NCBI RefSeq assembly: GCF_003600895.1
Contig: NZ_QYRP01000002.1
Coordinates: 372,001 to 436,000 of the forward strand
DNA: 64,000 bases
From: Nocardioides cavernaquae
GTDB taxonomy: Bacteria; Actinomycetota; Actinomycetes; Propionibacteriales; Nocardioidaceae
Direction: 5' to 3'
Each line of letters opens with the position of its first letter. Positions within the stretch are counted from its first letter, which is position 1. Of the stretch, positions 1 through 64,000 are shown in pieces. The notes under the pieces were generated by a model. That model saw only the letters and a program-made list of their open reading frames with translations. It was not told the origin of the DNA and searched no databases. The translations under genes and the position numbers were made by a program.

Positions 1-495
1 GCCGCGCTCAAGCCGGTCTTCCGTGCCGACGGCACCGTCACCGCGGGCAACTGCTGTGCCCTCAACGACGGCGCCGCTGCCGTCGTGATCATGTCTGACA
101 CGAAGGCCGCCGAGCTCGGCCTGACGCCGCTGGCCCGCGTGGTCTCCACCGGCGTCTCGGGCCTGTCGCCGGAGATCATGGGCCTCGGCCCGGTCGAGGC
201 GGTCAAGAACGCGCTGCGCTACGCCAACATGTCGATCAACGACATCGACCTCGTCGAGATCAACGAGGCCTTCGCCGCGCAGGTCATCCCGTCGTACCAG
301 GACCTCGGCATCGACATCGACCGCCTCAACATCAACGGCGGCGCGATCGCGGTCGGTCACCCGTTCGGCATGACGGGCGCCCGCCTGCAGAACACCCTGC
401 TGAACTCGCTGGAGTGGCACGACAAGTCCACCGGCCTGATCACGATGTGCGTCGGGGGCGGCCAGGGCATGGCCCTCATCCTCGAGCGCATCTGA
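1..495 (+). CDS. Acetyl-CoA C-acetyltransferase (thiolase), C-terminal part
   Basis: The reading frame is open from base 1, so the N-terminal part, including the acylated nucleophile cysteine, lies outside the window. The 164 visible residues are the C-terminal thiolase domain. They include the NEAFAAQ loop, a GGAIAVGHPFGMTGAR segment with the catalytic histidine, and MCVGGGQGMA with the proton-shuttling cysteine, close to the stop as usual. The enzyme would form or cleave beta-ketoacyl-CoA in the cytoplasm. Whether it acts in fatty-acid oxidation or in acetoacetyl-CoA formation cannot be told from this half. The MarR gene follows after 10 bases, so the two may be co-transcribed. Confidence 0.93.
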   Translation, partial: AALKPVFRADGTVTAGNCCALNDGAAAVVIMSDTKAAELGLTPLARVVSTGVSGLSPEIMGLGPVEAVKNALRYANMSINDIDLVEINEAFAAQVIPSYQDLGIDIDRLNINGGAIAVGHPFGMTGARLQNTLLNSLEWHDKSTGLITMCVGGGQGMALILERI

Positions 496-505
496 GGCCA
501 GCAAC

Positions 506-1006
506 ATGGGGGATGGTCACACGGCGGCTGCCGCGGACGTGCGGTGGCTCAACGTCGAGGAGCAGGGTGTCTGGCGGGCTTTCCTGACCGCCAACACCCT
601 GCTCATGGCGCACATCGACGAGGACGCGAAGCGTTTTGACCTGAACGCGAGCGAGTACGCCATCCTGGTCCTGCTCTCCGAGGCCGAGGGCCAGGAGCTG
701 CGCATGGCGCATCTCGCCGACGCGCTGTGCCACAGCCGGAGCCGGGTCACGCACACCGTCCAGCGCATGGAGCACAAGGGGCTGGTCGTCCGGATCGCCT
801 CGGGCGACGACCGCCGCGGTGTCATCGCCCGGCTCACCGACGCCGGTCAGGCGCGCCTCACCGAGGCCGCACCCGACCACGTCGCCCTGGTCCGCCGGCA
901 CCTGTTCGACCTGGTGTCGCCCGAGGACCTGGCCGTCTTCGGCCGCGTGCTCAACGCGATCTCCGACGACCTGGCCGAAGGCCACCCCGAGTCCGACCTC
1001 CGGTAA
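506..1006 (+). CDS. MarR-family transcriptional regulator
   Basis: A 166-residue winged-helix regulator. The core segment runs from about residue 45 (YAILVLLSEAEGQELRMAHLA) through a recognition helix (SRSRVTHTVQRMEHKG) to the basic wing (ASGDDRRGVIARLTDAG). Helices at both ends would form the dimer interface typical of MarR proteins. It starts at ATG 506, only 10 bases after the thiolase stop, with no strong ribosome site (AGGCCAGCAAC), so it may be read by coupling. Such proteins usually repress genes for aromatic or fatty-acid metabolism and respond to a small ligand. The ligand is unknown here, but the thiolase is a candidate target. Confidence 0.9.
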   Translation: MGDGHTAAAADVRWLNVEEQGVWRAFLTANTLLMAHIDEDAKRFDLNASEYAILVLLSEAEGQELRMAHLADALCHSRSRVTHTVQRMEHKGLVVRIASGDDRRGVIARLTDAGQARLTEAAPDHVALVRRHLFDLVSPEDLAVFGRVLNAISDDLAEGHPESDLR

Positions 1007-1129
1007 GCGGCAGATGCCCCTTGAGCGTCGTCCGGTGCGTGGCTGGCAAGGCGCGTCCGCGAAGGCGACCTCCGAGCGGAGCTGGTCGTCGAGCGGGCGC
1101 AACGCCGCCAGGCGCGCTCCGGGCGGCGC

Positions 1130-2812
<1,683 letters not shown>

Positions 2813-2903
2813 GCCCCGAAGGATAGTGGGGCCGCGGGGCCGCGCCGCCCACGGCCCCGCGCCCCGGACGGCCCTGCCTCGGACAGCCCCGGACAGCCCT
2901 GAC

Positions 2904-3395
2904 TCAGAACGGCGCCGGCTCCGCCACGGCCTCCTCGAGGAAGCGCCCGTCACTGGTGACCTGGCCGCCCGCGCCCTCCAGCGCCGCGTTGGCCTCGGCG
3001 ATCGCCTGCTCCTCCACCGACGAGGTCGCCGACGACGCCGCGGTCTTGATGAAGGCCGCGTCCCCCTTGGTCAGGTCGTGGCCGATCGTGAGCGCGTCGA
3101 GCACCATTGTCGTGCGCGCGATCCCGGCATCGTCCTTCCATGCCTGCGCCCGCAGGCGGCCGTGGACGATGACCGGCTCGCTCTGGTGCACCGAGGTCAT
3201 CACGTGCTGCGCCAGCGCCCGCCAGGCGTTGACGGTGAACCAGTTGGTCTCGCGGTCGGCCCAGGTGTTCTCCCTCGGGCGGAAGACGCGAGGCGTCGAG
3301 GCCAGCCGGAAGGTGGCCACCGACGTCTCCCCCACCGAGTGCTCCGTCGGGTCGGTGCCCACATAGCCCAGCACCGTCACAGTCGTCTCGTTCAT
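2904..3395 (-). CDS. ssb: Single-stranded DNA-binding protein, second-copy type
   Basis: 163 residues with an OB fold at the N-terminus (TTVTVLGYVGTDP, ATFRLASTPR, NWFTVNAW, PVIVHGRLRAQAW). After the OB fold the linker is short, without the Gly/Gln-rich stretch of main SSBs. The end EPAPF keeps only the terminal Pro-Phe of the usual acidic tip, preceded by a mildly acidic FLEEAVAE. This looks like a paralogue of the housekeeping SSB, perhaps used in repair or recombination (inference). ATG 3395 is chosen over an upstream ATG at 3413 because GAGGAG sits 7 bases before it. The gene stands alone, between ettA and the betaine-transport operon terminator. Confidence 0.9.
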   Translation of the reverse strand: MNETTVTVLGYVGTDPTEHSVGETSVATFRLASTPRVFRPRENTWADRETNWFTVNAWRALAQHVMTSVHQSEPVIVHGRLRAQAWKDDAGIARTTMVLDALTIGHDLTKGDAAFIKTAASSATSSVEEQAIAEANAALEGAGGQVTSDGRFLEEAVAEPAPF

Positions 3396-3536
3396 GGTGT
3401 TGCTCCTCATCACAGTCGCGCTCGCGCACCCAGCGTCCGCGAACTGACTCCACCGTCCCGGTCGGCAGCCGCCGCCAACCCGGCGAGTCGACAGCGCTGG
3501 GGACGAGCGCCCCGCGAAACAGCCTGTGGACGCAAA

Positions 3537-3572
3537 ACGGCCCGGATCCCCGCGAGGGAAGATCCGGGCCGT
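3537..3572 (-). terminator. Intrinsic terminator of the CDO-rhodanese-ABC operon
   Basis: A perfect 12-base-pair stem (ACGGCCCGGATC with GATCCGGGCCGT) and a 12-base loop lie just after the substrate-binding-protein stop. On the minus strand the stem is followed by TTTTG, so this is a rho-independent terminator closing the operon. Confidence 0.85.
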
Positions 3573-3587
3573 CGTACGACCCGGAGA

Positions 3588-4502
3588 TCAGGCGAAGCCG
3601 TTTGCCTTCAGCCACTGCTCCGCGACCTTGGCCGCGCTCGGCTTCGACGGCCCCGCAAGGGCAGTGTTCAGCTCGAGCAACGCCTCGGTGGTCAGCTTCT
3701 CCGAGACCTCGTCGAGCACCGCAGCGACCTTCTCCGAGGTGGCGTCCTCACGGATCAGCGGGACCACGTTCTGGGCCGCGATCAGGTTCTTCGGGTCCTC
3801 GAGGGTCACCAGGTTGTTGGCCGCGATGGACGGCGTCGTGGAGTAGATGTCGGCGACGTCGACCTTGCCCGAGGTGAGCGCCTTGAGCGTCGCCGGGCCG
3901 CCGCCGTCCGAGATCGCGGTGAAGGCGATGTCAGTGATGCCGTAGAGCTTCTCGAGGCCGGGGATGCCGTAGGCCCGGGTCTTGAACTCCGGGTTGGCGG
4001 CCAGCTTCAGCCCGTCCACCTCGGCCAGGTCAGCGATCGAGGTGACGTCGTGCTCCTTCGCGAACGCAGCCGTCACGTTGAGGGAGTCCTTGTCCTCAGC
4101 CGCCGACGGCTCGAGGATGTCGAGCCCCTTCGGCAGGGCCGCCTCCAGCGCCTTGTTGACCTCGTCGGGGGCAGTGGCGGTCGCGTTCGGGTCGAGGAAG
4201 AGCAGGAGGTTGCCGGTGTACTCCGGGAAGAGGTCGATGGACCCCTCCTTGATCGCGCCGATGTAGGCCTCCCGCTGGTCGATGTCCAGCCGCGTCGTCG
4301 CCTCGATGCCGTCCGCGTTCAACGCGCCCGCATAGATCTCGGCCAGGATCTCGCTCTCGCCGAACGCCGCCGAGCCGACCACGATCGCGTCGCCCTTGCT
4401 GTCCCCGTCGGAGCCCGCCTTCGTCGGGTCACCACCGCACGCCGCGAGGCCCACTCCGAGTGCTGCCGCCAGGAATCCGGCGAGGATCGGGTTGGTGTTC
4501 AT
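3588..4502 (-). CDS. Betaine/osmoprotectant-type ABC transporter substrate-binding lipoprotein
   Basis: 304 residues of the OpuBC/ProX/OsmF family. An N-terminal signal (ILAGFLAAALGVGLAACGG) has a lipobox cysteine at residue 22. The body keeps family landmarks: GESEILAEIYAGAL, IDLFPEYTGN, and a second lobe with AANPEFKTRAYGIPGL. The protein would sit on the outer membrane face and feed a quaternary-amine ligand to the permeases. It starts at ATG 4502 behind AAGGAG. It is the last gene of an operon headed by cysteine dioxygenase and rhodanese, so a sulfur-containing betaine is a possible ligand (inference). Glycine betaine, choline or carnitine remain the default guesses. Confidence 0.9.
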   Translation of the reverse strand: MNTNPILAGFLAAALGVGLAACGGDPTKAGSDGDSKGDAIVVGSAAFGESEILAEIYAGALNADGIEATTRLDIDQREAYIGAIKEGSIDLFPEYTGNLLLFLDPNATATAPDEVNKALEAALPKGLDILEPSAAEDKDSLNVTAAFAKEHDVTSIADLAEVDGLKLAANPEFKTRAYGIPGLEKLYGITDIAFTAISDGGGPATLKALTSGKVDVADIYSTTPSIAANNLVTLEDPKNLIAAQNVVPLIREDATSEKVAAVLDEVSEKLTTEALLELNTALAGPSKPSAAKVAEQWLKANGFA

Positions 4503-4524
4503 GGTTCTTCTCCTTCGATGGGTC

Positions 4525-5181
4525 TCAGGCCGCACGCACGGCCAGACGTTGCACAACGGCGAATGCGCCGTCCAGGACCAGCGCCAGCAGCACGACCACC
4601 AGCGAGCCCGACAGGGTCTGGGGGTAGTCGCGGACAGCGACGCCGTCGATCAGGTAGCGGCCGAGCCCACCCAGCCCGATGTACGCCGCGATGGTCGCGG
4701 TTGCCACGACCTGCAGCACGGCGGACCGGACGCCACCGAGGATCAGCGGGAGGGCCAGCGGCACCTCGACGCGAGCGAGCACCTGCCACTCGGTCATCCC
4801 CTGGGCACGCGCGGCGTCGACGGTGCGTCGGTCGACCGCCTCGATGCCTGCGTAGGCACCGGCGAGCAGGGGCGGGATGGCGAGCACGACGAGCGCCACG
4901 ATCGGGGCGGTCAGTCCGATGCCGACCCAGAGCACCGCCAGGGTCAGCAGCCCGAGGGTCGGCAGGGCACGCACTGCGCCGGTCAGCGCGATCGCGAACC
5001 CACGGAAGCGTCCGGTGTGACCGATCCAGAGCCCGAGCGGGAGCGCGACGACGCTGGCGATGGCGACAGTGAGCGCGGAATAGCCCACGTGCTCCAGCAG
5101 CCGGTGCGGGATGCCGTCCACGCCACTCCAGTGGACAGGGTCGGCCAGCCAGTCCGCGGCCTCCACGAAGACGCTGCTCAT
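4525..5181 (-). CDS. Betaine-type ABC transporter permease (second permease)
   Basis: 218 residues with about five to six hydrophobic segments and the inner-membrane component loop (EAVDRRTVDAARAQGMTEWQ…VEVPLALPLILGG) that docks the ATPase. It belongs to the OpuBB/OpuCB/YehW permease family. Start ATG 5181 overlaps the stop of the preceding permease gene in an ATGA, indicating translational coupling. Two distinct permeases with one ATPase and one binding protein is the OpuC or OsmU layout. The DNA stays strongly G/C-rich at third positions and shows no sign of transfer. Confidence 0.92.
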   Translation of the reverse strand: MSSVFVEAADWLADPVHWSGVDGIPHRLLEHVGYSALTVAIASVVALPLGLWIGHTGRFRGFAIALTGAVRALPTLGLLTLAVLWVGIGLTAPIVALVVLAIPPLLAGAYAGIEAVDRRTVDAARAQGMTEWQVLARVEVPLALPLILGGVRSAVLQVVATATIAAYIGLGGLGRYLIDGVAVRDYPQTLSGSLVVVLLALVLDGAFAVVQRLAVRAA

Positions 5182-5825
5182 GCCGCGCGCCCCGTCTTCG
5201 TCGACCAGGGCAGCAGGATCCGCCCGAGAAGCACCCACAACCCGTCGAGGAGCAAGGCGATCGCGACGACGGCCAGCACTCCGATCACGATCTCCGTGGT
5301 GAAGTCGCGCCGGAAGCCGTCGGTGAAGAGCGAGCCCAGGTTCGTCACACCGATGATGGCGCCGACCGTGACCAGGCTGACGGTGCTGACCGAGACGACG
5401 CGCACCCCGGCGAGCAGCACCGGCCCGGCCAACGGCAGCTCGACCCGCACCACACGCTGGAGGCCGGAGTGGCCGTTGGCCGTCGCCGCATCGAGTACGT
5501 CGGGTGGCAGCTGCGCGAAGGCATCAGCCGCGGTCCGCACGAGCAGGGCCACGGCGTACAGGGTCAGGACGACGACCACGTTGACCGGGTCGAGGAAGCT
5601 CGTGCCGAGGATGCCCGGGAGGATCACCAGGAGCGGCAGCGACGGCAACGAGTAGAGGATGCCGCCCGAGCCGAGGACCAGGGCGCGCCAACGGGAGTGC
5701 CGCTGTGCCCACCACCCGACCGGCACTGCGATCACGAAGCCCAGCACGACCGGCACGATGCTCAGCCACAGGTGCGTCAGCGCCAGGTCGCGGATGTGGG
5801 AGAAGTTGTCGAGGAACCAGGTCAT
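5178..5825 (-). CDS. Betaine-type ABC transporter permease (first permease)
   Basis: 215 residues and about six membrane segments, starting MTWFLDNFSHIRDLALTHLW, typical of OpuC-like permeases. The coupling loop is PPDVLDAATANGHSGLQRVVRVELPLAGPV. It would pair with the downstream permease in the membrane. Start ATG 5825 overlaps the ATPase stop (ATGA), and its own stop overlaps the next start in the same way. The frame is open much further upstream, but that part is arginine-rich shadow sequence of the ATPase gene. Confidence 0.92.
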   Translation of the reverse strand: MTWFLDNFSHIRDLALTHLWLSIVPVVLGFVIAVPVGWWAQRHSRWRALVLGSGGILYSLPSLPLLVILPGILGTSFLDPVNVVVVLTLYAVALLVRTAADAFAQLPPDVLDAATANGHSGLQRVVRVELPLAGPVLLAGVRVVSVSTVSLVTVGAIIGVTNLGSLFTDGFRRDFTTEIVIGVLAVVAIALLLDGLWVLLGRILLPWSTKTGRAA

Positions 5826-6631
5826 GCGAGGACGCCCGCGGCCCGGCCCTCGCCGTCGACGACGATGCGCTGTCCGTCGACCTCCTGGATCCGCAGCGTG
5901 CGCCGGCCCTTGTCGAGCCCGACGAAGCTGCGCACGAAGTCGTCGGCCGGAGCCGCGAGGATCTCGGCCGGCGTGCCGACCTGGGCCACCTCGCCGCCCT
6001 TGCGCAGGATCACGACCTGGTCGCCGAGCAGGAAGGCCTCGTCGATGTCGTGGGTGACGAAGACGATGGTCTTGCCGAGCTCGCGCTGGAGGCGGAGCAG
6101 CTCCTGCTGGAGGTCGTCGCGCACGATCGGGTCGACCGCGCCGAACGGCTCGTCCATCAGCAGGATGTTCGGGTCGGCGACCAGGCCACGCGCGACACCG
6201 ACGCGCTGCTGCTGGCCGCCGGAGAGCTGCCGCGGATACTTCTCCGCCAGCGCAGCATCGAGCCCGACCTTCTCCAGCGCGTCGAGCGCACGCGTCCGGG
6301 CCTCTGCCCGGGGCACCCCCACGAGCCGCAGCGGCACCGCGACGTTGTCGACCACCCGGCGGTGCGGGAGCAGTCCGGCGTGCTGCATGACGTAGCCGAT
6401 GCTGCGGCGCAGGTCGACCGGGTTGCGCGTCGCCACGTCGACGTCGTCGATCAGGACCTGGCCAGCGGACGGATCGACCATGCGGTTGACCATGCGCAGC
6501 AGCGTCGTCTTGCCGCAGCCGGACGAGCCGACGAGGACGGTGGTGGTGTGCGACGGCAGCACGAGGCTGAAGTCGCCGACCGCGGGAGTGCCGTCCGCGA
6601 AGGTCTTGCCGACGTTGCGGTACTCGATCAC
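5822..6631 (-). CDS. Betaine-type ABC transporter ATP-binding protein
   Basis: 269 residues. Walker A is GSSGCGKTT (about residues 35-43), the Q-loop region is YVMQHAGLLPHRRVVDN, the signature LSGGQQQRV, and Walker B LLMDEPFGAVDP. The region after the ATPase core (from about residue 235) is too short for the paired CBS domains found in many OpuCA proteins, so gating by ionic strength through CBS is unlikely. The start is GTG 6631, overlapping the rhodanese stop (GTGA). The ATPase powers the two permeases encoded just downstream. Confidence 0.93.
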   Translation of the reverse strand: MIEYRNVGKTFADGTPAVGDFSLVLPSHTTTVLVGSSGCGKTTLLRMVNRMVDPSAGQVLIDDVDVATRNPVDLRRSIGYVMQHAGLLPHRRVVDNVAVPLRLVGVPRAEARTRALDALEKVGLDAALAEKYPRQLSGGQQQRVGVARGLVADPNILLMDEPFGAVDPIVRDDLQQELLRLQRELGKTIVFVTHDIDEAFLLGDQVVILRKGGEVAQVGTPAEILAAPADDFVRSFVGLDKGRRTLRIQEVDGQRIVVDGEGRAAGVLA

Positions 6632-7056
6632 TCGCTCGGCCCCTCGACGACGTGCTCGACCGCTGTGCCACCGGCGACGACGGGCAGACCGGCGGCCTGC
6701 CAGGCACGGATGCCACCGATCACGTCGGTGGCGGGGATCCCCAGCGAGACCAGCGATGCCGCCGCCAGCGACGAGGTGTAGCCCTCGGTGCAGTAGACGA
6801 CCCACTCCTGGCCCTCGACCGCGTCCGCGAGGCGCGCATCCGAGCCCGGGTGCAGGCGCCACTCGAGGTGGTTGCGCTCGACGACGACGGCACCGGGGAT
6901 CTCCCCGTCGGCGCGCCGCTGCCACTCGGGTCGGATGTCGACGAGCCTGGCCCCGCGGCGTACGGCGTCGCGCGCGGCCTCGGGAGAGAGCCGCTCCAGG
7001 CGGGCGCGGGCGGCCTCGAGGAGCTCGTCCACCGAGGCGAACTCAGGCACGCTCAC
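6628..7056 (-). CDS. Rhodanese-like domain protein
   Basis: 142 residues forming one rhodanese fold. The N-terminal half has LSPEAARDAVRRGARLVDIRP and the active loop is CTEGYTSS, with the sulfur-carrying cysteine at about residue 89. A small loop of this kind fits a single-domain sulfurtransferase. It would accept sulfane sulfur (persulfide) and pass it on in the cytoplasm. Start GTG 7056 overlaps the cysteine dioxygenase stop (GTGA), so the two are translated together. The pairing suggests a shared role in disposing of cysteine or persulfide sulfur (inference). Confidence 0.9.
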   Translation of the reverse strand: MSVPEFASVDELLEAARARLERLSPEAARDAVRRGARLVDIRPEWQRRADGEIPGAVVVERNHLEWRLHPGSDARLADAVEGQEWVVYCTEGYTSSLAAASLVSLGIPATDVIGGIRAWQAAGLPVVAGGTAVEHVVEGPSE

Positions 7057-7562
7057 GACGCGAGTCGATCCGGCGCCGGGGCCTCGGGGTCGTCGGTCCA
7101 GGCGGCCGCGCGCTGCACCAGCCGGCCCGAGTCCACGTCGTAGAAGTGCATCAACGACAACGGCGGCGAGTAGGCGTGGACGCTGACAGCGGTCTCGGGG
7201 TGGAGGTTGCGCACATCGTGAACGTATCGGCTGCCGAATACAACCGTCTCCCCCGACGCGCGGACGACGTCGACCAGGCTGCCGCCCTCGGCACGACCGC
7301 TCCACGCCACCTCGGTCAGCTGCCCCTCGACGACGGTGTAGGCACCGGCAGAGCCACCGTGGTCGTGCAGTTCCGTGCCCTGGTCCTCGGTCCAGCTGAT
7401 CAGCCAGACGTCGACCTGCTCGTCACAGTGCACCCGGACGTGCCAGCGCTCGGAGGCGTCGGCGTGGATCTCGTGCTTGCCCTCCCGGACCTCCGCGGCG
7501 ATGCGGTGGGTCCAGGCGGTGAGCTCGTCCAGGGTGAGCGAAGGAGACGTGCCGGGGTTCAT
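7053..7562 (-). CDS. Cysteine dioxygenase family protein
   Basis: 169 residues with a cupin fold. Iron ligands are visible as H66 and H68 (TELHDHGGSAGA) and a third histidine near 115 (SRYVHDVRN). The family oxidises the thiol of cysteine, or of a similar thiol such as 3-mercaptopropionate, to a sulfinic acid with O2. It is the first gene of a six-gene operon with rhodanese and a betaine-type importer. ATG 7562 lies 6 bases after TAAGGT, with no ribosome site, so the operon mRNA is probably leaderless. The exact thiol substrate is not fixed by sequence. Confidence 0.9.
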   Translation of the reverse strand: MNPGTSPSLTLDELTAWTHRIAAEVREGKHEIHADASERWHVRVHCDEQVDVWLISWTEDQGTELHDHGGSAGAYTVVEGQLTEVAWSGRAEGGSLVDVVRASGETVVFGSRYVHDVRNLHPETAVSVHAYSPPLSLMHFYDVDSGRLVQRAAAWTDDPEAPAPDRLAS

Positions 7563-7618
7563 GCCCCGACCTTAACCCAACTAAATCACTCGACAAACTC
7601 GAATTGCCGAGACGGTGC

Positions 7619-9271
7619 TCACTTCAGGACGGTTGTCAGCTGCTCCCGCACGGTTGAGTACGACGCGAGCTCCACCTGCAACGGCGCGAGCACGAGCTCC
7701 TGCGCGACCGCGTTGATCCCGGACCGGAGCCGGCGATCGGCGGCACGAGCCCGCGAACGGGCGGTGATCCCGACCAGCACCTTGCAGAGCAGCGCGAGCA
7801 CGATGCCCCCGAGGATGCCGCCGCCGAGGAACAGCGTCGGCAGTGCGACAGGGCCCACCTTCGGCGACGGCACGTCGAACTGCAGGTAGCCCACCAGCGC
7901 GAGCGCGCCGAGCCACAAGCCACCGACGACCGCGGCGACGATCAGCAGCCACTGCAGCAGCCGGACCAGCGAGGCCCACCACGGCAGACGGTCGACACCG
8001 AGGTCGGTGGCGGCGAGCGTGTGGTCGAGCCGGTCATTCAGCTCGTCGAGGCGACCCGTCGCGGCGGAGCGCAGGGCCAGCTGCCACGGGCGGGCGAGGC
8101 CGAGCCCGACCTGGTCCGTCGCGGCACGCACAGCCGAGTCGACACGCGCGCGCTGCACGGGCGAGGCCTCGGGGAGAGACGTGCGCGAGGTCTTGACCAG
8201 CGCCTTGCCCTCACGCCCCAGGTCGAGGTGCAGCCGCTTGAGCGGGTCGGGCTTGAGCTTGGTGACCCACGCGGTGACCGGCCAGCCGGTCGCGCGGGCA
8301 GCGCGCTGCTGCGCGGAGGTCTCGACGGCGTGGACCACGACGGGCACGCCCGCGGCATCCGCCAGCGCGTCATCGAGCTCAGCGATGACCTCGCGGTCGA
8401 GCGAGCCGGCCGGAGTCAGGCCGGAGACGTCGGCGATGCGCTCGCCGGCAGCCTTCACGTCCGCCTCGAGCCGCATGCGGGCAGCCTTCTTGGAGGCGAC
8501 CCGCTTGCCGAGCTCCTTGCGGAGGGCGTCGAGGTTGGTGCCGTTGCGGGCACTGACCGCGAAGACGGGCACGTCCGGCAGGCCGTCGGCCGCGAGCAGG
8601 CGGCGTACGTCGGCGATCATCGCCTCGCGCCGGTCCTCCGCGACGGTGTCGATGTGGTTGAGCACCACGACCATCGTCTTGGCGTGCGAGGCCATCGGCT
8701 TCAGGTAGCGGTTGTGGATCGCCGCGTCGGCGTACTTCTGCGGGTCGAGCACCCACACGAGGACGTCGGCGAGCTGCACGAGGCGGTCGGCCTCGAGGTG
8801 GTGCGAGACGTCGGTGGAGTCGTGGTCGGGCAGATCGAGGAGGACCACGCCGTCGAACGCCTCGTCGGCGCGGCTGGAGTCGAGCATCGAGTCACGGGTG
8901 ACGTGGTGGCGTGGCGGGATGCCGAGCCAGGTCAGCAGCTCGGCCGCGCCGTCGCTCCCCCACACGCAGGCCGTCGCCCACGAGGTGGTCGGACGGCGTA
9001 CGCCGACGGCGCTGAGCTCGAGGCCGGTCAATGCGTTGAACGTCGACGACTTGCCCGAGCCGGTGGCACCGGCGAGGCCGATGACGGTGTGCTTGGCAGA
9101 GAGTCGGAGGCGTTCGCTGACGCGGCTCGAGACCGCGTGGGCGTCGTCGAGCAGCTGGTCGTCGAGCCTGCCACGAGCGGCCTCGACGGCGGCGTCGAGC
9201 GCCTCCGCCTTGCGGCCCACGTCCGAGCCGGAGGTGACCAGCTTCTTCGCACCTTCGAGAATCGTGCTCAT
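7619..9271 (-). CDS. Dynamin-like membrane GTPase, second of a pair
   Basis: 550 residues. The P-loop is GATGSGKSS (about 68-76), a switch-II-like motif is LLDLPDHDS, and the base-recognition motif is VLNHID. A long helical middle follows. Two hydrophobic segments near residues 425-460 and 470-497 (LLIVAAVVGGLWLGALALVGYL; LFLGGGILGGIVLALLC) anchor it in the membrane. The start ATG 9271 shares one base with the stop of the partner GTPase (TGATG), so the two are coupled. Paired bacterial dynamins (Streptomyces DynA/DynB, mycobacterial IniA/IniC) remodel membranes in division or stress. Orthology to either is not shown here. Confidence 0.8.
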   Translation of the reverse strand: MSTILEGAKKLVTSGSDVGRKAEALDAAVEAARGRLDDQLLDDAHAVSSRVSERLRLSAKHTVIGLAGATGSGKSSTFNALTGLELSAVGVRRPTTSWATACVWGSDGAAELLTWLGIPPRHHVTRDSMLDSSRADEAFDGVVLLDLPDHDSTDVSHHLEADRLVQLADVLVWVLDPQKYADAAIHNRYLKPMASHAKTMVVVLNHIDTVAEDRREAMIADVRRLLAADGLPDVPVFAVSARNGTNLDALRKELGKRVASKKAARMRLEADVKAAGERIADVSGLTPAGSLDREVIAELDDALADAAGVPVVVHAVETSAQQRAARATGWPVTAWVTKLKPDPLKRLHLDLGREGKALVKTSRTSLPEASPVQRARVDSAVRAATDQVGLGLARPWQLALRSAATGRLDELNDRLDHTLAATDLGVDRLPWWASLVRLLQWLLIVAAVVGGLWLGALALVGYLQFDVPSPKVGPVALPTLFLGGGILGGIVLALLCKVLVGITARSRARAADRRLRSGINAVAQELVLAPLQVELASYSTVREQLTTVLK

Positions 9272-11019
9272 CAATCGCTCCCCATGGAAAGTGCGTTGTC
9301 CTGCCCCGACTGCCCCGACTGCTGTGCGGCAAAGCGAAGGTCGTCGACACGTCGCGCAGCGGCGCGGAGCAGCTCCGGGCTGCGCGGGTCGACACCGAGA
9401 TCGTCCAGAACCGTGCTGAACCGGGCGCGCTCGCCCGCGAAGAGCTCGTCGACGCGGCGCTCGAGGTCCTTGCGGGCACGATCGGCGAGGCTGCGCACAG
9501 CCTGGTCACCGAAGACCGCCTCGAGGAGCTTCTGACCGAGCACCGCGCTGCCGCCGGCGATGCCGACCTCGGCGCCGACGAGGCCACCGGTCGAGGCGAA
9601 GGTCACGACCATCAGCGAGACGGCCAGGCCGTTGACGCCGTAGGCCAGGAAGCGCGCTGAGGAGCGCTTGTCGGCACCCTCGGTGCGGACCATCTCGAGG
9701 ACGCCCTGCTGCCAGTCGCGGACCAGCTTCTCTGCCTTGCGGCGGAAGTCGCGGGAGGCGCGGTCGATGTCGTGGTGCGACTCGAGCAGAACCCGACCGG
9801 CCGGACGCGCGTGCCACGCGGCGGCGGCGCGCTCGGCGGCGTTCTCGGCGTGCTCGAGGAGCAGCTTCTCCAGGCCCGACTCGACGGCGTGGGTGACCCG
9901 CTCGACCTGCTGGGGCTTGCCCTTGACCGAGTTGACCAGCCGGTCACGGATGGCGCCGACCTTGGTCTCGAGGGTCTTGAGCAGCTCGCCGGTGCCGACG
10001 AACTCCTGCCAGCGGGCGAGCACCTCGCCGCGCAGCAGCGTGCCATCGGCGGTCGCGGTGCGGATGTCGCCCAGCGCGCCGGCGTACGCCCGGAACGCGT
10101 CGTCGCGGAGCTGGTCGACCGTCTCGGCCTGCTCGCCGACCGCGGTCGCGACCTGGAAGGTCTTGGCGCCGATGACGCGGATCGCGCCCTCGAGGGTCTG
10201 CTTGACCACCGCGGAGCGCGCGTCGGCGTCCGCCGCCAGCGCGTCCAGCCAGCCGCGGATGTCGGCGACCAGCTCAGGAGGGAGTACGCCGTCAGCGTCG
10301 GGCGTGCCCTCGCGGACCACGAAGAGCGGAGAGTCCTTCAGGCCACGGCTGGCCAGCATGCGGGCCAGGTGGGTCGACACGGTCTCGACGGCTTCGTCGG
10401 GGGTGCGGTCGAGCACGATCGCGACCGAGGTCGAGCGCTCGGCGGCACGCTTGAGGTACTCCCACGGGACCTGGTCGGCGTAGCGCGCGGCACTGGTGAC
10501 GAAGAGCCAGAGGTCTCCAGCCGCGAGCAGCTGCGAGGCGAGGACCCGGTTGGCCTCCTCGACGGAGTCCACGTCGGGAGCGTCGAGGATGGCCAGGCCC
10601 ATGGGCACCTTGTCGGTGGCGACGAGCTGGAGCGTCGAGGTGTCGCCCGTGGCGCGGTCCGAGCGGACCAGGTCGGGCAGGATCCGGTCCTGGCCGAACC
10701 ACTCGGCATCGCCGGGGTTGTGCACCAGGACGGGCGAGCGCGTCGTCGGACGCAGCACGCCGGGCTCGGTGACCCGGTGGCCGACCAGCGAGTTGACCAG
10801 GGTCGACTTGCCGGCACCGGTCGATCCGCCCACGACGGTCAGCAGTGGACCGTCGATCGTCGTGAGGCGCGGGATGACGTAGTCCTCGAGCTGGTCGATC
10901 ATGTCCGCGCGGGAGGACCGCTCGGGCTCGACACCCGGAAGGTCCAGTGGGAGCGCAGCATTCTGGAGCGCCCCCCGGAGGCGCACCAGGGCGGTGAGCA
11001 TCTTCGTGGAGTCACTCAT
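9271..11019 (-). CDS. Dynamin-like membrane GTPase, first of a pair
   Basis: 582 residues. The P-loop is GGSTGAGKST (about 64-73), followed by a switch region LRPTTRSPVLVHN and LAILDAPDVDS near 145-152. A standard NKxD is not clear; VLDRTPDE may take its place. Helical stalk segments follow, then a hydrophobic hairpin near 445-490 (GVNGLAVSLMVVTF … GLVGAEVGIAGG) that could insert into the membrane. It starts at ATG 11019, overlapping the PrsW stop by four bases, and ends in the start of the second GTPase. The tandem arrangement suggests a hetero-oligomeric remodelling machine (inference). Confidence 0.8.
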   Translation of the reverse strand: MSDSTKMLTALVRLRGALQNAALPLDLPGVEPERSSRADMIDQLEDYVIPRLTTIDGPLLTVVGGSTGAGKSTLVNSLVGHRVTEPGVLRPTTRSPVLVHNPGDAEWFGQDRILPDLVRSDRATGDTSTLQLVATDKVPMGLAILDAPDVDSVEEANRVLASQLLAAGDLWLFVTSAARYADQVPWEYLKRAAERSTSVAIVLDRTPDEAVETVSTHLARMLASRGLKDSPLFVVREGTPDADGVLPPELVADIRGWLDALAADADARSAVVKQTLEGAIRVIGAKTFQVATAVGEQAETVDQLRDDAFRAYAGALGDIRTATADGTLLRGEVLARWQEFVGTGELLKTLETKVGAIRDRLVNSVKGKPQQVERVTHAVESGLEKLLLEHAENAAERAAAAWHARPAGRVLLESHHDIDRASRDFRRKAEKLVRDWQQGVLEMVRTEGADKRSSARFLAYGVNGLAVSLMVVTFASTGGLVGAEVGIAGGSAVLGQKLLEAVFGDQAVRSLADRARKDLERRVDELFAGERARFSTVLDDLGVDPRSPELLRAAARRVDDLRFAAQQSGQSGQDNALSMGSD

Positions 11020-12185
11020 GCCGTCAGGCCTCCTGATCGATGTGCGGATTGGTGCAGGGAAACATCCGGCGGGAACACCAGGCCCGGTCGCAGCTCGTGC
11101 ATGCGGCTCACGAAGGCCTGTCCGCGCTCTGCGAAGTGCCGTGGCGCGGTGCCGCGGAGGAATCGGTGGTGAAGGTACCCGAGTTCGACCGCCGCCTGCT
11201 GGTAGTCCCGCATCGCCGCGCGTGCGTGCCGACCACCGGCGAGGTGTGCATGGCGGCGGGCAGCGCGACGGCCGGCCAGGTCGACCACGTGCGGGATGTC
11301 GGCTGCCGGCAGGAAACCACGCCGGGCCGCGTCGTGCAGTGCCGTGGTGAGGATCGAGTGCTCACGCCCCCGGATCCAGATCGCGAAGGCGACCATGAGG
11401 ACGAAGGCCGGCAGCATGACGACGACGTACGCACCGAAGAAGACCGCGCCGCCGCCGTAGGTCGCGGAGGCGTTCCACGCCGCGTGGCAGAGCACCGCCA
11501 TGAGGTAGCCCCCGACCGGGAGCAGGAAGCGCGCCGACTTGCTCCTGCTCGCGATCGCCATGCCCACGCCGATGCCGATGAACGCGGTGAAGAAGGGGTG
11601 CGCGAACGGGCTGGCGATGCACCGGACCACGAACGTCGTGGTCAGGCCGAGCATGCCGCCGGGTGCGCCATCGAGGCCGTTGTAGGCCGAGGCGAGGTAG
11701 AGGATGTTCTCGGTGAAGGCGAATCCCACGCCGACCATGCCCGCGTAGACGATGCCGTCGAGGACGCCATCCAGCTCGTGGCGGCGCCAGACCAGCAGCA
11801 GCACGAGAAAGAGTCCCTTGGTGAGCTCCTCCGTCAGCGGAGCGACGATCGTGGCGCTGGCGGTCGTGGAGAGCGACAGGAAGGCCGACCCCAGCTCCTG
11901 CGCGATGACGGCGACGAACGTCGCGACGAACGCACCCCAGGCCAGACCGAGGCCGAGCAGCACCTTGGGCTCCGGCTCGTAACGGTCGAGCCAGAGATAG
12001 GCGCCGACGACCGGACCGACGGGAACGAGGGCGAAGAGTCCGGCCACCACCACGACCGGACCGCCACCCGTCAGCGCGACCACCAGCATGATCGGCAGCG
12101 CGGCAGCAGCAGCGATCAGCGCCACGATGATCGTGAACACCATGCTGTCGCGCGTCTGACGACGGTGAGACACGGTGGCGGGCAT
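11016..12185 (-). CDS. PrsW-family intramembrane metalloprotease
   Basis: 389 residues with about eight membrane segments in the first 270. The PrsW/CAAX-like metal motifs are present: EELTKG, FAFTEN, FAHPFF and LCHAAWN. A soluble C-terminal tail of about 110 residues is rich in basic residues. PrsW proteases cut membrane-bound anti-sigma factors or other membrane proteins. No anti-sigma gene is near; the coupled downstream genes encode dynamin-like GTPases. Start ATG 12185 is 7 bases after TACCCT (minus strand 12198-12193), a leaderless signal that favours it over the inner ATG at 12143. Confidence 0.87.
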   Translation of the reverse strand: MPATVSHRRQTRDSMVFTIIVALIAAAAALPIMLVVALTGGGPVVVVAGLFALVPVGPVVGAYLWLDRYEPEPKVLLGLGLAWGAFVATFVAVIAQELGSAFLSLSTTASATIVAPLTEELTKGLFLVLLLVWRRHELDGVLDGIVYAGMVGVGFAFTENILYLASAYNGLDGAPGGMLGLTTTFVVRCIASPFAHPFFTAFIGIGVGMAIASRSKSARFLLPVGGYLMAVLCHAAWNASATYGGGAVFFGAYVVVMLPAFVLMVAFAIWIRGREHSILTTALHDAARRGFLPAADIPHVVDLAGRRAARRHAHLAGGRHARAAMRDYQQAAVELGYLHHRFLRGTAPRHFAERGQAFVSRMHELRPGLVFPPDVSLHQSAHRSGGLTA

Positions 12186-12234
12186 GGGGTGAAGGGTATC
12201 GGCTGCGCTGTGCCACGGACGTATCGTGGTGAGC
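12186..12234. promoter_or_regulatory. Divergent leaderless promoters of prsW-GTPase operon and pepP
   Basis: The 49 bases between the two start codons hold two extended -10-like hexamers. AGGGTA at 12193-12198 reads TACCCT on the minus strand and stands 7 bases before ATG 12185. TATCGT at 12222-12227 stands 7 bases before GTG 12235. Neither gene has a ribosome site, so both are probably transcribed from the start codon. Confidence 0.6.
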
Positions 12235-13659
<1,425 letters not shown>

Positions 13660-13842
13660 CTGCTTCTCGGGGGCGCCTCCTGGTCCGCGCCCAGCGGAGG
13701 CTGAGCGTGGCTGCATTTCCGCTTGACGAGCGGCTGATGAACACTTTCTGAACTGGCCTCTTCCGCCTTGTCCGCGGCTTTTCCAAGCCTCACTCTTTCC
13801 AGCAATCCGGCACTTCGCCGGTTGGTCTGGGAGGGCAGCCGG

Positions 13843-14469
13843 ATGAACTCGTTCCTCGAGAACTCGACGTACCCAGAGCTTGCTCTGGCACCGGCAGAGC
13901 AGGCTCTGGCACCGGCCATCGCGGTCGTGGGCGAGCTCGCCATGGCACCCCTGACCCTGCTGTCCGTTGCCGAGGCACCCCGGGATCTCTGGCCCCGCGG
14001 CGCCGACCTCGTCGCAGCGGCCCAGGCAGCCACCGGCTTCCCGTCCAATGTCGCCCCGTCGCGCGTGCGGAAGCACACGGCACGCCGCCAGGCCCGCGCA
14101 CTGAGCGTCTGGATCGCCTCGGCGACCAGCCCCGAGGGCGCCCTCGTCGTCGGCCACGCGCTGCTGGTACCGGTTGCTCCCGCTCACCCCGACTGGGTGG
14201 CCGTCGACGACGCCTCCGTGCAGCTGGCTCTGCGAGACGGGCGCCTCGTCGAGATGGGCGGACTCGCGGTCCGGCCCGGCTGGACCCGCCAGGGCGTGGC
14301 CGACGCGCTGGTCCAGGCCCGGCTGGCGTGGCTCGCGGACCGTGGCCTGGTCGGCTGCTCCTCAGTGTGGCGCGGCTCCGCCGGCTCCACCCGCCTCGCC
14401 GAGCGCTACGGGCGTCGCGTGCTGCGGCGTACAGACGTGGCGTCCGACCGGTTCGTCTACGACCGCTGA
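13843..14469 (+). CDS. GNAT-family N-acetyltransferase
   Basis: 208 residues. The acetyl-CoA binding core is VEMGGLAVRPGWTRQGVADA near residue 140, followed by the helix LVQARLAWLADRG. The N-terminal 60 residues are Ala/Leu rich and not clearly part of the fold. I start it at ATG 13843, which has GGAGGG about 7 bases upstream; an in-frame TTG at 13768 lacks such a site. The acceptor substrate cannot be inferred. The 180 bases before it, after pepP, hold no feature I can name. A tRNA-Arg follows 18 bases after the stop. Confidence 0.8.
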   Translation: MNSFLENSTYPELALAPAEQALAPAIAVVGELAMAPLTLLSVAEAPRDLWPRGADLVAAAQAATGFPSNVAPSRVRKHTARRQARALSVWIASATSPEGALVVGHALLVPVAPAHPDWVAVDDASVQLALRDGRLVEMGGLAVRPGWTRQGVADALVQARLAWLADRGLVGCSSVWRGSAGSTRLAERYGRRVLRRTDVASDRFVYDR

Positions 14470-14487
14470 CATACTTGGGCCAACTGA

Positions 14488-14561
14488 GCCCCCATAGCTC
14501 AGCTGGATAGAGCAGCGGGTTTCTACCCCGACGGCCGAGGGTTCGAGTCCTTCTGGGGGCA
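14488..14561 (+). tRNA. tRNA-Arg (anticodon TCT)
   Basis: A 74-base cloverleaf. Acceptor GCCCCCA pairs with TGGGGGC, and the D arm is GCTC/GAGC. The anticodon stem is GCGGG/CCCGA with one mismatch at its outer end and loop TTTCTAC. The T arm is GAGGG-TTCGAGT-CCTTC. Anticodon UCU reads AGA/AGG. The discriminator is A and CCA is not encoded. Confidence 0.93.
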
Positions 14562-14654
14562 CCTGGCATTGTGGCGATCGCACCCCTGGCTCCTTGGCGC
14601 TGGCACAGCACCAAGGGCAGCCGGACGTCCCCGACCTCACCCCACGCACTGGTT

Positions 14655-15677
14655 TCAGCTCGGTCGATCAGCCCCGACGTACGCCGCGATCTCGCCGCGC
14701 AGTCGTGCCTTCACGTCCTCCGGCGCAAACGACTGGTCCACCGCTGCGACCGCCAGCGCCGCGACACCGGCCTGATCCAGGTCGAGCAGCGACGCCGCAA
14801 TCTCGTACTCACGGTTCAGCGTCGTGCCGAACATCGGCGGGTCGTCGGAGTTGATCGTGACCGGCACCCCGGCCGCCACGAACGTCGACAACGGGTGCAC
14901 ATCGAGCGATGCGACCGCCCGGGTGGCGATGTTGGAGGACGGGCACACCTCCAGCGCGATCCCGTGCTCGGCGAGGTAGGCCATCAGCAGCGGATCCGAG
15001 GCAGCGGTGCACCCGTGCCCGATCCGCTCCGCGCCGAGCACCCTGATCGACTCCCAGATCGTCTCGGGCCCGGTCGTCTCCCCCGCGTGCGGCACCGAGC
15101 GCAGTCCGGCGGCACGCGCGGCCGCGAAGTAGGGCTCGAACTGCGCCCGAGGCACACCGATCTCGGGCCCTCCCAGACCGAAGCCGACGAGAGCCTCCGG
15201 CCGGTGAGAGAGCGCGTAGCCCAGCGTCGCCTCGGCCGCCGGAAGGCCGCTCTCCCCCGGGATGTCGTAGATCCAGCGCAGCACCAGCCCGAAGTCGCGC
15301 TCGGCCGCCGTCCGCGCGTCCTCGATCGCCTCGGTGTACGCCTCGATCGGCACGCCAGCGAGCACCGAGGTGTACGGCGTGCAGGTGAGCTCGGCGTACC
15401 TCAGGTTCTGGCCGGAAGCCATCTCACGTGCGACCTCGTAGGTCAGCAGCCGGATGTCCTCCGGAGTCCGGATCAGGTCGACGACGGCCAGGTAGACCTC
15501 GATGAAGTGCCCGAAGTCGCGGAACGTCATGAAGTCCCGCAACGCGTCCGGGTCCGACGGCACCGTGCCCGGATGACGCTCCGCGAGCGACGACACGATG
15601 CGCGGCGAGGCGGAGCCGACGTGGTGGACGTGGAGCTCGGCCTTGGGCAGGCCGGCGATGAAGGACTCGAGATTCAC
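14655..15677 (-). CDS. Adenosine deaminase family protein
   Basis: 340 residues of a TIM-barrel zinc deaminase. The metal motif is H16-V-H18, with catalytic segments VPHAGET, IGHGC and NSDDPPMF. It hydrolyses the 6-amino group of adenosine or an adenine-containing nucleoside. After HxH the sequence reads HVGS, where classical enzymes have LDG or LEG, so the substrate loop differs. 6-Aminodeoxyfutalosine deaminases of actinobacteria fall in the same superfamily and are an alternative. The start is GTG 15677 (NLESFIAGLPKAELHVHH). CACGAT lies 6 bases upstream, a weak leaderless signal. An upstream GTG at 15707 is less likely. Confidence 0.85.
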   Translation of the reverse strand: MNLESFIAGLPKAELHVHHVGSASPRIVSSLAERHPGTVPSDPDALRDFMTFRDFGHFIEVYLAVVDLIRTPEDIRLLTYEVAREMASGQNLRYAELTCTPYTSVLAGVPIEAYTEAIEDARTAAERDFGLVLRWIYDIPGESGLPAAEATLGYALSHRPEALVGFGLGGPEIGVPRAQFEPYFAAARAAGLRSVPHAGETTGPETIWESIRVLGAERIGHGCTAASDPLLMAYLAEHGIALEVCPSSNIATRAVASLDVHPLSTFVAAGVPVTINSDDPPMFGTTLNREYEIAASLLDLDQAGVAALAVAAVDQSFAPEDVKARLRGEIAAYVGADRPS

Positions 15678-15715
15678 CGGTCGATCGTGGCAGCCAACCC
15701 GGGCCACGCCAACGG

Positions 15716-16429
15716 TCAGCCGATCTTCTTGATCAGGTTGTCACCGAGCTCCTCGACGCTGTTCCCGTCGCGGAACGGCTCGCCGTCGATCAGCACCGTG
15801 GGTGTGCTGTTGACACCGGCGTTGTCGGCAGCGTTGCTGGCTGCCTCCACCCACTCCGTTCCCACTCCGCGGTCGAGGGCTTCGCTCACCTCCGCCTCAT
15901 CGGCGCCAGCCTTGACCGCCAGAGCGATCAGCTCCTCGTCGCCCGGGTAGGGGCCGCTCTCCTCAGGCTGGCTTTCGAAGAGCAGGTCGTGGAACTCCTT
16001 GGCCACCTCGGCACCCGACGTCGTCAGGACCACCCCGAACACCGCCGCGGACTGCTTCGAGTAGTCGATGCCGAGCAGCTGGAACGGGCGGTACTCGACG
16101 CGCACCTTCCCCTCGGCCGCGAGCGCCGCCAGGTCCTTGCTCGTGTGCCGCTCGAGCTCACCGCAGAACGGGCAGAGGAAGTCCTCGTAGATCACCACCG
16201 TGTGCGCGGCGTCCTTCGGCCCGATGGCCACGAAGTGCTCGGTCGTCGACACCTTCGGGTCGTCGATCGCGAGCCGCTGGAAGGCGAACGCGCCGCCGAC
16301 GACGAGGACGAGCGCCACCACGACCCCGAGTACGCCGAGCAGCCGGCGCCGCTTCTCCGCGGCTGCCTGCTGTGCGCGCACGTCCGCAGCGCGGGAGGCC
16401 CTGTTGGCGGAGTTCGAGGGATCAGGCAT
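15716..16429 (-). CDS. DsbA-like membrane-anchored thioredoxin-fold protein
   Basis: 237 residues. A basic N-terminus (AEKRRR) and one membrane helix at about 30-50 place the thioredoxin domain outside the cell. The active site is C86-P-F-C89 in YEDFLCPFCGE, and the cis-proline loop is NSTPTVLID. It would oxidise or isomerise disulfides in exported proteins. Its start, ATG 16429, overlaps the MauE-type gene stop by 8 bases, so the two are coupled. MauE-like proteins often serve as membrane partners that reoxidise or reduce such thioredoxins (family knowledge). Confidence 0.88.
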   Translation of the reverse strand: MPDPSNSANRASRAADVRAQQAAAEKRRRLLGVLGVVVALVLVVGGAFAFQRLAIDDPKVSTTEHFVAIGPKDAAHTVVIYEDFLCPFCGELERHTSKDLAALAAEGKVRVEYRPFQLLGIDYSKQSAAVFGVVLTTSGAEVAKEFHDLLFESQPEESGPYPGDEELIALAVKAGADEAEVSEALDRGVGTEWVEAASNAADNAGVNSTPTVLIDGEPFRDGNSVEELGDNLIKKIG

Positions 16430-16904
16430 GAGGGGTCTCCTCCGGTTCGGTGGTCCGCGGCAGCAGCACGCGGTCAAGGGTGAGCGGGGTGCGCCTGAGC
16501 GCGAGGACGAAGAGGGCGAGCGCGGTCAGGCCGAGGTCACGGGCGATCTCGAGGGGGTAGGCCGATGACCCGTCAGGCACGGAACCGCCGCCACCGAAGC
16601 AGCCGCAGTCGATCTCGATGCCGCGGACCCAGACCGAGACGATGCCGGCGACGAAGACCAGCAGCAACCCCGCCGACAGCGCCGCGGAAGCCCGGGTGAG
16701 CAGGCCGAGCACCAGGCAGGCACCCAGCGCGACCTCGAGGATCGGGAGGGCATGACCGACGAACACGGGCGTCGATCCCGGCAGGAGCTCGTAGGCGCGC
16801 ACGGCCGCGACACTGGCCCAGGGATCGGCGAGCTTGACGCCGCCGGCGTACAGCCAGACGCCGCCGAGCACCCAACGGGCCAGCAGCCCCAACCATGCAC
16901 GCAC
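16422..16904 (-). CDS. MauE/DoxX-type redox-associated membrane protein
   Basis: 160 residues with four hydrophobic segments and a CGCF cysteine pair in IEIDCGCFGGGG between the last two. This fits the MauE family of quinone-linked membrane proteins that support disulfide chemistry. It starts at GTG 16904, 7 bases after TACGCT (minus strand), so the mRNA is probably leaderless. The downstream DsbA-like gene overlaps it. The pair resembles an electron relay from quinone to an extracytoplasmic thioredoxin (inference). Confidence 0.85.
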   Translation of the reverse strand: MRAWLGLLARWVLGGVWLYAGGVKLADPWASVAAVRAYELLPGSTPVFVGHALPILEVALGACLVLGLLTRASAALSAGLLLVFVAGIVSVWVRGIEIDCGCFGGGGSVPDGSSAYPLEIARDLGLTALALFVLALRRTPLTLDRVLLPRTTEPEETPHA

Positions 16905-17069
16905 GACCCCGAGCGTAGGCGGCGAGGCTGAGCACCGACTGAGAAGCCCCGACCGAGGAGTGCCGACCGAGGAGTGCCGACCGAGAAGGCCGGGTGGAAG
17001 CAGCGGGCGGGAGACGGCGCCCGAGTGCGGGCAGGGCTGCTCACGAGACCGGCGAGTAGGGTCAGCCTC
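16905..17069. promoter_or_regulatory. Divergent leaderless promoters of mauE-like gene and orn
   Basis: AGCGTA at 16912-16917 reads TACGCT on the minus strand, 7 bases before GTG 16904. TAGGGT at 17057-17062 lies 7 bases before GTG 17070. Between them is a tandem repeat at 16949-16988. No ribosome site is visible for either gene. Confidence 0.55.
16949..16988. repeat. 14-bp tandem repeat, 2.9 copies
   Basis: The unit CCGACCGAGGAGTG occurs twice perfectly (16949-16962, 16963-16976), followed by a partial third copy CCGACCGAGAAG. It lies about 70 bases upstream of the orn -10 element. It could be slippage-prone or a direct-repeat binding site. Confidence 0.7.
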
Positions 17070-17747
17070 GTGAATGAACGACTGGTGTGGATCGACTGCG
17101 AGATGACCGGACTCGACCTGGGCGCCGATGCGCTGATCGAGGTGGCGGCCCTGGTCACCGACTTCGACCTGAACGTGCTCGGCGAGGGCGTCGACATCGT
17201 GATCAAGCCCGAGGCCGCGGCGCTCGACCAGATGGGCGACTTCGTGCGCAACATGCACGTGAGCTCGGGTCTGCTCGAGGAGCTCGACAGCGGCGTCTCG
17301 CTGGAGGAGGCCGAGCAGCAGGTGCTGGCCTACATCCGCGAGCACTGCCCGGAGGGCTCCCGCCCTCCCCTGGCCGGCAACACCGTGGCCACCGACCGCT
17401 CGTTCATCTCGCGCGACATGCCCGACCTCGAGGCCTTCCTGCACTACCGCATCGTCGACGTCTCCTCGATCAAGGAGCTCTCCCGTCGCTGGTTCCCGCG
17501 TGCCTACTTCTCCTCACCGGAGAAGAAGGGCAACCACCGCGCGCTGGCCGACATCCAGGAGTCGATCGAGGAGCTGCGCTACTACCGCGAGGCGGTCTTC
17601 GTGACCTCCCCCGGACCCGATTCGGACACCGCCAAGCGCATCGCCGCCAGGCACGCGGGCTCGATCACGGGCCTGACCTCGGGGTCCACCACGACGGACG
17701 TTCCGGATGCCGGGGCCGATTCGGATTCAACGGCAGGTAACCAGTAG
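17070..17747 (+). CDS. orn: Oligoribonuclease
   Basis: 225 residues of the DEDDh exonuclease family. Motifs are [10 protein letters not shown] (first Asp and Glu), [19 protein letters not shown] (second Asp) and GNHRALADI with the catalytic His and last Asp. Orn degrades 2-5-mers left by RNA decay, and pGpG from cyclic-di-GMP turnover. A non-conserved tail of about 40 residues follows the family's usual end. GTG 17070 stands 7 bases after TAGGGT. As in M. tuberculosis, a tRNA-His follows directly. Confidence 0.95.
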
Positions 17748-17784
17748 AGTGTTCTCCGGCCCCGGGCACTGACCGGGGCTTGAT

Positions 17785-17861
17785 GGTGGGTATAGCTCAG
17801 CTGGTAGAGCGCCGCCTTGTGGTGGCGGATGTCGCGGGTTCGAGTCCCGTTACTCACCCCA
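17785..17861 (+). tRNA. tRNA-His (anticodon GTG)
   Basis: The cloverleaf has acceptor GTGGGTA/TACTCAC plus the extra 5' G at -1 pairing with C73, a hallmark of tRNA-His. The anticodon loop is TTGTGGT with anticodon GTG. The T arm is GCGGG-TTCGAGT-CCCGT. CCA is encoded at 17859-17861. Confidence 0.95.
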
Positions 17862-17866
17862 ACAGT

Positions 17867-17900
17867 CGAGAGGCCCCCGGGATCACCCGGGGGCCTCTCG
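17867..17900. terminator. Strong hairpin terminator after tRNA-His
   Basis: A perfect 15-bp stem (CGAGAGGCCCCCGGG pairing with CCCGGGGGCCTCTCG) has a four-base loop ATCA. No U-run follows, as is common in actinobacteria. It can serve both the tRNA (plus strand) and the pirin gene (minus strand). Confidence 0.8.
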
Positions 17901-17947
17901 CCATGTGATGCGTACGACCTGATCCGTACGAGGTCGGGCGCCGCGGA

Positions 17948-18898
17948 TCAGCCAGCGGGGATGTGGCCGAACCGGCCCTTCTGGTAGTCCTCGTAGGCCT
18001 GCATGACCTCGGCCTTGGTGTTCATCACGAACGGACCCGCCCAGGCGACCGCTTCCCGGATCGGCTGGCCACCGATCACGATGACGTCCATCGACGGCGA
18101 GCGCGACTCCTGCCGGGAGTCCGCCGTGATCGTCAGGTAGTCGCCGGCGCCGAGCACCGCGGACTGGCCCATCCGGATCGGGCGGCCTTCGTTGCCGACC
18201 GTGCCGCTGCCGTTGAGCACGTAGACCAGGGCGTTGTAGTCGACGTTCCACGGCAGCTCGAGGCGCGAACCAGCCTCGATCGTCGCGTGCACCATCGTCA
18301 TCGGCGTGTGCGTCGAGCCGGGTCCATCGTTGCCGTCGACCGAGCCCGCGATCACGCGGACCAGGGAGCCGGCGTCCGCCGAGGTCACCAGGGCGACCTG
18401 CCCGGAGCGGATGTCCTGGTACTTCGGCGCGATCAGCTTGTCCGCCCGGGGCAGGTTCACCCACAGCTGGAGGCCATGGAAGAGCCCACCGGACTGCACG
18501 AGCCACTCGGGCGGGGTCTCGATGTGCAGCAGGCCCGCGCCAGCGGTCATCCACTGCGTGTCGCCGTTGGTGATCGTGCCACCGCCACCGTGGCTGTCCT
18601 TGTGGTCGAAGACACCGTCGATGATGTAGGTGACGGTCTCGAAGCCGCGGTGCGGGTGCCAGGGCGTGCCCTTCGGCTCGCCGGGCGCGTAGTCGATCTC
18701 GCCCATCTGGTCCATCATCAGGAACGGGTCGAGGTGGCGCTGGTCGATGCCCGCGAACGCGCGGCGGACCGGGAACCCCTCCCCTTCATAGCCCTGCGGC
18801 GCGGTCGAGATCTGCACGACGGGGCGCGGCTGGTCTCCCAGTCCGGGGGTCTTCAGGCGGTTCAGGACGGTCAGGTCGTCCACAGTGATGGCGGGCAT
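17948..18898 (-). CDS. Pirin family protein
   Basis: 316 residues, a bicupin. The N-terminal cupin has the metal motif WHPHRGFETVTYIIDG and a later HIETPPE; the C-terminal cupin is less conserved. Pirins act as quercetinase-like oxygenases or as redox-sensing partners; this one's role is unknown. ATG 18898 has GGAGG 5 bases upstream. The gene is divergent from a flavin oxidoreductase. Upstream at 18929-18945 is an A/T-rich stretch (TGATACGTCATC) that could hold its promoter or an operator, but I cannot define it. Confidence 0.9.
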   Translation of the reverse strand: MPAITVDDLTVLNRLKTPGLGDQPRPVVQISTAPQGYEGEGFPVRRAFAGIDQRHLDPFLMMDQMGEIDYAPGEPKGTPWHPHRGFETVTYIIDGVFDHKDSHGGGGTITNGDTQWMTAGAGLLHIETPPEWLVQSGGLFHGLQLWVNLPRADKLIAPKYQDIRSGQVALVTSADAGSLVRVIAGSVDGNDGPGSTHTPMTMVHATIEAGSRLELPWNVDYNALVYVLNGSGTVGNEGRPIRMGQSAVLGAGDYLTITADSRQESRSPSMDVIVIGGQPIREAVAWAGPFVMNTKAEVMQAYEDYQKGRFGHIPAG

Positions 18899-19004
18899 CG
18901 GTGCCTCCTTGGTTGGTCACCTGCTTCAACCTTAGGTGATACGTCATCTATTCCGCAAGGGGCACCCACTGCAGACAATCCGGACGACCCCGTAGGTTGT
19001 GCCC

Positions 19005-20573
19005 GTGAGTGGAGGGACAAGCCGCACGGCGTACGACGTCGTGGTCGTCGGCGGCGGGCACAACGGGCTGACCGCTGCCGCCCTCCTGGCCCGCGCGGGG
19101 CTCTCGACACTGGTGCTCGAGCGGCTCCCCCGGATCGGCGGCGCAGCCGTCTCGGGACCCACGTTCATCGGCCGGTCCGCCCATCTCTCGCAGTACAGCT
19201 ACCTGGTCAGCCTGCTGCCCGAGGCGCTCGCGCGTGAGCTCGACCTGACGGTCCAGCTGCGTTCGCGGTCCACCGCGTCGTACACGCCCTGGTACCGCCA
19301 CGGCCAGCCCGGCGGCCTCCTCGTCGAGCGCCCGGAAGGTCCGGCGACGGCCACATCCTTCCGGGACCTGACCGGCAGCGACGACGAGTACGACGCATGG
19401 CTGGCGTTCCACGCAGGCGTCAGCTCGCTCGCCGCCACTGTCGCTCCGACACTGCTCGAGCCCCTGCGGACCGAGGCGTCCATGTCGGCCGGCGTCGACG
19501 CGGAGGTCTGGCGGGCGATCGTGCGCGAGCCACTCGGCCGCGTGATCGAGTCGACCTTCCACGACGACCTGGTGCGCGGCGTGGTGGCGACAGATGCGGT
19601 GATCGGCACCTTCGCGGACCTGCACTCTCCCGGCCTCGAGCAGAACCGGTGCTTCCTCTATCACGCGATCGGCAACGGCACCGGCGAGTGGAAGGTGCCC
19701 GTCGGCGGGATGGGTGCCGTCACCACCGCGCTGTTCCGCGCGGCCCGCGGCTTTGGCGCGGAGGTGCTGACCTCGGCGGACGTGACCGCGATCGACGCCA
19801 CCACCGAGGGCGCCGAGGTCACCTGGCAGGCGGGCGGCACCACCCAGTCCGTGCAAGCGCGGTGGGTGCTCTCCGGCGTCGCGCCCTGGACGCTCGAAGG
19901 CCTCCTGGGAGACGCCGGACAGCAGGAGGCCAGCAAGCCCGCGGGCTCGCAGATCAAGCTGAACTTCCTGCTCGACCGGCTCCCGCAGCTCCGCTCCGGG
20001 ATCACCCCCGAGGTCGCCTTCGCCGGCACGTTCCACGTCGCCGAGGAGTACTCCGTCCTCCAGGCGGCGTACTCCGACGCGGCCGCAGGCCGGGTGCCGC
20101 GCGTGATGCCGGGCGAGCTCTACTGCCACTCCTTGACCGATCCGACGATCATGCAGGGCGAATCAGGCCACACCCTGACCTACTTCGGCGTCCACGCTCC
20201 CGCCGCGCTCTTCGACTCGACGTCGAACCGCGCCCAGGCGATCTCGCGCGCGCTCGCTGCGATCAACGTGCACCTGACCGAGCCGATCGAGGGGTGCATC
20301 GCCCGCGACAGCGACGGCCACCACTGCATCGAGGCGAAGTTCCCCCAGGACATCGAGCGCGAGCTCGGCATGCCGGGCGGCCACATCTTCCACGGCGACC
20401 TCGAGTGGCCCTGGGTCTCCAACCGGGCCCGCCTCGAGACACCGGCGCAGCGCTGGGGCGTCGACACCGGCGTCCCGTCCGTGCTGTTGTGCGGCTCCGG
20501 CGCCCGTCGAGGCGGCGCGGTCTCCGGCATCGGCGGCCACAACGCCGCGATGGCCGTCCTCGAATCCCGCTGA
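19005..20573 (+). CDS. FAD-dependent oxidoreductase, phytoene-desaturase/PYROXD2-like
   Basis: 522 residues. The N-terminal Rossmann motif is YDVVVVGGGHNGLTAA, followed by VLERLPRIGGAAVSG. The C-terminal FAD segment is LCGSGARRGGAVSGIGGHNA. This fits the NAD(P)/FAD amine-oxidase-like family that includes PYROXD2 and carotenoid desaturases. The substrate is unknown and no carotenoid genes are nearby. I choose GTG 19005 because TAGGTT (18993-18998) lies exactly 6 bases before it; GTG 18999 would abut the hexamer. A hairpin and tRNA-Lys follow. Confidence 0.85.
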   Translation: MSGGTSRTAYDVVVVGGGHNGLTAAALLARAGLSTLVLERLPRIGGAAVSGPTFIGRSAHLSQYSYLVSLLPEALARELDLTVQLRSRSTASYTPWYRHGQPGGLLVERPEGPATATSFRDLTGSDDEYDAWLAFHAGVSSLAATVAPTLLEPLRTEASMSAGVDAEVWRAIVREPLGRVIESTFHDDLVRGVVATDAVIGTFADLHSPGLEQNRCFLYHAIGNGTGEWKVPVGGMGAVTTALFRAARGFGAEVLTSADVTAIDATTEGAEVTWQAGGTTQSVQARWVLSGVAPWTLEGLLGDAGQQEASKPAGSQIKLNFLLDRLPQLRSGITPEVAFAGTFHVAEEYSVLQAAYSDAAAGRVPRVMPGELYCHSLTDPTIMQGESGHTLTYFGVHAPAALFDSTSNRAQAISRALAAINVHLTEPIEGCIARDSDGHHCIEAKFPQDIERELGMPGGHIFHGDLEWPWVSNRARLETPAQRWGVDTGVPSVLLCGSGARRGGAVSGIGGHNAAMAVLESR

Positions 20574-20605
20574 CCCGAACGCGCCGCCCGCCGGTGCGAG
20601 ATGCA

Positions 20606-20639
20606 CACGAGGGCGGCCCGTTTCCGGACCGCCCTCGTG
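20606..20639. terminator. Hairpin between flavin oxidoreductase and tRNA-Lys
   Basis: CACGAGGGCGG pairs with CCGCCCTCGTG; after one mismatch the stem continues with three more pairs around a TTTC loop. It lies between convergent genes and can terminate both the plus-strand oxidoreductase and the minus-strand tRNA-Lys. Confidence 0.75.
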
Positions 20640-20647
20640 CTGTTCTG

Positions 20648-20720
<73 letters not shown>

Positions 20721-20784
20721 GCGAAGCGAGAGCAACACTAGCAGTGGTGAACCGAGGGAAAAAATCGGGGGGACGTGCGCTGCC

Positions 20785-20957
20785 TCACCCTGCGTAGCGG
20801 AGCATGAATTCGCGGTTCGTGTCGTGCCCCGCCTCGGGGTCTGCGTGCGCGACCTCGTCCTTCGTTGAGATCGTGTCCTCGAGGCGGACACCCTGGGGCA
20901 GGTGCTTGAACGATCCGGGTCGCTGCGCTCGAAGGGGCGCGCCATTGGCTTGGCCAT
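20785..20957 (-). pseudogene. Small gene (57 codons) broken by a one-base frameshift
   Basis: From ATG 20957 the minus strand reads MAKPMARPFERSDPDR. A shift of -1 near 20910 then continues as FKHLPQGVRLEDTISTK and ends REFMLRYAG with a stop at 20785. The span is 173 bases, one short of 58 codons. Both halves show the G/C third-base pattern of coding DNA, and GGAG precedes the ATG (ATGGAGCC). I do not recognise the family. It could be a decayed gene, a sequence error or a programmed -1 shift. It is divergent from the SDR gene and follows tRNA-Lys. Confidence 0.55.
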
Positions 20958-21069
20958 GGCTCCATCGTGCGCGCCGCGCCACCTCAGGACAAGGGGCGAT
21001 GCGGACGCCGACGCAGATCACTCCCACCAGGGCTACCGGTGGGTAACAGCGGGCAATACGATCACGCTC

Positions 21070-21906
21070 ATGAAGAACGTTGAAGGCAAGATCGTCCTCA
21101 TCACCGGCGCCGCGATGGGCATGGGCAAGATGTACGCCGAGCGCGCGGTCGCCGAAGGCGCCAGCGCCGTTGTCCTGTGGGACATCAACCGCGTCGCCCT
21201 CGCCGAGACCGTGGATCAGCTCAAGCATGCGGAGGGCACGACCGAGGTGCACAGCTACCTCGTCGACGTGTCCGACCGCAACGCCATCGAGGCCAACGCG
21301 GCGCTCGTGCTGGAGCAGGTCGGCACCCCCGAGATCCTGTTCAACAACGCCGGCGTCGTCCGCGGCAACAAGTACTTCTGGGAGACCGACAACGTCTCCG
21401 ACACCGAGTTCACGATCAAGATCAACACCCTGGCTCCCATGTTCATCGCGCGCGCGTTCCTGCCCGCGATGATCGAGGGCGGCAAGGAGTCGCGCCTGAT
21501 CAACGTCGCCTCGTCCGCCGGGTTCGTCGGCAACCCCCGCATGGCGTCGTACGCCGCGTCGAAGTGGGGCGCGATCGGCTTCTCGGACTCGATCCGGCTC
21601 GAGGTCGACCAGGCCGGCTTCAAGAACATCAAGGTGACCACGGTCTGCCCGTACTACGTGAAGACCGGCATGTTCGAGGGCGCGAAGTCCGGCCTGATGA
21701 CGCCGCTGCTCGAGCCCGAGGACGTCGTCAACGAGGTCTGGAAGGGCATGCGCAAGGGCGCGCCCTTCGTGATCATGCCGAAGTCGGTCATCCTCAACGA
21801 GTCGATCAAGGGCCTGATGCCGACCCAGCTCCGCGACCTGCTCGTCGGCAAGGTGTTCGGCATCCACAAGACGATGGACGAGTTCAAGGGCCGCGAGGGC
21901 AAGTAG
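21070..21906 (+). CDS. Short-chain dehydrogenase/reductase
   Basis: 278 residues of the classical SDR fold. The cofactor motif is TGAAMGMG (residues 12-19), then DIN at the end of beta-2, NNAG, and the catalytic set Ser-Tyr-Lys in NVASSAGF … YAASK. A C-terminal extension (from about 205) holds hydrophobic and basic segments similar to membrane-associated retinol-dehydrogenase-like SDRs. The substrate is probably lipophilic (inference). ATG 21070 is 7 bases after TACGAT. Long antisense reading frames across it are shadows. Confidence 0.9.
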   Translation: MKNVEGKIVLITGAAMGMGKMYAERAVAEGASAVVLWDINRVALAETVDQLKHAEGTTEVHSYLVDVSDRNAIEANAALVLEQVGTPEILFNNAGVVRGNKYFWETDNVSDTEFTIKINTLAPMFIARAFLPAMIEGGKESRLINVASSAGFVGNPRMASYAASKWGAIGFSDSIRLEVDQAGFKNIKVTTVCPYYVKTGMFEGAKSGLMTPLLEPEDVVNEVWKGMRKGAPFVIMPKSVILNESIKGLMPTQLRDLLVGKVFGIHKTMDEFKGREGK

Positions 21907-21934
21907 CCCACCACCGCCCGCCACACGGCCTGGG

Positions 21935-21992
21935 CAGTCCCCGACGTGGCGCAGGTTTCAGCCCGCTGAAACCTGTCGCCCGTTGGGGACTG
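21935..21992. terminator. Long imperfect hairpin with CAGTCCCC/GGGGACTG ends
   Basis: Two 27-base arms (21935-21961 and 21966-21992) pair with five imperfect positions around the loop CCCG. The arms begin CAGTCCCC and end GGGGACTG, and the inner part pairs AGGTTTCAG with CTGAAACCT. It lies between the convergent SDR and DUF3618 genes, so it is a likely bidirectional terminator. Similar ends recur elsewhere (37832, 55857). Confidence 0.7.
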
Positions 21993-22022
21993 TCTCGATT
22001 TCAGGCAGGGTTTCAGCCAGGG

Positions 22023-22271
22023 TCAGCGCGAGAGCTTGCGCAATGCCACGAAGAGCACGACCACGCCGGCCACGCCCCCGGCGACCTTCAGGATGTTGTC
22101 CGTGCGGGGCGCGCCACTCTCGAGGTCGACGAAGGTCGACTTGATCGCGAGCTTCTGGCGCTGAGCGATCGTCTTCGGGTGGGCCCGGTAGACAAGCTGG
22201 TCGATGGTCCCGGCGAGCCGCTCACGGGTCGCCTCGATCTCGGTCTCGAGCTCACGCATGTCCTTGGTCAC
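22023..22271 (-). CDS. DUF3618 domain-containing small membrane protein
   Basis: 82 residues. The N-terminal half is a charged helix (MRELETEIEATRERLAGTID, LVYRAHPKTIAQRQ) typical of DUF3618. One membrane helix near the end (VAGGVAGVVVLFVALRKLSR) leaves a very short basic tail. Such proteins often occur with phage-shock or membrane-stress genes in actinobacteria, but no such partner is adjacent. GTG 22271 is 7 bases after TAACCT on the minus strand, giving a leaderless start. Confidence 0.8.
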   Translation of the reverse strand: MTKDMRELETEIEATRERLAGTIDQLVYRAHPKTIAQRQKLAIKSTFVDLESGAPRTDNILKVAGGVAGVVVLFVALRKLSR

Positions 22272-22354
22272 GCTGAGGAGGTTACTACGCGCCCCGGGCC
22301 GAGGCACCGCGACGAGCAAGGGGCGTCCTCGGTCCGTTCCGCCCGCCCGACTTG

Positions 22355-22371
22355 TTGCTAACGATGTGCAA
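22355..22371 (+). promoter_or_regulatory. Candidate Nur (nickel-responsive Fur) operator
   Basis: TTGCTA-ACGAT-GTGCAA fits the two-hexamer, five-base-spacer layout recalled for the Streptomyces Nur box (TTGCAA-N5-TTGCAA). It directly abuts the TAAGGT -10 element (22372-22377) of the nickel/cobalt transporter gene, so a bound repressor would block RNA polymerase. Confidence 0.5.
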
Positions 22372-22384
22372 TAAGGTTGCTCCC

Positions 22385-23437
22385 ATGCACCTGACCGCCG
22401 CCGACCGCCGATCGATCGCTGGGATGACCACCGTCGTCGTCCTGCTGAACGTCGTCGGCTGGGGCGTGCTGATCGGGTTCGTGGCCCCGCAGGGCTACCA
22501 GGTCGGCGATTCGGGTGTCTTCGGCATCGGCCTCGGCCTCACGGCGTTCCTCCTCGGCGCGCGGCACGCGTTCGACGCCGACCACATCGCGATCATCGAC
22601 AACACCACGCGCAAGCTCGTGGGCGAGGGCCGATCGGCCGTCGGCACGGGCTTCTGGTTCGCCCTCGGTCACTCCTCGGTCGTCTTCGGGCTGTCGGTCC
22701 TGCTCGCCCTGGGCGTGAAGATGCTCGCCGGCCCGGTCACCGACCAGGACTCCACCCTGCAGCACACGCTCGGCGTGATCGGCACTCTCGCGGCCGGTTC
22801 GTTCCTGATCGTGATCGGCCTGATGAACCTCAGCGCGCTCGCCGGGATCCTGCACATCTGGCGACACATGAAGGCCGGCAAGTTCGACGAGGACGCCCTC
22901 GAGCACCACCTCCACCACCGCGGCTTCCTCGCGCGCATCTTCCGCCGCACGACGCAGAAGATCACCCGCCCCTGGCACCTCTACCCGGCGGGCCTGCTGA
23001 TGGGTCTCGGCTTCGACACCGCGACCCAGATCGCCCTGCTCGTGCTTGCGGGCGGCACCGCGGCCTTCGCCCTGCCCTGGTACGCGATCATGGTGCTGCC
23101 GATCCTCTTCGCTGCCGGCATGACGCTCTTCGACACCGCTGACGGCATCTTCATGGCGCAGGCCTACCGGTGGGCGTTCCTCAACCCGGTGCGCAAGGTC
23201 TACTACAACCTCACGGTCACGTTGCTCTCGGTGACGGTCGCCCTGTTCATCGGCGCGCTCCTGCTGCTGCAGCTCGCTGCCGAAGAGCTCCGCCTCTCCG
23301 CCCTGGCCTGGCTGGAGAACATCGACCTGACGTACGCCGGGTTCGCGCTCGTCGCGCTCTTCGTGGTTGTCTGGGCCGCCAGCCTGGGTGTCTTCCGGCT
23401 GGCCCGTGTCGAAGAACGTTTCGAGGAGTCCGCATGA
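22385..23437 (+). CDS. NiCoT-family nickel/cobalt transporter
   Basis: 350 residues with about eight membrane segments. The family signature HAFDADHIAIIDN lies in the second helix, followed by LGHSSVVFG, GLGFDTATQIALL and GMTLFDTADG. The histidine-rich loop EHHLHHRG after helix four may gather metal ions. It imports Ni2+ or Co2+ for metalloenzymes such as urease, nickel superoxide dismutase or B12 enzymes. ATG 22385 is 7 bases after TAAGGT (leaderless), and a Nur-like operator abuts that hexamer. The stop overlaps the peroxiredoxin start (ATGA). Confidence 0.95.
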   Translation: MHLTAADRRSIAGMTTVVVLLNVVGWGVLIGFVAPQGYQVGDSGVFGIGLGLTAFLLGARHAFDADHIAIIDNTTRKLVGEGRSAVGTGFWFALGHSSVVFGLSVLLALGVKMLAGPVTDQDSTLQHTLGVIGTLAAGSFLIVIGLMNLSALAGILHIWRHMKAGKFDEDALEHHLHHRGFLARIFRRTTQKITRPWHLYPAGLLMGLGFDTATQIALLVLAGGTAAFALPWYAIMVLPILFAAGMTLFDTADGIFMAQAYRWAFLNPVRKVYYNLTVTLLSVTVALFIGALLLLQLAAEELRLSALAWLENIDLTYAGFALVALFVVVWAASLGVFRLARVEERFEESA

Positions 23438-23937
23438 CCACCCCCTCCGGCCCGTCCACTGGCCCCGCCGCCGACCGCCTGTCCGTGGGCGATGCCGCCC
23501 CCGACTTCACGCTGCCGACCGACGACGGCTCAACCGTCACGCTCTCGGACCTGCGCGGCCGCAAGGTCATCGTCTACTTCTACCCGGCCGCGATGACGCC
23601 CGGCTGCACCAAGCAGGCGTGCGACTTCACCGACAACATCGCCTCGTTGCGAGGTGCGGGCTACGAGGTGCTCGGCATCTCCCCCGACAAGCCGGCCAAG
23701 CTGGCGAAGTTCCGCGAGCGGGACCACCTCACGATCACGTTGCTCTCCGACGAGGACAAGGCGGTCATGACCGAGTACGCCGCGTTCGGCGAGAAGAAGC
23801 TCTACGGCAAGGTCGTCACCGGTGTCATCCGTTCGACGATCGTCGTCGACGAGGACGGCAAGGTCGCCCTCGCGCAGTACAACGTGAAGGCCACCGGCCA
23901 CGTCGCCAAGCTGCGCCGGGACCTCGGCCTCGACTGA
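23434..23937 (+). CDS. Thioredoxin-dependent peroxiredoxin, BCP/PrxQ type
   Basis: 167 residues. The peroxidatic cysteine lies in TPGCTKQACDF with a second cysteine five residues later, the alpha-2 arrangement of BCP/PrxQ. Other landmarks are PDFTLPTDDG near the start and GVIRSTIVVDEDG near the end. It reduces hydrogen and organic peroxides using thioredoxin. It is coupled by a four-base overlap to the nickel transporter. If the transporter is nickel-repressed, the peroxidase would be co-regulated, tying nickel supply to oxidative defence (inference). Confidence 0.93.
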   Translation: MTTPSGPSTGPAADRLSVGDAAPDFTLPTDDGSTVTLSDLRGRKVIVYFYPAAMTPGCTKQACDFTDNIASLRGAGYEVLGISPDKPAKLAKFRERDHLTITLLSDEDKAVMTEYAAFGEKKLYGKVVTGVIRSTIVVDEDGKVALAQYNVKATGHVAKLRRDLGLD

Positions 23938-24063
23938 TCCACAGACTGGCCCGACGCGTACGCCGAGTGTCGGCGCACGCGCCTGGTGTCGAGCGATGAG
24001 CGGATCACCGGCCGATACACAGGGACCGTCGCGTCCGCACCCCCTGCCTAGACTGCTCCCTGC

Positions 24064-24136
24064 GCGCCCGTAGTCCAACGGCAGAGACAACGGCTTTAGG
24101 TGCCGTCCAGTGTGAGTTCGAATCTCACCGGGCGCA
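24064..24136 (+). tRNA. Class-I tRNA with anticodon TAG (Leu CUA by decoding)
   Basis: A clean 73-base cloverleaf. Acceptor is GCGCCCG/CGGGCGC, the D stem GTC/GAC, the anticodon stem ACGGC/GCCGT with loop TTTAGGT, and the T arm GTGAG-TTCGAAT-CTCAC; the discriminator is A. Anticodon UAG would read CUA/CUG leucine codons. The variable loop has only five bases (CCAGT), whereas bacterial tRNA-Leu is class II with a long variable arm. Decoding and structure therefore disagree, and the charged amino acid is uncertain. A TAGACT -10-like hexamer lies at 24049-24054. Confidence 0.85.
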
Positions 24137-24139
24137 CGC

Positions 24140-24192
24140 GATCAAGGTGAAGGCTTTTCGTCAGCATGTGACGAGAAGTCTTCACCTTGATC
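24140..24192. repeat. Dispersed palindromic repeat, copy 1
   Basis: A 23-bp stem with only two G-U type positions begins GATCAAGGTGAAGGC and ends GTCTTCACCTTGATC, around a loop in CGTCAGCATGTGACG. It begins 3 bases after the tRNA with anticodon TAG. A second near-identical copy is at 48159-48212. It could terminate transcription, but the conserved loop argues for a repeat family. Confidence 0.8.
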
Positions 24193-24255
24193 CATGCGCG
24201 GCCACCCGGACGTCAACGCGTGGTGAGGCCGGCGACAGTCAGGCGAGCCGAGGCG

Positions 24256-24825
24256 TCAGTCCTGCTGCTCCTCGCGCAGCCGCGGCTCGGTGCGGTTCTC
24301 CGGCTTGATGCCGTGCTTGTCGGCGTAGAACTCCCGCACGAGGTCCATGTCGGCGGAGAGATCGCCGGAGGGCACGAACGTCGGCCCCATGCCGAGCGAG
24401 CGGCTGGGCCCGTCGACGAAGCCGAGCGAGACGGGCAGACCGGTCTGTGCTGCGATGCGCAGGAAGCCGGGCTTCCAGTACTCACCCTTGGACCGCGTGC
24501 CCTCGGCAGCGATGCAGAGCAGGAACGACTCGTGCTCCCCCGCCTCGTCCAGGAGCTCCCGAATGGTCGACCCCGGGTTGGCGCGGTCCAGCGGGATGCC
24601 GCCGAGCCCACGCAGCAGCGGCCCCATCGGGCCCTTGAAGAAGGACTTCTTGACCAGCACCTGCGGCTGGACGTCGCTGCTCCAGGCGATCAGGAGCATG
24701 ACGACGAAGTCCCAGTTGGAGGTGTGCGGAGCACCGACCAGGATGCCCTTCGGCGGCACGCTCCCGACGAGGTTCCACCGGGTGGCGCGGAGCACGCCGC
24801 GGGCCAGGTTCCTGCGAATCAGCAT
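24256..24825 (-). CDS. PlsC-type 1-acyl-glycerol-phosphate acyltransferase family protein
   Basis: 189 residues. The acyltransferase motif is HTSNWD (residues 34-39), followed by GGIPLDR and CIAAEGTRS, the other conserved blocks. It would move an acyl chain from acyl-CoA or acyl-ACP to a lysophospholipid or a related acceptor at the membrane. It is shorter than canonical PlsC and lacks a clear N-terminal membrane helix. Start ATG 24825 overlaps the ABC-F stop by 7 bases, so the two genes are coupled, which is an odd pairing. Confidence 0.88.
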   Translation of the reverse strand: MLIRRNLARGVLRATRWNLVGSVPPKGILVGAPHTSNWDFVVMLLIAWSSDVQPQVLVKKSFFKGPMGPLLRGLGGIPLDRANPGSTIRELLDEAGEHESFLLCIAAEGTRSKGEYWKPGFLRIAAQTGLPVSLGFVDGPSRSLGMGPTFVPSGDLSADMDLVREFYADKHGIKPENRTEPRLREEQQD

Positions 24826-26456
24826 GATGTGACCTTCCCATGCTCGACGGCCCAGCGCTCGTCGAGGCGGACGTTGTCCAGCAGCCGCCGGTCGTGGGTG
24901 ACGAGCAGCAACGCCCCGTCGTACGAGTCGAGGGCCTGCTCGAGCTGCTCGATGGCGGGCAGGTCGAGGTGGTTGGTGGGCTCGTCGAGGACGAGCAGGT
25001 TGACGCCGCGGGCCTGCAGCAGCGCAAGGGCGGCACGGGTCCGCTCCCCCGGCGAGAGCTTGCCGACCGGGCTGGCCACCTGGGCCGCCTTCAGGCCGAA
25101 CTTGGCCAGCAGCGTGCGCACGTCGCCGGAGTTCATCGACGGCACGACGGCCTCGAAGGCGTCACCGAGCGGCAGCTCCTCCGGGAGCACACTGCGGGCC
25201 TGGTCGATCTCCCCGATCGCCACGTTGACGCCGAGGCTGGCGGTGCCCGACGTGGGCTCCAGCCGACCGAGCAGCATCCGCAGCAGCGTGGTCTTCCCGG
25301 CTCCGTTGGGACCGGTGATGCCGATCCGGTCGCGGGCGTTGACCTGCACCGAGGCCGGCCCGAAGGCGAAGTCCCCCAACTCCACCGAGGCGGCATTGAG
25401 GGTGGCGACGACCGCTGAGGACCGCGGTGCCTCACCGATCGAGAACTGCAGCTCCCACTCCTTGCGGGGTTCCTCGACCTCGTCCATGCGCGCGATGCGC
25501 GACTCCATCTGGCGGACCTTCTGGGCCTGCTTCTCCGAGGACTCGGTCGACGCCTTGCGGCGGATCTTGTCGTTGTCGGGAGCCTTCTTCATCGCGTTGC
25601 GCACGCCCTGGGAGCTCCACTCGCGCTGCACGCGCGCCCGGGCGACGAGGTCGGCCTTCTTGTCGGCGAACTCGTCGTAGGCCTCCCGCGCATGCCGCCG
25701 CGCGATTGCCCGCTCCTCGAGGAACGAGTCGTAGCCACCGTCGTAGACCGCGACCTTGTTCTGCGCGAGGTCCAGCTCGACGATGCGGGTCACGCACCGG
25801 GCGAGGAACTCGCGGTCGTGCGAGACGAGTACGACGCCCTGGCGCAGCCCCCGCACGAAGGACTCCAGTCGCTCGAGCCCGGCGAGGTCGAGGTCATTGG
25901 TGGGTTCGTCGAGCAGCACGATGTCGAACCGGCTCAGCAGCAGCGCTGCGAGGGCGACCCTGGCCGCCTGCCCGCCGGAGAGCCCGGTCATCAACGCGTC
26001 GACACCGACGGTCAGCCCGAGCTCGGCCAGGACCGGCGGGATCCGCTCGTCGAGGTCGATCGCTCCACTCGCCATCCAGTGGTCGAAGGCGACCGCGTAG
26101 GCGTCGTCGGCTCCGGGCTCGCCCGATCCGAGTGCCTCGGCGGTGGACTCCATGGCGACCGTGGCGTCGGTGCACCCGGTCCGGCGGCCCAGGTAGGCCG
26201 CCACCGTCTCCTCCGGCACACGCTCGTGCTCCTGCGGGAGCCAGCCGATGAACGCATCGGAGGGTGCCGTCGACACCGCTCCGCCGAGGGGCTCGTCCAC
26301 ACCGGCCAGCAGCCGCAGAAGGGTCGACTTGCCGGCACCGTTGGCACCGACGACACCGACGACGTCACCCGGTGCGACGGTGAGATCGAGGCCGGAGAAG
26401 AGCGTGCGGTGGGCATGCCCCCCGGACAGGTCCTTGGCGACGAGGGTCACGCTCAT
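24819..26456 (-). CDS. ABC-F family ATPase
   Basis: 545 residues with two ATPase domains and no membrane helices. The Walker A motifs are GANGAGKST and GPNGAGKTT. The signatures are LSGGQAARV and LSPGERTRA; the second departs from LSGGE. Walker B motifs are LLDEPTNDLD and VLDEPTNHLD. A charged linker (SQGVRNAMKKAPDNDK) separates the domains. ABC-F proteins act on ribosomes, either in translation control or antibiotic protection; which applies is unclear. It is distinct from the ettA gene at 1130. The gene follows rdgB by 7 bases and overlaps the acyltransferase gene. Confidence 0.9.
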   Translation of the reverse strand: MSVTLVAKDLSGGHAHRTLFSGLDLTVAPGDVVGVVGANGAGKSTLLRLLAGVDEPLGGAVSTAPSDAFIGWLPQEHERVPEETVAAYLGRRTGCTDATVAMESTAEALGSGEPGADDAYAVAFDHWMASGAIDLDERIPPVLAELGLTVGVDALMTGLSGGQAARVALAALLLSRFDIVLLDEPTNDLDLAGLERLESFVRGLRQGVVLVSHDREFLARCVTRIVELDLAQNKVAVYDGGYDSFLEERAIARRHAREAYDEFADKKADLVARARVQREWSSQGVRNAMKKAPDNDKIRRKASTESSEKQAQKVRQMESRIARMDEVEEPRKEWELQFSIGEAPRSSAVVATLNAASVELGDFAFGPASVQVNARDRIGITGPNGAGKTTLLRMLLGRLEPTSGTASLGVNVAIGEIDQARSVLPEELPLGDAFEAVVPSMNSGDVRTLLAKFGLKAAQVASPVGKLSPGERTRAALALLQARGVNLLVLDEPTNHLDLPAIEQLEQALDSYDGALLLVTHDRRLLDNVRLDERWAVEHGKVTSC

Positions 26457-26463
26457 GAGCGGA

Positions 26464-27129
26464 TCACAGCCCGGCCAGCACGTCCGCGACCAGCGGCGCG
26501 ATCTCGCGAAGCGCCTTGCCGCGGTGCGAGATCGCGTCCTTCTCCTCCGACGGAAGCTCGGCCGAGGTCACGGTGAAGCCGGTCGGCACGAAGACGACGT
26601 CGTACCCGAAGCCGCCGGTGCCGCGCACCTCCCGCGTGATGGATCCGGCCATGTCGCCGGTCACCACTGCCTCGGCGATGCTTCCGTCGCCCACCGGGTA
26701 GCAGAACGCCACCGCGCAGGCGAAGAAGGCTCCCCGGCGCGCGTCCGGGACGTCGGCCAGCTGCGACAGCAGCAGCTCGTTGTTGCGGGCATCCGACCTG
26801 GGCCCGCCCGACCAGCGCGCGGACAGCACGCCGGGCATGCCGTTGAGGGCGTCGACACAGAGGCCGGAGTCGTCGGAGAGCGACGGCAGGCCGGTGGCGA
26901 GCGCTCCCGCGCGCGCCTTCAGCAGGGCGTTGCCCGCGAAGGTGGCCTGGTCCTCGACCGGCTCCTCGTAGAACTCCACGTCATCGAGGCCGAGGACCTC
27001 GATCTCCGGCACGACAGCACCGAGGATGCGCCGCAGCTCGGCGAGCTTCTTGGCGTTGCGCGACGCCAGGAACACCTGCGGCGCGGGGCGTCGGTCGCTG
27101 CGCTCCCCGCCTCCTGACGCATCACCCAT
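26464..27129 (-). CDS. rdgB: RdgB/HAM1 non-canonical purine NTP pyrophosphatase
   Basis: 221 residues. Motifs are [14 protein letters not shown] (nucleotide loop), [22 protein letters not shown] and ISHRGKAL. It hydrolyses dITP, ITP and XTP to monophosphates, keeping them out of nucleic acids. A short variable N-terminus ([17 protein letters not shown]) precedes the fold. Start ATG 27129 overlaps the rph stop by 8 bases. The rph-rdgB order matches M. tuberculosis Rv1340-Rv1341. Confidence 0.95.
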
Positions 27130-27835
27130 CAAGGGCGGCCTTCTGCAGCGCGGTGAGGTCGGCGCAGCCCTTCTCGCCCAGCGCGAGGAGAGCATCGAGC
27201 TCGGCGCGGTTGAACGGAGCGCCCTCGGCGGTGCCCTGCACCTCGACGAAGGAGCCGGCGCCGGTCATCACGATGTTCATGTCGGTCTCGGCGCGGACGT
27301 CCTCCTCGTAAGGAAGGTCGAGGCGCGGGATGCCGTCGATGATGCCGACGGAGACCGCGGCAACCGAGCCGGTCAGCGCCTGCGGCACACCGAGGAACCG
27401 CACGGCGTCGGCCAGTGCCACGTAGGCGCCCGTGATCGCGGCGGTGCGGGTGCCGCCGTCGGCCTGCAGGACGTCGCAGTCGATCTGGATGGTGTTCTCG
27501 CCGAGCGCCTTGTCGTCGATGATCGCGCGGAGCGAGCGACCGATCAGGCGGGAGATCTCATGGGTACGGCCACCGATACGACCCTTGACCGACTCGCGGT
27601 CGTTGCGGGTGTTCGTCGCGGCGGGAAGCATCGCGTACTCCGCGGTGACCCAGCCGAGGCCCGAGCCCTTGCGCCAGCGCGGCACGCCCTCGGACGCCGA
27701 GGCGCAGCACAGCACGCGGGTCCTGCCGAACTCGACGAGCACGGAGCCGGCCGGGTGGTCGAGCCAGTTGCGGGTGATCTTGATGTCGCGGAGCTGGTCC
27801 GAGGATCGGCCGTCGGCCCGCAATGGTTCAGTCAT
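27122..27835 (-). CDS. rph: Ribonuclease PH
   Basis: 237 residues, the usual length. Landmarks are [58 protein letters not shown] and the C-terminal [19 protein letters not shown]. It trims tRNA 3' ends using phosphate. ATG 27835 stands 6 bases after TAAGGT on the minus strand (leaderless), so it has its own promoter inside the short gap after the SGNH gene. It is followed directly by rdgB. Confidence 0.96.
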
Positions 27836-27844
27836 GGACTGACC

Positions 27845-28648
27845 TTATCGAGGTCCCCCGACGAGCTCTGCATGCACCGGGACCGGCCGACGGGCGAGAC
27901 CACGAGCTTCCGTGACGGCCATCCGCGCCGCCCACGGCCCGAGGTCCCGCGCCCGGCGCCCGAACCACGGCACGCCCTCGGTGACCATCCAGGTCAGGTC
28001 GCTGCGCCAGTTGGGCTCGTAGCCACCGTCGCGCACGATCGTCGGCAACGGGCACTCCATGCCCCCTTCGTCGAGCTGCAGCGCGAACGCACGCGCAAGC
28101 GCCCGGTGGCCGAGCTCGGAGGGGTGCAGCCGGTCGACGGACCAGAATTCACGCATCCAGACCTCGGGCGTCTCGGCGAGGTCGACACGGAGACCGCCGA
28201 ACCGCTCGAACGCCTCGTCGTACACGTCGTTGAGGAAGTCGATCCGGGAGTAGAGCGGCCGGCGGAGCACGCCCGGAAGGCCGAAGACCCGGCCGTGGTC
28301 GTGGTAGCGAACCGTCAACAGCGTGGTGCCGAGGTCGTGCAGCGACTCGACGGTCTCGAGCAGCTCCGTGCGGATCCGCGGACGGTCCCAGGTGGAGCGC
28401 ATCGTGTCGTTGACCCCGACGATGACCGACGCGACGTCGGGCTGGTGGCGGAGCGCCTCGGGCAGCTGCTTGTGACGTACGTCGCCGGTGATGGCGCCGC
28501 TCACCGCCAGGTTGCAGAAGGAGACGTCGTGGGTTTCCCCGAGTGCATCGGCGAGCAGACGGGCCCAACCCCGCCAGCCGCCAGGGACCGGGTCACCGAC
28601 ACCGGCCGTGGTCGAGTCTCCGAGTGCTGCAAAGCGCACGTAGCTCAT
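27845..28648 (-). CDS. SGNH/GDSL-family hydrolase
   Basis: 267 residues. The catalytic blocks are ALGDSTTAGVG (Ser), LAVSGAITGD (Gly), VIVGVNDTM (Asn) and VDRLHPSELGH (Asp/His). This is the SGNH esterase/lipase fold. There is no signal peptide, so it probably acts in the cytoplasm on an ester of unknown kind. Start ATG 28648 has GAGG a few bases upstream. The frame is open further upstream to 28732 but without a good start. Confidence 0.9.
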   Translation of the reverse strand: MSYVRFAALGDSTTAGVGDPVPGGWRGWARLLADALGETHDVSFCNLAVSGAITGDVRHKQLPEALRHQPDVASVIVGVNDTMRSTWDRPRIRTELLETVESLHDLGTTLLTVRYHDHGRVFGLPGVLRRPLYSRIDFLNDVYDEAFERFGGLRVDLAETPEVWMREFWSVDRLHPSELGHRALARAFALQLDEGGMECPLPTIVRDGGYEPNWRSDLTWMVTEGVPWFGRRARDLGPWAARMAVTEARGLARRPVPVHAELVGGPR

Positions 28649-28732
28649 GGCCTCAGCGTGGCGGTGCCGGGTACGGGAACTCTCCGTCCGGGTGTCGCGT
28701 CGCCCAAGCCTGGATGAACACACGAAATGCAC

Positions 28733-28773
28733 CCAGGTCCGGCCGCACCCCCGTTTGGAGCGGCCGGACCTGG
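28733..28773 (-). terminator. Hairpin terminator of the ABC exporter operon
   Basis: A perfect 14-bp stem (CCAGGTCCGGCCGC with GCGGCCGGACCTGG) and a 13-base loop lie 26 bases beyond the permease stop on the minus strand. It closes the two-gene ABC operon. Confidence 0.8.
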
Positions 28774-28798
28774 ATCTCCCTCCCAGGAGACCGAGGCG

Positions 28799-29620
28799 CT
28801 ACTTCACCTCGGCGCGAAGCACCCGCCGCAGGCCCAGGGCCAGCGGAAGGACCACCCACACGGTTGCGGTGACCAGGACCCGGGCGTAGTCGTCGCCGCT
28901 GGTCGGTTCACCCATGACGAACGGCATCATCGCGAAGCCGAGGTCGAACCACGGCACGACGTCCTGGCCCCACGAGAAGATGCCGTAGAGCGGGCCCCAG
29001 ACCATGAGCGGGAGCAGGAGCGCGATCACGTAGTAGATGGAGACCGCGCCGGCCGTGCTGAGCAGCAGCAGGCCGAAGGCGAAGGCCATCAGGAAGTACG
29101 CCAGCTGCTGGCCCAGCACCCAGGCGAGGACGCCGAGCGACAGGTTCCACACCGGCGACTCACCCGAGATCACGCCACCGAGAGCCGTGCCGAGGGCACC
29201 GAGCCCCACGGCGAGGGCGATCGTCGCGACCGCGAGGATGACGATGACGACCAGCTTGGCCAGGATCACCCGGCTGCGACGCGCCTCGAGCGCGAACGTC
29301 ACGAGGCCCGTGCGCTGGCCCCACTCACTGGTCACCGCGGTGATCGCGAAGACCGGAACGAGGAGCGAGAGCGGGACGGTCATGATCTGGGTGATGAAGA
29401 TCGTCGCGCTGATCGACACGTCGTCGTTCAGGGCGATCACGACCAGCGGGATGACCATCGCGAGGACGATCAGCACACCGGTGATGATGCCGAGCCAGAG
29501 GCCGGCGCGCGTGTCGAACATCTTGCGCAGCTCGACCTTGACGAGTCGGCCGAACGGGACCGGAGCGGTCCCCGAGAAGTCGATGACGCCGGCGTCGTCT
29601 GTAGTGAGGGTGGCGCTCAT
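28799..29620 (-). CDS. ABC-2 type exporter permease
   Basis: 273 residues with about six membrane segments. The N-terminus FGRLVKVELRKMFDTRAG is typical of ABC-2 permeases, followed by AVTSEWGQRTGLVTFALEARR after the second helix. It forms the membrane part of an efflux or export system with the preceding ATPase. Start ATG 29620 overlaps that gene's stop (ATGA). The divergent two-component system suggests the pair is a stress- or antibiotic-inducible exporter (inference). Confidence 0.87.
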   Translation of the reverse strand: MSATLTTDDAGVIDFSGTAPVPFGRLVKVELRKMFDTRAGLWLGIITGVLIVLAMVIPLVVIALNDDVSISATIFITQIMTVPLSLLVPVFAITAVTSEWGQRTGLVTFALEARRSRVILAKLVVIVILAVATIALAVGLGALGTALGGVISGESPVWNLSLGVLAWVLGQQLAYFLMAFAFGLLLLSTAGAVSIYYVIALLLPLMVWGPLYGIFSWGQDVVPWFDLGFAMMPFVMGEPTSGDDYARVLVTATVWVVLPLALGLRRVLRAEVK

Positions 29621-30519
29621 GCCACGACTCCTTCCGTGAAGTCACGCTGGGTGTCGGCGGTCAGCTCGAGGAACAGGTCCTCGAGGCCGCCGTCGGCGGG
29701 ACGAAGCTCGATGAGGGTGATCTGCGCAGCGGCGGCGACCTTGCCGACCTGGAGTGCCTCGGCATCGGCGAGGAATCCTTCACCGAGAGGCGAGGCCGAG
29801 ATGCCGTTGGCGGCCAGCGCCTCCAGCAGCTGGGGCTCCTCGACGGCACGGAAGAACGTGCCGGTCTGGCTGAGCAGCGACTCGGGCGTGCCCTGGGCCA
29901 CGATCTTGCCGCGGCCGATCATGACGATGTCGTCGGCAATCAGCTGCACCTCGTTGAGCAGGTGGCTGGAGAGCAGCACGGTGCCGCCGCGCTCGGCGTA
30001 CGACTTGAGGAGGCCGCGCATCCAGCGGATGCCGGCCGGGTCGAGGCCGTTGGCCGGCTCGTCGAGGATCAGGATCTGCGGGTCACCCAGCAGGGCGTTG
30101 GCCAGGCCGAGGCGCTGGCGCATGCCGAGCGAGTAGTTGCGGACGCGGCGCTTGGCCTCGGACGGGTTCAGGCCGACCAGCGCGAGCATCTCGTCGACGC
30201 GGGAGTCGGGCAGACCCATGGTGCGGGCGGAGATGAGGAGGACCTCACGGCCGGTGCGGCCGGCGTGCTGGGCAGAAGCGTCGAGGAGTACGCCGACGTG
30301 ACGGCCCGGGTTCGGGATGTCCTCGTAGCGGTGGCCGCCGATCGTGACGTTGCCGTCCGTGGGGGCGCTCAGGCCGACCATGATGCGCATGGTGGTCGTC
30401 TTGCCAGCTCCGTTGGGACCGAGGAAGCCGGTCACGCGACCCGGGCGAGCCACGAAGCTGACGTTGTCGACAGCGGTGTAGTCGCCGTACGTCCTGGTCA
30501 GGTTCTCAACTTTGATCAT
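29617..30519 (-). CDS. ABC transporter ATP-binding protein (exporter type)
   Basis: 300 residues. Walker A is GPNGAGKTTT, the signature YSLGMRQRLGLA and Walker B ILDEPANGLDP. The C-terminal part from about 210 (PESLLSQTGTFFRAVEEP) is the extension common in DrrA/CcmA-like drug-export ATPases. ATG 30519 is the first good start; no clear ribosome site precedes it. It powers the ABC-2 permease encoded next. Its promoter region (30520-30649) is shared with the divergent histidine kinase. Confidence 0.92.
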   Translation of the reverse strand: MIKVENLTRTYGDYTAVDNVSFVARPGRVTGFLGPNGAGKTTTMRIMVGLSAPTDGNVTIGGHRYEDIPNPGRHVGVLLDASAQHAGRTGREVLLISARTMGLPDSRVDEMLALVGLNPSEAKRRVRNYSLGMRQRLGLANALLGDPQILILDEPANGLDPAGIRWMRGLLKSYAERGGTVLLSSHLLNEVQLIADDIVMIGRGKIVAQGTPESLLSQTGTFFRAVEEPQLLEALAANGISASPLGEGFLADAEALQVGKVAAAAQITLIELRPADGGLEDLFLELTADTQRDFTEGVVA

Positions 30520-30649
30520 GCAACCAATCTGTCCGAGTCCGCCGACGGCCGCATCGGTCGGAGGTCTCGATCCGACCCCTACCAAAGTCAGCGGGTCGCG
30601 CGACCGCGGTCGCTGACGCCCGACCGGGCGCGCCCCCTAGCCTGAGCAG

Positions 30650-31816
30650 GTGGACACCGACCCCGAGCGCTACCAGCCGCGCCTGAGCTGGCACTCGCAC
30701 CTGTGGCGCTACCTGCTGTGCCTGGTGATCAGCGGTCTCGCCTGGGCCTCGGTGGCCGACGGCCAGATCAACGAGCACCCCGCGCTGCTGGTGACCGACA
30801 TCGTGCTCGGCATCGCGTCGTACGTGCTGGTGTTCTGGCGCCGCCGCTGGCCGCTCCAGGTCGCGATCATCCTGAGCGTCGTGGCCGCGCTCTCCGGCAT
30901 CGCGGCGGGACCCGCAGTGCTTGCCTCGGTCTCCCTGGCGACCCGCCGCATCTACTGGCAGCTGCTCGCTGTCGGGCTGATCTCCATCGCGGCCGGGGAG
31001 GTCTTCGTCAGCGTCCAGCCCCAGCGGGACCCGAGCCCGTGGTGGGTCGACCTCCTGATCAACGTCGCGGTCACCGTCGCGATCCTCGGCTGGGGCATGT
31101 ACATCGGCTCGCGCCGCCAGCTGCTCTGGACCCTGCGCGACCAGGTGGCACAGGCAGAGGAGAAGGCGCGGCTGCTCTCCAGCCAGGCGCGCACCTCCGA
31201 GCGCTCGCGGATCGCCCGCGAGATGCACGACGTTCTCGCGCACCGCATCTCCCAGGTCTCGCTGCACGCCAACGCCGTGATGTTCCGCGAGGACCTGAGC
31301 GCCGAGGAGATCCGCAAGAGCGTCGCGGTCATCCAGGAGAAGGCCAACGCCGCCCTCGTCGACCTGCGCGGCGTCCTCGGCGTCCTCCGCGATCCCGCGA
31401 CGGGCGAGATCCTCGACCGCCCGCAGCCCACCTCGGCCGACCTGCCTGCCCTCGTCGACGAGGCGCGCGCCTCCGGCATGCACATCGAGTACGCCGACGA
31501 CGTGCGGGCCGATGGCGACCACGCGGTCCCCGAGCTCGCCGGCCGGACGCTCTACCGCCTCGTGCAGGAGTCGCTGACCAACGCCCGCAAGCACGCCCCG
31601 GCTGCGGCCGTCTCCATCTCGCTCACCGGATCCGTGGCTGAGGGGCTGACGCTCGAGGTGCGGAACCCGCTCGGATTCCACCCGTCCACCACCCCCGGAG
31701 CCGGCCTCGGACTGGTCGGTCTGCGCGAGCGCCTCGAGCTCGCCGGCGGCACCCTGACGGCCGGCCGCGAGCAGACCCACTGGGTCGTGCGAGGCTGGGT
31801 CCCGTGGGAGAACTGA
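30650..31816 (+). CDS. Sensor histidine kinase, NarL-system type
   Basis: 388 residues. Five to six membrane segments fill residues 20-155. The dimerisation box is ERSRIAREMHDVLAHRISQ, with the phosphorylated histidine near 193. The ATPase domain has LVQESLTNARKHA and GAGLGLVGLRERLELAGG. No extracytoplasmic sensor domain is visible, so it probably senses the membrane itself, like LiaS or DesK. GTG 30650 is 6 bases after TAGCCT (leaderless). It overlaps the response regulator gene and is divergent from the ABC exporter. Confidence 0.93.
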   Translation: MDTDPERYQPRLSWHSHLWRYLLCLVISGLAWASVADGQINEHPALLVTDIVLGIASYVLVFWRRRWPLQVAIILSVVAALSGIAAGPAVLASVSLATRRIYWQLLAVGLISIAAGEVFVSVQPQRDPSPWWVDLLINVAVTVAILGWGMYIGSRRQLLWTLRDQVAQAEEKARLLSSQARTSERSRIAREMHDVLAHRISQVSLHANAVMFREDLSAEEIRKSVAVIQEKANAALVDLRGVLGVLRDPATGEILDRPQPTSADLPALVDEARASGMHIEYADDVRADGDHAVPELAGRTLYRLVQESLTNARKHAPAAAVSISLTGSVAEGLTLEVRNPLGFHPSTTPGAGLGLVGLRERLELAGGTLTAGREQTHWVVRGWVPWEN

Positions 31817-32514
31817 CAACCGGCGACCAGACCTCCGGCGCACCGACCAGGATCCGCGTGCTGCTGGTGGACGACGATCCGCTGGTGCGCTCGGCCCTGG
31901 CCCTGATGATCGGCGGCCAGCCCGACATCGAGGTGATCGGTGAAGCGGCCAACGGCGCCGAGGGCCTGGCCCGCTGTGCGACGGACCGTCCCGACGTGGT
32001 GCTCATGGACATCCGCATGCCGGTGATGGACGGCCTCGAGGCCACCCGCCAGCTCCACGCACGCCCCAGCCCGCCGCGGGTCATCGTGCTGACCACGTTC
32101 GACGCCGACGACTACGTCACCGGGGCGATCGCCGCGGGGGCCGACGGCTTCGTCCTCAAGGACACTCCCCCGGCCGAGATCGTCGCGGCCATCCGTCGGG
32201 TGGCCGACGGCGAGCCGATGCTGTCGCCTTCCGCCACCGCCTCCCTGATCCGCCAGATCCGCACCGACAACGCGGAGACCAGCAACGGCTCGGACCGCGA
32301 GGCCCAGGCTCTCGCCCGACTCTCCAGCCTCACCGAGCGAGAGCACGAGGTCGCGCTGGCCATCGGTCGCGGCCTCTCCAACGCGGAGATCGCGCGCGAG
32401 CTCTTCCTGTCGGTGCCCACCGTCAAGGCACACGTCGGGCGGCTCTTCGACAAGCTCGGCACCACCAACCGCGTGCAGATCGCGATCTGCGTCCACGACG
32501 CCGGCCTCGTCTGA
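31804..32514 (+). CDS. NarL/FixJ-family response regulator
   Basis: 236 residues. The receiver domain is RIRVLLVDDDPLVRSALALM with the phosphorylated Asp near 69 (VVLMDIRMPVMDG) and Lys in GFVLKDTPP. The LuxR-type DNA-binding domain is LTEREHEVALAIGRGLSNAE and VPTVKAHVGRLFDKLG. GTG 31804 lies inside the kinase gene's last codons (13-base overlap), so the two are coupled. The likely target is the divergent ABC exporter (inference). Confidence 0.94.
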   Translation: MGELTTGDQTSGAPTRIRVLLVDDDPLVRSALALMIGGQPDIEVIGEAANGAEGLARCATDRPDVVLMDIRMPVMDGLEATRQLHARPSPPRVIVLTTFDADDYVTGAIAAGADGFVLKDTPPAEIVAAIRRVADGEPMLSPSATASLIRQIRTDNAETSNGSDREAQALARLSSLTEREHEVALAIGRGLSNAEIARELFLSVPTVKAHVGRLFDKLGTTNRVQIAICVHDAGLV

Positions 32515-32529
32515 CGCCGCGCGTCCGGG

Positions 32530-32605
32530 GTCAGGATGTTGCCCGAGCGTTCAGCCGGAGCGAGGAACGAGCGAAGGCGAACTGCAGGGAGGGCGACGTC
32601 CTGAC
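32530..32605. other. Large intergenic stem-loop
   Basis: GTCAGGATGTTGCCC (32530-32544) pairs with GGGCGACGTCCTGAC (32591-32605), 15 pairs of which two are G-U. The 46-base loop contains an inner CGTTC/GAACG stem. It lies between the convergent response-regulator and cupin genes. It may be a terminator, but the big structured loop is unusual. Confidence 0.5.
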
Positions 32606-32624
32606 CCAGGACGCGCACCCGGCC

Positions 32625-33032
32625 TCAGGCCAGCTCGAAGTCGGCGAAGTCGAATCCCGGCGAGACCAGGCAGCTGACCAGCGCCTCGCGGTCGGACGGG
32701 ATCGTGCGCTGCCACACGCCCGCCGGCACGAGGACCTGTAGCTCCGCACCCTCGGCCATGCCCACCGCGTGCTTCTCCCCCGGCTCGGGCGCAGGCCCGG
32801 ATCCGCCCAGCTCGACGGTGACGACGCCACTGTGCGCCAGCCAGATCTCGTCGGACAACACGCGGTGCCAGGCCGACGACTCCCCGGCGGGCAGGAGGAA
32901 GTGGATCAGCGTGGCCGTGGGGCGGACCCGCCCGTCGGGCAGCTCCACGGACTCGGGCGACACCCACGTCTGCCGGTACCAACCACCTTCGGGGTGTGGC
33001 TCCAGCCCGAGCATGCGGGCGAGCGCCGGCAC
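32625..33032 (-). CDS. DUF985-type cupin protein
   Basis: 135 residues. The start of the fold reads LGLEPHPEGGWYRQTW, and the barrel has TATLIHFLLPAGESSAWHRV, DEIWLAHSGVVTVEL and LVSPGFDFADFEL, typical of the cupin-5/DUF985 family. No enzymatic role is known for certain; related proteins bind sugars or act as isomerases. GTG 33032 is used; TTG 33047 is an alternative and neither has a well-spaced ribosome site. It follows the metallo-beta-lactamase-fold gene, which it probably shares a transcript with. Confidence 0.82.
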   Translation of the reverse strand: MPALARMLGLEPHPEGGWYRQTWVSPESVELPDGRVRPTATLIHFLLPAGESSAWHRVLSDEIWLAHSGVVTVELGGSGPAPEPGEKHAVGMAEGAELQVLVPAGVWQRTIPSDREALVSCLVSPGFDFADFELA

Positions 33033-33051
33033 CTCACCGGATGACAAGGGA

Positions 33052-33822
33052 TCAGACCTCGTAGACCGCGCCCTTGGCGGCCAGGTCGAGCGGGCCACGC
33101 CAGAGCTCGGACGCCTCGGTGACGGCGATGATCTTGTCGTGCCAGGCGGGGATGTGGGTGAGCACGAGCCGCTCGACGCCTGCCTTGAGGGCGACCATCG
33201 CGGCCTCGCGACCGGTCAGGTGAATGTCGGGCGGGTTGACGTCGGCATCGCGGAACGCGGCCTCGGCGATGAACACGTGCGCTCCCTCGGCAGCCTGCAC
33301 CAGGGAGTCACAGATGCCGGTGTCGCCGCTGTAGACCAGCACGCGGCCGTCGGCCTCGACGCGCAGCGCGTAGGCGGTCACGGGGTGAACGACCTGGGTG
33401 GGCGTGATCGTGATCGGACCGATCTGGACGGGACCGGCGTAGTCGAGGAAGTCGAACTCCTCGTTCATGCCCGGGTCCTCATCGAGGTCGTAGGCCTTCG
33501 CCATGCGGCGCGCGGTGTCGACCGGGCCCCAGACCGGGATCTTCGGCTGGGCACCGAGCGGGTGGTACTTCCGCAGCACGTAGTAGCCGCAGAGGTCCAG
33601 GCAGTGGTCGGCGTGCAGATGGCTCACGAAGACCGCGTCGATCGAGAGCGGATCGGCATGGTTGTGGAGCTCGCCGAGGGCACCGCTGCCGAGGTCGAGG
33701 AGGATGCGCCAGGTGCGGATCCGGCCACTCTCGTCGACCCCGTCCGCCTCGACGAGATAGCAACTGGCCGGGGCCTCAGGACCTGGGTATGAGCCCGAGC
33801 AGCCGATGACAGTGACCTTCAC
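33052..33822 (-). CDS. Metallo-beta-lactamase-fold hydrolase, Rv1339-like
   Basis: 256 residues. The metal-binding motif is SHLHADHCLDL (H68, H70, D72, H73). Further ligands are in VVHPVTAY, YSGDTGICD and LTHIPAWHD. The N-terminus KVTVIGCSGSYPGPEAPASC is characteristic. By fold and by place in the clpS…rph gene order it corresponds to M. tuberculosis Rv1339, reported as an atypical cyclic-AMP phosphodiesterase; equal function here is inference. GTG 33822 is 7 bases after TACGTT on the minus strand. Confidence 0.88.
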   Translation of the reverse strand: MKVTVIGCSGSYPGPEAPASCYLVEADGVDESGRIRTWRILLDLGSGALGELHNHADPLSIDAVFVSHLHADHCLDLCGYYVLRKYHPLGAQPKIPVWGPVDTARRMAKAYDLDEDPGMNEEFDFLDYAGPVQIGPITITPTQVVHPVTAYALRVEADGRVLVYSGDTGICDSLVQAAEGAHVFIAEAAFRDADVNPPDIHLTGREAAMVALKAGVERLVLTHIPAWHDKIIAVTEASELWRGPLDLAAKGAVYEV

Positions 33823-33892
33823 GGGCAACAACGTACGCCTTGGGGTCCCGATCGCGCTGCATTCTGCGATCCGGCTCACCCGATGACGAGCG

Positions 33893-35186
<1,294 letters not shown>

Positions 35187-35187
<1 letters not shown>

Positions 35188-35633
35188 TACTGGTGCTCCT
35201 CAATCAAGGGCTTAGCAGGGACGACAGCGACCTCTTCTTCGGTCACTTCGCCGTCGATGATTCTGTAGGACCTGAACTCCACGGGGCCGTCGTTATTCCC
35301 GTGCTCGCGTGTGCTGACCAGCACGTAGTGCGCGTTGGGCTCGCTCGCCAGGCCGATGTCGGTGCGGCTCGGGTACGCCTCCGTCGCGGTGTGCGAGTGG
35401 TAGACGATCACCGGCTCCTCGTCGCGGTCCCACATCTCCTTGTAGAGCTGCAACAGCTCCGTCGAGTCGAACTCGTAGAAGGTGGGACTCCCCGCGGCGT
35501 TGATCATCTCGATGAACCGCTCGGGGCGGTCGCTGCCTTCCGGGCCCGCAACAATGCCGCAGCACTCGTCGGGGTGGTCCCGCTTGGCGTGCGCCACGAT
35601 CGCGTCGTACGTGGCCTGGTCGAGGGTCAACAC
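35187..35633 (-). CDS. mec: Mec-type JAMM metalloprotease
   Basis: 148 residues. The JAMM zinc motif is H79-S-H81 … S89-x-x-D92 in VYHSHTATEAYPSRTDIG, with the upstream glutamate in HPDECCGIVAG. In M. tuberculosis Mec cleaves cysteine from the CysO-cysteine adduct. Here it may also remove the two residues after Gly-Gly on CysO. GTG 35633 lies 7 bases after TAGTCT on the minus strand, so the operon mRNA is probably leaderless. Upstream in-frame sequence to 35708 looks non-coding. Confidence 0.93.
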
Positions 35634-35720
35634 GGGCCCAAGACTAGGTGAGAACGCGGCGCCACCCTGCATCCGGCGGCTTCGGCCCGGGAGGCGGACA
35701 GGGCCCACGAACAGCCGGAC

Positions 35721-36305
35721 TCAGCGCTGGAGCGCCTCGACCAGCGTCTCCTGCAGGTAGCCGACCCACTCGTAGATGTCGTGCGCCTGCAGGGTCGGGT
35801 CCTCGTCGGGCAGGGAGGCCCAGTACTCCTCGTCGCCCTCCTCGATGCCGAGCCGGGTGGCGAGGGCCAGCCGGATGTCGGTGAACGACCGCATCCAGGT
35901 CATCGCCTCCGGCTCGTCGAGCTCGACGTCGAAGTGGAGCCCGTCCTCGGTCAGCTCCGGCGGGAGGCCCGCCTCCTCGAGGCTGTCGATGATCGTCTCG
36001 GCGGCGCGGGACTTGCCGTCGCGCAGCGCCCCCTCGGTGAAGCGGCGGAACTCGGCTGCCGCCTCGTCATCGTCCGGGTACGCCGTGGGGAAGAGCCGGG
36101 CGAGCACCGGGTCCTCCGGCTCGCTCGTGGGACCCGAGAAGTCGAGCATCGCCTCGAGCGGGTCACGGTCGTCACGTGGCTCGGCGGTCTCGTTGTGCAG
36201 GAGCTCGACCAGCTGGCCGGCCAGCGAACGGAGCAGCTCGGCCTCGAAGCCGGTGAAGTCGGCGATGATCCGGCCGCTCTTCCTGTGCTTGGCGAAGCCG
36301 CTCAC
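35721..36305 (-). CDS. DUF2017 family protein
   Basis: 194 residues. It starts with GFAKHRKSGRIIADFTGFEA and then continues with an acidic helical body (RLFPTAYPDDDEAAAEFRRF; MRSFTDIRLALATRLGIEEG). This matches the conserved actinobacterial protein that follows clpS (Rv1332 in M. tuberculosis). No function is established; its constant place after clpS hints at a link to proteolysis. GTG 36305 has GAGG 5 bases upstream. The gene lies 22 bases after clpS. Confidence 0.85.
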   Translation of the reverse strand: MSGFAKHRKSGRIIADFTGFEAELLRSLAGQLVELLHNETAEPRDDRDPLEAMLDFSGPTSEPEDPVLARLFPTAYPDDDEAAAEFRRFTEGALRDGKSRAAETIIDSLEEAGLPPELTEDGLHFDVELDEPEAMTWMRSFTDIRLALATRLGIEEGDEEYWASLPDEDPTLQAHDIYEWVGYLQETLVEALQR

Positions 36306-36327
36306 GGTGTCCTCACGTTCGCGCCGC

Positions 36328-36645
36328 TCACGAGCTCTTCTCCATGGTGGCCCAGAGCCCGTACTCATGCATGGCCTGCACGTCGCGCTCCATCTCCTCG
36401 CGAGTTCCGGTGGACACGACGGAGCGACCGTCCTCGTGCACCTCCATCATCAGCTTCTCGGCCTTCTTCTTGTCGTAGCCGAAGTACTTCTGGAAGACGA
36501 AGGTCACGTAGGACATGAGGTTGACCGGATCGTTCCAGACGATCGTCACCCACGGCTTCGCGAGGAAGGTGATCTCGTCGGGCAACAGAGACGAATCGAC
36601 GCCCGGATCAACGTGGGAGGGGCTCGCTGCTGACACGCCGTCCAT
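36328..36645 (-). CDS. clpS: ATP-dependent Clp protease adaptor ClpS
   Basis: 105 residues. After a 25-residue leader come the ClpS core motifs [20 protein letters not shown] and the helix [20 protein letters not shown]. The residues that bind N-degron side chains ([10 protein letters not shown]) and the later EHEDGR-like region are kept. ClpS hands N-degron substrates to ClpC-ClpP. ATG 36645 is taken as the start; no strong ribosome site is seen. It is divergent from the old yellow enzyme gene. Confidence 0.95.
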
Positions 36646-36727
36646 GGTGTCACAAGGAGGGGTCACGAATTGAACACGACGACCTGGTCCGGGGAATGCA
36701 CGACCGCATGCACCCGTTGACGCCACC

Positions 36728-37822
36728 GTGACCGAACTCCTCTTCCAGCCTCTGACCGTCGGCGCCGTCCAGGTCGCCAACCGCGCCTTCATGGCGCCAC
36801 TGACCCGCATGCGCGCGGACCAGCCCGGCGACGTGCCCAACGCACTGATGGCGGAGTACTACGTCCAGCGCGCCGGGGCGGGCCTGATCATCACCGAGGG
36901 CACGCAGGTCTCGCCCCAGGGCAAGGGGTACGCCGACACTCCCGGCATCTACTCGGCCGAGCAGGTCGCCGGGTGGCGTCAGGTCACCGACGCCGTCCAC
37001 GCGGTCGGTGGCGTGATCGCGCCCCAGCTCTGGCACGTGGGGCGGGTCTCGCACGACTCGTTGCACGACGGCGCCCTGCCGGTGTCCGCGAGCGCCGTCG
37101 CCTACCGCAACCGCACCACCATCCGCGGCGAGGACGGCAACCTGACCCGGGCCGAGTGCCCCACGCCCCGCGCGCTGACCGTCGAGGAGATCGCCGCGGT
37201 CGTCGAGGACTACCGCGTCGCGACGCGCAACGCCCGGGAGGCAGGCTTCGACCTGGTCGAGATCCACGGCGCCCACGGCTACCTCCTGCACCAGTTCCTC
37301 TCCGCCGACAGCAACTTCCGCACCGACGCGTACGGCGGCTCGCTGGAGAACCGGGCCCGGCTGATGCTCGAGGTCCTCGACGCGGTCATCGACGAGTGGG
37401 ACGCCGCGCACGTCGGCATCCGGATCTCCCCCATCGGATCCTTCAACGGCCTGCAGGACCCCGAGGGCGCGGAGGCCGGTCTCTACCTGGCCGCCGAGTT
37501 CAACCGCCGGCGCGTGGCCTTCCTGCACCTCTCCGAGCCGGACTGGGCCGGCGGCCCCGAGCTCACCGACGAGTACCGCCAGCAGCTCCGCGCGGCGTAC
37601 CCCGGCGTGATCGTCGGCGCCGGCGCGTACGACGCGGGGAAGGCCGAGCGCCTGATCGAGGCCGGCCTGATCGACGCCGCGGCTTTCGGTCGTGCGTTCA
37701 TCGCCAACCCGGACCTGCCCGAGCGCCTGCGCACCGGCGCCGACCTGAACGAGCCCGACCTGGCGACGTTCTACGGCGGCGGCGCCCGCGGCTACACGGA
37801 CTATCCCGCCCTCACCGCCTGA
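36728..37822 (+). CDS. Old yellow enzyme family alkene reductase
   Basis: 364 residues. The FMN barrel begins [26 protein letters not shown]. The substrate-binding pair His-His lies in [15 protein letters not shown], and [10 protein letters not shown] supplies FMN contacts. The phosphate site is GAGAYD and [14 protein letters not shown]. It reduces activated C=C bonds (enones, nitro compounds) with NAD(P)H. GTG 36728 follows a short gap from clpS on the opposite strand. Its physiological substrate is unknown. Confidence 0.93.
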
Positions 37823-37831
37823 ACGACCGAT

Positions 37832-37887
37832 AGCCCCCAACACCACGACCCTTTCCCTGCGAAATGGGGGTCCTGGTGTTGGGGACT
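37832..37887. terminator. Hairpin with AGCCCCC/GGGGACT ends between convergent genes
   Basis: AGCCCCCAACACCACGACCC pairs with GGGTCCTGGTGTTGGGGACT (20 pairs, two mismatches) around a 16-base loop. It lies between the stops of the old yellow enzyme and DUF1697 genes, so it can terminate both. Its 3' arm ends in GGGGACTG like the hairpin at 21935. Confidence 0.75.
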
Positions 37888-37888
37888 G

Positions 37889-38428
37889 TCAGAGCCACTT
37901 GTCGGCGATGGCCCGGAGCACCGTGTGGTTGCGATTGGTCGCAACCCCGAGCAGCTTCTCGGCCTTGAGCGGATCGACGCCGCCCGCCTCGTAACCCTCG
38001 CCGAGCAGGAGGTGTGCGGCGCGTCCCCGGATCACCGCGCGGTGCGGTCCTGACTCGAGGGCGTGGACAGTCGCCACGACCTCAGAGGATGGCTCGTCCT
38101 TCAGCAGCAGCACGTAGTGCCGCATCAGCGCCGGATCGTGCAGCTCCTCGATGTCGTCGACGATCGCCCGCAACTCATCGGTGGCGAACACGATCGTCGG
38201 GACCTCGAAGCCGCGGTCGGCCGCGAAGGCCGACTCCAGCGCGGCCTCGACCTTCTCCCGCGAGCGTGCCCCCGAGGTCAGCCGGACGTTGCCGGTGTTG
38301 ATGTGCGTCGCGACATCGCGTGCTCCGGTCGAGGCGACCACGCGGGCGATGTCGTCCTTGGGGAACTTGCGCTTCGCGCCCAGGTTGATGGCGCGGAGGA
38401 ACGCGACGTACGACGGCATGTCGCCCAT
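37889..38428 (-). CDS. DUF1697 domain-containing protein
   Basis: 179 residues. The family opening is PSYVAFLRAINLGAKRKFPK, then THINTGNVRLTSG and the alpha/beta body ending TNRNHTVLRAIADKW. DUF1697 is widespread in bacteria but has no established function; its fold is ferredoxin-like. ATG 38428 (MGDMPSY) follows GGTGGAA; ATG 38419 (MPSY) is equally close to family starts. The gene lies 18 bases after the AurF-like gene and may share its transcript. Confidence 0.85.
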   Translation of the reverse strand: MGDMPSYVAFLRAINLGAKRKFPKDDIARVVASTGARDVATHINTGNVRLTSGARSREKVEAALESAFAADRGFEVPTIVFATDELRAIVDDIEELHDPALMRHYVLLLKDEPSSEVVATVHALESGPHRAVIRGRAAHLLLGEGYEAGGVDPLKAEKLLGVATNRNHTVLRAIADKWL

Positions 38429-38446
38429 CGTTCCACCGGGGAGCAG

Positions 38447-39340
38447 TCACGGCATCAGGAATGACGCCTTCCAGACCTTGCGATGCGCCGCGCCGACCAT
38501 GCCCTGCTCCTCGAGGAACGGCATGATCTTCTCCCCCATCCAGGCGATCGTCCCGCGGTAGTGCTCGTTGCGCAGCGCCGCGACCCGCGCCTCCCGCGGG
38601 TCGAGCCCGACCGACGCGTAGACGTCCGGATGGACCAGCGACCGCATCGTGGTCAGTGCCGCCTGCGCGGTCACGAGCTGATGAAACGCCCGCTGGGTGC
38701 GCCCGAGGTTCTTCGCCTCGCGGACCAGCTCCTCGCGCGCGAAGGTCACGTGCCGCGCCTCCTCGAGGACATGGATCCGGGCGACCATCCGCGTCAGCGG
38801 CTGGATCCGGTCGTCGCGCATCAGGTCCCGCTGCCAGCGATCCACCGGCTCCTCGCCGATCAGGATCGCGGAGTACGCCGAGGCGCCACGCAGCGCGCCC
38901 TTGCCCCAGCGCGCGAGCTCCCGCGCCTTGCGCCGCGGGCCGTAGGCGGGCATGTCCATCGTTGCCAGGGCTCTCCCGAACATGACCGAGTGCCGGGTCT
39001 CGTCGCCGATCTCCGTCAGCGCCCACTGGGTGCGCGCGGACCTCGGGTCGGCGTCGTACACGTCGCGGAGGAGGACCTGCATGAGGAGCACCTCGAACCA
39101 GAGCCCGACGCTGGCGATGCTGGCGACCTCGTGCTTGCTCAGCTCGATGCGCTGCTCCTCGTCGAGGCCGTCCCAGAGCTTCGTTCCGTAGAGCGACATG
39201 CGCTCCGGCTGCATCCAGAACTTGCCGGGCACGGGCGGCGCGGTCCAGTCGATGTCGACGTCCGGGTCGTAGGACTGGCGCGCGGTGGAGTTCAACAGGC
39301 GAACGGCGAGCTTCTCGGCCGGTACAACAAGATCCGTCAT
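38447..39340 (-). CDS. AurF-like diiron oxygenase/metal-dependent protein
   Basis: 297 residues, almost all helical. The metal ligands of a diiron four-helix bundle appear as IGDETRHSVMF (E114, H117) and VLEEARHVTFA (near 196-203), with a further glutamate in LSKHEVASIASVGLWFE. AurF-family enzymes oxidise amino groups; relatives of unknown role are frequent in actinobacteria, and this is probably one. ATG 39340 has GGAG 8 bases upstream. It is divergent from a DUF4873 gene, a domain often linked to oxygenases. Confidence 0.8.
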   Translation of the reverse strand: MTDLVVPAEKLAVRLLNSTARQSYDPDVDIDWTAPPVPGKFWMQPERMSLYGTKLWDGLDEEQRIELSKHEVASIASVGLWFEVLLMQVLLRDVYDADPRSARTQWALTEIGDETRHSVMFGRALATMDMPAYGPRRKARELARWGKGALRGASAYSAILIGEEPVDRWQRDLMRDDRIQPLTRMVARIHVLEEARHVTFAREELVREAKNLGRTQRAFHQLVTAQAALTTMRSLVHPDVYASVGLDPREARVAALRNEHYRGTIAWMGEKIMPFLEEQGMVGAAHRKVWKASFLMP

Positions 39341-39382
39341 TAGTGGGACTCCATGTCTCGGGTACTTTGCTAGAGTCGCCCC

Positions 39383-39691
39383 ATGACGACGATGCGTCAA
39401 GCACCCCGGCCGATCGCGCACTCAGCGGGCGCGGCGTACGACGGCCCTGCCGAGATCACCGTCGAGCGGACGGTGCACGCGGTCGAGGTCCAGCTGCGCA
39501 GTGAGTTCCAGCCGCTCGACGGCCACACGCACTGGCACGGCCGGATCGCTGCATCCTCAGCACTGCCCGATGTCGACAGCGGCGCGACCATCACGCTGCA
39601 CACGCCCTTCGACTCCGCGGCGGGCCGCCTGAGCGACCGCGACCCGTGGGGACGGTTCCGGATCAGCGGGCTGGGCCGCCCGCCGTTCTGA
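39383..39691 (+). CDS. DUF4873 domain-containing protein
   Basis: 102 residues. The conserved pattern YDGPAEITVER, VEVQLRSEFQPLDGHTHWHG and DRDPWGRFRISGLGRPPF fits DUF4873, which also occurs fused to flavin monooxygenases. No function is proven. ATG 39383 stands 6 bases after TAGAGT (39371-39376), a leaderless start. It is divergent from the AurF-like gene with only 42 bases between the starts, so the two probably respond together. Confidence 0.82.
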   Translation: MTTMRQAPRPIAHSAGAAYDGPAEITVERTVHAVEVQLRSEFQPLDGHTHWHGRIAASSALPDVDSGATITLHTPFDSAAGRLSDRDPWGRFRISGLGRPPF

Positions 39692-39724
39692 CCGACGGCC
39701 CGCAGGACCGCCCCGCGAGCAAGG

Positions 39725-40024
39725 TCAGCCAACCGATGCACGGAAGGCGACAGCTCCGGCGCCCACCGCGGCAGAGTCCGCGATCTCGAGCACCGGATAG
39801 ACGCCGAAGGCGAACCAGACGCCGAACGGCGCGATGTCCTTCGCGATCAGCGCCGCGTCGTCCGTCTCGACGACCGCGAACCCGCCACGATTGTCTACCC
39901 GGCCGAGGAACTCGAGGAAGGTCGCACCCTCGCTGGGGGCCCAGTTGCTGAAGACCTGGAGCGACCGGGCCTCTGCTTCTTCGGTGACACTGGGAAGCGG
40001 CTCCCACGTGACGACGTACTTCAT
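39725..40024 (-). CDS. DUF3303-like small protein
   Basis: 99 residues. The opening MKYVVTWEPLPSVTEEAEAR and the ferredoxin-like pattern GRVDNRGGFAVVETDD and VYPVLEIADS fit small actinobacterial DUF3303 proteins of unknown role. ATG 40024 has AAGGAG 7 bases upstream, which rules out the in-frame extension to 40126. The gene is convergent with DUF4873. Confidence 0.75.
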   Translation of the reverse strand: MKYVVTWEPLPSVTEEAEARSLQVFSNWAPSEGATFLEFLGRVDNRGGFAVVETDDAALIAKDIAPFGVWFAFGVYPVLEIADSAAVGAGAVAFRASVG

Positions 40025-40141
40025 GACGGCTCTCCTTGGCGCGTGATGCAGGACCCGATCGACGCTAGTCCGGCCGCCCCGCGCGCCGCATGACACGGCG
40101 GGGCCACCCGCCCCAGTTCTGATCACCGGGGGCTCGCCGCC

Positions 40142-40190
40142 CTCAGCCGAAGGCTGCGCTCAGCTGAAGGCAGTGCTCAACTGAAGATCA
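40142..40190. repeat. 17-bp imperfect tandem repeat spanning a stop codon
   Basis: Units CTCAGCCGAAGGCTGCG, CTCAGCTGAAGGCAGTG and CTCAACTGAAGATCA follow each other. The third contains the thioesterase stop codon (40177), so the gene's 3' end appears duplicated into the downstream spacer. The rest of 40025-40141 shows nothing recognisable. Confidence 0.6.
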
Positions 40191-40713
40191 TGCAGCTCGA
40201 GGTGGCGTGCGCCAGCAGCTTGCCGGACTCGTCGAAGAGCTGCGCCTCGGCGAGCGCCGTGCGCCGTCCGCGCTGGATGACCCTGCCCTCGCACCGCAGC
40301 AGGCCGGAGTCGGCCGTGACCGGGCGGAGGAACTTCACGGTCAGGTCGAGGGACGTGTACATCTCCCCCTCGGCCAGCGTCGAGTGCACCGAGCAGCCGG
40401 CTGCCGTGTCGAGCAGGGTGGAGATGACTCCGCCGTGCACGCCGCCGAGCGGGTTGTAGTGGAACTCCGCCGCCGGCATCTCGACCACCACGCGACCCCG
40501 CTCGGGGTGGAACCCGGTCATGCCGACCAGCGACATCACGGGAGGCGGCGGCATCTTTCCGGTGACCATCGCCTCGAGCTGGCCGAGGCCGTCCAGGCCC
40601 ACCAGCGGGGTGAAGTCGACCCGGGACGGCGGCGTCCAGGAGTGGGTCCTCGACTCCATGGGGAATCCGGAATCGGGCTCGGTCTCGGTGCGACGTGCCT
40701 CGGTCTGCGTCAT
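40177..40713 (-). CDS. PaaI-family hotdog thioesterase
   Basis: 178 residues. The hotdog motif is FHYNPLGGVHGGVISTLLDTAAGCSVHSTL, followed by YTSLDLTVKFLRPV. It would hydrolyse an acyl- or aryl-CoA thioester. A disordered N-terminus of about 45 residues precedes the fold. ATG 40713 is 6 bases after GATGCT with TTGACA 18 bases further up, a good leaderless promoter. The promoter overlaps that of the divergent HxlR regulator, which probably controls both genes. Confidence 0.88.
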   Translation of the reverse strand: MTQTEARRTETEPDSGFPMESRTHSWTPPSRVDFTPLVGLDGLGQLEAMVTGKMPPPPVMSLVGMTGFHPERGRVVVEMPAAEFHYNPLGGVHGGVISTLLDTAAGCSVHSTLAEGEMYTSLDLTVKFLRPVTADSGLLRCEGRVIQRGRRTALAEAQLFDESGKLLAHATSSCMIFS

Positions 40714-40768
40714 GGACTCAGCATCCGCTCCCCTTGCTGGGTCTGTCAATAAGACTTAGCATGTGACC
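40714..40768. promoter_or_regulatory. Face-to-face promoters of thioesterase and HxlR genes
   Basis: Plus strand: TTGCTG (40734-40739), 17-base spacer, TAGCAT (40757-40762), then 6 bases to ATG 40769. Minus strand: TTGACA (40749-40744), 18-base spacer, GATGCT (40725-40720), then 6 bases to ATG 40713. The -35 regions are only a few bases apart, so a regulator at GTCTGTCAATAAGAC (40741-40755) could affect both. Confidence 0.65.
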
Positions 40769-41278
40769 ATGACCACCCCCGCGAGCGAGCGCGCAGCCGA
40801 CCGGCCGTCTGCGCTCGACTACCGCACCGACAACTGCCCCATCGGGCGGACGATGGAGATCTTCGGCGAGCGGTGGACCCTCGTCGTTGTCCGCGAGGTC
40901 TTCAACGGCGTGCGTCGCTTCGACGACATGCGCCTGCGCACGCCGATCCCCCGCCAGGTGCTCACCGACCGGCTCCGGCTCCTCGTCGACCACGGGATCC
41001 TGGAGAAGGTGCCGTACCAGGTGACCGGACAGCGCCCTCGCCACGAATACCGGCTCACGACCAAGGGCATCGACCTCTACCCGGTGCTGGTCACGGTTGC
41101 CGCCTGGGGCAACAAGCATCTCCCCGACCCGGACGGCGCGGCGGTGGAGTTCGCGCACCGCGAGTGCGGCGGCCTGGTCCAGGTGGAGCTGACCTGCGAC
41201 AAGGGGCACACGCTCGAGCAGGCGCGCAATGTCGTGGCCCAGCCCGGGCCGGGAGCCAAGCTCCGCGAGCCCGCCTGA
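40769..41278 (+). CDS. HxlR-family transcriptional regulator
   Basis: 169 residues. The family segment is NCPIGRTMEIFGERWTLVVV with a cysteine near the start of the winged helix, followed by RRFDDMRLRTPIPRQVLTDR and HEYRLTTKG. The C-terminal 60 residues, with CGG and CDKGH, may form a small metal or ligand domain. It starts at ATG 40769, 6 bases after TAGCAT; GTG 40763 would abut the hexamer. It is divergent from the thioesterase and probably represses it in response to an aldehyde or thiol signal (inference). Confidence 0.9.
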   Translation: MTTPASERAADRPSALDYRTDNCPIGRTMEIFGERWTLVVVREVFNGVRRFDDMRLRTPIPRQVLTDRLRLLVDHGILEKVPYQVTGQRPRHEYRLTTKGIDLYPVLVTVAAWGNKHLPDPDGAAVEFAHRECGGLVQVELTCDKGHTLEQARNVVAQPGPGAKLREPA

Positions 41279-41297
41279 CCCACCGGCAAGACGCCGG

Positions 41298-43178
41298 TCA
41301 GGAGCTCTTGCGCCCGATCGCCCAGTCGCGGATCTTGTCGATGCGAGCCTGCAGCTGGTCAGCGGTGGCCACGGCAGCGGCTGGCCCGCCGCACTCCTTG
41401 CGCAGGGCCGAGTGGGTGACGCCATGCGGCTGCGAGGTGCGGTGGTACCACGCAGCGACCAGGCCGTTGAGCTCGCGCCGCAACAGCGCCAGCTGCTCGT
41501 GGGTGCTGACCTGTGCCACCGTGGGATGGCGTCGGTCGCTCCGCTCATCGCCGGCTTCGCCACCAGGCCGGGTCCCGCGCGCGGCAGCCTTCTGCTTGCT
41601 CGCCCGTTCACTCTGCCGCGAGCGCAGGAGGTCTCGCACCTGGTCGGCCTCGAGCAGGCCAGGAATGCCGAGGAAGTCCATCTCCTCGTCGGACCCCACG
41701 TGCACCTCGCCGGAGTGGCCGAACTCGCCACCGTCGAAGAGCACCCGGTCGAAGGTCGCCTCGGACCCGAGCGCCTCGAAGGAGAACTCGAGCTCCCCCG
41801 ACGCAGACTCGGACGCGTTCGCCTGCGCGACCATCGCGTCCTCAGGGGCGAACATGTCGCCGTCGTCCGTCACCTTGCGGCCCAGGACGTGGTCGCGCTC
41901 AACCTCCATCTCGGAGGCCAGGCCGAGCAGGTTCGGCACGGAAGGCACGAAGACCGAAGCAGTCTCGCCGCGCTTGCGGGCACGGACGAAGCGCCCGACC
42001 GCCTGCGCGAAGAAGAGCGGCGTCGAGATCGTCGTGGCGTAGACACCGACCGCCAGCCGCGGAACGTCGACGCCCTCGGAGACCATGCGGACCGCGACCA
42101 TCCAGCGCGCATCCGACTCGGTGAACGCCGCGATCTTCTTCGAGCCTGACTTCTCGTCGGAGAGCACCACCGTGGGCGACTCCCCGGAGATTCCCTTGAG
42201 CAGCTTGGCGTAGGCGCGGGCAGAGGTCTGGTCGCTCGCGATCACGAGTCCGCCGGCATCGGGCACGTGGCGGCGTACCTCCGAGAGCCGCCTGTCGGCG
42301 GCCTCGAGCACGGACGGCATCCACGAGCCGGCGGGGTCCAGCGCGGTGCGCAGCGCCTGCGCGGTCATGTCCTTGGTCAGCGGCTCGCCGAGACGTGCCA
42401 CGACCTCGTCGCCGGCGCTCGTGCGCCACTGCATCTCGCCGGAGTACGCCATGAACAGGACCGGGCGCACGACGTGATCGGCAAGCGCGTGGCCGTAGCC
42501 GTAGGTGAAGTCAGCAAGGCTGCGCGGGATGCCGTCGGGTCCCGGCGCGTAGGTGACGAACGGGATCGGGTTGATGTCCGAGCGGAACGGCGTGCCGGTC
42601 AGCGCGAGCCGACGGGTCGCCGGGTCGAACGCCTCGCGGACACCCTCACCCCACGACAGGGCGTCACCCGCGTGGTGCACCTCGTCGAGGATGACCAGCG
42701 TCTTGGTGCGCTCGGTGCGGATACGCATCGCGAGCGGGTTCACCGCGACACCGGCATAGGTGACCGCGATGCCGAGGTACTCGGTCGAGGTCTTGCCCTG
42801 CCCCGCGGAGTACGTCGGGTCGATCGGGATGCCGGCACGCGCCGCCGCCTCGGCCCACTGGACCTTCAGGTGCTCGGTCGGCGCCACGATCGTGATCCGG
42901 TCGATCACACGACGGCTCAACAGCTCGGCAGCGACGGTCAGCGCGAACGTGGTCTTGCCCGCTCCCGGCGTTGCCACGGCCAGGAAGTCACGCGGCGACT
43001 CGTCGAAGTACTTCCGCATCGCGGCGGCCTGCCAGGCACGCAGCGAGGTCGCGGTGCCCCAGGCAGCACGGTCCGGCCAGGCAGGGGTCAGCGCACCTGG
43101 CGCCTGCGGGACGGAGTCCAGCAGCTCATCGCCAGAAAGGTCAGCTCCGAAGAGATCCGCGTCGCGCGGTGCTGTCAC
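41298..43178 (-). CDS. Superfamily-2 DEAD/DEAH-box helicase
   Basis: 626 residues. Walker A is ATPGAGKTTF (near 70-78), motif Ia VAPTEHLKVQW, motif II ILDEVHHAGD, motif III LTGTPFRSD, and motif VI QAVGRFVRARK. The layout is like XPB-type or restriction-type helicases. The C-terminal third is acidic and then basic, without a recognised domain. It is coupled by a GTGA overlap to the preceding DUF3039 gene. A role in DNA repair or transcription-linked unwinding is plausible but not shown. Confidence 0.9.
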   Translation of the reverse strand: MTAPRDADLFGADLSGDELLDSVPQAPGALTPAWPDRAAWGTATSLRAWQAAAMRKYFDESPRDFLAVATPGAGKTTFALTVAAELLSRRVIDRITIVAPTEHLKVQWAEAAARAGIPIDPTYSAGQGKTSTEYLGIAVTYAGVAVNPLAMRIRTERTKTLVILDEVHHAGDALSWGEGVREAFDPATRRLALTGTPFRSDINPIPFVTYAPGPDGIPRSLADFTYGYGHALADHVVRPVLFMAYSGEMQWRTSAGDEVVARLGEPLTKDMTAQALRTALDPAGSWMPSVLEAADRRLSEVRRHVPDAGGLVIASDQTSARAYAKLLKGISGESPTVVLSDEKSGSKKIAAFTESDARWMVAVRMVSEGVDVPRLAVGVYATTISTPLFFAQAVGRFVRARKRGETASVFVPSVPNLLGLASEMEVERDHVLGRKVTDDGDMFAPEDAMVAQANASESASGELEFSFEALGSEATFDRVLFDGGEFGHSGEVHVGSDEEMDFLGIPGLLEADQVRDLLRSRQSERASKQKAAARGTRPGGEAGDERSDRRHPTVAQVSTHEQLALLRRELNGLVAAWYHRTSQPHGVTHSALRKECGGPAAAVATADQLQARIDKIRDWAIGRKSS

Positions 43179-43441
43179 GCGTCGTCCCCGTCTTTGCCGC
43201 CGGGCTGCAAGGACTCCCAGATCTCCTTGCAGTCGGGGCAGACGGGGAACTTCTCGGGCGCACGGCTCGGCACCCAGACCTTGCCGCACAGGGCGATGAC
43301 GGGGGTGCCCATGACCATCGCCTCGGTGAGCTTGTCCTTCGGCACGTAGTGCGAGAACTTCTCGTGGTCACCGTCCTCGGTGGGCAGCTCGCGTATGTCC
43401 TCGAGGACGTCGGTCTGGCTGAATCCGATGGGGGTGCTCAC
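43175..43441 (-). CDS. DUF3039 small zinc-ribbon-like protein
   Basis: 88 residues. The core HYVPKDKLTEAMVMGTPVIA, ALCGKVWVPSRAPEKFPVCP and CPDCKEIWE holds three cysteines suited to a metal-binding knuckle. The family is restricted to actinobacteria and usually lies next to a helicase gene, as here (GTGA overlap with the helicase start). GTG 43441 is 7 bases after TAGGAT on the minus strand. It may be an accessory factor of the helicase (inference). Confidence 0.85.
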   Translation of the reverse strand: MSTPIGFSQTDVLEDIRELPTEDGDHEKFSHYVPKDKLTEAMVMGTPVIALCGKVWVPSRAPEKFPVCPDCKEIWESLQPGGKDGDDA

Positions 43442-43626
43442 AGGTCTGATCCTATGCGAAACAAAGGGGTGGAAACGACGAGCCCCGGGGCCGGCGCGGG
43501 GGGAGGGATCGCGGCCGGGAAGCCGCGGGGAGGGTGCGCCAGCACCCGGGGCCGTCACGGTGTGGTCAGCAGGCGGGGAGGCCTGCGACCGACGCCATCG
43601 GGGACTGTCCGTCGGTGATCCGGAGA

Positions 43627-44154
43627 TCAGGCGACGGCAGCCTTGAGGCGCTCGAGGAAGCTCAGCGGCTCGGCAGGCGCCTCGACCGCGGCCGGGAACT
43701 CAAAGCCCTCGCGGGCCAGGAGCTCGACCTTGGCGCCCTCGCGGTCGCCGTACTCCTCGAGCTGATAGGCCGACACGCGGCCGGACCACAGGGCCAGGAG
43801 CTCGTGCTCCTTCGCCTGGGACTTGCCGATGACGGCGAGGATCTCGGCGTCGGTGCCGGCCAGCGCCGCGTCGAGTGCCAGGCGGATGCCGGGCAGCTCG
43901 GCGACGTTGTCGCGCCAGGCGCCGATCACGGCCGCCTCGTAGTTCAGGGGCTCCTCGCTCATGACTCGTTCGAGGCGACCCGAGAGACGCGTGTGCCACT
44001 TGAGCGACAGCGCCGACAGGAGGTCGAGCTCGTCGCGGAACGTCTGCTCCACGCCGGGCAGGTACATCGGGGCCACGCCGTCACGACGGTTGTCGAGCTC
44101 GGCGATCACAGCGTTGAGGACATCCCCACGTCGATGAAAAGCATCCCAGTTCAT
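43627..44154 (-). CDS. Conserved actinobacterial protein of unknown function
   Basis: 175 residues, mostly helical and acidic (MNWDAFHRRGDVLNAVIAEL, DELDLLSALSLKWHTRLSGR, KSQAKEHELLALWSGRVSAY). It has no membrane segment and no motif I recognise. ATG 44154 has AAAGGAG 7 bases upstream. The 17 bases GGAGCAACACCATGAAC before and at the start are identical to those of the ssb gene at 3395. It is divergent from the TetR gene, whose operator-like repeats lie between them. Confidence 0.75.
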   Translation of the reverse strand: MNWDAFHRRGDVLNAVIAELDNRRDGVAPMYLPGVEQTFRDELDLLSALSLKWHTRLSGRLERVMSEEPLNYEAAVIGAWRDNVAELPGIRLALDAALAGTDAEILAVIGKSQAKEHELLALWSGRVSAYQLEEYGDREGAKVELLAREGFEFPAAVEAPAEPLSFLERLKAAVA

Positions 44155-44181
44155 GGTGTTGCTCCTTTCGTCTCATCCACA

Positions 44182-44228
44182 CATACCGCTGGTACGTAAC
44201 GACCGTACGTCGCATACTCGCGGTATGC
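44182..44228. promoter_or_regulatory. Cluster of inverted repeats, probable TetR operator
   Basis: CATACCGC (44182-44189) is matched by GCGGTATG (44220-44227). Inside this, GCATAC-N5-GTATGC (44212-44228) is a perfect 17-bp palindrome, and ACC-GCT-GGT and two ACGT-rich boxes lie between. The cluster sits between the divergent unknown gene and the TetR gene, so autoregulation is likely. Confidence 0.5.
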
Positions 44229-44289
44229 CAACCCGGCACGCGGTGATCCTTGACACCTGTCCAGTGACCGCCCTCACTACACTCCGACC

Positions 44290-45003
44290 ATGAGTAAGAC
44301 CGAGGGCTCCGGCGAGCGAAGCGAACGACGGCCGAAGCTGCCGATCCCACGGGTTCCGTCGGTCGGCGCAGTGACGGGCATCTCCCGTCGGCAGCAGTAC
44401 TCCGCCTCGACCCGGAAGGCCCTGGTCATGGCCGCCGAGTCGCTCTTCGCCCTCCGCGGGTACGCCGCGACGTCGCTCGACGCGATCGTCGCCGACGCCA
44501 AGGTCACCAAGGGCGCGCTCTACCACCACTTCAGCGGCAAGCAGGGCATCTTCGAAGCGGTCCTCGAGGACGTCGAGGACCAGGCCGCGCGTCAGATCCA
44601 GAAGGCCATCAAGGGCGTGGTTGATCCCTCCGAGAAGGCGCTCGCCGGCCTGCGCGAGTTCCTCCGCATCGTCCAGCAACCGACGTACTCACGCGTGGTC
44701 GTCCAGGAGGGCCCGGCGGTCCTCGGGCGCGAGCGCCACCGCGAGCAGGAGGACCGGTCGACCTTCGGCATCGTCCAGGGCCTCGTGCGCGACCTCCTCG
44801 GCGACGAGGAGCTCGCCCTGGACGACGACATGCTCCAGACGATCGCGCGGATCTTCTTCGGCGCCCTGTCCGCAGCGGGCGAGACCGTCGTCGGCAGCGC
44901 CGACCCGGCTGCCGCCAGCATCCGGGTCGAGAGTGCGATGGGACTCTTCCTCGCGGGCATCCGCGCCCTCGGGGAGAAGAAGCCGGACGTCAGCGGAAGC
45001 TGA
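44290..45003 (+). CDS. TetR-family transcriptional regulator
   Basis: 237 residues. A basic N-terminal arm of about 40 residues precedes the helix-turn-helix (ALVMAAESLFALRGYAATSL, VTKGALYHHFSGKQGIFEAV). The ligand domain shows no hallmark that would name an inducer. ATG 44290 stands 6 bases after TACACT (44278-44283). Its 3' end overlaps the convergent DUF3048 gene by 14 bases. Inverted repeats at 44182-44228 are probable operators. Confidence 0.92.
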   Translation: MSKTEGSGERSERRPKLPIPRVPSVGAVTGISRRQQYSASTRKALVMAAESLFALRGYAATSLDAIVADAKVTKGALYHHFSGKQGIFEAVLEDVEDQAARQIQKAIKGVVDPSEKALAGLREFLRIVQQPTYSRVVVQEGPAVLGRERHREQEDRSTFGIVQGLVRDLLGDEELALDDDMLQTIARIFFGALSAAGETVVGSADPAAASIRVESAMGLFLAGIRALGEKKPDVSGS

Positions 45004-46018
45004 CGTCACCACCGGTGTTCGGCACCAGGTGCAGCCAGGTCTTGCCGGCCGGGACCGTGAGCGAGCCGGTCTTGGTCGCGAAGGTGACGGTCGTGCCGAT
45101 CTGGGACTTGGTCCAGGTGCCGCGCACCGCCTTGCCGCCGTGGAAGATCACGGCGTCGCCGGTGCCCTCGAAGTGCGAGATCGGGACCGGGTTGCCTGCC
45201 GGGTCGGTGTAGGACGCCACCGAGGTCCTGACCTTGCACACGATGACCGTGTCGGCCGTGAACGTGTCATCGGCAGGCATGTAGCTGTTGTCGAGGCGGT
45301 ACTTGCCACCGCTGAACGACCAGTGGGCGGTGCGCGCGGCGGACATGCGGGCGTCGATGCTCGTGGCGGCACGGCCACCCGGGAAGTCGCTGGCCTTGCC
45401 CCAGGGCAGGTAGTCGACCGGCCGGCTGGACTGCTTCTTCTGGCGCGACAGCTTGACCAGGTCCGCCATCACGCTGTGCAGCGAGTCGTGCTGGCCGTCA
45501 CTGACCCGCGCGACGGCAGGGTTGCTCATGTCGGCGAACTTCACGCCGGCCTCGGCGAGGCCCTGGAGGGTCACGCCCGCGGCGCCCGACGTGACGATCT
45601 CGGCACCGAGCGGCTTGGCGATCCCGATGTCGGTGAGGCGCATCGACCGGACCGGGCCCACCTTGCGCGGCAGCTGCGACTGGAAGAAGGCCGCGAGCCG
45701 GGTGATGCCACCCTCGACCAGCTCCTCGACGACAAGGTCGGCCTTGCCGAGGCCCACCTGCGGGTTGCTCGCCGCGGTGTTGTCGATCTTGACGATGTAC
45801 GCCGGGGACTTGGGCGACTTGCCGTCGGGGACCTGCTGCCCGGTCAGCGGCCAGGTCTCGACCACGGCGGGCTTGCCCTCAGGAGAACCACCATCGGCAC
45901 CCGGCTGGTCGCTGCCTCCACCCCCACAGCCGGCCAACAGCAGGCTGGCGGCAACAGTGGCGGCGAGGGACATGCGGGTGCGGCGCACGGTGTGGCTCCG
46001 ATCGTCAGGCAGTTCCAT
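44990..46018 (-). CDS. DUF3048 (YerB-like) lipoprotein
   Basis: 342 residues. The signal sequence ends in LLLAGC with the lipid-bearing cysteine at 31, followed by a Gly/Ser-rich linker. DUF3048 landmarks are YIVKIDNTAASNPQVGLGKADLV, GGITRLAAFFQS and KVGPVRSMRLTDI; a second domain begins near 235. It is an extracytoplasmic protein of unknown function. ATG 46018 is the only good start. Its last 14 bases overlap the convergent TetR gene's end. Confidence 0.88.
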   Translation of the reverse strand: MELPDDRSHTVRRTRMSLAATVAASLLLAGCGGGGSDQPGADGGSPEGKPAVVETWPLTGQQVPDGKSPKSPAYIVKIDNTAASNPQVGLGKADLVVEELVEGGITRLAAFFQSQLPRKVGPVRSMRLTDIGIAKPLGAEIVTSGAAGVTLQGLAEAGVKFADMSNPAVARVSDGQHDSLHSVMADLVKLSRQKKQSSRPVDYLPWGKASDFPGGRAATSIDARMSAARTAHWSFSGGKYRLDNSYMPADDTFTADTVIVCKVRTSVASYTDPAGNPVPISHFEGTGDAVIFHGGKAVRGTWTKSQIGTTVTFATKTGSLTVPAGKTWLHLVPNTGGDVSFR

Positions 46019-46039
46019 GGCAGGCGGTCGCCCAAAGTC

Positions 46040-46078
46040 TGAGGGCGCGCCGCCACCCTTCGGTGGAGGCGCGCCCTC
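46040..46078 (-). terminator. Hairpin terminator after the NlpC/P60 gene
   Basis: TGAGGGCGCGCC and CCAC pair with their complements across one mismatch, around a CCCTTCGG loop region. It lies 22 bases beyond the NlpC/P60 stop on the minus strand. Confidence 0.75.
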
Positions 46079-46099
46079 AAACTCCCGAGAAGGACTCGA

Positions 46100-46573
46100 T
46101 CAGCCGCGCAGCGTGTAGGCGGTCCACGAGGTCGTCCACGGCGTGCGGATGCTGACGCGCTTGCCGGAGCTCGGCGCGTCGAGCATCAGGACACGCCCGT
46201 CCTTGCGGCCGACGAAGATGCCGATGTGGCCGCTGAAGTACATGAGGTCGCCGGGGCGCAGGTTGGACTTGGAGATGCGACGGGCGTACGACGCCTGGCC
46301 GCTCGAGGTGCGCGGCACGGAGATGCCGGCCTTGCGCATCGAGTAGTAGATGAGGCCCGAGCAGTCGAACGCACCGGGACCGGCCGCGCCGTAGCGGTAC
46401 GGGTCGCCGATCTGGTTCTTGGCGATGCGGAGACCGGTCGCGATCTTCTGCGAGCGAGTGAGGGCGTCGGCCTCAGGGGCAACGGCGACCTGGGTCAACG
46501 CGAGGCCGCTCATCATGAGCAGCAGGACGAACGGGAGCGCAAAAAAACTACGCATGCGAGAAATCGCAGGCAT
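46100..46573 (-). CDS. Secreted NlpC/P60 peptidoglycan hydrolase
   Basis: 157 residues. A signal peptide (FFALPFVLLLMMSGLALTQV, cut near ADA) is followed by a single NlpC/P60 domain. The catalytic cysteine is C71 in GAFDCSGLIYYS, and the histidine is near 116 (YFSGHIGIFVG). It cuts cell-wall stem peptides. With no other domain it is shorter than RipA-type proteins. Its 5' leader carries a cyclic-di-AMP riboswitch, so expression is tied to wall or turgor state. ATG 46573 has AAAGGA about 9 bases upstream. Confidence 0.93.
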   Translation of the reverse strand: MPAISRMRSFFALPFVLLLMMSGLALTQVAVAPEADALTRSQKIATGLRIAKNQIGDPYRYGAAGPGAFDCSGLIYYSMRKAGISVPRTSSGQASYARRISKSNLRPGDLMYFSGHIGIFVGRKDGRVLMLDAPSSGKRVSIRTPWTTSWTAYTLRG

Positions 46574-46590
46574 GGGGGTATTCCTTTCCC

Positions 46591-46748
46591 ACGCCTGTGA
46601 GGTGAGCTGTCGGGTTAGAGCTGGAAAGTGCCCCGCCACCTAGGTGGCTTCACCCCGAGCGATCCGGAGACCGCGTGGAACCTGTGGGTCCCCCACTCCT
46701 GCCCAATGTCGATGACAAGGAACGCGACCGCGGGGCAGGACTCGGCGT
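46591..46748 (-). ncRNA. Cyclic-di-AMP (ydaO/yuaA) riboswitch
   Basis: On the minus strand, ACGCC (46748-46744) pairs with GGCGT (46595-46591) to close the element. A TCCTGCCC/GGGCAGGA stem follows. The conserved segments are GGGGGACCCA, then GATCGCTCGGGGTGAAGCC, then AACCCGACAGCTCACCT and CAGGCG, which match the ydaO-class consensus I recall. It ends 18 bases before the NlpC/P60 start and next to its ribosome site (GGGAAAGGA), so control may act at translation or on a nearby terminator. In this class c-di-AMP usually turns expression off. The 112 bases upstream to 46860 hold a possible promoter (TTGGCA…TACGGT). Confidence 0.88.
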
Positions 46749-46860
46749 ACTCGGTCGCGCTGTGTTCAGTTGTTGGTCCAAAAACCGTAAGCGGACTCGG
46801 GTCTGTATTGCCAACTCAGACCGCTGATTTGGCATGTGATCTGGGTCCCGTGACGCAGGC

Positions 46861-46889
46861 AACCCGGCCCGCTGAGATCGGGCCGGGTT
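46861..46889 (-). terminator. Hairpin terminator of fabG-like gene
   Basis: AACCCGGCCCG pairs perfectly with CGGGCCGGGTT around a seven-base loop. It lies 36 bases past the fabG-like stop on the minus strand and just upstream of the riboswitch promoter region. Confidence 0.8.
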
Positions 46890-46924
46890 GCAAAACCGCA
46901 GGTCAGCAGCTGTTTTGGAGGCAA

Positions 46925-47689
46925 TCAGTGGATCGCGGCGCCGCCACAGACGTTGAGCGTCTGCCCTGTGATGTACGACGCCTCGTCGCTGCAGAGGAAC
47001 GCCGCGGCGGCCGCGATGTCCTCGGGATAGCCGATCCGGCGGACCGGGTTGTGCTCGGCGTTGAGCTTGAAGAACTCCTCCGGCTCGAGCTTGAGACGGC
47101 GGGCGGTGGCCTCGGTCATCTCGGTGACGATGAATCCGGGAGCGATCGCGTTGACGTTGATCCCGAAGGGGCCGAGCTCCATGCCGAGGGTGCGGGTGAA
47201 GCCCTGCACGCCAGCCTTCGCCGCCGAGTAGTTGGCCTGCCCGCGGTTGCCGTAGGACGAGATGCTGGAGAGGTTGAGCACCTTGCCGTAACGCTGTTCG
47301 GTGAAGACCTTCTGGGCAGCCTGGGTCATCAGGAACGGCCCACGCAGGTGGACGGCCATGACCGAGTCCCAGTCCGCGTCGGTCATCTTGAACAGCAGGT
47401 TGTCACGGGTGATGCCGGCGTTGTTGACCAGGATGTGCAGGCCACCGAGCTCCTCGACAGCGCGGGCAACAGCCGCTTCGGCCGACGGACGGTCCGCGAC
47501 GTCGCAGCCGATGCCGACATGGGTCTGGGCTGCCTTCGGCAGCTTGGCGGCAGCCTCCGCGGCGTCGGCCTCGTTGAGGTCCACGATCGCGATCGCGGCA
47601 CCTTCCTCGGCGAAGCGCTGGGCAATACCGAAACCGATGCCGCGTGCAGCACCCGTGATCAGTGCGACGCGGCCATCAAAACGACCCAT
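46925..47689 (-). CDS. 3-oxoacyl-ACP reductase-like SDR (FabG type)
   Basis: 254 residues of the classical SDR fold. The cofactor motif is TGAARGIG, then NNAG (LVNNAGITRD), and the catalytic residues Ser-Tyr-Lys in LSSISSYGNRGQANYSAAKAG. PGFIVTEMT and the C-terminal GQTLNVCGGAAIH fit FabG/PhaB-type beta-ketoacyl reductases, using NADPH. ATG 47689 follows AGGAGG. The gene stands alone with its own terminator, so it may not be the main FabG of fatty-acid synthesis. Confidence 0.9.
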   Translation of the reverse strand: MGRFDGRVALITGAARGIGFGIAQRFAEEGAAIAIVDLNEADAAEAAAKLPKAAQTHVGIGCDVADRPSAEAAVARAVEELGGLHILVNNAGITRDNLLFKMTDADWDSVMAVHLRGPFLMTQAAQKVFTEQRYGKVLNLSSISSYGNRGQANYSAAKAGVQGFTRTLGMELGPFGINVNAIAPGFIVTEMTEATARRLKLEPEEFFKLNAEHNPVRRIGYPEDIAAAAAFLCSDEASYITGQTLNVCGGAAIH

Positions 47690-47739
47690 GACTCATTCCT
47701 CCTGAAGACATTGGCGGGACCCCGTCGGGTAGCCCCGGG

Positions 47740-48147
47740 TCACTCTAGAACGGAGCGCAATCTGGCGGCGTACTCCCCCGGCTCGCCGGAGGCATAGCCG
47801 TGCCGCGGCCAGAAGAAGCCGCGCAGCCCGTCGCCCTTGGTGCGCGGCACGACGTGGCAGTGCAGGTGTGGCACCGACTGGGAGACGGTGTTGTTCATGG
47901 CCACGAAGGAGCCCTGCGCTCCGAGACCGTCGACCATCGCAGCAGCCAGCCGTTGCGCGGCAGCGAGGAACGGGTCGCGCAGCTCCGCCGGGAGGTCGGG
48001 CAGCGTGGCGTGGTGGGCCTTCGGGACCAGCAGCGTGTGCCCCTTGAAGACCGGCCGCCGGTCGAGGAACGCCACGAGCTCCTCTGTCTCGAGCACCACG
48101 TCAGCAGGGGTCTCCCCCGCGACGATCGAGCAGAAGATGCAGCCCAC
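47740..48147 (-). CDS. HIT-family nucleotide hydrolase
   Basis: 135 residues. The histidine triad is HLHCHVVPR in SVPHLHCHVVPRTKGDG. The start CIFCSIVAGETPADVVLETE has the Cys-x-x-Cys zinc pair seen in many HIT proteins. Such proteins hydrolyse nucleoside phosphoramidates or dinucleoside polyphosphates. GTG 48147 lies 6 bases after TAGCGT on the minus strand (leaderless). The second copy of the dispersed hairpin repeat begins 12 bases before the start codon, overlapping the -10 edge closely. Confidence 0.92.
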   Translation of the reverse strand: MGCIFCSIVAGETPADVVLETEELVAFLDRRPVFKGHTLLVPKAHHATLPDLPAELRDPFLAAAQRLAAAMVDGLGAQGSFVAMNNTVSQSVPHLHCHVVPRTKGDGLRGFFWPRHGYASGEPGEYAARLRSVLE

Positions 48148-48158
48148 ATGGCGACGCT

Positions 48159-48212
48159 AGATCAGGGTGAAGACTTTTCGTCAGCATGTGACCAAAAGTC
48201 TTCACCTGATCT
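48159..48212. repeat. Dispersed palindromic repeat, copy 2
   Basis: The arms AGATCAGGGTGAAGAC and GTCTTCACCTGATCT pair with one bulge, around the same loop GTCAGCATGTGAC as copy 1 at 24140-24192. It starts exactly at the TAGCGT -10 edge of the HIT gene and lies upstream of that gene. Confidence 0.8.
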
Positions 48213-48230
48213 CCTGTCGTGGAAATGCAG

Positions 48231-48260
48231 CTTGGCCCGGCGCACATGCGCCGGGCCAAG
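48231..48260 (-). terminator. Terminator of tmRNA gene
   Basis: CTTGGCCCGGCGCA pairs perfectly with TGCGCCGGGCCAAG around a two-base centre, 18 bases past the 3' end of ssrA. On the minus strand it is followed by CTGCATTT. Confidence 0.82.
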
Positions 48261-48278
48261 CTCAAGAGGGCTGTCTTG

Positions 48279-48648
48279 TGGAGCTGCGGGGAATCGAACC
48301 CCGGTCCTCGAGCGTCGATCCAGGTCTTCTACGGGTGTAGTCCGCGGTATGCGCTTTTCTCGGCCCCGGCGCTTGCACGGACACGTGCGCCGACGGGCTC
48401 AGTCGGGATTAAGTCCCGATCAACCCTCCCCACGGAAGTTGATCAGCAAGTCCTCTGAATGAGGCCAGGATCCGGGACGAGGACGGGTGCCCGGTCTGAC
48501 CCTTCGATCACTGCTCAGGCAGCGAGAGCGAAGTCGTTGCGGTTTGAGTTGGCAACTATAGGTTTCCAGCGATCGTTAACGAGATAACGCTGGCTTCTCG
48601 ACCCGCTTCCCCTGGAACTAACGTCCCAAGTCGAAACCGATCAGCCCC
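48279..48648 (-). ncRNA. ssrA: Transfer-messenger RNA (tmRNA)
   Basis: The 5' end GGGGCTGATCGGTTTCGAC and the tRNA-like 3' end GACCGGGGTTCGATTCCCCG with CAGCTCC form the alanine-tRNA-like domain (acceptor GGGGCTG/CAGCTCC, discriminator A, CCA not encoded). The tag frame at 48553-48515 codes ANSNRNDFALAA and a TGA stop, matching actinobacterial tags. tmRNA releases stalled ribosomes and marks the unfinished protein for proteolysis. Its partner smpB is 1 kb away, as is often seen. Confidence 0.97.
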
Positions 48649-48726
48649 TCTTGAGTTTTCAAGCGTGTCGACCCTCAACGGCCGACTGCACCAGTCTACG
48701 TGCACGGGCCCACAGAAGCGGACCGG

Positions 48727-49635
48727 TTATCCGGCGCCGAACATCCGCGCACCGTTCTCCCAGCAGACCGCCCGCAACCATGCGTCACCCAGCTCGAGTC
48801 GTTCGAGCACGGCGACCTGGTGGGCATAGGGATACGGGATGTTCGGGAAGTCGGACCCGAAGAGCACCTTGTCCTGCAGTGCGGCCAGCCTCGGCAGGAG
48901 TACGCCGGGAAACCGGCCCGCTTCCTCGAAGAAGTCGGTGAAGACCATGGTCAGGTCGAGGTGGACCCGTTCGAACTGCTCGGCGAGGGCGAGGAACTCC
49001 TCCGACTCGGGGGCCCCGGCATGCGCGATCACCAGGCAGAGCCGGGGGTGGCGCCCGAGCAGCTCCTCGACCGGAGCGGGCCCCGTGTGCGCGCCCGGCA
49101 TCGGTCCGGAGCCGGCGTGCAGGACGACCGGGGTGCCTGCCTCGGCCACCTGCGCCCACACGCGATCCAGCAGCGGGTCCAGCACCGAGAAGGCGCCGAC
49201 CTGCACATGGACCTTGAAGATCTCCGTGCCTGCGGCGAGGCGCCGGGCGACGTACTCCTCCGCTGAGGGCTCCGGGTAGAACGTCGCGGACAGCAGCGAA
49301 CCGGGGGTGCGGGCTGCGAAGCCTGTGCACCAGTCGTTGAGGAACTCGGCCATGTCTGGCTTGTGCGCGTAGGTCAGCGCCGGGAAGCGGCGTACGCCGA
49401 AGGAGCGGAGCGTGGCGACCAGCTCCTCCTCGTCCGAGCGGTAGCGGATCGGCCACGCACGCCCGATGAACGGCCCGGCCTGGTCGAACGCTGCACGGAC
49501 CTTCTCGAAGACCCGCGGCGGGTGGAAGTGCGTGTGGACGTCGAACAGCCCCGGGACACCGAGCCTCGCGATGAAGGCGGGGAGGTCGGTGACGACGTAG
49601 TCCCGGTCGACCGATCCGGCGCCGGCTTCACACAC
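48727..49635 (-). CDS. Amidohydrolase family protein (TIM-barrel)
   Basis: 302 residues of the amidohydrolase-2 type. The metal motif is FDVHTHFHP, with further ligands in VVLHAGSGPMPG, VIAHAG and LFGSDFPNIPY. This fits metal-dependent decarboxylases or hydrolases such as ACMSD-like enzymes; the substrate is unknown. GTG 49635 lies 3 bases after the smpB stop, so they are probably co-transcribed. No ribosome site is clear. Confidence 0.88.
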   Translation of the reverse strand: MCEAGAGSVDRDYVVTDLPAFIARLGVPGLFDVHTHFHPPRVFEKVRAAFDQAGPFIGRAWPIRYRSDEEELVATLRSFGVRRFPALTYAHKPDMAEFLNDWCTGFAARTPGSLLSATFYPEPSAEEYVARRLAAGTEIFKVHVQVGAFSVLDPLLDRVWAQVAEAGTPVVLHAGSGPMPGAHTGPAPVEELLGRHPRLCLVIAHAGAPESEEFLALAEQFERVHLDLTMVFTDFFEEAGRFPGVLLPRLAALQDKVLFGSDFPNIPYPYAHQVAVLERLELGDAWLRAVCWENGARMFGAG

Positions 49636-49638
49636 CAG

Positions 49639-50118
49639 TCAGTCCTTGAAGCCCTTGAGACGACGCTGGACCGCCTGCTCCTTCTCACGGGTTGCCTGCT
49701 TCTCCGCAAGGCTGTGCCGCTTGTCGTACTCCTTCTTGCCTCGCGCGAGCGCGAGCTCCACCTTGGCCCGACCGTCCTTGAAGTACATCGAGAGCGGGAT
49801 GAGCGTGTAGCCCTTGTCGGAGATCTTGCGCTCGATGCGGTCGATCTCGACCCGGTTGAGCAGCAGCTTGCGCCGGCGACGCGAGGCGTGGTTGGTCCAC
49901 GTGCCCTGGGAGTACTCCGGGATGTGCACCTGCAGCAGGAACACCTCGCCGTTCTCGACCTCCGCGAACCCGTCGACGAGGGAGGCACGACCCTGGCGCA
50001 GCGACTTGACCTCGGTCCCCATCAGGGAGATCCCGGCTTCCCAGGTCTCCTCGATGTGGTAGTCGTGCCGCGCCTTGCGGTTCTGCGCGATGGGCTTGGT
50101 GCCCTGTTCCCTGGCCAT
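49639..50118 (-). CDS. smpB: SsrA-binding protein
   Basis: 159 residues. Family motifs are [61 protein letters not shown] and the C-terminal basic helix [20 protein letters not shown]. SmpB brings tmRNA to stalled ribosomes. It lies downstream of the M23-ftsX-ftsE group, an order like that of M. tuberculosis (smpB next to ftsX-ftsE), and 1 kb from ssrA. ATG 50118 has a GAGAG ribosome site. Confidence 0.96.
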
Positions 50119-50186
50119 TCGGCCATTCTCTCAGGAGCGGGCAATCAATTTGCCCACACCCATCACCTGCGCCGGCACATGCCGTG

Positions 50187-51455
50187 TCAGAGCCACTTCA
50201 TGGGGTCGACGTTGACGCCGTTCTCCTTGACCGTGAAGTGGAGGTGGCAGCCGGTGGACCAGCCGGTCGACCCGACGTACCCGACGAGCTGGCCGCGGCT
50301 CACACGCTGCCCGACGGACACGACGTAGCGGATGGCGTGGCTGTAGCTCGTGCTCAGGCCGACACCCGCGTGTGCACCGTGGTCGATGTAGAGGTAGTTG
50401 CCCGACGGATCCCAGTCGCCGCCGCCCTTGGCGACGACAGTGCCGTTGGCCGAGGCGTACAGCTTCTGACCGCACGAAGCACCGAAGTCGACGCCGTTGT
50501 GCAGTCGCATGTCACCGAAGATCGGGTGGCGTCGGTAGCCGAACGGGGAGGTGATCGGCCCGTTCACCGGGTAGTCGAGGAATCCGCCGCGGTTGCCTCC
50601 GCCGCCCCCCTGGGCGAGCGCCTCCCGTGCACGGCGGGCGAGCTCCGCCGAGATGCGCTGCTCCTGCTTCTTCAGCCGGGCGACGATGGCACGGTCGTGA
50701 CTGGCGATCCGGGAGGCGGCCGCCTGCGCGGAGCTCCGCTGCGACACCAGCGCCTTCACCTGCGCGGTCTGGGCAGCGGCCCGGTGCTCCAGCGCCTGCT
50801 TGGTCTTCAGGTTGGCGGCCGCCTGTGCGCGGTTCGTCGCGATCGTGACCTTGTGCTCCTCGACTGCTGCTTCCCGCTCGGCGAGCTGGCGCTCGGCCTC
50901 CTCCACCGCGTCGAGGACGGCGTTCTCACGGTTGCTGTAGGCCTCGTTGAAGGCGATGGCACGCGTCATGTCACCCGGGTCACCTGCCATCGCAATGGCG
51001 GCGAAGCCGATCAGGCGCGGATCCCCCTGCTCGTAGATCGAGGTCACGAGGTCAGCGAGCGCCTGCTTCTGCCGGGCCACATCCTCACGACCCTCGGCCA
51101 GCTGGACGCGCGCGGTCTCGAGCGCGGCGACCGCCTGGTCGAGCTGAGCCTGCATCTGCGCGTCCTTGGCGGCCGCGGCCGCGAGCTCCACCCGGGTGGC
51201 GTTGAGTGCCTTCTCGGCCTTCGCCAGCGACGCCTGCGCGGCGCGGAGCGACCGGGTCGCCTTGGCCAGGGCAGCGCTCGACTCGCCGAGGTCGTCGTTG
51301 GCGCCATTGATCTGGCGCTGGACGGACTTCTGCTTGTCCTTCAGGTCGTCGTCCTCCGCGGATGCGAAGGGTGCCCACAGCACCGCCGCGGTCACCAGCA
51401 GCGCGAGAAGCACTGCCAGGCGGCGGTGGTGGCCGGCGGGGAAGAGGGCTACCAC
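50187..51455 (-). CDS. M23 peptidoglycan endopeptidase with coiled coil (EnvC-like)
   Basis: 422 residues. A signal peptide (RLAVLLALLVTAAVLWAPFASA) is followed by two long coiled-coil stretches (about 40-270) and a C-terminal M23 domain. Zinc ligands are visible in HNGVDFG and CHLHF. This domain order is that of EnvC, a hydrolase activator controlled by FtsEX. It lies directly after ftsX, so FtsEX probably controls its activity at the septum (inference). Because the histidines are kept, it may be an active enzyme, unlike EnvC. GTG 51455 has AAAGG upstream. Confidence 0.88.
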   Translation of the reverse strand: MVALFPAGHHRRLAVLLALLVTAAVLWAPFASAEDDDLKDKQKSVQRQINGANDDLGESSAALAKATRSLRAAQASLAKAEKALNATRVELAAAAAKDAQMQAQLDQAVAALETARVQLAEGREDVARQKQALADLVTSIYEQGDPRLIGFAAIAMAGDPGDMTRAIAFNEAYSNRENAVLDAVEEAERQLAEREAAVEEHKVTIATNRAQAAANLKTKQALEHRAAAQTAQVKALVSQRSSAQAAASRIASHDRAIVARLKKQEQRISAELARRAREALAQGGGGGNRGGFLDYPVNGPITSPFGYRRHPIFGDMRLHNGVDFGASCGQKLYASANGTVVAKGGGDWDPSGNYLYIDHGAHAGVGLSTSYSHAIRYVVSVGQRVSRGQLVGYVGSTGWSTGCHLHFTVKENGVNVDPMKWL

Positions 51456-51508
51456 GGGTGAAACCTTTGTTCGGGGAAGTGAACGCAATCGACGGTAGGT
51501 GACCGCGA

Positions 51509-52420
51509 TCAGACTTTGAGGTATTTGCGCGTCAGCAGGAGTGTCGGAATCACGGTGAGGAGCGGTCCGATGATGGCGACCCACTGGATGGCCCACGCAT
51601 AGTCGGTCCAGCCGATCCACGGCATGACCTGCAGCCGGGCGCCGACGCCCTCGGCGATCGCGAAGTACTCGAACGCCGCCAGCGCCACCGCCGACAGCGC
51701 GACACCAGCCACCGCAGTGACCAGGGCCTCGAGGAGGAACGGAAGCATGATGTAGAGGCTGCCGGCACCGACGAGCCGCATGATGCCGATCTCGCGGCGG
51801 CGGGCGTACGCCGTGAGGCGGATGGTGTTGGCGACCAGGAGAAGGGCGGCGAAGACGAGGAAGCCCGCGATGCCGAGCGCGCCCCACTTGAGTGCGTCGA
51901 GCGTCTGGAAGATCGGTCGCACCAGCGCACGGGAGTCACGGATGTTGTCGACGCCGTCGAGACCCTGGACAGCGCTGATGATGCCGTCGGCCTTGTCGCG
52001 CTGCTTCAGGTCGATCCAGACCGACTCGCGCAGGTTCTTCGGGCCGAAGTCGGGCGGGAGCTTGGTCTGGTACTGCTCGCCGAACAGCTCCTTGGTCTTC
52101 TTGAACGCCGTCTCCTGGGACTCGACGTGGAAAGCGGCGACCTCGGGGTTCTCGTCGACGACCTTGAGGATCGCGTCCTTCTGGGCGGGGCTCACCGTGC
52201 CGCTGCACGTGCTCGCCTTGGAGGCGTCGTTGCACATGAACACGACCACCTGGTTGATGTCACCGAAGTGCTCCTGCGCCTTCTGCGCCTGCGCCTGGAG
52301 GAGCGCCCCCAGACCGACCAGGGTCAGCGAGACGAAGAGGGTGAGGACCACCGCGACGTGCATGGAGACGTTGCGACGGAGGCCCTGCTTGAGCTCGGTG
52401 AAGACATGGGTCATCTGCAT
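51509..52420 (-). CDS. ftsX: Cell-division ABC transporter permease FtsX
   Basis: 303 residues. One membrane segment near 20-45, an extracellular loop of about 125 residues with two cysteines (CNDASKASTC), then three further segments, the FtsX/MacB layout. The loop is where FtsX contacts peptidoglycan hydrolases. ATG 52420 (MQMTHVFTEL) is taken as start; ATG 52414 is an alternative. The ftsE stop lies 10 bases upstream, so the two are co-transcribed. Confidence 0.95.
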   Translation of the reverse strand: MQMTHVFTELKQGLRRNVSMHVAVVLTLFVSLTLVGLGALLQAQAQKAQEHFGDINQVVVFMCNDASKASTCSGTVSPAQKDAILKVVDENPEVAAFHVESQETAFKKTKELFGEQYQTKLPPDFGPKNLRESVWIDLKQRDKADGIISAVQGLDGVDNIRDSRALVRPIFQTLDALKWGALGIAGFLVFAALLLVANTIRLTAYARRREIGIMRLVGAGSLYIMLPFLLEALVTAVAGVALSAVALAAFEYFAIAEGVGARLQVMPWIGWTDYAWAIQWVAIIGPLLTVIPTLLLTRKYLKV

Positions 52421-52430
52421 GAAGGGGCTC

Positions 52431-53120
52431 TCAGTTCTCGTTGCCGTAGACGCCGCGGGCCTCGTCACGCACGACGCGGCCGTGCTCGAGCTCGACCACG
52501 CGCTTGCGCATCTGGTCGACGATCCCGGCGTCGTGGGTGGCCATGATGACGGTGGTGCCGGTCCGGTTGATCCGGTCCAGCAGCTTCATGATGTCGAGGG
52601 AGGTGGTCGGGTCGAGGTTTCCGGTCGGCTCGTCGGCGATCAGGATCATCGGCCGGTTGACGAACGCGCGCGCAATGGCGACGCGCTGCTGCTCACCGCC
52701 AGAAAGCTCGTCGGGCATGCGGTCGGCCTTGTCGCCGAGGCCCACCAGCTCGAGAGTCTCAGGAACCAGCCGCTCGATCTCCGAGCGCGACTTGCCGATC
52801 ACCTGCAGCGCGAAGGCGACGTTCTCCGCAACGGTCTTGTTCGACAGCAGGCGGAAGTCCTGGAAGACGGTGCCGATCTGGCGGCGCAGCCGCGGGATCT
52901 TCCAGCTCGCGAGCCGGTTGATCTGCTTGCCGGCGACGTAGACCCGTCCCTCCGTCGACTGGTACTCGCGCAGCACCAGGCGCAGGAACGTCGACTTGCC
53001 CGAGCCGGACGAACCGACAAGGAAGACGAACTCGCCCTTCTCGATGTCGACGGACACCTGATCGAGGGCGGCCTTGGTCTGGCCGGGATACGTCTTGCTG
53101 ACCTTCTCGAAGCGGATCAC
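52431..53120 (-). CDS. ftsE: Cell-division ABC transporter ATP-binding protein FtsE
   Basis: 229 residues. Walker A is GSSGSGKST (36-44), the signature LSGGEQQRV and Walker [13 protein letters not shown]. The C-terminal end [10 protein letters not shown] is typical of actinobacterial FtsE. With FtsX it senses division-site signals and triggers wall hydrolases. GTG 53120 lies 7 bases after TAGACT on the minus strand, and no ribosome site is seen, so the ftsE-ftsX transcript is probably leaderless. Confidence 0.96.
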
Positions 53121-53196
53121 TGGACGGAGTCTAGGTGAGCGGTGCACGCGATCCGGGGACCCGGCGTGTCGCCCCGGCACGCCCTAGGGTGTCCCC
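53121..53196. promoter_or_regulatory. Divergent leaderless promoters of ftsE and lipoprotein gene
   Basis: AGTCTA at 53128-53133 reads TAGACT on the minus strand, 7 bases before GTG 53120. TAGGGT at 53185-53190 lies 6 bases before ATG 53197. Both starts lack ribosome sites. Confidence 0.6.
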
Positions 53197-53906
53197 ATGC
53201 AGCGGCTCGTGGCACATGACCGACGAACCGGACGACTCGTCCGAGCGCTGCGCGCCGCCCTTCCGGCCCTCGCTCTGGGCCTCGCGCTGGGGGGCTGCAA
53301 CGACGCGACCCCGCGCACACCGGAAGCCGCCACACCGACCCCCTCGCGTCGTACGACGGCACCGCCGCCGCCGTCCAGCGGATCTCCTTCTGCACACGGG
53401 TCCCGACCGATGCGGTGGCCGCAGCGGTCGACGAGCCCGACGCCACCCGGCACTACGCCAACGGCGAGCTGTCGCCCGACACCGGGGACATCGCCCACGA
53501 GTACGGCTGCATCTTCGACGGAGAGACCGGCCTGACCGCCAAGGCCTGGGTCTTCGCTCCGCCGGTCACCCCGGATGAGGCGACGCGGCTCGTTGCCGAG
53601 GCCGGCAAGGTGCGCGGTTGCCAGCCTGTCGACCCGCACGACTTCGGGTCCCCCGCGGTGGGCACCTTGTGCCGCACCTCCACCACGACCACCGTCACCT
53701 ACCGCGGCCTCTTCGGCGACGCGTGGCTCAGCTGCTCGATCACGGCCCCCGTCGCCAAGCCGGCGGACCAGCCCGCCTCTGGGGCAGCATCCACGGCAAC
53801 GGCCGCTTCCGAGGCCGCACCCACCGCTGGCGTGCTGACGGGCAAGGCACTGACCGACCGCGCCGGCTCCTGGTGCGTCCAGGTCGCCACCACCGCCGCC
53901 TCCTGA
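53197..53906 (+). pseudogene. Secreted lipoprotein gene interrupted by a one-base frameshift
   Basis: From ATG 53197 one frame gives a signal and lipobox (ALPALALGLALGGC) and runs into a C5 run at 53339-53343. From there the coding frame shifts by one base and continues as LASYDGTAAAVQRISFCTRV and further to the stop at 53906, with cysteines in HEYGCIFDG, KVRGCQP and LCRTS. One missing C in the run would restore a protein of about 236 residues. It could be real decay or a homopolymer error. TAGGGT 6 bases before the ATG suggests the promoter is intact. No function is recognised. Confidence 0.75.
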
Positions 53907-53914
53907 ACCATTCA

Positions 53915-53976
53915 CACGGCGCAACCTTGGCGTCGACACGGCGCAACCTTGAGGTCGACACGGCGCAACTTGCGGG
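53915..53976. repeat. 22-bp tandem repeat, about 2.8 copies
   Basis: CACGGCGCAACCTTG followed by a GTCGA-ending tail repeats at 53915-53936 and 53937-53958, with a shortened third copy CACGGCGCAACTTGCGGG. It lies between the convergent lipoprotein and hydrolase genes. The units are too few and too close for CRISPR. Confidence 0.75.
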
Positions 53977-53977
53977 A

Positions 53978-54649
53978 TCAGGCCGGGCGGAGCCACCCCA
54001 GCACGACATCCGCGAACTCCGAGGGCTCCCCCGCGTGCACGTGGTGGCCCGCCTCGATCGTGACCAGGTCACACTCGGGAATCACGCGCACCACCTCCGC
54101 AACCCGCTCGTCCGGGAGGTGCGACGCGGTGCCGCCGGAGACGACGAGGGTCGGCGCAGCGATCCTCGCAAGGTCTGCCCACGCTGAAGTGTCATGGGTC
54201 GAGGCCTCTGCCATGAGTGCCGGGACGGCGGCCCAGTCGAAGTCCAGCTCGCGTCCCGGTCGCTCCGGGATCGGACGCGTGCGCGGGAACGGCGGGATCA
54301 CGTCCTCGATGACCAGCCGCCCGACGAGGTCGGGACGGTGCGCTGCGATGCGGAAGGCGACGCTGCCGCCCATCGAGTGCCCGACCAGCACGACACGCGT
54401 CAGCCCGAGGCGATCGAGCAGCCCCGTCACGTCGGCTTCGATGACGTCGTGGGAGTACACCCCCGGCCAGTCGCTGTCGCCGTGACCACGCAGGTCGACG
54501 GCGTACGTCGTGTGGTCGGCCGCCAGCGCCGGCCGCACCGGATCCCAGCCGGAGGCGCGCTCGCCGAGCCCGTGCAGCAGCACCATCGGCGGACCGTCAC
54601 CTCGCACGTCGTACGCGAGGGTCACGCCACCAACGGCGATCCGCTCCAT
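53978..54649 (-). CDS. Alpha/beta-fold hydrolase
   Basis: 223 residues. The nucleophile elbow is GHSMGG, the oxyanion region LLHGLGERASGW, and a candidate catalytic histidine lies in AGHHVHAGEP. The catalytic Asp is probably in SGGTASHLPDE. It is shorter than most lipases because the cap domain is small. The substrate is unknown. ATG 54649 lies 12 bases after the prfB stop, so they are probably co-transcribed. Confidence 0.88.
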   Translation of the reverse strand: MERIAVGGVTLAYDVRGDGPPMVLLHGLGERASGWDPVRPALAADHTTYAVDLRGHGDSDWPGVYSHDVIEADVTGLLDRLGLTRVVLVGHSMGGSVAFRIAAHRPDLVGRLVIEDVIPPFPRTRPIPERPGRELDFDWAAVPALMAEASTHDTSAWADLARIAAPTLVVSGGTASHLPDERVAEVVRVIPECDLVTIEAGHHVHAGEPSEFADVVLGWLRPA

Positions 54650-54661
54650 GCGGCGCGAGGA

Positions 54662-55777
54662 TCAGGCAGTCTGCTCGACGCCGCCGCGACGCCAGCGGAT
54701 GCCGGCCTCGAGGAAGTCGTCGATCTCGCCGTCGAGGACGGAGGACGGGTTGCCCGACTCCAGGCCGGTGCGCAGGTCCTTGACCAGCTGGTACGGGTTG
54801 AGGACGTAGTTGCGCATCTGGTCGCCCCAGCTCGCCTGGACGTCGCCCTTGAGGTCCTTCTTGAGCGCTGCTTCTTCAGCCTTCTTCAGGGCGAGGAGCT
54901 TGGCCTTCAGGACGACCATGGCGGAGGCCTTGTTCTGCAGCTGCGACTTCTCGTTCTGGCAGGACACGACCACGCCGGTGGGGATGTGCGTCAGGCGCAC
55001 GGCCGAGTCGGTGGTGTTGACCGACTGGCCACCCGGGCCACCGGAGCGGAAGACGTCGGTGCGGATGTCGTTCTCGTCGACGTCGATCTCGTCGGTCTGC
55101 TCGAGCTGCGGGATGACCTCGACCGCGGCGAACGAGGTCTGGCGACGACCCTGGTTGTCGAAGGGGCTGATGCGCACGAGGCGGTGTGTGCCGGACTCGA
55201 CGGACAGCGTGCCGTAGGCATAGGGGGCGCGCACGGCGAACTCGGCAGACTTGATGCCCGCCTCTTCCGCGTAGGAGACGTCGAAGACCTCGACGGGGTA
55301 CTTGTTGCGCTCGGCCCAGCGGGTGTACATCCGCATGAGCTGCTCGGCAAAGTCGGCGGCGTCGACGCCACCGGCACCGGCACGGATCGAGACGATCGCC
55401 TCGCGGGCGTCGTACTCACCGTTGAGGAGCGTGCGGACCTCGAGCACCTCGACCGACTTCTTCAGTCGGACCAGCTCGCGCTCGGACTCCTCCAGCGTGT
55501 CGGCGTCGCCCTCGTCCTGCGCCATCTCGACCATCAGCGCGAGGTCGTCGATGCGGTCCGACAGGCCGGTGAACCGCTCGAGCTCACCGTTGAGCGTGGA
55601 GAGGCGTCCGGTCACCCGCTGCGCGTTGTCCTGGTCGTCCCACAGATCCGGCGCAGCCACCCGCTCGCTGAGGTCGGCGATCTCGCGACGCATCGCGTCC
55701 ACGTCGAGCACCTGCTCGATCGTGTGCATGGTCGCCTGGAGCGTCTTGATCTCGGAGTCGAAGTCGGTGGTTGCCAC
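54662..55777 (-). CDS. prfB: Peptide chain release factor 2
   Basis: 371 residues. The stop-codon recognition motif is SPF (204-206) and the peptidyl-hydrolysis motif GGQ (249-251) in [13 protein letters not shown]2 ends translation at UGA and UAA. There is no programmed in-frame TGA near codon 25, so the E. coli-style autoregulatory frameshift is absent. GTG 55777 is chosen; TAACCT lies 8 bases upstream, a slightly long leaderless spacing. prfB near ftsE-ftsX-smpB is also found in M. tuberculosis. Confidence 0.96.
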
Positions 55778-55856
55778 GAGGGTCAAGGTTACGCCACACG
55801 TCCGGCTCGGCCCCAATGCGGCCGAGCGGTGCCTGCACGGGGCTCCGGAAATGGAA

Positions 55857-55892
55857 AGTCCCCGCAGAGGTCTCGGGTCCTCTGCGGGGACT
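55857..55892 (-). terminator. Hairpin with AGTCCCC/GGGGACT ends after Tad operon
   Basis: AGTCCCCGCAGAGG pairs perfectly with CCTCTGCGGGGACT around an eight-base loop. It lies about 65 bases beyond the last Tad gene on the minus strand. Its ends are like those of hairpins at 21935 and 37832. The rest of the 180-base gap to prfB shows nothing else clear. Confidence 0.8.
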
Positions 55893-55957
55893 GCGTCAAT
55901 TGTGCGACAAATCTTGGGTGAAAACAGACAAACAGCGGCCAAAGTGGCGGAGGTCAC

Positions 55958-56392
55958 TCACTGCCCCAGAACCACCGTCGCAGAGCCACTCGCTCCGACC
56001 CTGGTCGCGGTGATGCCGTCGACGCGGATCGGGAGGTCGAGAGGCGCCGTCAGCCTCACGATCACACGGTCCCCGACCACATCGACCGAGGCGGCGAGCC
56101 CCGGGTGATCGGCGTACGCACCGGTGGCGCGGAGGTGCTCGGCGACACTCTGCCGCGCAGTCTGCACATCAATGGGGACGTGGTCGTCCAGCCCGCCGTC
56201 GTACGCCGCGGCGCCTTGCAGCTGGTCAGCCCCGGCGAGTGCCGCCCCGTCGGCAAGCGTTGCGAGCGACTGCCGCGCGAGGTACGCCGCGGAGGCGTCC
56301 ACCGTGACACCGGTCGCCATCAGAAGGATCAGCGCGAACCCGATGATCATCACGGTCACCTGACCGCTCTCCTCGCCACTGCGGTCACTCAT
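55958..56392 (-). CDS. TadG-like pilus-assembly protein
   Basis: 144 residues. The N-terminus SGEESGQVTVMIIGFALILL is the pilin-like TadG/TadE membrane helix, with the E/Q-x-G pattern before it; ATLADGAALAGADQL follows. Such pseudopilins help build Flp/Tad pili. It is the last gene of the operon, with a four-base overlap with the preceding TadE gene. The C-terminal half is a small beta-rich domain without known motifs. Confidence 0.82.
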   Translation of the reverse strand: MSDRSGEESGQVTVMIIGFALILLMATGVTVDASAAYLARQSLATLADGAALAGADQLQGAAAYDGGLDDHVPIDVQTARQSVAEHLRATGAYADHPGLAASVDVVGDRVIVRLTAPLDLPIRVDGITATRVGASGSATVVLGQ

Positions 56393-56838
56393 GGCGACAG
56401 GTCCCGGTAGCGGCCGATCGGCACCCTGTGCTCGGCGCTCACGGCGAACGTCGGAGCATCTCCCCCGAGCGCCGGCGGCGACAGCGGCAGCGTCACCCGC
56501 GAACCGATCTGCACCACGATCGTCTTGCCGCGCGCATGACACGGCGGCGGCCCGGGCTGGCAGGTGATCGCCAGGTCGAACGGATGCCCGTCGAGTCCCT
56601 GGTCTGCCAGCGCGATGAGGGCAGCAGCTCGTGCCTGGCGAGCCCCCTCTGCATCCGTGTCTGCCAGTGCATAGGCACGGCCCGCGGCCCGCGACGCCGC
56701 AGCGACCCCGAACGCGCCGCGCTGGACATCGAAGACCGCGATCAGGACGTAGACGAGCGGGACCAGCAGGAGCATGCCGAGCCAGACGAACTCCACGAGC
56801 GCGCTGCCCTGCTCGTCACGGGACGTCCCCCGCCTCAT
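56389..56838 (-). CDS. TadE-family pseudopilin
   Basis: 149 residues. After a basic leader comes the TadE signature DEQGSALVEFVWLGMLLLVP followed by a long helix. The C-terminal domain holds two cysteines (ITCQPGPPPCHARG) that could form a disulfide. ATG 56838 has GAGGAG 5 bases upstream and overlaps the stop of the upstream TadE gene (ATGA). It would be processed by a prepilin peptidase, which is not encoded in the window. Confidence 0.85.
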   Translation of the reverse strand: MRRGTSRDEQGSALVEFVWLGMLLLVPLVYVLIAVFDVQRGAFGVAAASRAAGRAYALADTDAEGARQARAAALIALADQGLDGHPFDLAITCQPGPPPCHARGKTIVVQIGSRVTLPLSPPALGGDAPTFAVSAEHRVPIGRYRDLSP

Positions 56839-57227
56839 GGTGACTCCTCGATCGCGTGCCCGTCGACGTCGAGCCGGACCGCAGGACCCCACAGGCCGAG
56901 GGGTGGGACATCGGCGATGACCCGCACCTCCACGGCCGGCCGACCATCGAGCACGACCTCTCGTGCGGTGACGCGTTGGGCGAACTGTCCGGAGACAGCT
57001 CCGGCGATCTGCTCGCGGGTCCGCGCCGCACCGTCAGCCGGCCCGCGGTCGGCCGTCGCGGCGAGCCGCGCGCCGTCCGAGGCTGCCGCGATCAGGGTGT
57101 TGCGGACGTGCAGGACCAGCGCGAGCTGAAGGATGCCCAGCACGAGCGGCAGCAGGACGACCGTCACCAGCACGAAGTCGACGATGGCCGACCCTGCTTC
57201 GTCAGCCCTGGACCTGTGACAACGCAT
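56835..57227 (-). CDS. TadE-family pseudopilin
   Basis: 130 residues. DEAGSAIVDFVLVTVVLLPL is the TadE-type N-terminal segment, then LHVRNTLIAAASDGARLAAT. The second half is a small soluble domain. ATG 57227 overlaps the 3' end of the small pilin-like gene by 26 bases. Together with the next two genes this gives three pseudopilins in a row, a common Tad arrangement in actinobacteria. Confidence 0.85.
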   Translation of the reverse strand: MRCHRSRADEAGSAIVDFVLVTVVLLPLVLGILQLALVLHVRNTLIAAASDGARLAATADRGPADGAARTREQIAGAVSGQFAQRVTAREVVLDGRPAVEVRVIADVPPLGLWGPAVRLDVDGHAIEESP

Positions 57228-57396
57228 CGTTCAGCATCTGCTGGAGCTCCGGCCCAGCGAACCTCCAGAGCATGGTGACCAGGCCGGCCGTCATGATCGT
57301 GACCAGCACCCAGCCCGGCACGTCCCCTCGCTCGTCGCGACGTCGACTGCACGTGAGGCTCACCCACAGGCGCCCCCACACCATCCACGTGTCCAC
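57202..57396 (-). CDS. Small pilin-like membrane protein (Flp position)
   Basis: 64 residues. After a basic leader, RRDERGDVPGWVLVTIMTAG is followed by a single hydrophobic helix and a short tail (QQMLNDALSQV). It takes the place of the major Flp pilin, but the usual ERGATAVEYGL-type prepilin motif is replaced by ERGDVPGWVLV. GTG 57396 has AAAGGA 8 bases upstream. It may be the pilus subunit, or an accessory part with the true pilin elsewhere. Confidence 0.72.
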   Translation of the reverse strand: MDTWMVWGRLWVSLTCSRRRDERGDVPGWVLVTIMTAGLVTMLWRFAGPELQQMLNDALSQVQG

Positions 57397-57420
57397 CCGA
57401 GATTCCTTTCGTTGTGCCCC

Positions 57421-58356
57421 TCAGGGCGTCACCAGACTGAGCCCGACCACTCCGGGCCAGAACGCGAAGACGATCGTCACCGGCAGCACCAGGAAGACGA
57501 CCGGGACCATCATCAGGACCTCCTTGCGGGCGCCTGCCTCAATCAGCTCCCGCCGCCCGGCCTCACGCACGTCAGCGGCCTGCGCATGCAGGACGTCTGC
57601 CAGCGGCGTGCCCCGCTCGACCGCCACCGCGATGCCCTCGGCGAACCGCGCCACCAAGGGGACGCCGGTGCGCGCGGCGAGCGTGTCGAAGGCCTGGCTG
57701 ACCGGAGTGCCGGTCCGGACCTCGGAGAGGACCCGCGCCAGCTCACCCGACAACGCGCCACGGCTCCGCGCGACCACCCGGTCGAGGGCAGCGACCGGCC
57801 CTTCACCAGCCGCAACGGCCAGTGCCAGGAGCTCCGCCACCGCCGGAAACTCCAGCAGGAGGGCACGCTCACGGTCACGAACGCGCGCGGTGAGCCGCTG
57901 GTCGGCGAGGACGACCCCGCCTGCAAACCCGAGCCCGCACAGGACGAGGAGCGGGGCCACATCGCTCGCGCCGCCGCTCTGCCACGAGTCCAGCAGCCCG
58001 TATGTCGCGGCGAGGGCGAAGCCGACCAGCCCCCACACCACCTGTTGCACGCGGAAGTCCTGCACGGTCCGGTCCAGGCCGGCGCGCTCGAGTCGACGCC
58101 GCACGGACGGAGCACCGCCGAGCACCTGCTCCAGCCGCCGCGCGGCGTTGTGGAGCGCCGGCCCGAACACCGACCGCGCAGTGCCCGCCCCGACCGGCAC
58201 CCTGACCGCCCACTCGGGCCGCGGGAGGTCCCGCAGGTAGGGCATGACCCGCACACCCAGGTCGAGACCGCGCAGGGCAACCAGGCGGAGGATGACCAGG
58301 AAGATGCCGGCACCGGCGACCCCGCCGATCAGAGCACCCACCATCGCGGGACTCAC
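57421..58356 (-). CDS. tadC: TadC-type type II/IV secretion F-domain protein
   Basis: 311 residues. Membrane helices at the N-terminus and three to four towards the C-terminus frame a T2SSF domain (LLEFPAVAELLALAVAAGEG, ALSGELARVLSEVRTGTPVS). It forms the inner-membrane platform with TadB. Start GTG 58356 overlaps the tadB stop (GTGA). The last helix PVVFLVLPVTIVFAFWPGVV is typical of TadC. A gap of 24 bases separates it from the pilin-like gene. Confidence 0.88.
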   Translation of the reverse strand: MSPAMVGALIGGVAGAGIFLVILRLVALRGLDLGVRVMPYLRDLPRPEWAVRVPVGAGTARSVFGPALHNAARRLEQVLGGAPSVRRRLERAGLDRTVQDFRVQQVVWGLVGFALAATYGLLDSWQSGGASDVAPLLVLCGLGFAGGVVLADQRLTARVRDRERALLLEFPAVAELLALAVAAGEGPVAALDRVVARSRGALSGELARVLSEVRTGTPVSQAFDTLAARTGVPLVARFAEGIAVAVERGTPLADVLHAQAADVREAGRRELIEAGARKEVLMMVPVVFLVLPVTIVFAFWPGVVGLSLVTP

Positions 58357-59204
58357 GCGAGGATCCTCTGCTCCGTCGGGAGCCGGCCGATGCGCATCAT
58401 GAGCCGGTAGGCCACGACGCAGCACACGGCACCACCGAAGATCACGACAGCGCCGGCAGCTGACGAGTAGCGGGCAATGACGGCGGGCTGGAAGGAGAGA
58501 AGGAGAAGCACGACCCACGGCGCCGCCACCGCAAGGCGCGCACCAGCGATCGTCCAGGCCTGGCGCGACTCGAGCTCCGAGCGCGTGCGTGCGTCCTGGC
58601 GAAGGAACGACGAAAGATTGCGCAGGAGACGACCGAGATCGCCGCCACCCACCTCCCGCGCGATCCGCAGCGACTCCACGACGCGGTCGCCCACCGGATC
58701 CGAGAGGTGCGACTTGAGCCGGTCCAGGCTGTCGGCGAACCGGCCGCTCACCTGGTAGTCGAGCGCGAAGCGCGCGAAAGCCGGGCGCAACGACTCCGGG
58801 CCCCGCACCCCGAGTGCGCTCAGGGCCTCAGGCAGCGACATCCCGGCACGGACGGCGCTGGCCAGGTTGTCAACGGCCTCCGGCCAGACCTCGGCGAAGT
58901 CGCGCTGCCGCCGCCGCGCCCGACCAGCAACGATGGCGAGCGGGAGGTAGCCGGCGAGGACAGCGAACACGACGGCGACCGGCCACGCACGGGAGAGGGC
59001 CAGGAGTGCCGTCCCGGCGACGAGCGCGCAGGCGGCGCAGAGGAGGACAAGGCTCCGCGAGGACACCGCCGCCAGGCCGGCACGCGCGAGCAGCTGCTCC
59101 GTGCGACCGGCAGGGGCCTTGCGGGCGCTGGTGCGGGGCAGCGCGAACGCCGACCAGATCAGCAACAGGCCGATGCCTGCCCCCAGACCCAGGAGCACGC
59201 CCAC
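58353..59204 (-). CDS. tadB: TadB-type secretion F-domain protein
   Basis: 283 residues. Two N-terminal membrane helices, a second pair near 80-120, and a T2SSF domain (VWPEAVDNLASAVRAGMSLP, LRIAREVGGGDLGRLLRNLS) followed by two more helices. It is the partner of TadC in the pilus base. GTG 59204 has GGAGGG 7 bases upstream and lies one base from the tadA stop. Confidence 0.88.
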   Translation of the reverse strand: MGVLLGLGAGIGLLLIWSAFALPRTSARKAPAGRTEQLLARAGLAAVSSRSLVLLCAACALVAGTALLALSRAWPVAVVFAVLAGYLPLAIVAGRARRRQRDFAEVWPEAVDNLASAVRAGMSLPEALSALGVRGPESLRPAFARFALDYQVSGRFADSLDRLKSHLSDPVGDRVVESLRIAREVGGGDLGRLLRNLSSFLRQDARTRSELESRQAWTIAGARLAVAAPWVVLLLLSFQPAVIARYSSAAGAVVIFGGAVCCVVAYRLMMRIGRLPTEQRILA

Positions 59205-59205
59205 G

Positions 59206-60456
59206 TCAGTGCCCTCCGAGCAGTGCGAGGACGTCGATGTTGGCCCGGCGATAGCGCTCGACATGAGGTGGCATGCCGCCGGTGGCACGCAGCCCGTGCT
59301 CATCACGGAGGAAGATCGGCTCGGTCTCGATCACGCCCTGCTCCACGCGTCCCGGGACCGCCACGATCTCGAGCGTGCGGCGCGCGCCCGACGCATCGAT
59401 GCCGAGGTGGACGACGAGGTCGACGCTGCCGGCGACGGTGGGCGTCACAAACCCTGCGTGGACGTTGGGACCGGCCAGCAGGGGCAGGGCAGACAGCTTC
59501 GTCAGCGCATCTCGCGCGGAGTTGGCGTGGAGCGTGCACATGCCGGGCAGGCCTGAATTGAGCGCGAGGAGCATGTCGAGGCTCTCCTCTGCCCGGACCT
59601 CGCCGACGATGATGCGGCTGGGCCGCATGCGCAGCGACTCCTTGACCAGGGAGCGCAGCGTCACCTCCCCCGTCCCTTCGAGCCCGGCCTGGCGGGTCTG
59701 GAGAGGCACCCAGTCCGGGTGCGGAAACCGCAGCTCGAAGACCTCCTCAGCCGAGATCACGCGCTCGGTCCCGGGGATCGCGGCGGCGAGGCAGTTCAGG
59801 AAAGTGGTCTTGCCGGTCTGCGTGCCGCCGGCGACCAGGATGTTCAACCCCGCACGCACGCTGGCCTCGAGGAACGACGCGGCGTTGTGGCTGAGGCTGC
59901 CGAGGTCGACCAGGTCGCCGAGCCGGGTCGCCCGGAGTGTGTGCTTGCGGATGTTGACCGGCATGAAGCCGCGGGCGATGCCCTCGAGCACCACGTGCAG
60001 CCGGTTGCCGTCCGGGAGCATCGCGTCCACGAAGGGCTGGCTGAGGTCGATGCGACGCCCGCTCGACTTGAGCATGCGCTCGACGAGCTCGGCCACCTGG
60101 GTCCTGGTGAGGACGGTCGTCGTCAGCTCGTGTCGACCCTGCCTGGCGATGAAGACCTGACTTGGTTCGTTGATCCAGATCTCCTCGACCTCCGGGTCAT
60201 CGAGGTAGGGCTGGAGGGGGCCGAAGCCAGCGACCCGCGCGACCAGCTCGCCGACCATGCGCTGCGGATCGGGCACCGGAACGACCTGGCCGGTGAGGCT
60301 GCGCTCATCGTGGGCACGCACCGCTTCCTCCGCGATCCGACGCACGAGAGCGGTCTCTTCCTGAGGGTCGACACCGTCCGCCCGGATGCGCTCTCGCACG
60401 CGCGCATCGAGCAGCTCGACGAGCGCTCCGTGCGCATCGGCGTACGCAACGACCAT
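59206..60456 (-). CDS. tadA: TadA/CpaF pilus-assembly ATPase
   Basis: 416 residues. Walker A is AGGTQTGKTT (209-218); the Asp box is ERVISAEEVFELRF, Walker B RPSRIIVGEVRAEE, and the His box LCTLHANSA-like (GMCTLHANSARDALTKL). It powers Flp/Tad pilus extension or retraction, sitting on the TadB-TadC platform. ATG 60456 is the first start. TadZ, TadV prepilin peptidase and the secretin parts are not in the window, as is normal for Gram-positive Tad loci that lack an outer membrane. It is divergent from the CmpX-like gene. Confidence 0.93.
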   Translation of the reverse strand: MVVAYADAHGALVELLDARVRERIRADGVDPQEETALVRRIAEEAVRAHDERSLTGQVVPVPDPQRMVGELVARVAGFGPLQPYLDDPEVEEIWINEPSQVFIARQGRHELTTTVLTRTQVAELVERMLKSSGRRIDLSQPFVDAMLPDGNRLHVVLEGIARGFMPVNIRKHTLRATRLGDLVDLGSLSHNAASFLEASVRAGLNILVAGGTQTGKTTFLNCLAAAIPGTERVISAEEVFELRFPHPDWVPLQTRQAGLEGTGEVTLRSLVKESLRMRPSRIIVGEVRAEESLDMLLALNSGLPGMCTLHANSARDALTKLSALPLLAGPNVHAGFVTPTVAGSVDLVVHLGIDASGARRTLEIVAVPGRVEQGVIETEPIFLRDEHGLRATGGMPPHVERYRRANIDVLALLGGH

Positions 60457-60611
60457 GGTGGATCCCCTGTCCCGAGTAGAGGTCTCCCGAGGAGTTCTAC
60501 GCTCGCCGCACGACGCTTGGCAAGCACCAGTAGGCGGGCCCTGTGGACAAAGGGCGTGATAAGAAAGTGGAGGTAACTGTCCAGAGATGACTCCGCTCGG
60601 GAGGAAAATCC

Positions 60612-61364
60612 ATGGCTACATCTGTTCACGCTGCCCTCACGCCGTTGGCGATCGATTGGCAGACACCCGTCAAGGACGGCCTCAGCTCCATCGCCACGTT
60701 CGTGCCGAAGCTGCTGATCTTCCTGTTGATCCTCTTCATCGCCTGGCTCATCGCCAAGGGCGTCGCGAAGTTCCTCGGACTCGTCCTCGGCCGGTTGGGG
60801 TTCAACGCGCTGCTCACCAAGGCCGGTGCTGACGACGTGCTCCGCGGAGCCCAGATCGAGCCGATCGGCCTGATCACGAAACTCGCCTACTACTTCATCC
60901 TGCTGATCGGCCTGCAGCTCGCGCTGTCGGCGTTCGGCCCCACCAACCCGGTCAGCCAGCTGGTCGACAAGATCGTGCTGTGGCTGCCGCAGGCGTTCGT
61001 CGCGATCGTCATCGTGATCATCGCCGGCGCCGTCGCCAACGCGGTCAAGGACCTGCTGGCTGCCAGCCTGGGCGGCGTGTCCTACGGCGGCCTGCTGGCC
61101 AAGATCGTCGGCGGCTTCATCGTCGCCCTCGGTGTCATCGCGGCGCTCAACCAGATCGGCATCGGCACCTCGGTCACCCTGCCCGTGCTGATCACGGTCC
61201 TCGCGACTGTCGGCGGCATTCTCGTCGTCGGCGTCGGCGGCGGGCTGATCGGACCGATGCGTTCACGCTGGGAGGGCTGGCTCACCCAGATCTCCGCAGA
61301 CGCGGCGGCCTCGGGCCAGCAGGGCCAGCACGCCAACAGCTCCTACGAGCCGACCACGTTCTGA
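60612..61364 (+). CDS. CmpX-like (MscS-related) small membrane protein
   Basis: 250 residues with about five hydrophobic segments. The first (PKLLIFLLILFIAWLIAKGV) and the repeated AVANAVKDLLAASLGG pore-like motif fit the TM-helix family related to MscS channels; the soluble beta domain of full MscS is absent. It may be a small pressure- or osmotic-responsive channel. ATG 60612 has GGGAGG 7 bases upstream. The 155 bases before it hold the divergent promoters, which I could not place exactly. A hairpin terminator follows the stop. Confidence 0.78.
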   Translation: MATSVHAALTPLAIDWQTPVKDGLSSIATFVPKLLIFLLILFIAWLIAKGVAKFLGLVLGRLGFNALLTKAGADDVLRGAQIEPIGLITKLAYYFILLIGLQLALSAFGPTNPVSQLVDKIVLWLPQAFVAIVIVIIAGAVANAVKDLLAASLGGVSYGGLLAKIVGGFIVALGVIAALNQIGIGTSVTLPVLITVLATVGGILVVGVGGGLIGPMRSRWEGWLTQISADAAASGQQGQHANSSYEPTTF

Positions 61365-61404
61365 ACGGTCTGATCTGACAGCACGACACGCACAACCAAG
61401 CACT

Positions 61405-61440
61405 GCCGGCCGTCTGGGGACTGATCCCGGGCGGCCGTCG
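61405..61440. terminator. Hairpin between CmpX-like gene and LigD polymerase gene
   Basis: CGGCCG pairs with a second CGGCCG and the inner GGGA pairs with TCCC around CTGA. It contains TGGGGACTG like other hairpins here. It lies between convergent stops and probably terminates both. Confidence 0.65.
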
Positions 61441-61460
61441 GTGTCTGTGCCGCTCGAGGC

Positions 61461-62366
61461 TCAGGCGAAGAGGTCGCCGTGCTCGGCCACCCGGGCAAGC
61501 ACCTCGGTGAAGCTGAACTGCTCCAGCGCGAAGGGGTCCTCCGACCCCGCCTCGACCTCGGCCCACGTCACCGGCGTTGCCACGGTCGGCCGCTCCCGTC
61601 CGCGCAACGAGTACGGCGCCACCGTGGTCTTCGAGCCGGCGTTCTGCGACCAGTCGAGGAAGATCTTCCCCGCCCGACGCGCCTTCGTCATGGTGGCGGT
61701 GACCAGCTTCGGGTGCTCCTCCTGGAGCGCCTCGGCAATCTCCTTCGCGAGTGCGGTCGTGCCGTCGGGGTCGAGGTCGCCCGGCAGCGCGGCGTACAGG
61801 TGCAGGCCCTTGGAGCCACTCGTCACCGGGCGTACGTCGAGGCCACGATCGCCGAGCGCCGACCGGACCAGCAGGGCCACCTCGCAGCACTGCATCAGAC
61901 CGGCACCATCGCCCGGGTCGAGGTCCACCACCAGTCGGTCAGGGTTCTCCGGCACCCCGTCCGTCGAGACACGCCACTGGTGGACGTGCAGCTCGAGCGA
62001 GGCCAGGTTGGCCAGGTAGACCAGCGGCGCCAGGCCGTCGATGATCGGGAACCGCAGCTCGCCCGCGTCACCACTCGCGGTCCGCGAGCCGGTGGTCGGA
62101 ACCGTCGCAGTGCGCAGCCAGCGCGGGGCACCGGCGGGCGCGTTCTTCTCGAAGAAGCTCTTGTCCTGGACCCCGTGTGGCCAGCGGATCCGGGTCACCG
62201 CGCGGTTGGCGATGTGCGGCAGCAGCACCGGCGCGATCTGGACGTAGTAGTTGAGCACCTCGCCCTTGGTCGTGCCCGTGACCGGATAGAGGACCTTGTC
62301 GAGGTTGCTCAGCGTCAGACGGTGCCCGTCGACCTCGGTGACGACCTCGGTGCCGGCCGGGCTCAC
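61461..62366 (-). CDS. LigD-type primase-polymerase
   Basis: 301 residues of the archaeo-eukaryotic primase fold. Motifs are LSNLDKVLYP near the start, VDLDPGD (metal-binding Asp pair), SGSKGLHLYA and KIFLDWSQN. LigD polymerases fill gaps and add nucleotides during non-homologous end joining. Here the polymerase is a separate gene, not fused to the ligase. GTG 62366 overlaps the ligase stop (GTGA), so both are translated together. Confidence 0.92.
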   Translation of the reverse strand: MSPAGTEVVTEVDGHRLTLSNLDKVLYPVTGTTKGEVLNYYVQIAPVLLPHIANRAVTRIRWPHGVQDKSFFEKNAPAGAPRWLRTATVPTTGSRTASGDAGELRFPIIDGLAPLVYLANLASLELHVHQWRVSTDGVPENPDRLVVDLDPGDGAGLMQCCEVALLVRSALGDRGLDVRPVTSGSKGLHLYAALPGDLDPDGTTALAKEIAEALQEEHPKLVTATMTKARRAGKIFLDWSQNAGSKTTVAPYSLRGRERPTVATPVTWAEVEAGSEDPFALEQFSFTEVLARVAEHGDLFA

Positions 62367-63271
62367 GACTGCCCCTCCAGGTCCGCGGGGGTGAGGTCGC
62401 TCCGCGTCCCTCGGTATGACGGCTGCCGGAGCCGGCCGTCGTGGGTGACGCCCAGTGACTCGACGTCGACGACCACGACCGGCTCGACCCAGTGGGTGCC
62501 GACCGCATCGGTCTTGGCGATCGGGGTGACGAACGGACTGTCCGCCCGGGCGATGGCTCCGAGCAGTGGCAGCAGCGACACCCCCGCGCGGCCGGCCAGC
62601 CCGCTGCCCACCCGGCCACGGAAGACGAGCCCCTCGGGGGTCGGCTCCCCCACCAGCAAGGCGCCGAGCCGTGCATCGCTGCCCTTCTCGCCACGCCAGC
62701 CACCGATGACGACCGACCGCCGCGGGCGATGCGGGAACTTCAGCCACTCGCGGCTGCGCACCCCCGGCCGGTACGCCGCGGAGCGCCGCTTCGACACGAT
62801 CCCCTCAAGCCCCTGGGCGGCCGTGGCCTCCAGCAACAGCTCGCCGTCGTCGTACGTCGCGGGGACGACCCAGTGTTCGTCGCCGAGGTGGAGCGCCTCG
62901 AGCTCGGCGCGGCGTTCGTGCCAGGGCAGCGGCATCAGGTCACGGCCGTCGAGCGCCAGCAGGTCGAAGACGTAGAGCCTGGCCTGACCACCGCGCTGAA
63001 GGGCGCCGAAGGTGGGGCGACCGACGTCGTCAGGCGCCGCCAGCTCGCCGTCCAGCAGCATCGTGCGGCCGAGCGACGACAGCGCGGCGAGCTGCGGAAA
63101 CTCGCGGGTCCGCTCGTTGCCGTTGCGGGTGAAGACCTGCAACCCCGTGGGCCCGACGTCCACGATGGACCGGATGCCATCCCACTTGATCTCGTGCACC
63201 CAGTCGGACCCCTCGGGCACACGGTCGCCCTTGGTCGCGAGCATGGGCGGCACGAACGGCATGGGCATCAT
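62363..63271 (-). CDS. ATP-dependent DNA ligase (NHEJ type)
   Basis: 302 residues. The nucleotidyl-lysine motif is EIKWDGIRSI (K29), then LDGELAAPD (motif III) and GLEGIVSKR (motif IV), and the OB-fold region begins near 215 (GWRGEKGSDARLGALLVGE). It seals breaks in non-homologous end joining with Ku and LigD polymerase. I start at ATG 63271; ATGs at 63295, 63268 and 63262 are possible. It is divergent from Ku, and with the longest start the two 5' ends would overlap. Confidence 0.9.
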   Translation of the reverse strand: MMPMPFVPPMLATKGDRVPEGSDWVHEIKWDGIRSIVDVGPTGLQVFTRNGNERTREFPQLAALSSLGRTMLLDGELAAPDDVGRPTFGALQRGGQARLYVFDLLALDGRDLMPLPWHERRAELEALHLGDEHWVVPATYDDGELLLEATAAQGLEGIVSKRRSAAYRPGVRSREWLKFPHRPRRSVVIGGWRGEKGSDARLGALLVGEPTPEGLVFRGRVGSGLAGRAGVSLLPLLGAIARADSPFVTPIAKTDAVGTHWVEPVVVVDVESLGVTHDGRLRQPSYRGTRSDLTPADLEGQS

Positions 63272-63293
63272 CTTGTCGGATACCGTGGAACAC

Positions 63294-64000
63294 ATGCGCG
63301 CAATCTGGAAGGGAGCCGTCTCCTTCGGCCTGGTCAGCGTGCCGGTGAAGCTGTACGCCGCGACCGAGAGCCACGACGTCAGCTTCCGGCAGGTCCATGC
63401 CAAGGACGGCGGCCGGATCCGCTACCAGCGGATCTGCTCGCTCGACGGCGAAGAGGTGCCCTACGCCGACATCGCCAAGGGCTATGAGACCGAGGACGGC
63501 GAGATGGTCATCCTCACCGAGGACGACCTCGCCGAGCTGCCCTCGGCGTCCAGCCGCGAGATCGCGGTCGAGAAGTTCGTGCCGAGCGACCAGATCGACC
63601 CGATGCTCTTCGAGAAGAGCTACTACCTCGAGCCGGAGAAGACCGGCACGAAGCCCTACGCCCTGCTGCGCCAGGCGCTTCTCGCCGCGGACCGCATGGC
63701 CGTGGTCACCGTCGCGCTGCGCCAGCGCACCACCCCTGCCGTCCTGCGCGTCCGTGACGACGTGATCGTCATGCAGACCATGATGTGGCCCGACGAGATC
63801 CGCACCCCGGACTTCACCGTCGAGTCCGGCGAGGTCAAGGCCGCCGAGGTGAAGATGGCGAAGATGCTCGTCGAGACGCTGGCCGGCGACTTCGATCCGG
63901 CCGAGTTCGAGGACGACTACGCCGGTGCTGTCGAGGCCGTCGTGAAGGCGAAGATCGAGGGCGGCGAGGTCACGCGCACCGAGACCTCCACCAAGTCCGC
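63294..64000 (+). CDS. ku: Ku protein (NHEJ), 3' end outside the window
   Basis: 235 residues are visible and the frame is open to the end of the window. The N-terminus RAIWKGAVSFGLVSVPVKLY is the bacterial Ku start. LFEKSYYLEPEKTGTKPYALL and MAVVTVALRQRTTPAVLRVRDD are core beta-barrel segments, and KMAKMLVETLAGDFDPAEFE is the bridge before the C-terminus. Ku binds broken DNA ends and recruits the ligase. ATG 63294 lies 7 bases after TACCGT (63281-63286), a leaderless start. The gene is divergent from the ligase and polymerase genes. Confidence 0.96.
   Translation, partial: MRAIWKGAVSFGLVSVPVKLYAATESHDVSFRQVHAKDGGRIRYQRICSLDGEEVPYADIAKGYETEDGEMVILTEDDLAELPSASSREIAVEKFVPSDQIDPMLFEKSYYLEPEKTGTKPYALLRQALLAADRMAVVTVALRQRTTPAVLRVRDDVIVMQTMMWPDEIRTPDFTVESGEVKAAEVKMAKMLVETLAGDFDPAEFEDDYAGAVEAVVKAKIEGGEVTRTETSTKS

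Follow-up and report, generated by a model that had tools for sequence, protein, structure and literature searches.

A thiol dioxygenase-rhodanese pair coupled to a cage-less OpuAC-type ABC importer in Nocardioides cavernaquae: a possible operon for the uptake and oxidation of small organosulfur compounds

The closest known arrangement to the operon described here is a gene cluster of Advenella mimigardefordensis, in which mercaptosuccinate dioxygenase (Msdo), a rhodanese and an ABC importer are encoded side by side (PMC5373536). Msdo, a homologue of cysteine dioxygenase (CDO), oxidises the thiol to a sulfinate that gives succinate and sulfite on breakdown, and its gene is clustered with a rhodanese gene in Variovorax paradoxus B4 as well (PMC5373536). 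Among importers, EgtU possesses an aromatic cage together with Gly244 and Phe293 (PMC9732360). The ProX protein of Mycobacterium tuberculosis (MtProX) is cage-less; it reportedly bound no betaine, choline or carnitine (data not shown there), and its reported ligands are polyphenols, at 20-70 uM (PMC5894108). Glycine betaine import by the proXVWZ system of the same organism has also been reported (Price 2008, cited in PMC5894108). In addition, an ergothioneine dioxygenase from Thermocatellispora tengchongensis has been solved (PDB 8qfl-8qfr; known from the entry titles).

In this study, we analyzed a six-gene operon of Nocardioides cavernaquae within a 64,000-nucleotide stretch of contig NZ_QYRP01000002.1 (positions 372,001 to 436,000; hereafter the window). 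All six genes lie on the minus strand, between 7562 and 3588, and are followed by a hairpin:

7053..7562, minus strand, CDO-type thiol dioxygenase (cupin), gene 1, 169 aa; Pfam CDO_I
6628..7056, minus strand, single-domain rhodanese (sulfurtransferase), 142 aa, GTG start; PF00581, 45.2 bits
5822..6631, minus strand, ABC ATPase of the importer, 269 aa, GTG start; PF00005, 114.3 bits
5178..5825, minus strand, permease 1 of the importer; PF00528, 57.3 bits
4525..5181, minus strand, permease 2 of the importer; PF00528, 78.9 bits
3588..4502, minus strand, substrate-binding lipoprotein, 304 aa; Pfam OpuAC
3536..3573, minus strand, probable intrinsic terminator hairpin at the end of the operon, 16 pairs followed by four U

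The original prediction had described six coupled genes, and this layout is read directly from the sequence: four of the five junctions are 4-base overlaps (7053-7056, 6628-6631, 5822-5825 and 5178-5181), and the single gap, of 22 bases (4503-4524), separates permease 2 from the binding-protein gene. The predicted gene identities agree with the Pfam names of all six proteins (CDO_I, Rhodanese, ABC_tran, BPD_transp_1 twice and OpuAC, each above its cut-off). ABC_tran is the sole Pfam domain above cut-off in the ATPase, in which Pfam reported no CBS domain; its top NCBIfam match, the ProV subfamily, scored 294 bits, below the cut-off of 327. The proposed U-tract terminator stood as far as the hairpin is concerned (-37.8 kcal/mol for a 61-nt stretch, z -4.63, with none of 200 shuffles equally stable), but its tract is short, with only four U, and a simple terminator scan of 2500-9000 that requires five T in eight did not pick up the hairpin at 3573-3536. 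An Rfam search of 3000-8200 returned no match.

The window operon and the Msdo-type cluster thus have a thiol dioxygenase, a rhodanese and an ABC importer in common. The Msdo-type cluster contains a PAAT-family importer and a cystathionine beta-lyase, neither of which is present in the window operon, where the importer is of the OpuAC/BPD type and no gene separates the CDO from the rhodanese. The operon consists of two modules, an actinobacterial CDO-rhodanese pair and a four-gene importer.

The dioxygenase matches PF05995 with 64.9 bits (cut-off 23), and NCBIfam returned no name for it. The three-His iron site (H66, H68 and H115), along with H129 and Y131, is present in all 66 rows of the window-type group, and position 127 is S in 59 of them and T in the other 7. 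By analogy with CDO, we take His66, His68 and His115 to be the Fe ligands and assign the corresponding role to Ser127-His129-Tyr131. Rat CDO holds the cysteine carboxylate through Arg60, for which R39 and R43 are both candidate equivalents in the window protein, with an alignment register that MAFFT, hhalign and HMMER leave unsettled; a firm assignment to Arg43, favoured by hairpin reasoning, was dropped because MAFFT pairs rat Arg60 with Val42.

One explanation, which takes up the mention of the EgtU family in the original prediction, is ergothioneine scavenging, with an EgtU-like importer and a CDO acting as an ergothioneine dioxygenase. Window-type CDOs and ergothioneine dioxygenases both score in one Pfam family, CDO_I, and the search with this family together with the tree shows how alike the two kinds of dioxygenase look. 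The PDB entry of the solved ergothioneine dioxygenase carries the label 'Cysteine dioxygenase'. In the CDO tree (87 rows), 8qfl and 20 Nocardioidaceae proteins, including one (locus L105) with 63% identity to 8qfl, form one clade (support 100/99, stem 1.29), and the window CDO falls across that branch. This tree was built from 89 loci, of which four were left out: L070 as identical to L002, and L094, L103 and L117 because the match was too short or contained a stop. Ten aligned positions differ consistently between the CDO group of the window and the ergothioneine-dioxygenase clade; for example, position 43 is R in 61/66 of the former, whereas the 21 rows of the latter have S (19 rows) or Q (2 rows), and position 116 is D in 65/66 versus R in 21/21.

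The gene neighbourhoods separate the two groups as well. A rhodanese gene lies directly downstream of the CDO gene in 64 of 65 fetched loci of the window-type group and adjoins it in all four loci left outside the tree, whereas none of the 20 ergothioneine-dioxygenase loci has a rhodanese beside the dioxygenase. Loci were fetched for part of the hits; in the class search, 105 genomes had a CDO match, and 20 new regions were taken from these. The rhodanese itself has the active loop CTEGYT with Cys89, and the C-x-E-G-aromatic loop is kept in 62/64 of its relatives; solved relatives include 2hhg, 6mxv and YgaP. CDO plus rhodanese is a wider unit than CDO plus importer, and our literature search found no account of such a pair in actinobacteria.

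The substrate-binding protein has an F-III two-domain fold of the OpuAC type, to which we mapped the ligand-site residues A45, F47, R77, Y95, D137, D139, E172, R176, Y220 and Q244. It has this fold in common with quaternary-ammonium binding proteins such as OpuBC, OpuCC and AfProX but lacks their cage of four aromatics (F293, Y341, Y419 and Y443 in EgtUC numbering): Tyr341 is replaced by Asp139 and Phe293 by Tyr95 in all 64 binding proteins aligned, and Tyr443 by Gln244 in all 33 rows of the clade described below, leaving Y95 and Y220 of the four cage aromatics. Residues specific to EgtU are missing too, since position 47, corresponding to Gly244, is F in 32/33 clade rows and the Tyr-to-Phe293 switch is absent (position 95 is Y in 33/33). 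Among the residues that contact the ligand carboxylate, K242 is replaced by Ala45 in 31/33 and T296 by Asn98 in 33/33 clade rows, while E375 (imidazole) and R379 (carboxylate) are retained as E172 and R176 in 33/33. The charged residues R77, D139, E172 and R176 are conserved at the ligand site. In contrast to Streptococcus pneumoniae, where the binding protein is a domain of EgtU (PMC9732360), it is encoded here by a separate gene. With the cage and the EgtU residues missing and the dioxygenase in a separate clade, uptake and oxidation of ergothioneine was rejected, and we consider it highly improbable.

The more general proposal of a betaine substrate is not supported either, as the cage is absent and the cage-less MtProX reportedly binds none of the betaine-type ligands named above. 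The window protein and MtProX are both actinobacterial, of the OpuAC type and devoid of the conserved aromatics; we liken them by description. These observations also bear on a second explanation, likewise raised in the original prediction, in which an OpuC/OsmU-type osmolyte importer accompanies cysteine-to-taurine chemistry and the CDO makes cysteine sulfinate for hypotaurine or taurine as a compatible solute. The OpuAC-type fold, the ProV-like ATPase and the reported glycine betaine import by M. tuberculosis proXVWZ speak for it, but the missing cage, the ATPase without a reported CBS domain and the MtProX binding results make it unlikely. As its binding protein has lost the parts that grip a betaine, the set probably serves another, perhaps sulfur-bearing, nutrient.

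All 26 binding proteins linked to CDO-rhodanese fall inside one 33-row clade (96/81) of a tree for which 70 proteins were considered and 6 dropped as copies; they share common ancestry. The remaining 7 clade rows are unlinked, and none of the 31 rows outside the clade has a CDO or rhodanese match in its fetched surroundings. Among 11 clade-specific positions, S140, N142 and T223 (33/33 each) lie beside pocket positions, and Y220 and Q244 are likewise found in 33/33, which suggests, on sequence grounds, a uniform ligand. Several of the 11 (186, 216, 225, 233, 250 and 295) sit off the mapped ligand residues in sequence, a pattern that plain kinship would give too. Moreover, the betaine cage is missing from all 64 binding proteins closely examined, equally so in relatives not linked to CDO, and thus its loss is no sulfur signature. 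Binding-protein relatives are widespread: in a sample of 296 genomes of the class, 203 contain a match at E <= 1e-15.

The original proposal of a connection between the importer and the thiol enzymes is supported by conservation. Of 34 other Nocardioidaceae genomes that carry this CDO, 23 have the importer directly behind it, 9 do not and 2 have no call, and the identical six-gene order occurs, among others, in a named Aeromicrobium (L002). Such conservation makes the co-location more than chance. The original prediction had named two findings that would speak for chance, a gene order missing from relatives and a binding protein of the strict choline or glycine-betaine type; the order is found in relatives, and the binding protein is not of that type. 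The exact overlaps are less conserved than the gene order: of 24 relatives measured at the rhodanese-ATPase junction, 5 have a distance of about -4 bases and 18 one of 7-135, and the figure obtained for L092 is a script artefact. Across 49 genomes of one genus, both modules were found in 24, CDO only in 4, the importer only in 3 and neither in 18 (Fisher p 1.1e-6, not corrected for kinship).

Against cooperation stands the explanation that the modules are merely co-inherited: the importer would carry a solute unconnected with the pair (an osmolyte, an aromatic compound or something else), the pair would handle internal cysteine and sulfite, and the operon would be kept by co-regulation or vertical descent. 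Either module can be lost alone, which keeps this a serious rival. The CDO-rhodanese pair occurs without the importer in 9 of the 34 genomes and the importer without an adjoining pair in five (G014, G132, G144, G106 and G138), at flanks resembling those of linked loci (partly judged by eye). The window, L001 (Nocardioides phosphati), L068 and L103 all have a pair of GTPase genes ahead of the cluster, so that these count as one lineage; cage-less relatives without any CDO nearby fit this explanation as well. Three observations argue against it: across one genus, the modules are strongly associated, being mostly present or absent together (uncorrected for kinship); a second genus carries the six genes in this order but with different flanking genes; and the clade has residues of its own in and next to the ligand site. 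Neighbouring genes were called with a crude base-composition gene caller, and names such as GluQ-like and protoporphyrinogen-oxidase-like were read by eye. On balance, co-inheritance alone is a substantial possibility, though we would not call it the expected outcome.

Further examination of the surroundings revealed sulfur genes near some CDO-rhodanese pairs. In another family (f18), the pair lies among alkanesulfonate/SfnB genes, and at least one SsuD-, SfnB-, SsuE-, SsuA- or MetQ-like gene is present in the fetched stretch of 7 of 8 loci. The window's genus has a second type of CDO, for which the same holds in 3 of 6 loci, including that of the window genome itself. No such genes were found around window-type loci, apart from one weak MetQ match (29%, L089), nor around 8 f21, 3 f5 and 6 MAG loci (L003-L008). 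The Aeromicrobium neighbours (an MMPL protein, a nitroreductase and an alpha/beta hydrolase) had been considered as support and were discarded, having no sulfur theme.

Taken together, we tentatively favour the reading that the operon serves to import a small organosulfur compound and to use it oxidatively, with CDO-rhodanese and the importer working together, and rate its chance as approaching, but not reaching, an even one. The rhodanese pairing, the conserved order, the linkage within one clade, the co-occurrence, the clade-specific residues, the sulfur genes of f18 and the Msdo parallel support it; it is weakened by the coming apart of the modules, the near absence of sulfur genes at window-type loci and the cage loss in unlinked relatives. 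Judging from the protein families and the mercaptosuccinate parallel, the CDO would turn a small thiol into a sulfinate that releases sulfite, and the rhodanese would handle sulfite or sulfane sulfur. The link between the pair and a cage-less importer would date back to an ancestor of these Nocardioidaceae. This importer most likely would carry a small organosulfur compound, charged or zwitterionic, or a precursor of it, feeding the pair for sulfur acquisition. The substrate, the direction of flux and the cooperation of the modules are tentative assignments that we infer from these comparisons.

The CDO-rhodanese pairing marks a thiol-oxidation unit separate from ergothioneine breakdown. More speculatively, and in our estimate rather doubtfully, the cage-less 'ProX' importer linked to it would be a dedicated small-organosulfur uptake system and the operon, with its importer of the betaine type, a convergent counterpart to the cluster for mercaptosuccinate uptake and oxidation. 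The tie between one binding-protein clade and a thiol dioxygenase with rhodanese yields a list of candidate ligands short enough to test and, if the proposal is true, would provide the first physiological role for the orphan class of actinobacterial cage-less 'ProX' importers.

In the 3.47 Mb genome of Nocardioides cavernaquae, the operon occupies the following stretch of the window, with gene families assigned by Pfam:

7562-3588, minus strand: from 5' to 3', cysteine-dioxygenase (CDO)-type thiol dioxygenase, rhodanese, ABC ATPase, permease, permease and OpuAC-type binding lipoprotein.

Neighbouring genes overlap by 4 bases at four of its junctions and are 22 bases apart at the remaining one. 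On the 3' side of the operon lies a stable hairpin (z -4.63) running into a short stretch of U. The genome carries one further CDO gene, and a search for the OpuAC family returned the operon copy alone. Upstream (7619-11019), two adjoining GTPase/dynamin-type genes (551 and 582 aa) overlap each other by 4 bases; similar pairs precede the cluster at three other fetched loci (L001, L068 and L103), which we assign with the window to one lineage because the pair is common to all. The closest named relative found was Nocardioides phosphati (L001), with identities of 71% for CDO, 75% for rhodanese, 87% for the ATPase and 76% for the binding protein.

A family-level CDO search of 198 genomes identified the window-type CDO (E <= 1.3e-24) in 35, the window genome counted; the first match beyond this set (E 1.9e-23) is just 46% identical. 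The original prediction had read the six genes as one coupled set, and gene order in relatives agrees with it: in the fetched regions, the importer lies directly behind CDO-rhodanese in 23 of the 34 other genomes, and both N. phosphati and Aeromicrobium sp. 9AM keep all six genes in order. Nine genomes have no importer there, and two were left unclassed (G151, contig end; G169, rearranged downstream genes). Within genus g19, taken as Aeromicrobium, the six-gene order is kept with flanking genes that differ from those of the window.

Several loci are broken or rearranged. G126, one of the 23 linked genomes, has a CDO gene that looks damaged: its match is split into two separate pieces (L094 5890-6189), while rhodanese and importer genes match over their length. 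G152, one of the nine, has a second site, L103, with importer, rhodanese and a CDO remnant, only the last part of the gene (8104-8292) lying ahead of the others; its intact CDO-rhodanese pair (L088) is on another contig. In G169 (L098 4139-8078), most of the usual ATPase comes after CDO-rhodanese, then a different permease and an OpuAC protein (25% identical), and the usual importer is at the end of another contig; this is either a rearrangement or an assembly error.

A phylogeny of 64 binding proteins places all 26 linked sequences inside one 33-row clade (support 96/81), together with seven unlinked ones; the 31 unlinked rows outside it have no CDO or rhodanese matches in the 8-15 kb fetched around each. 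Two of the seven (L164 and L165) sit at contig ends, and five (L159-L163) have the importer without CDO-rhodanese, with flanks of kinds found, as judged by eye, at linked Aeromicrobium loci. Among 49 g19 genomes, some incomplete, 24 have CDO and importer, four CDO only, three importer only (including G126) and 18 neither (Fisher p 1.1e-6, uncorrected for kinship). The linkage thus appears to have a single origin and several losses, and clade, unlinked rows and g19 counts together indicate that the modules travel together and are not obligately tied. The main rival reading, that CDO-rhodanese and the importer have independent functions within one operon, is a serious one, which we consider possible at rather less than even chance.

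The operon rhodanese is likely a working sulfurtransferase, judging from its motif: a C-x-E-G-aromatic loop is found in 62 of 64 relatives, one exception having Asp for Cys in the aligned stretch and the other giving no clear match to the pattern. Ergothioneine is a very improbable substrate for the operon. The window genome contains an EgtD gene, for ergothioneine synthesis. Twenty Nocardioidaceae proteins (L105 and L178-L196) cluster with the solved ergothioneine dioxygenase 8qfl, L105 being 63% identical to it, and none of these 20 loci has a rhodanese beside the dioxygenase gene.

Genes resembling SsuD, SfnB, SsuE, SsuA and MetQ were looked for near CDO. In family f18, seven of eight CDO loci have at least one in the fetched stretch, which at L108 is no more than a short SsuD fragment where the contig ends. 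One f18 stretch, L113 3822-13596, contains an SsuE-like reductase, SsuD-like protein, SfnB, CDO, rhodanese, a weak YeiH match and MetQ-like and SsuA-like proteins, and is by gene content a putative sulfur-acquisition cluster; SfnB scores above its curated cut-off, SsuD does not reach its own (477 vs 510), and the other sulfur genes score well below theirs. For the second CDO type of the window's genus, such genes occur at three of six loci (L102, L106 and L107) and are absent from L104, L197 and L198, the last two being 11 kb stretches. L102 8038-8370 is the second CDO of the window genome (contig C2, about 632,040-632,370); a chlorite-dismutase-family gene and no rhodanese adjoins it, and SsuD- and SfnB-like genes lie ~5-7 kb away. 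No such gene was found at eight f21, three f5 and six MAG loci, nor at the 20 ergothioneine-dioxygenase loci, most of just 11 kb; at window-type CDO loci the search gave one weak MetQ match (L089) and nothing else.

CDO-rhodanese lies near organosulfur acquisition genes in two lineages, and our reading is of a unit for thiol oxidation and sulfite/sulfane handling. The Nocardioidaceae importer attached to it probably does not take up betaines. No description of a CDO-rhodanese-OpuAC operon was found in the literature searched, which covered few subscription journals. The closest known arrangement is the Advenella mercaptosuccinate dioxygenase cluster, whose own partners are a rhodanese and a PAAT-type importer; there, growth on mercaptosuccinate was restricted once the dioxygenase gene had been deleted (PMC5373536). 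By analogy with that cluster, our best guess, put at a little under even odds, is that the operon may serve to take up and oxidise a small organosulfur compound.
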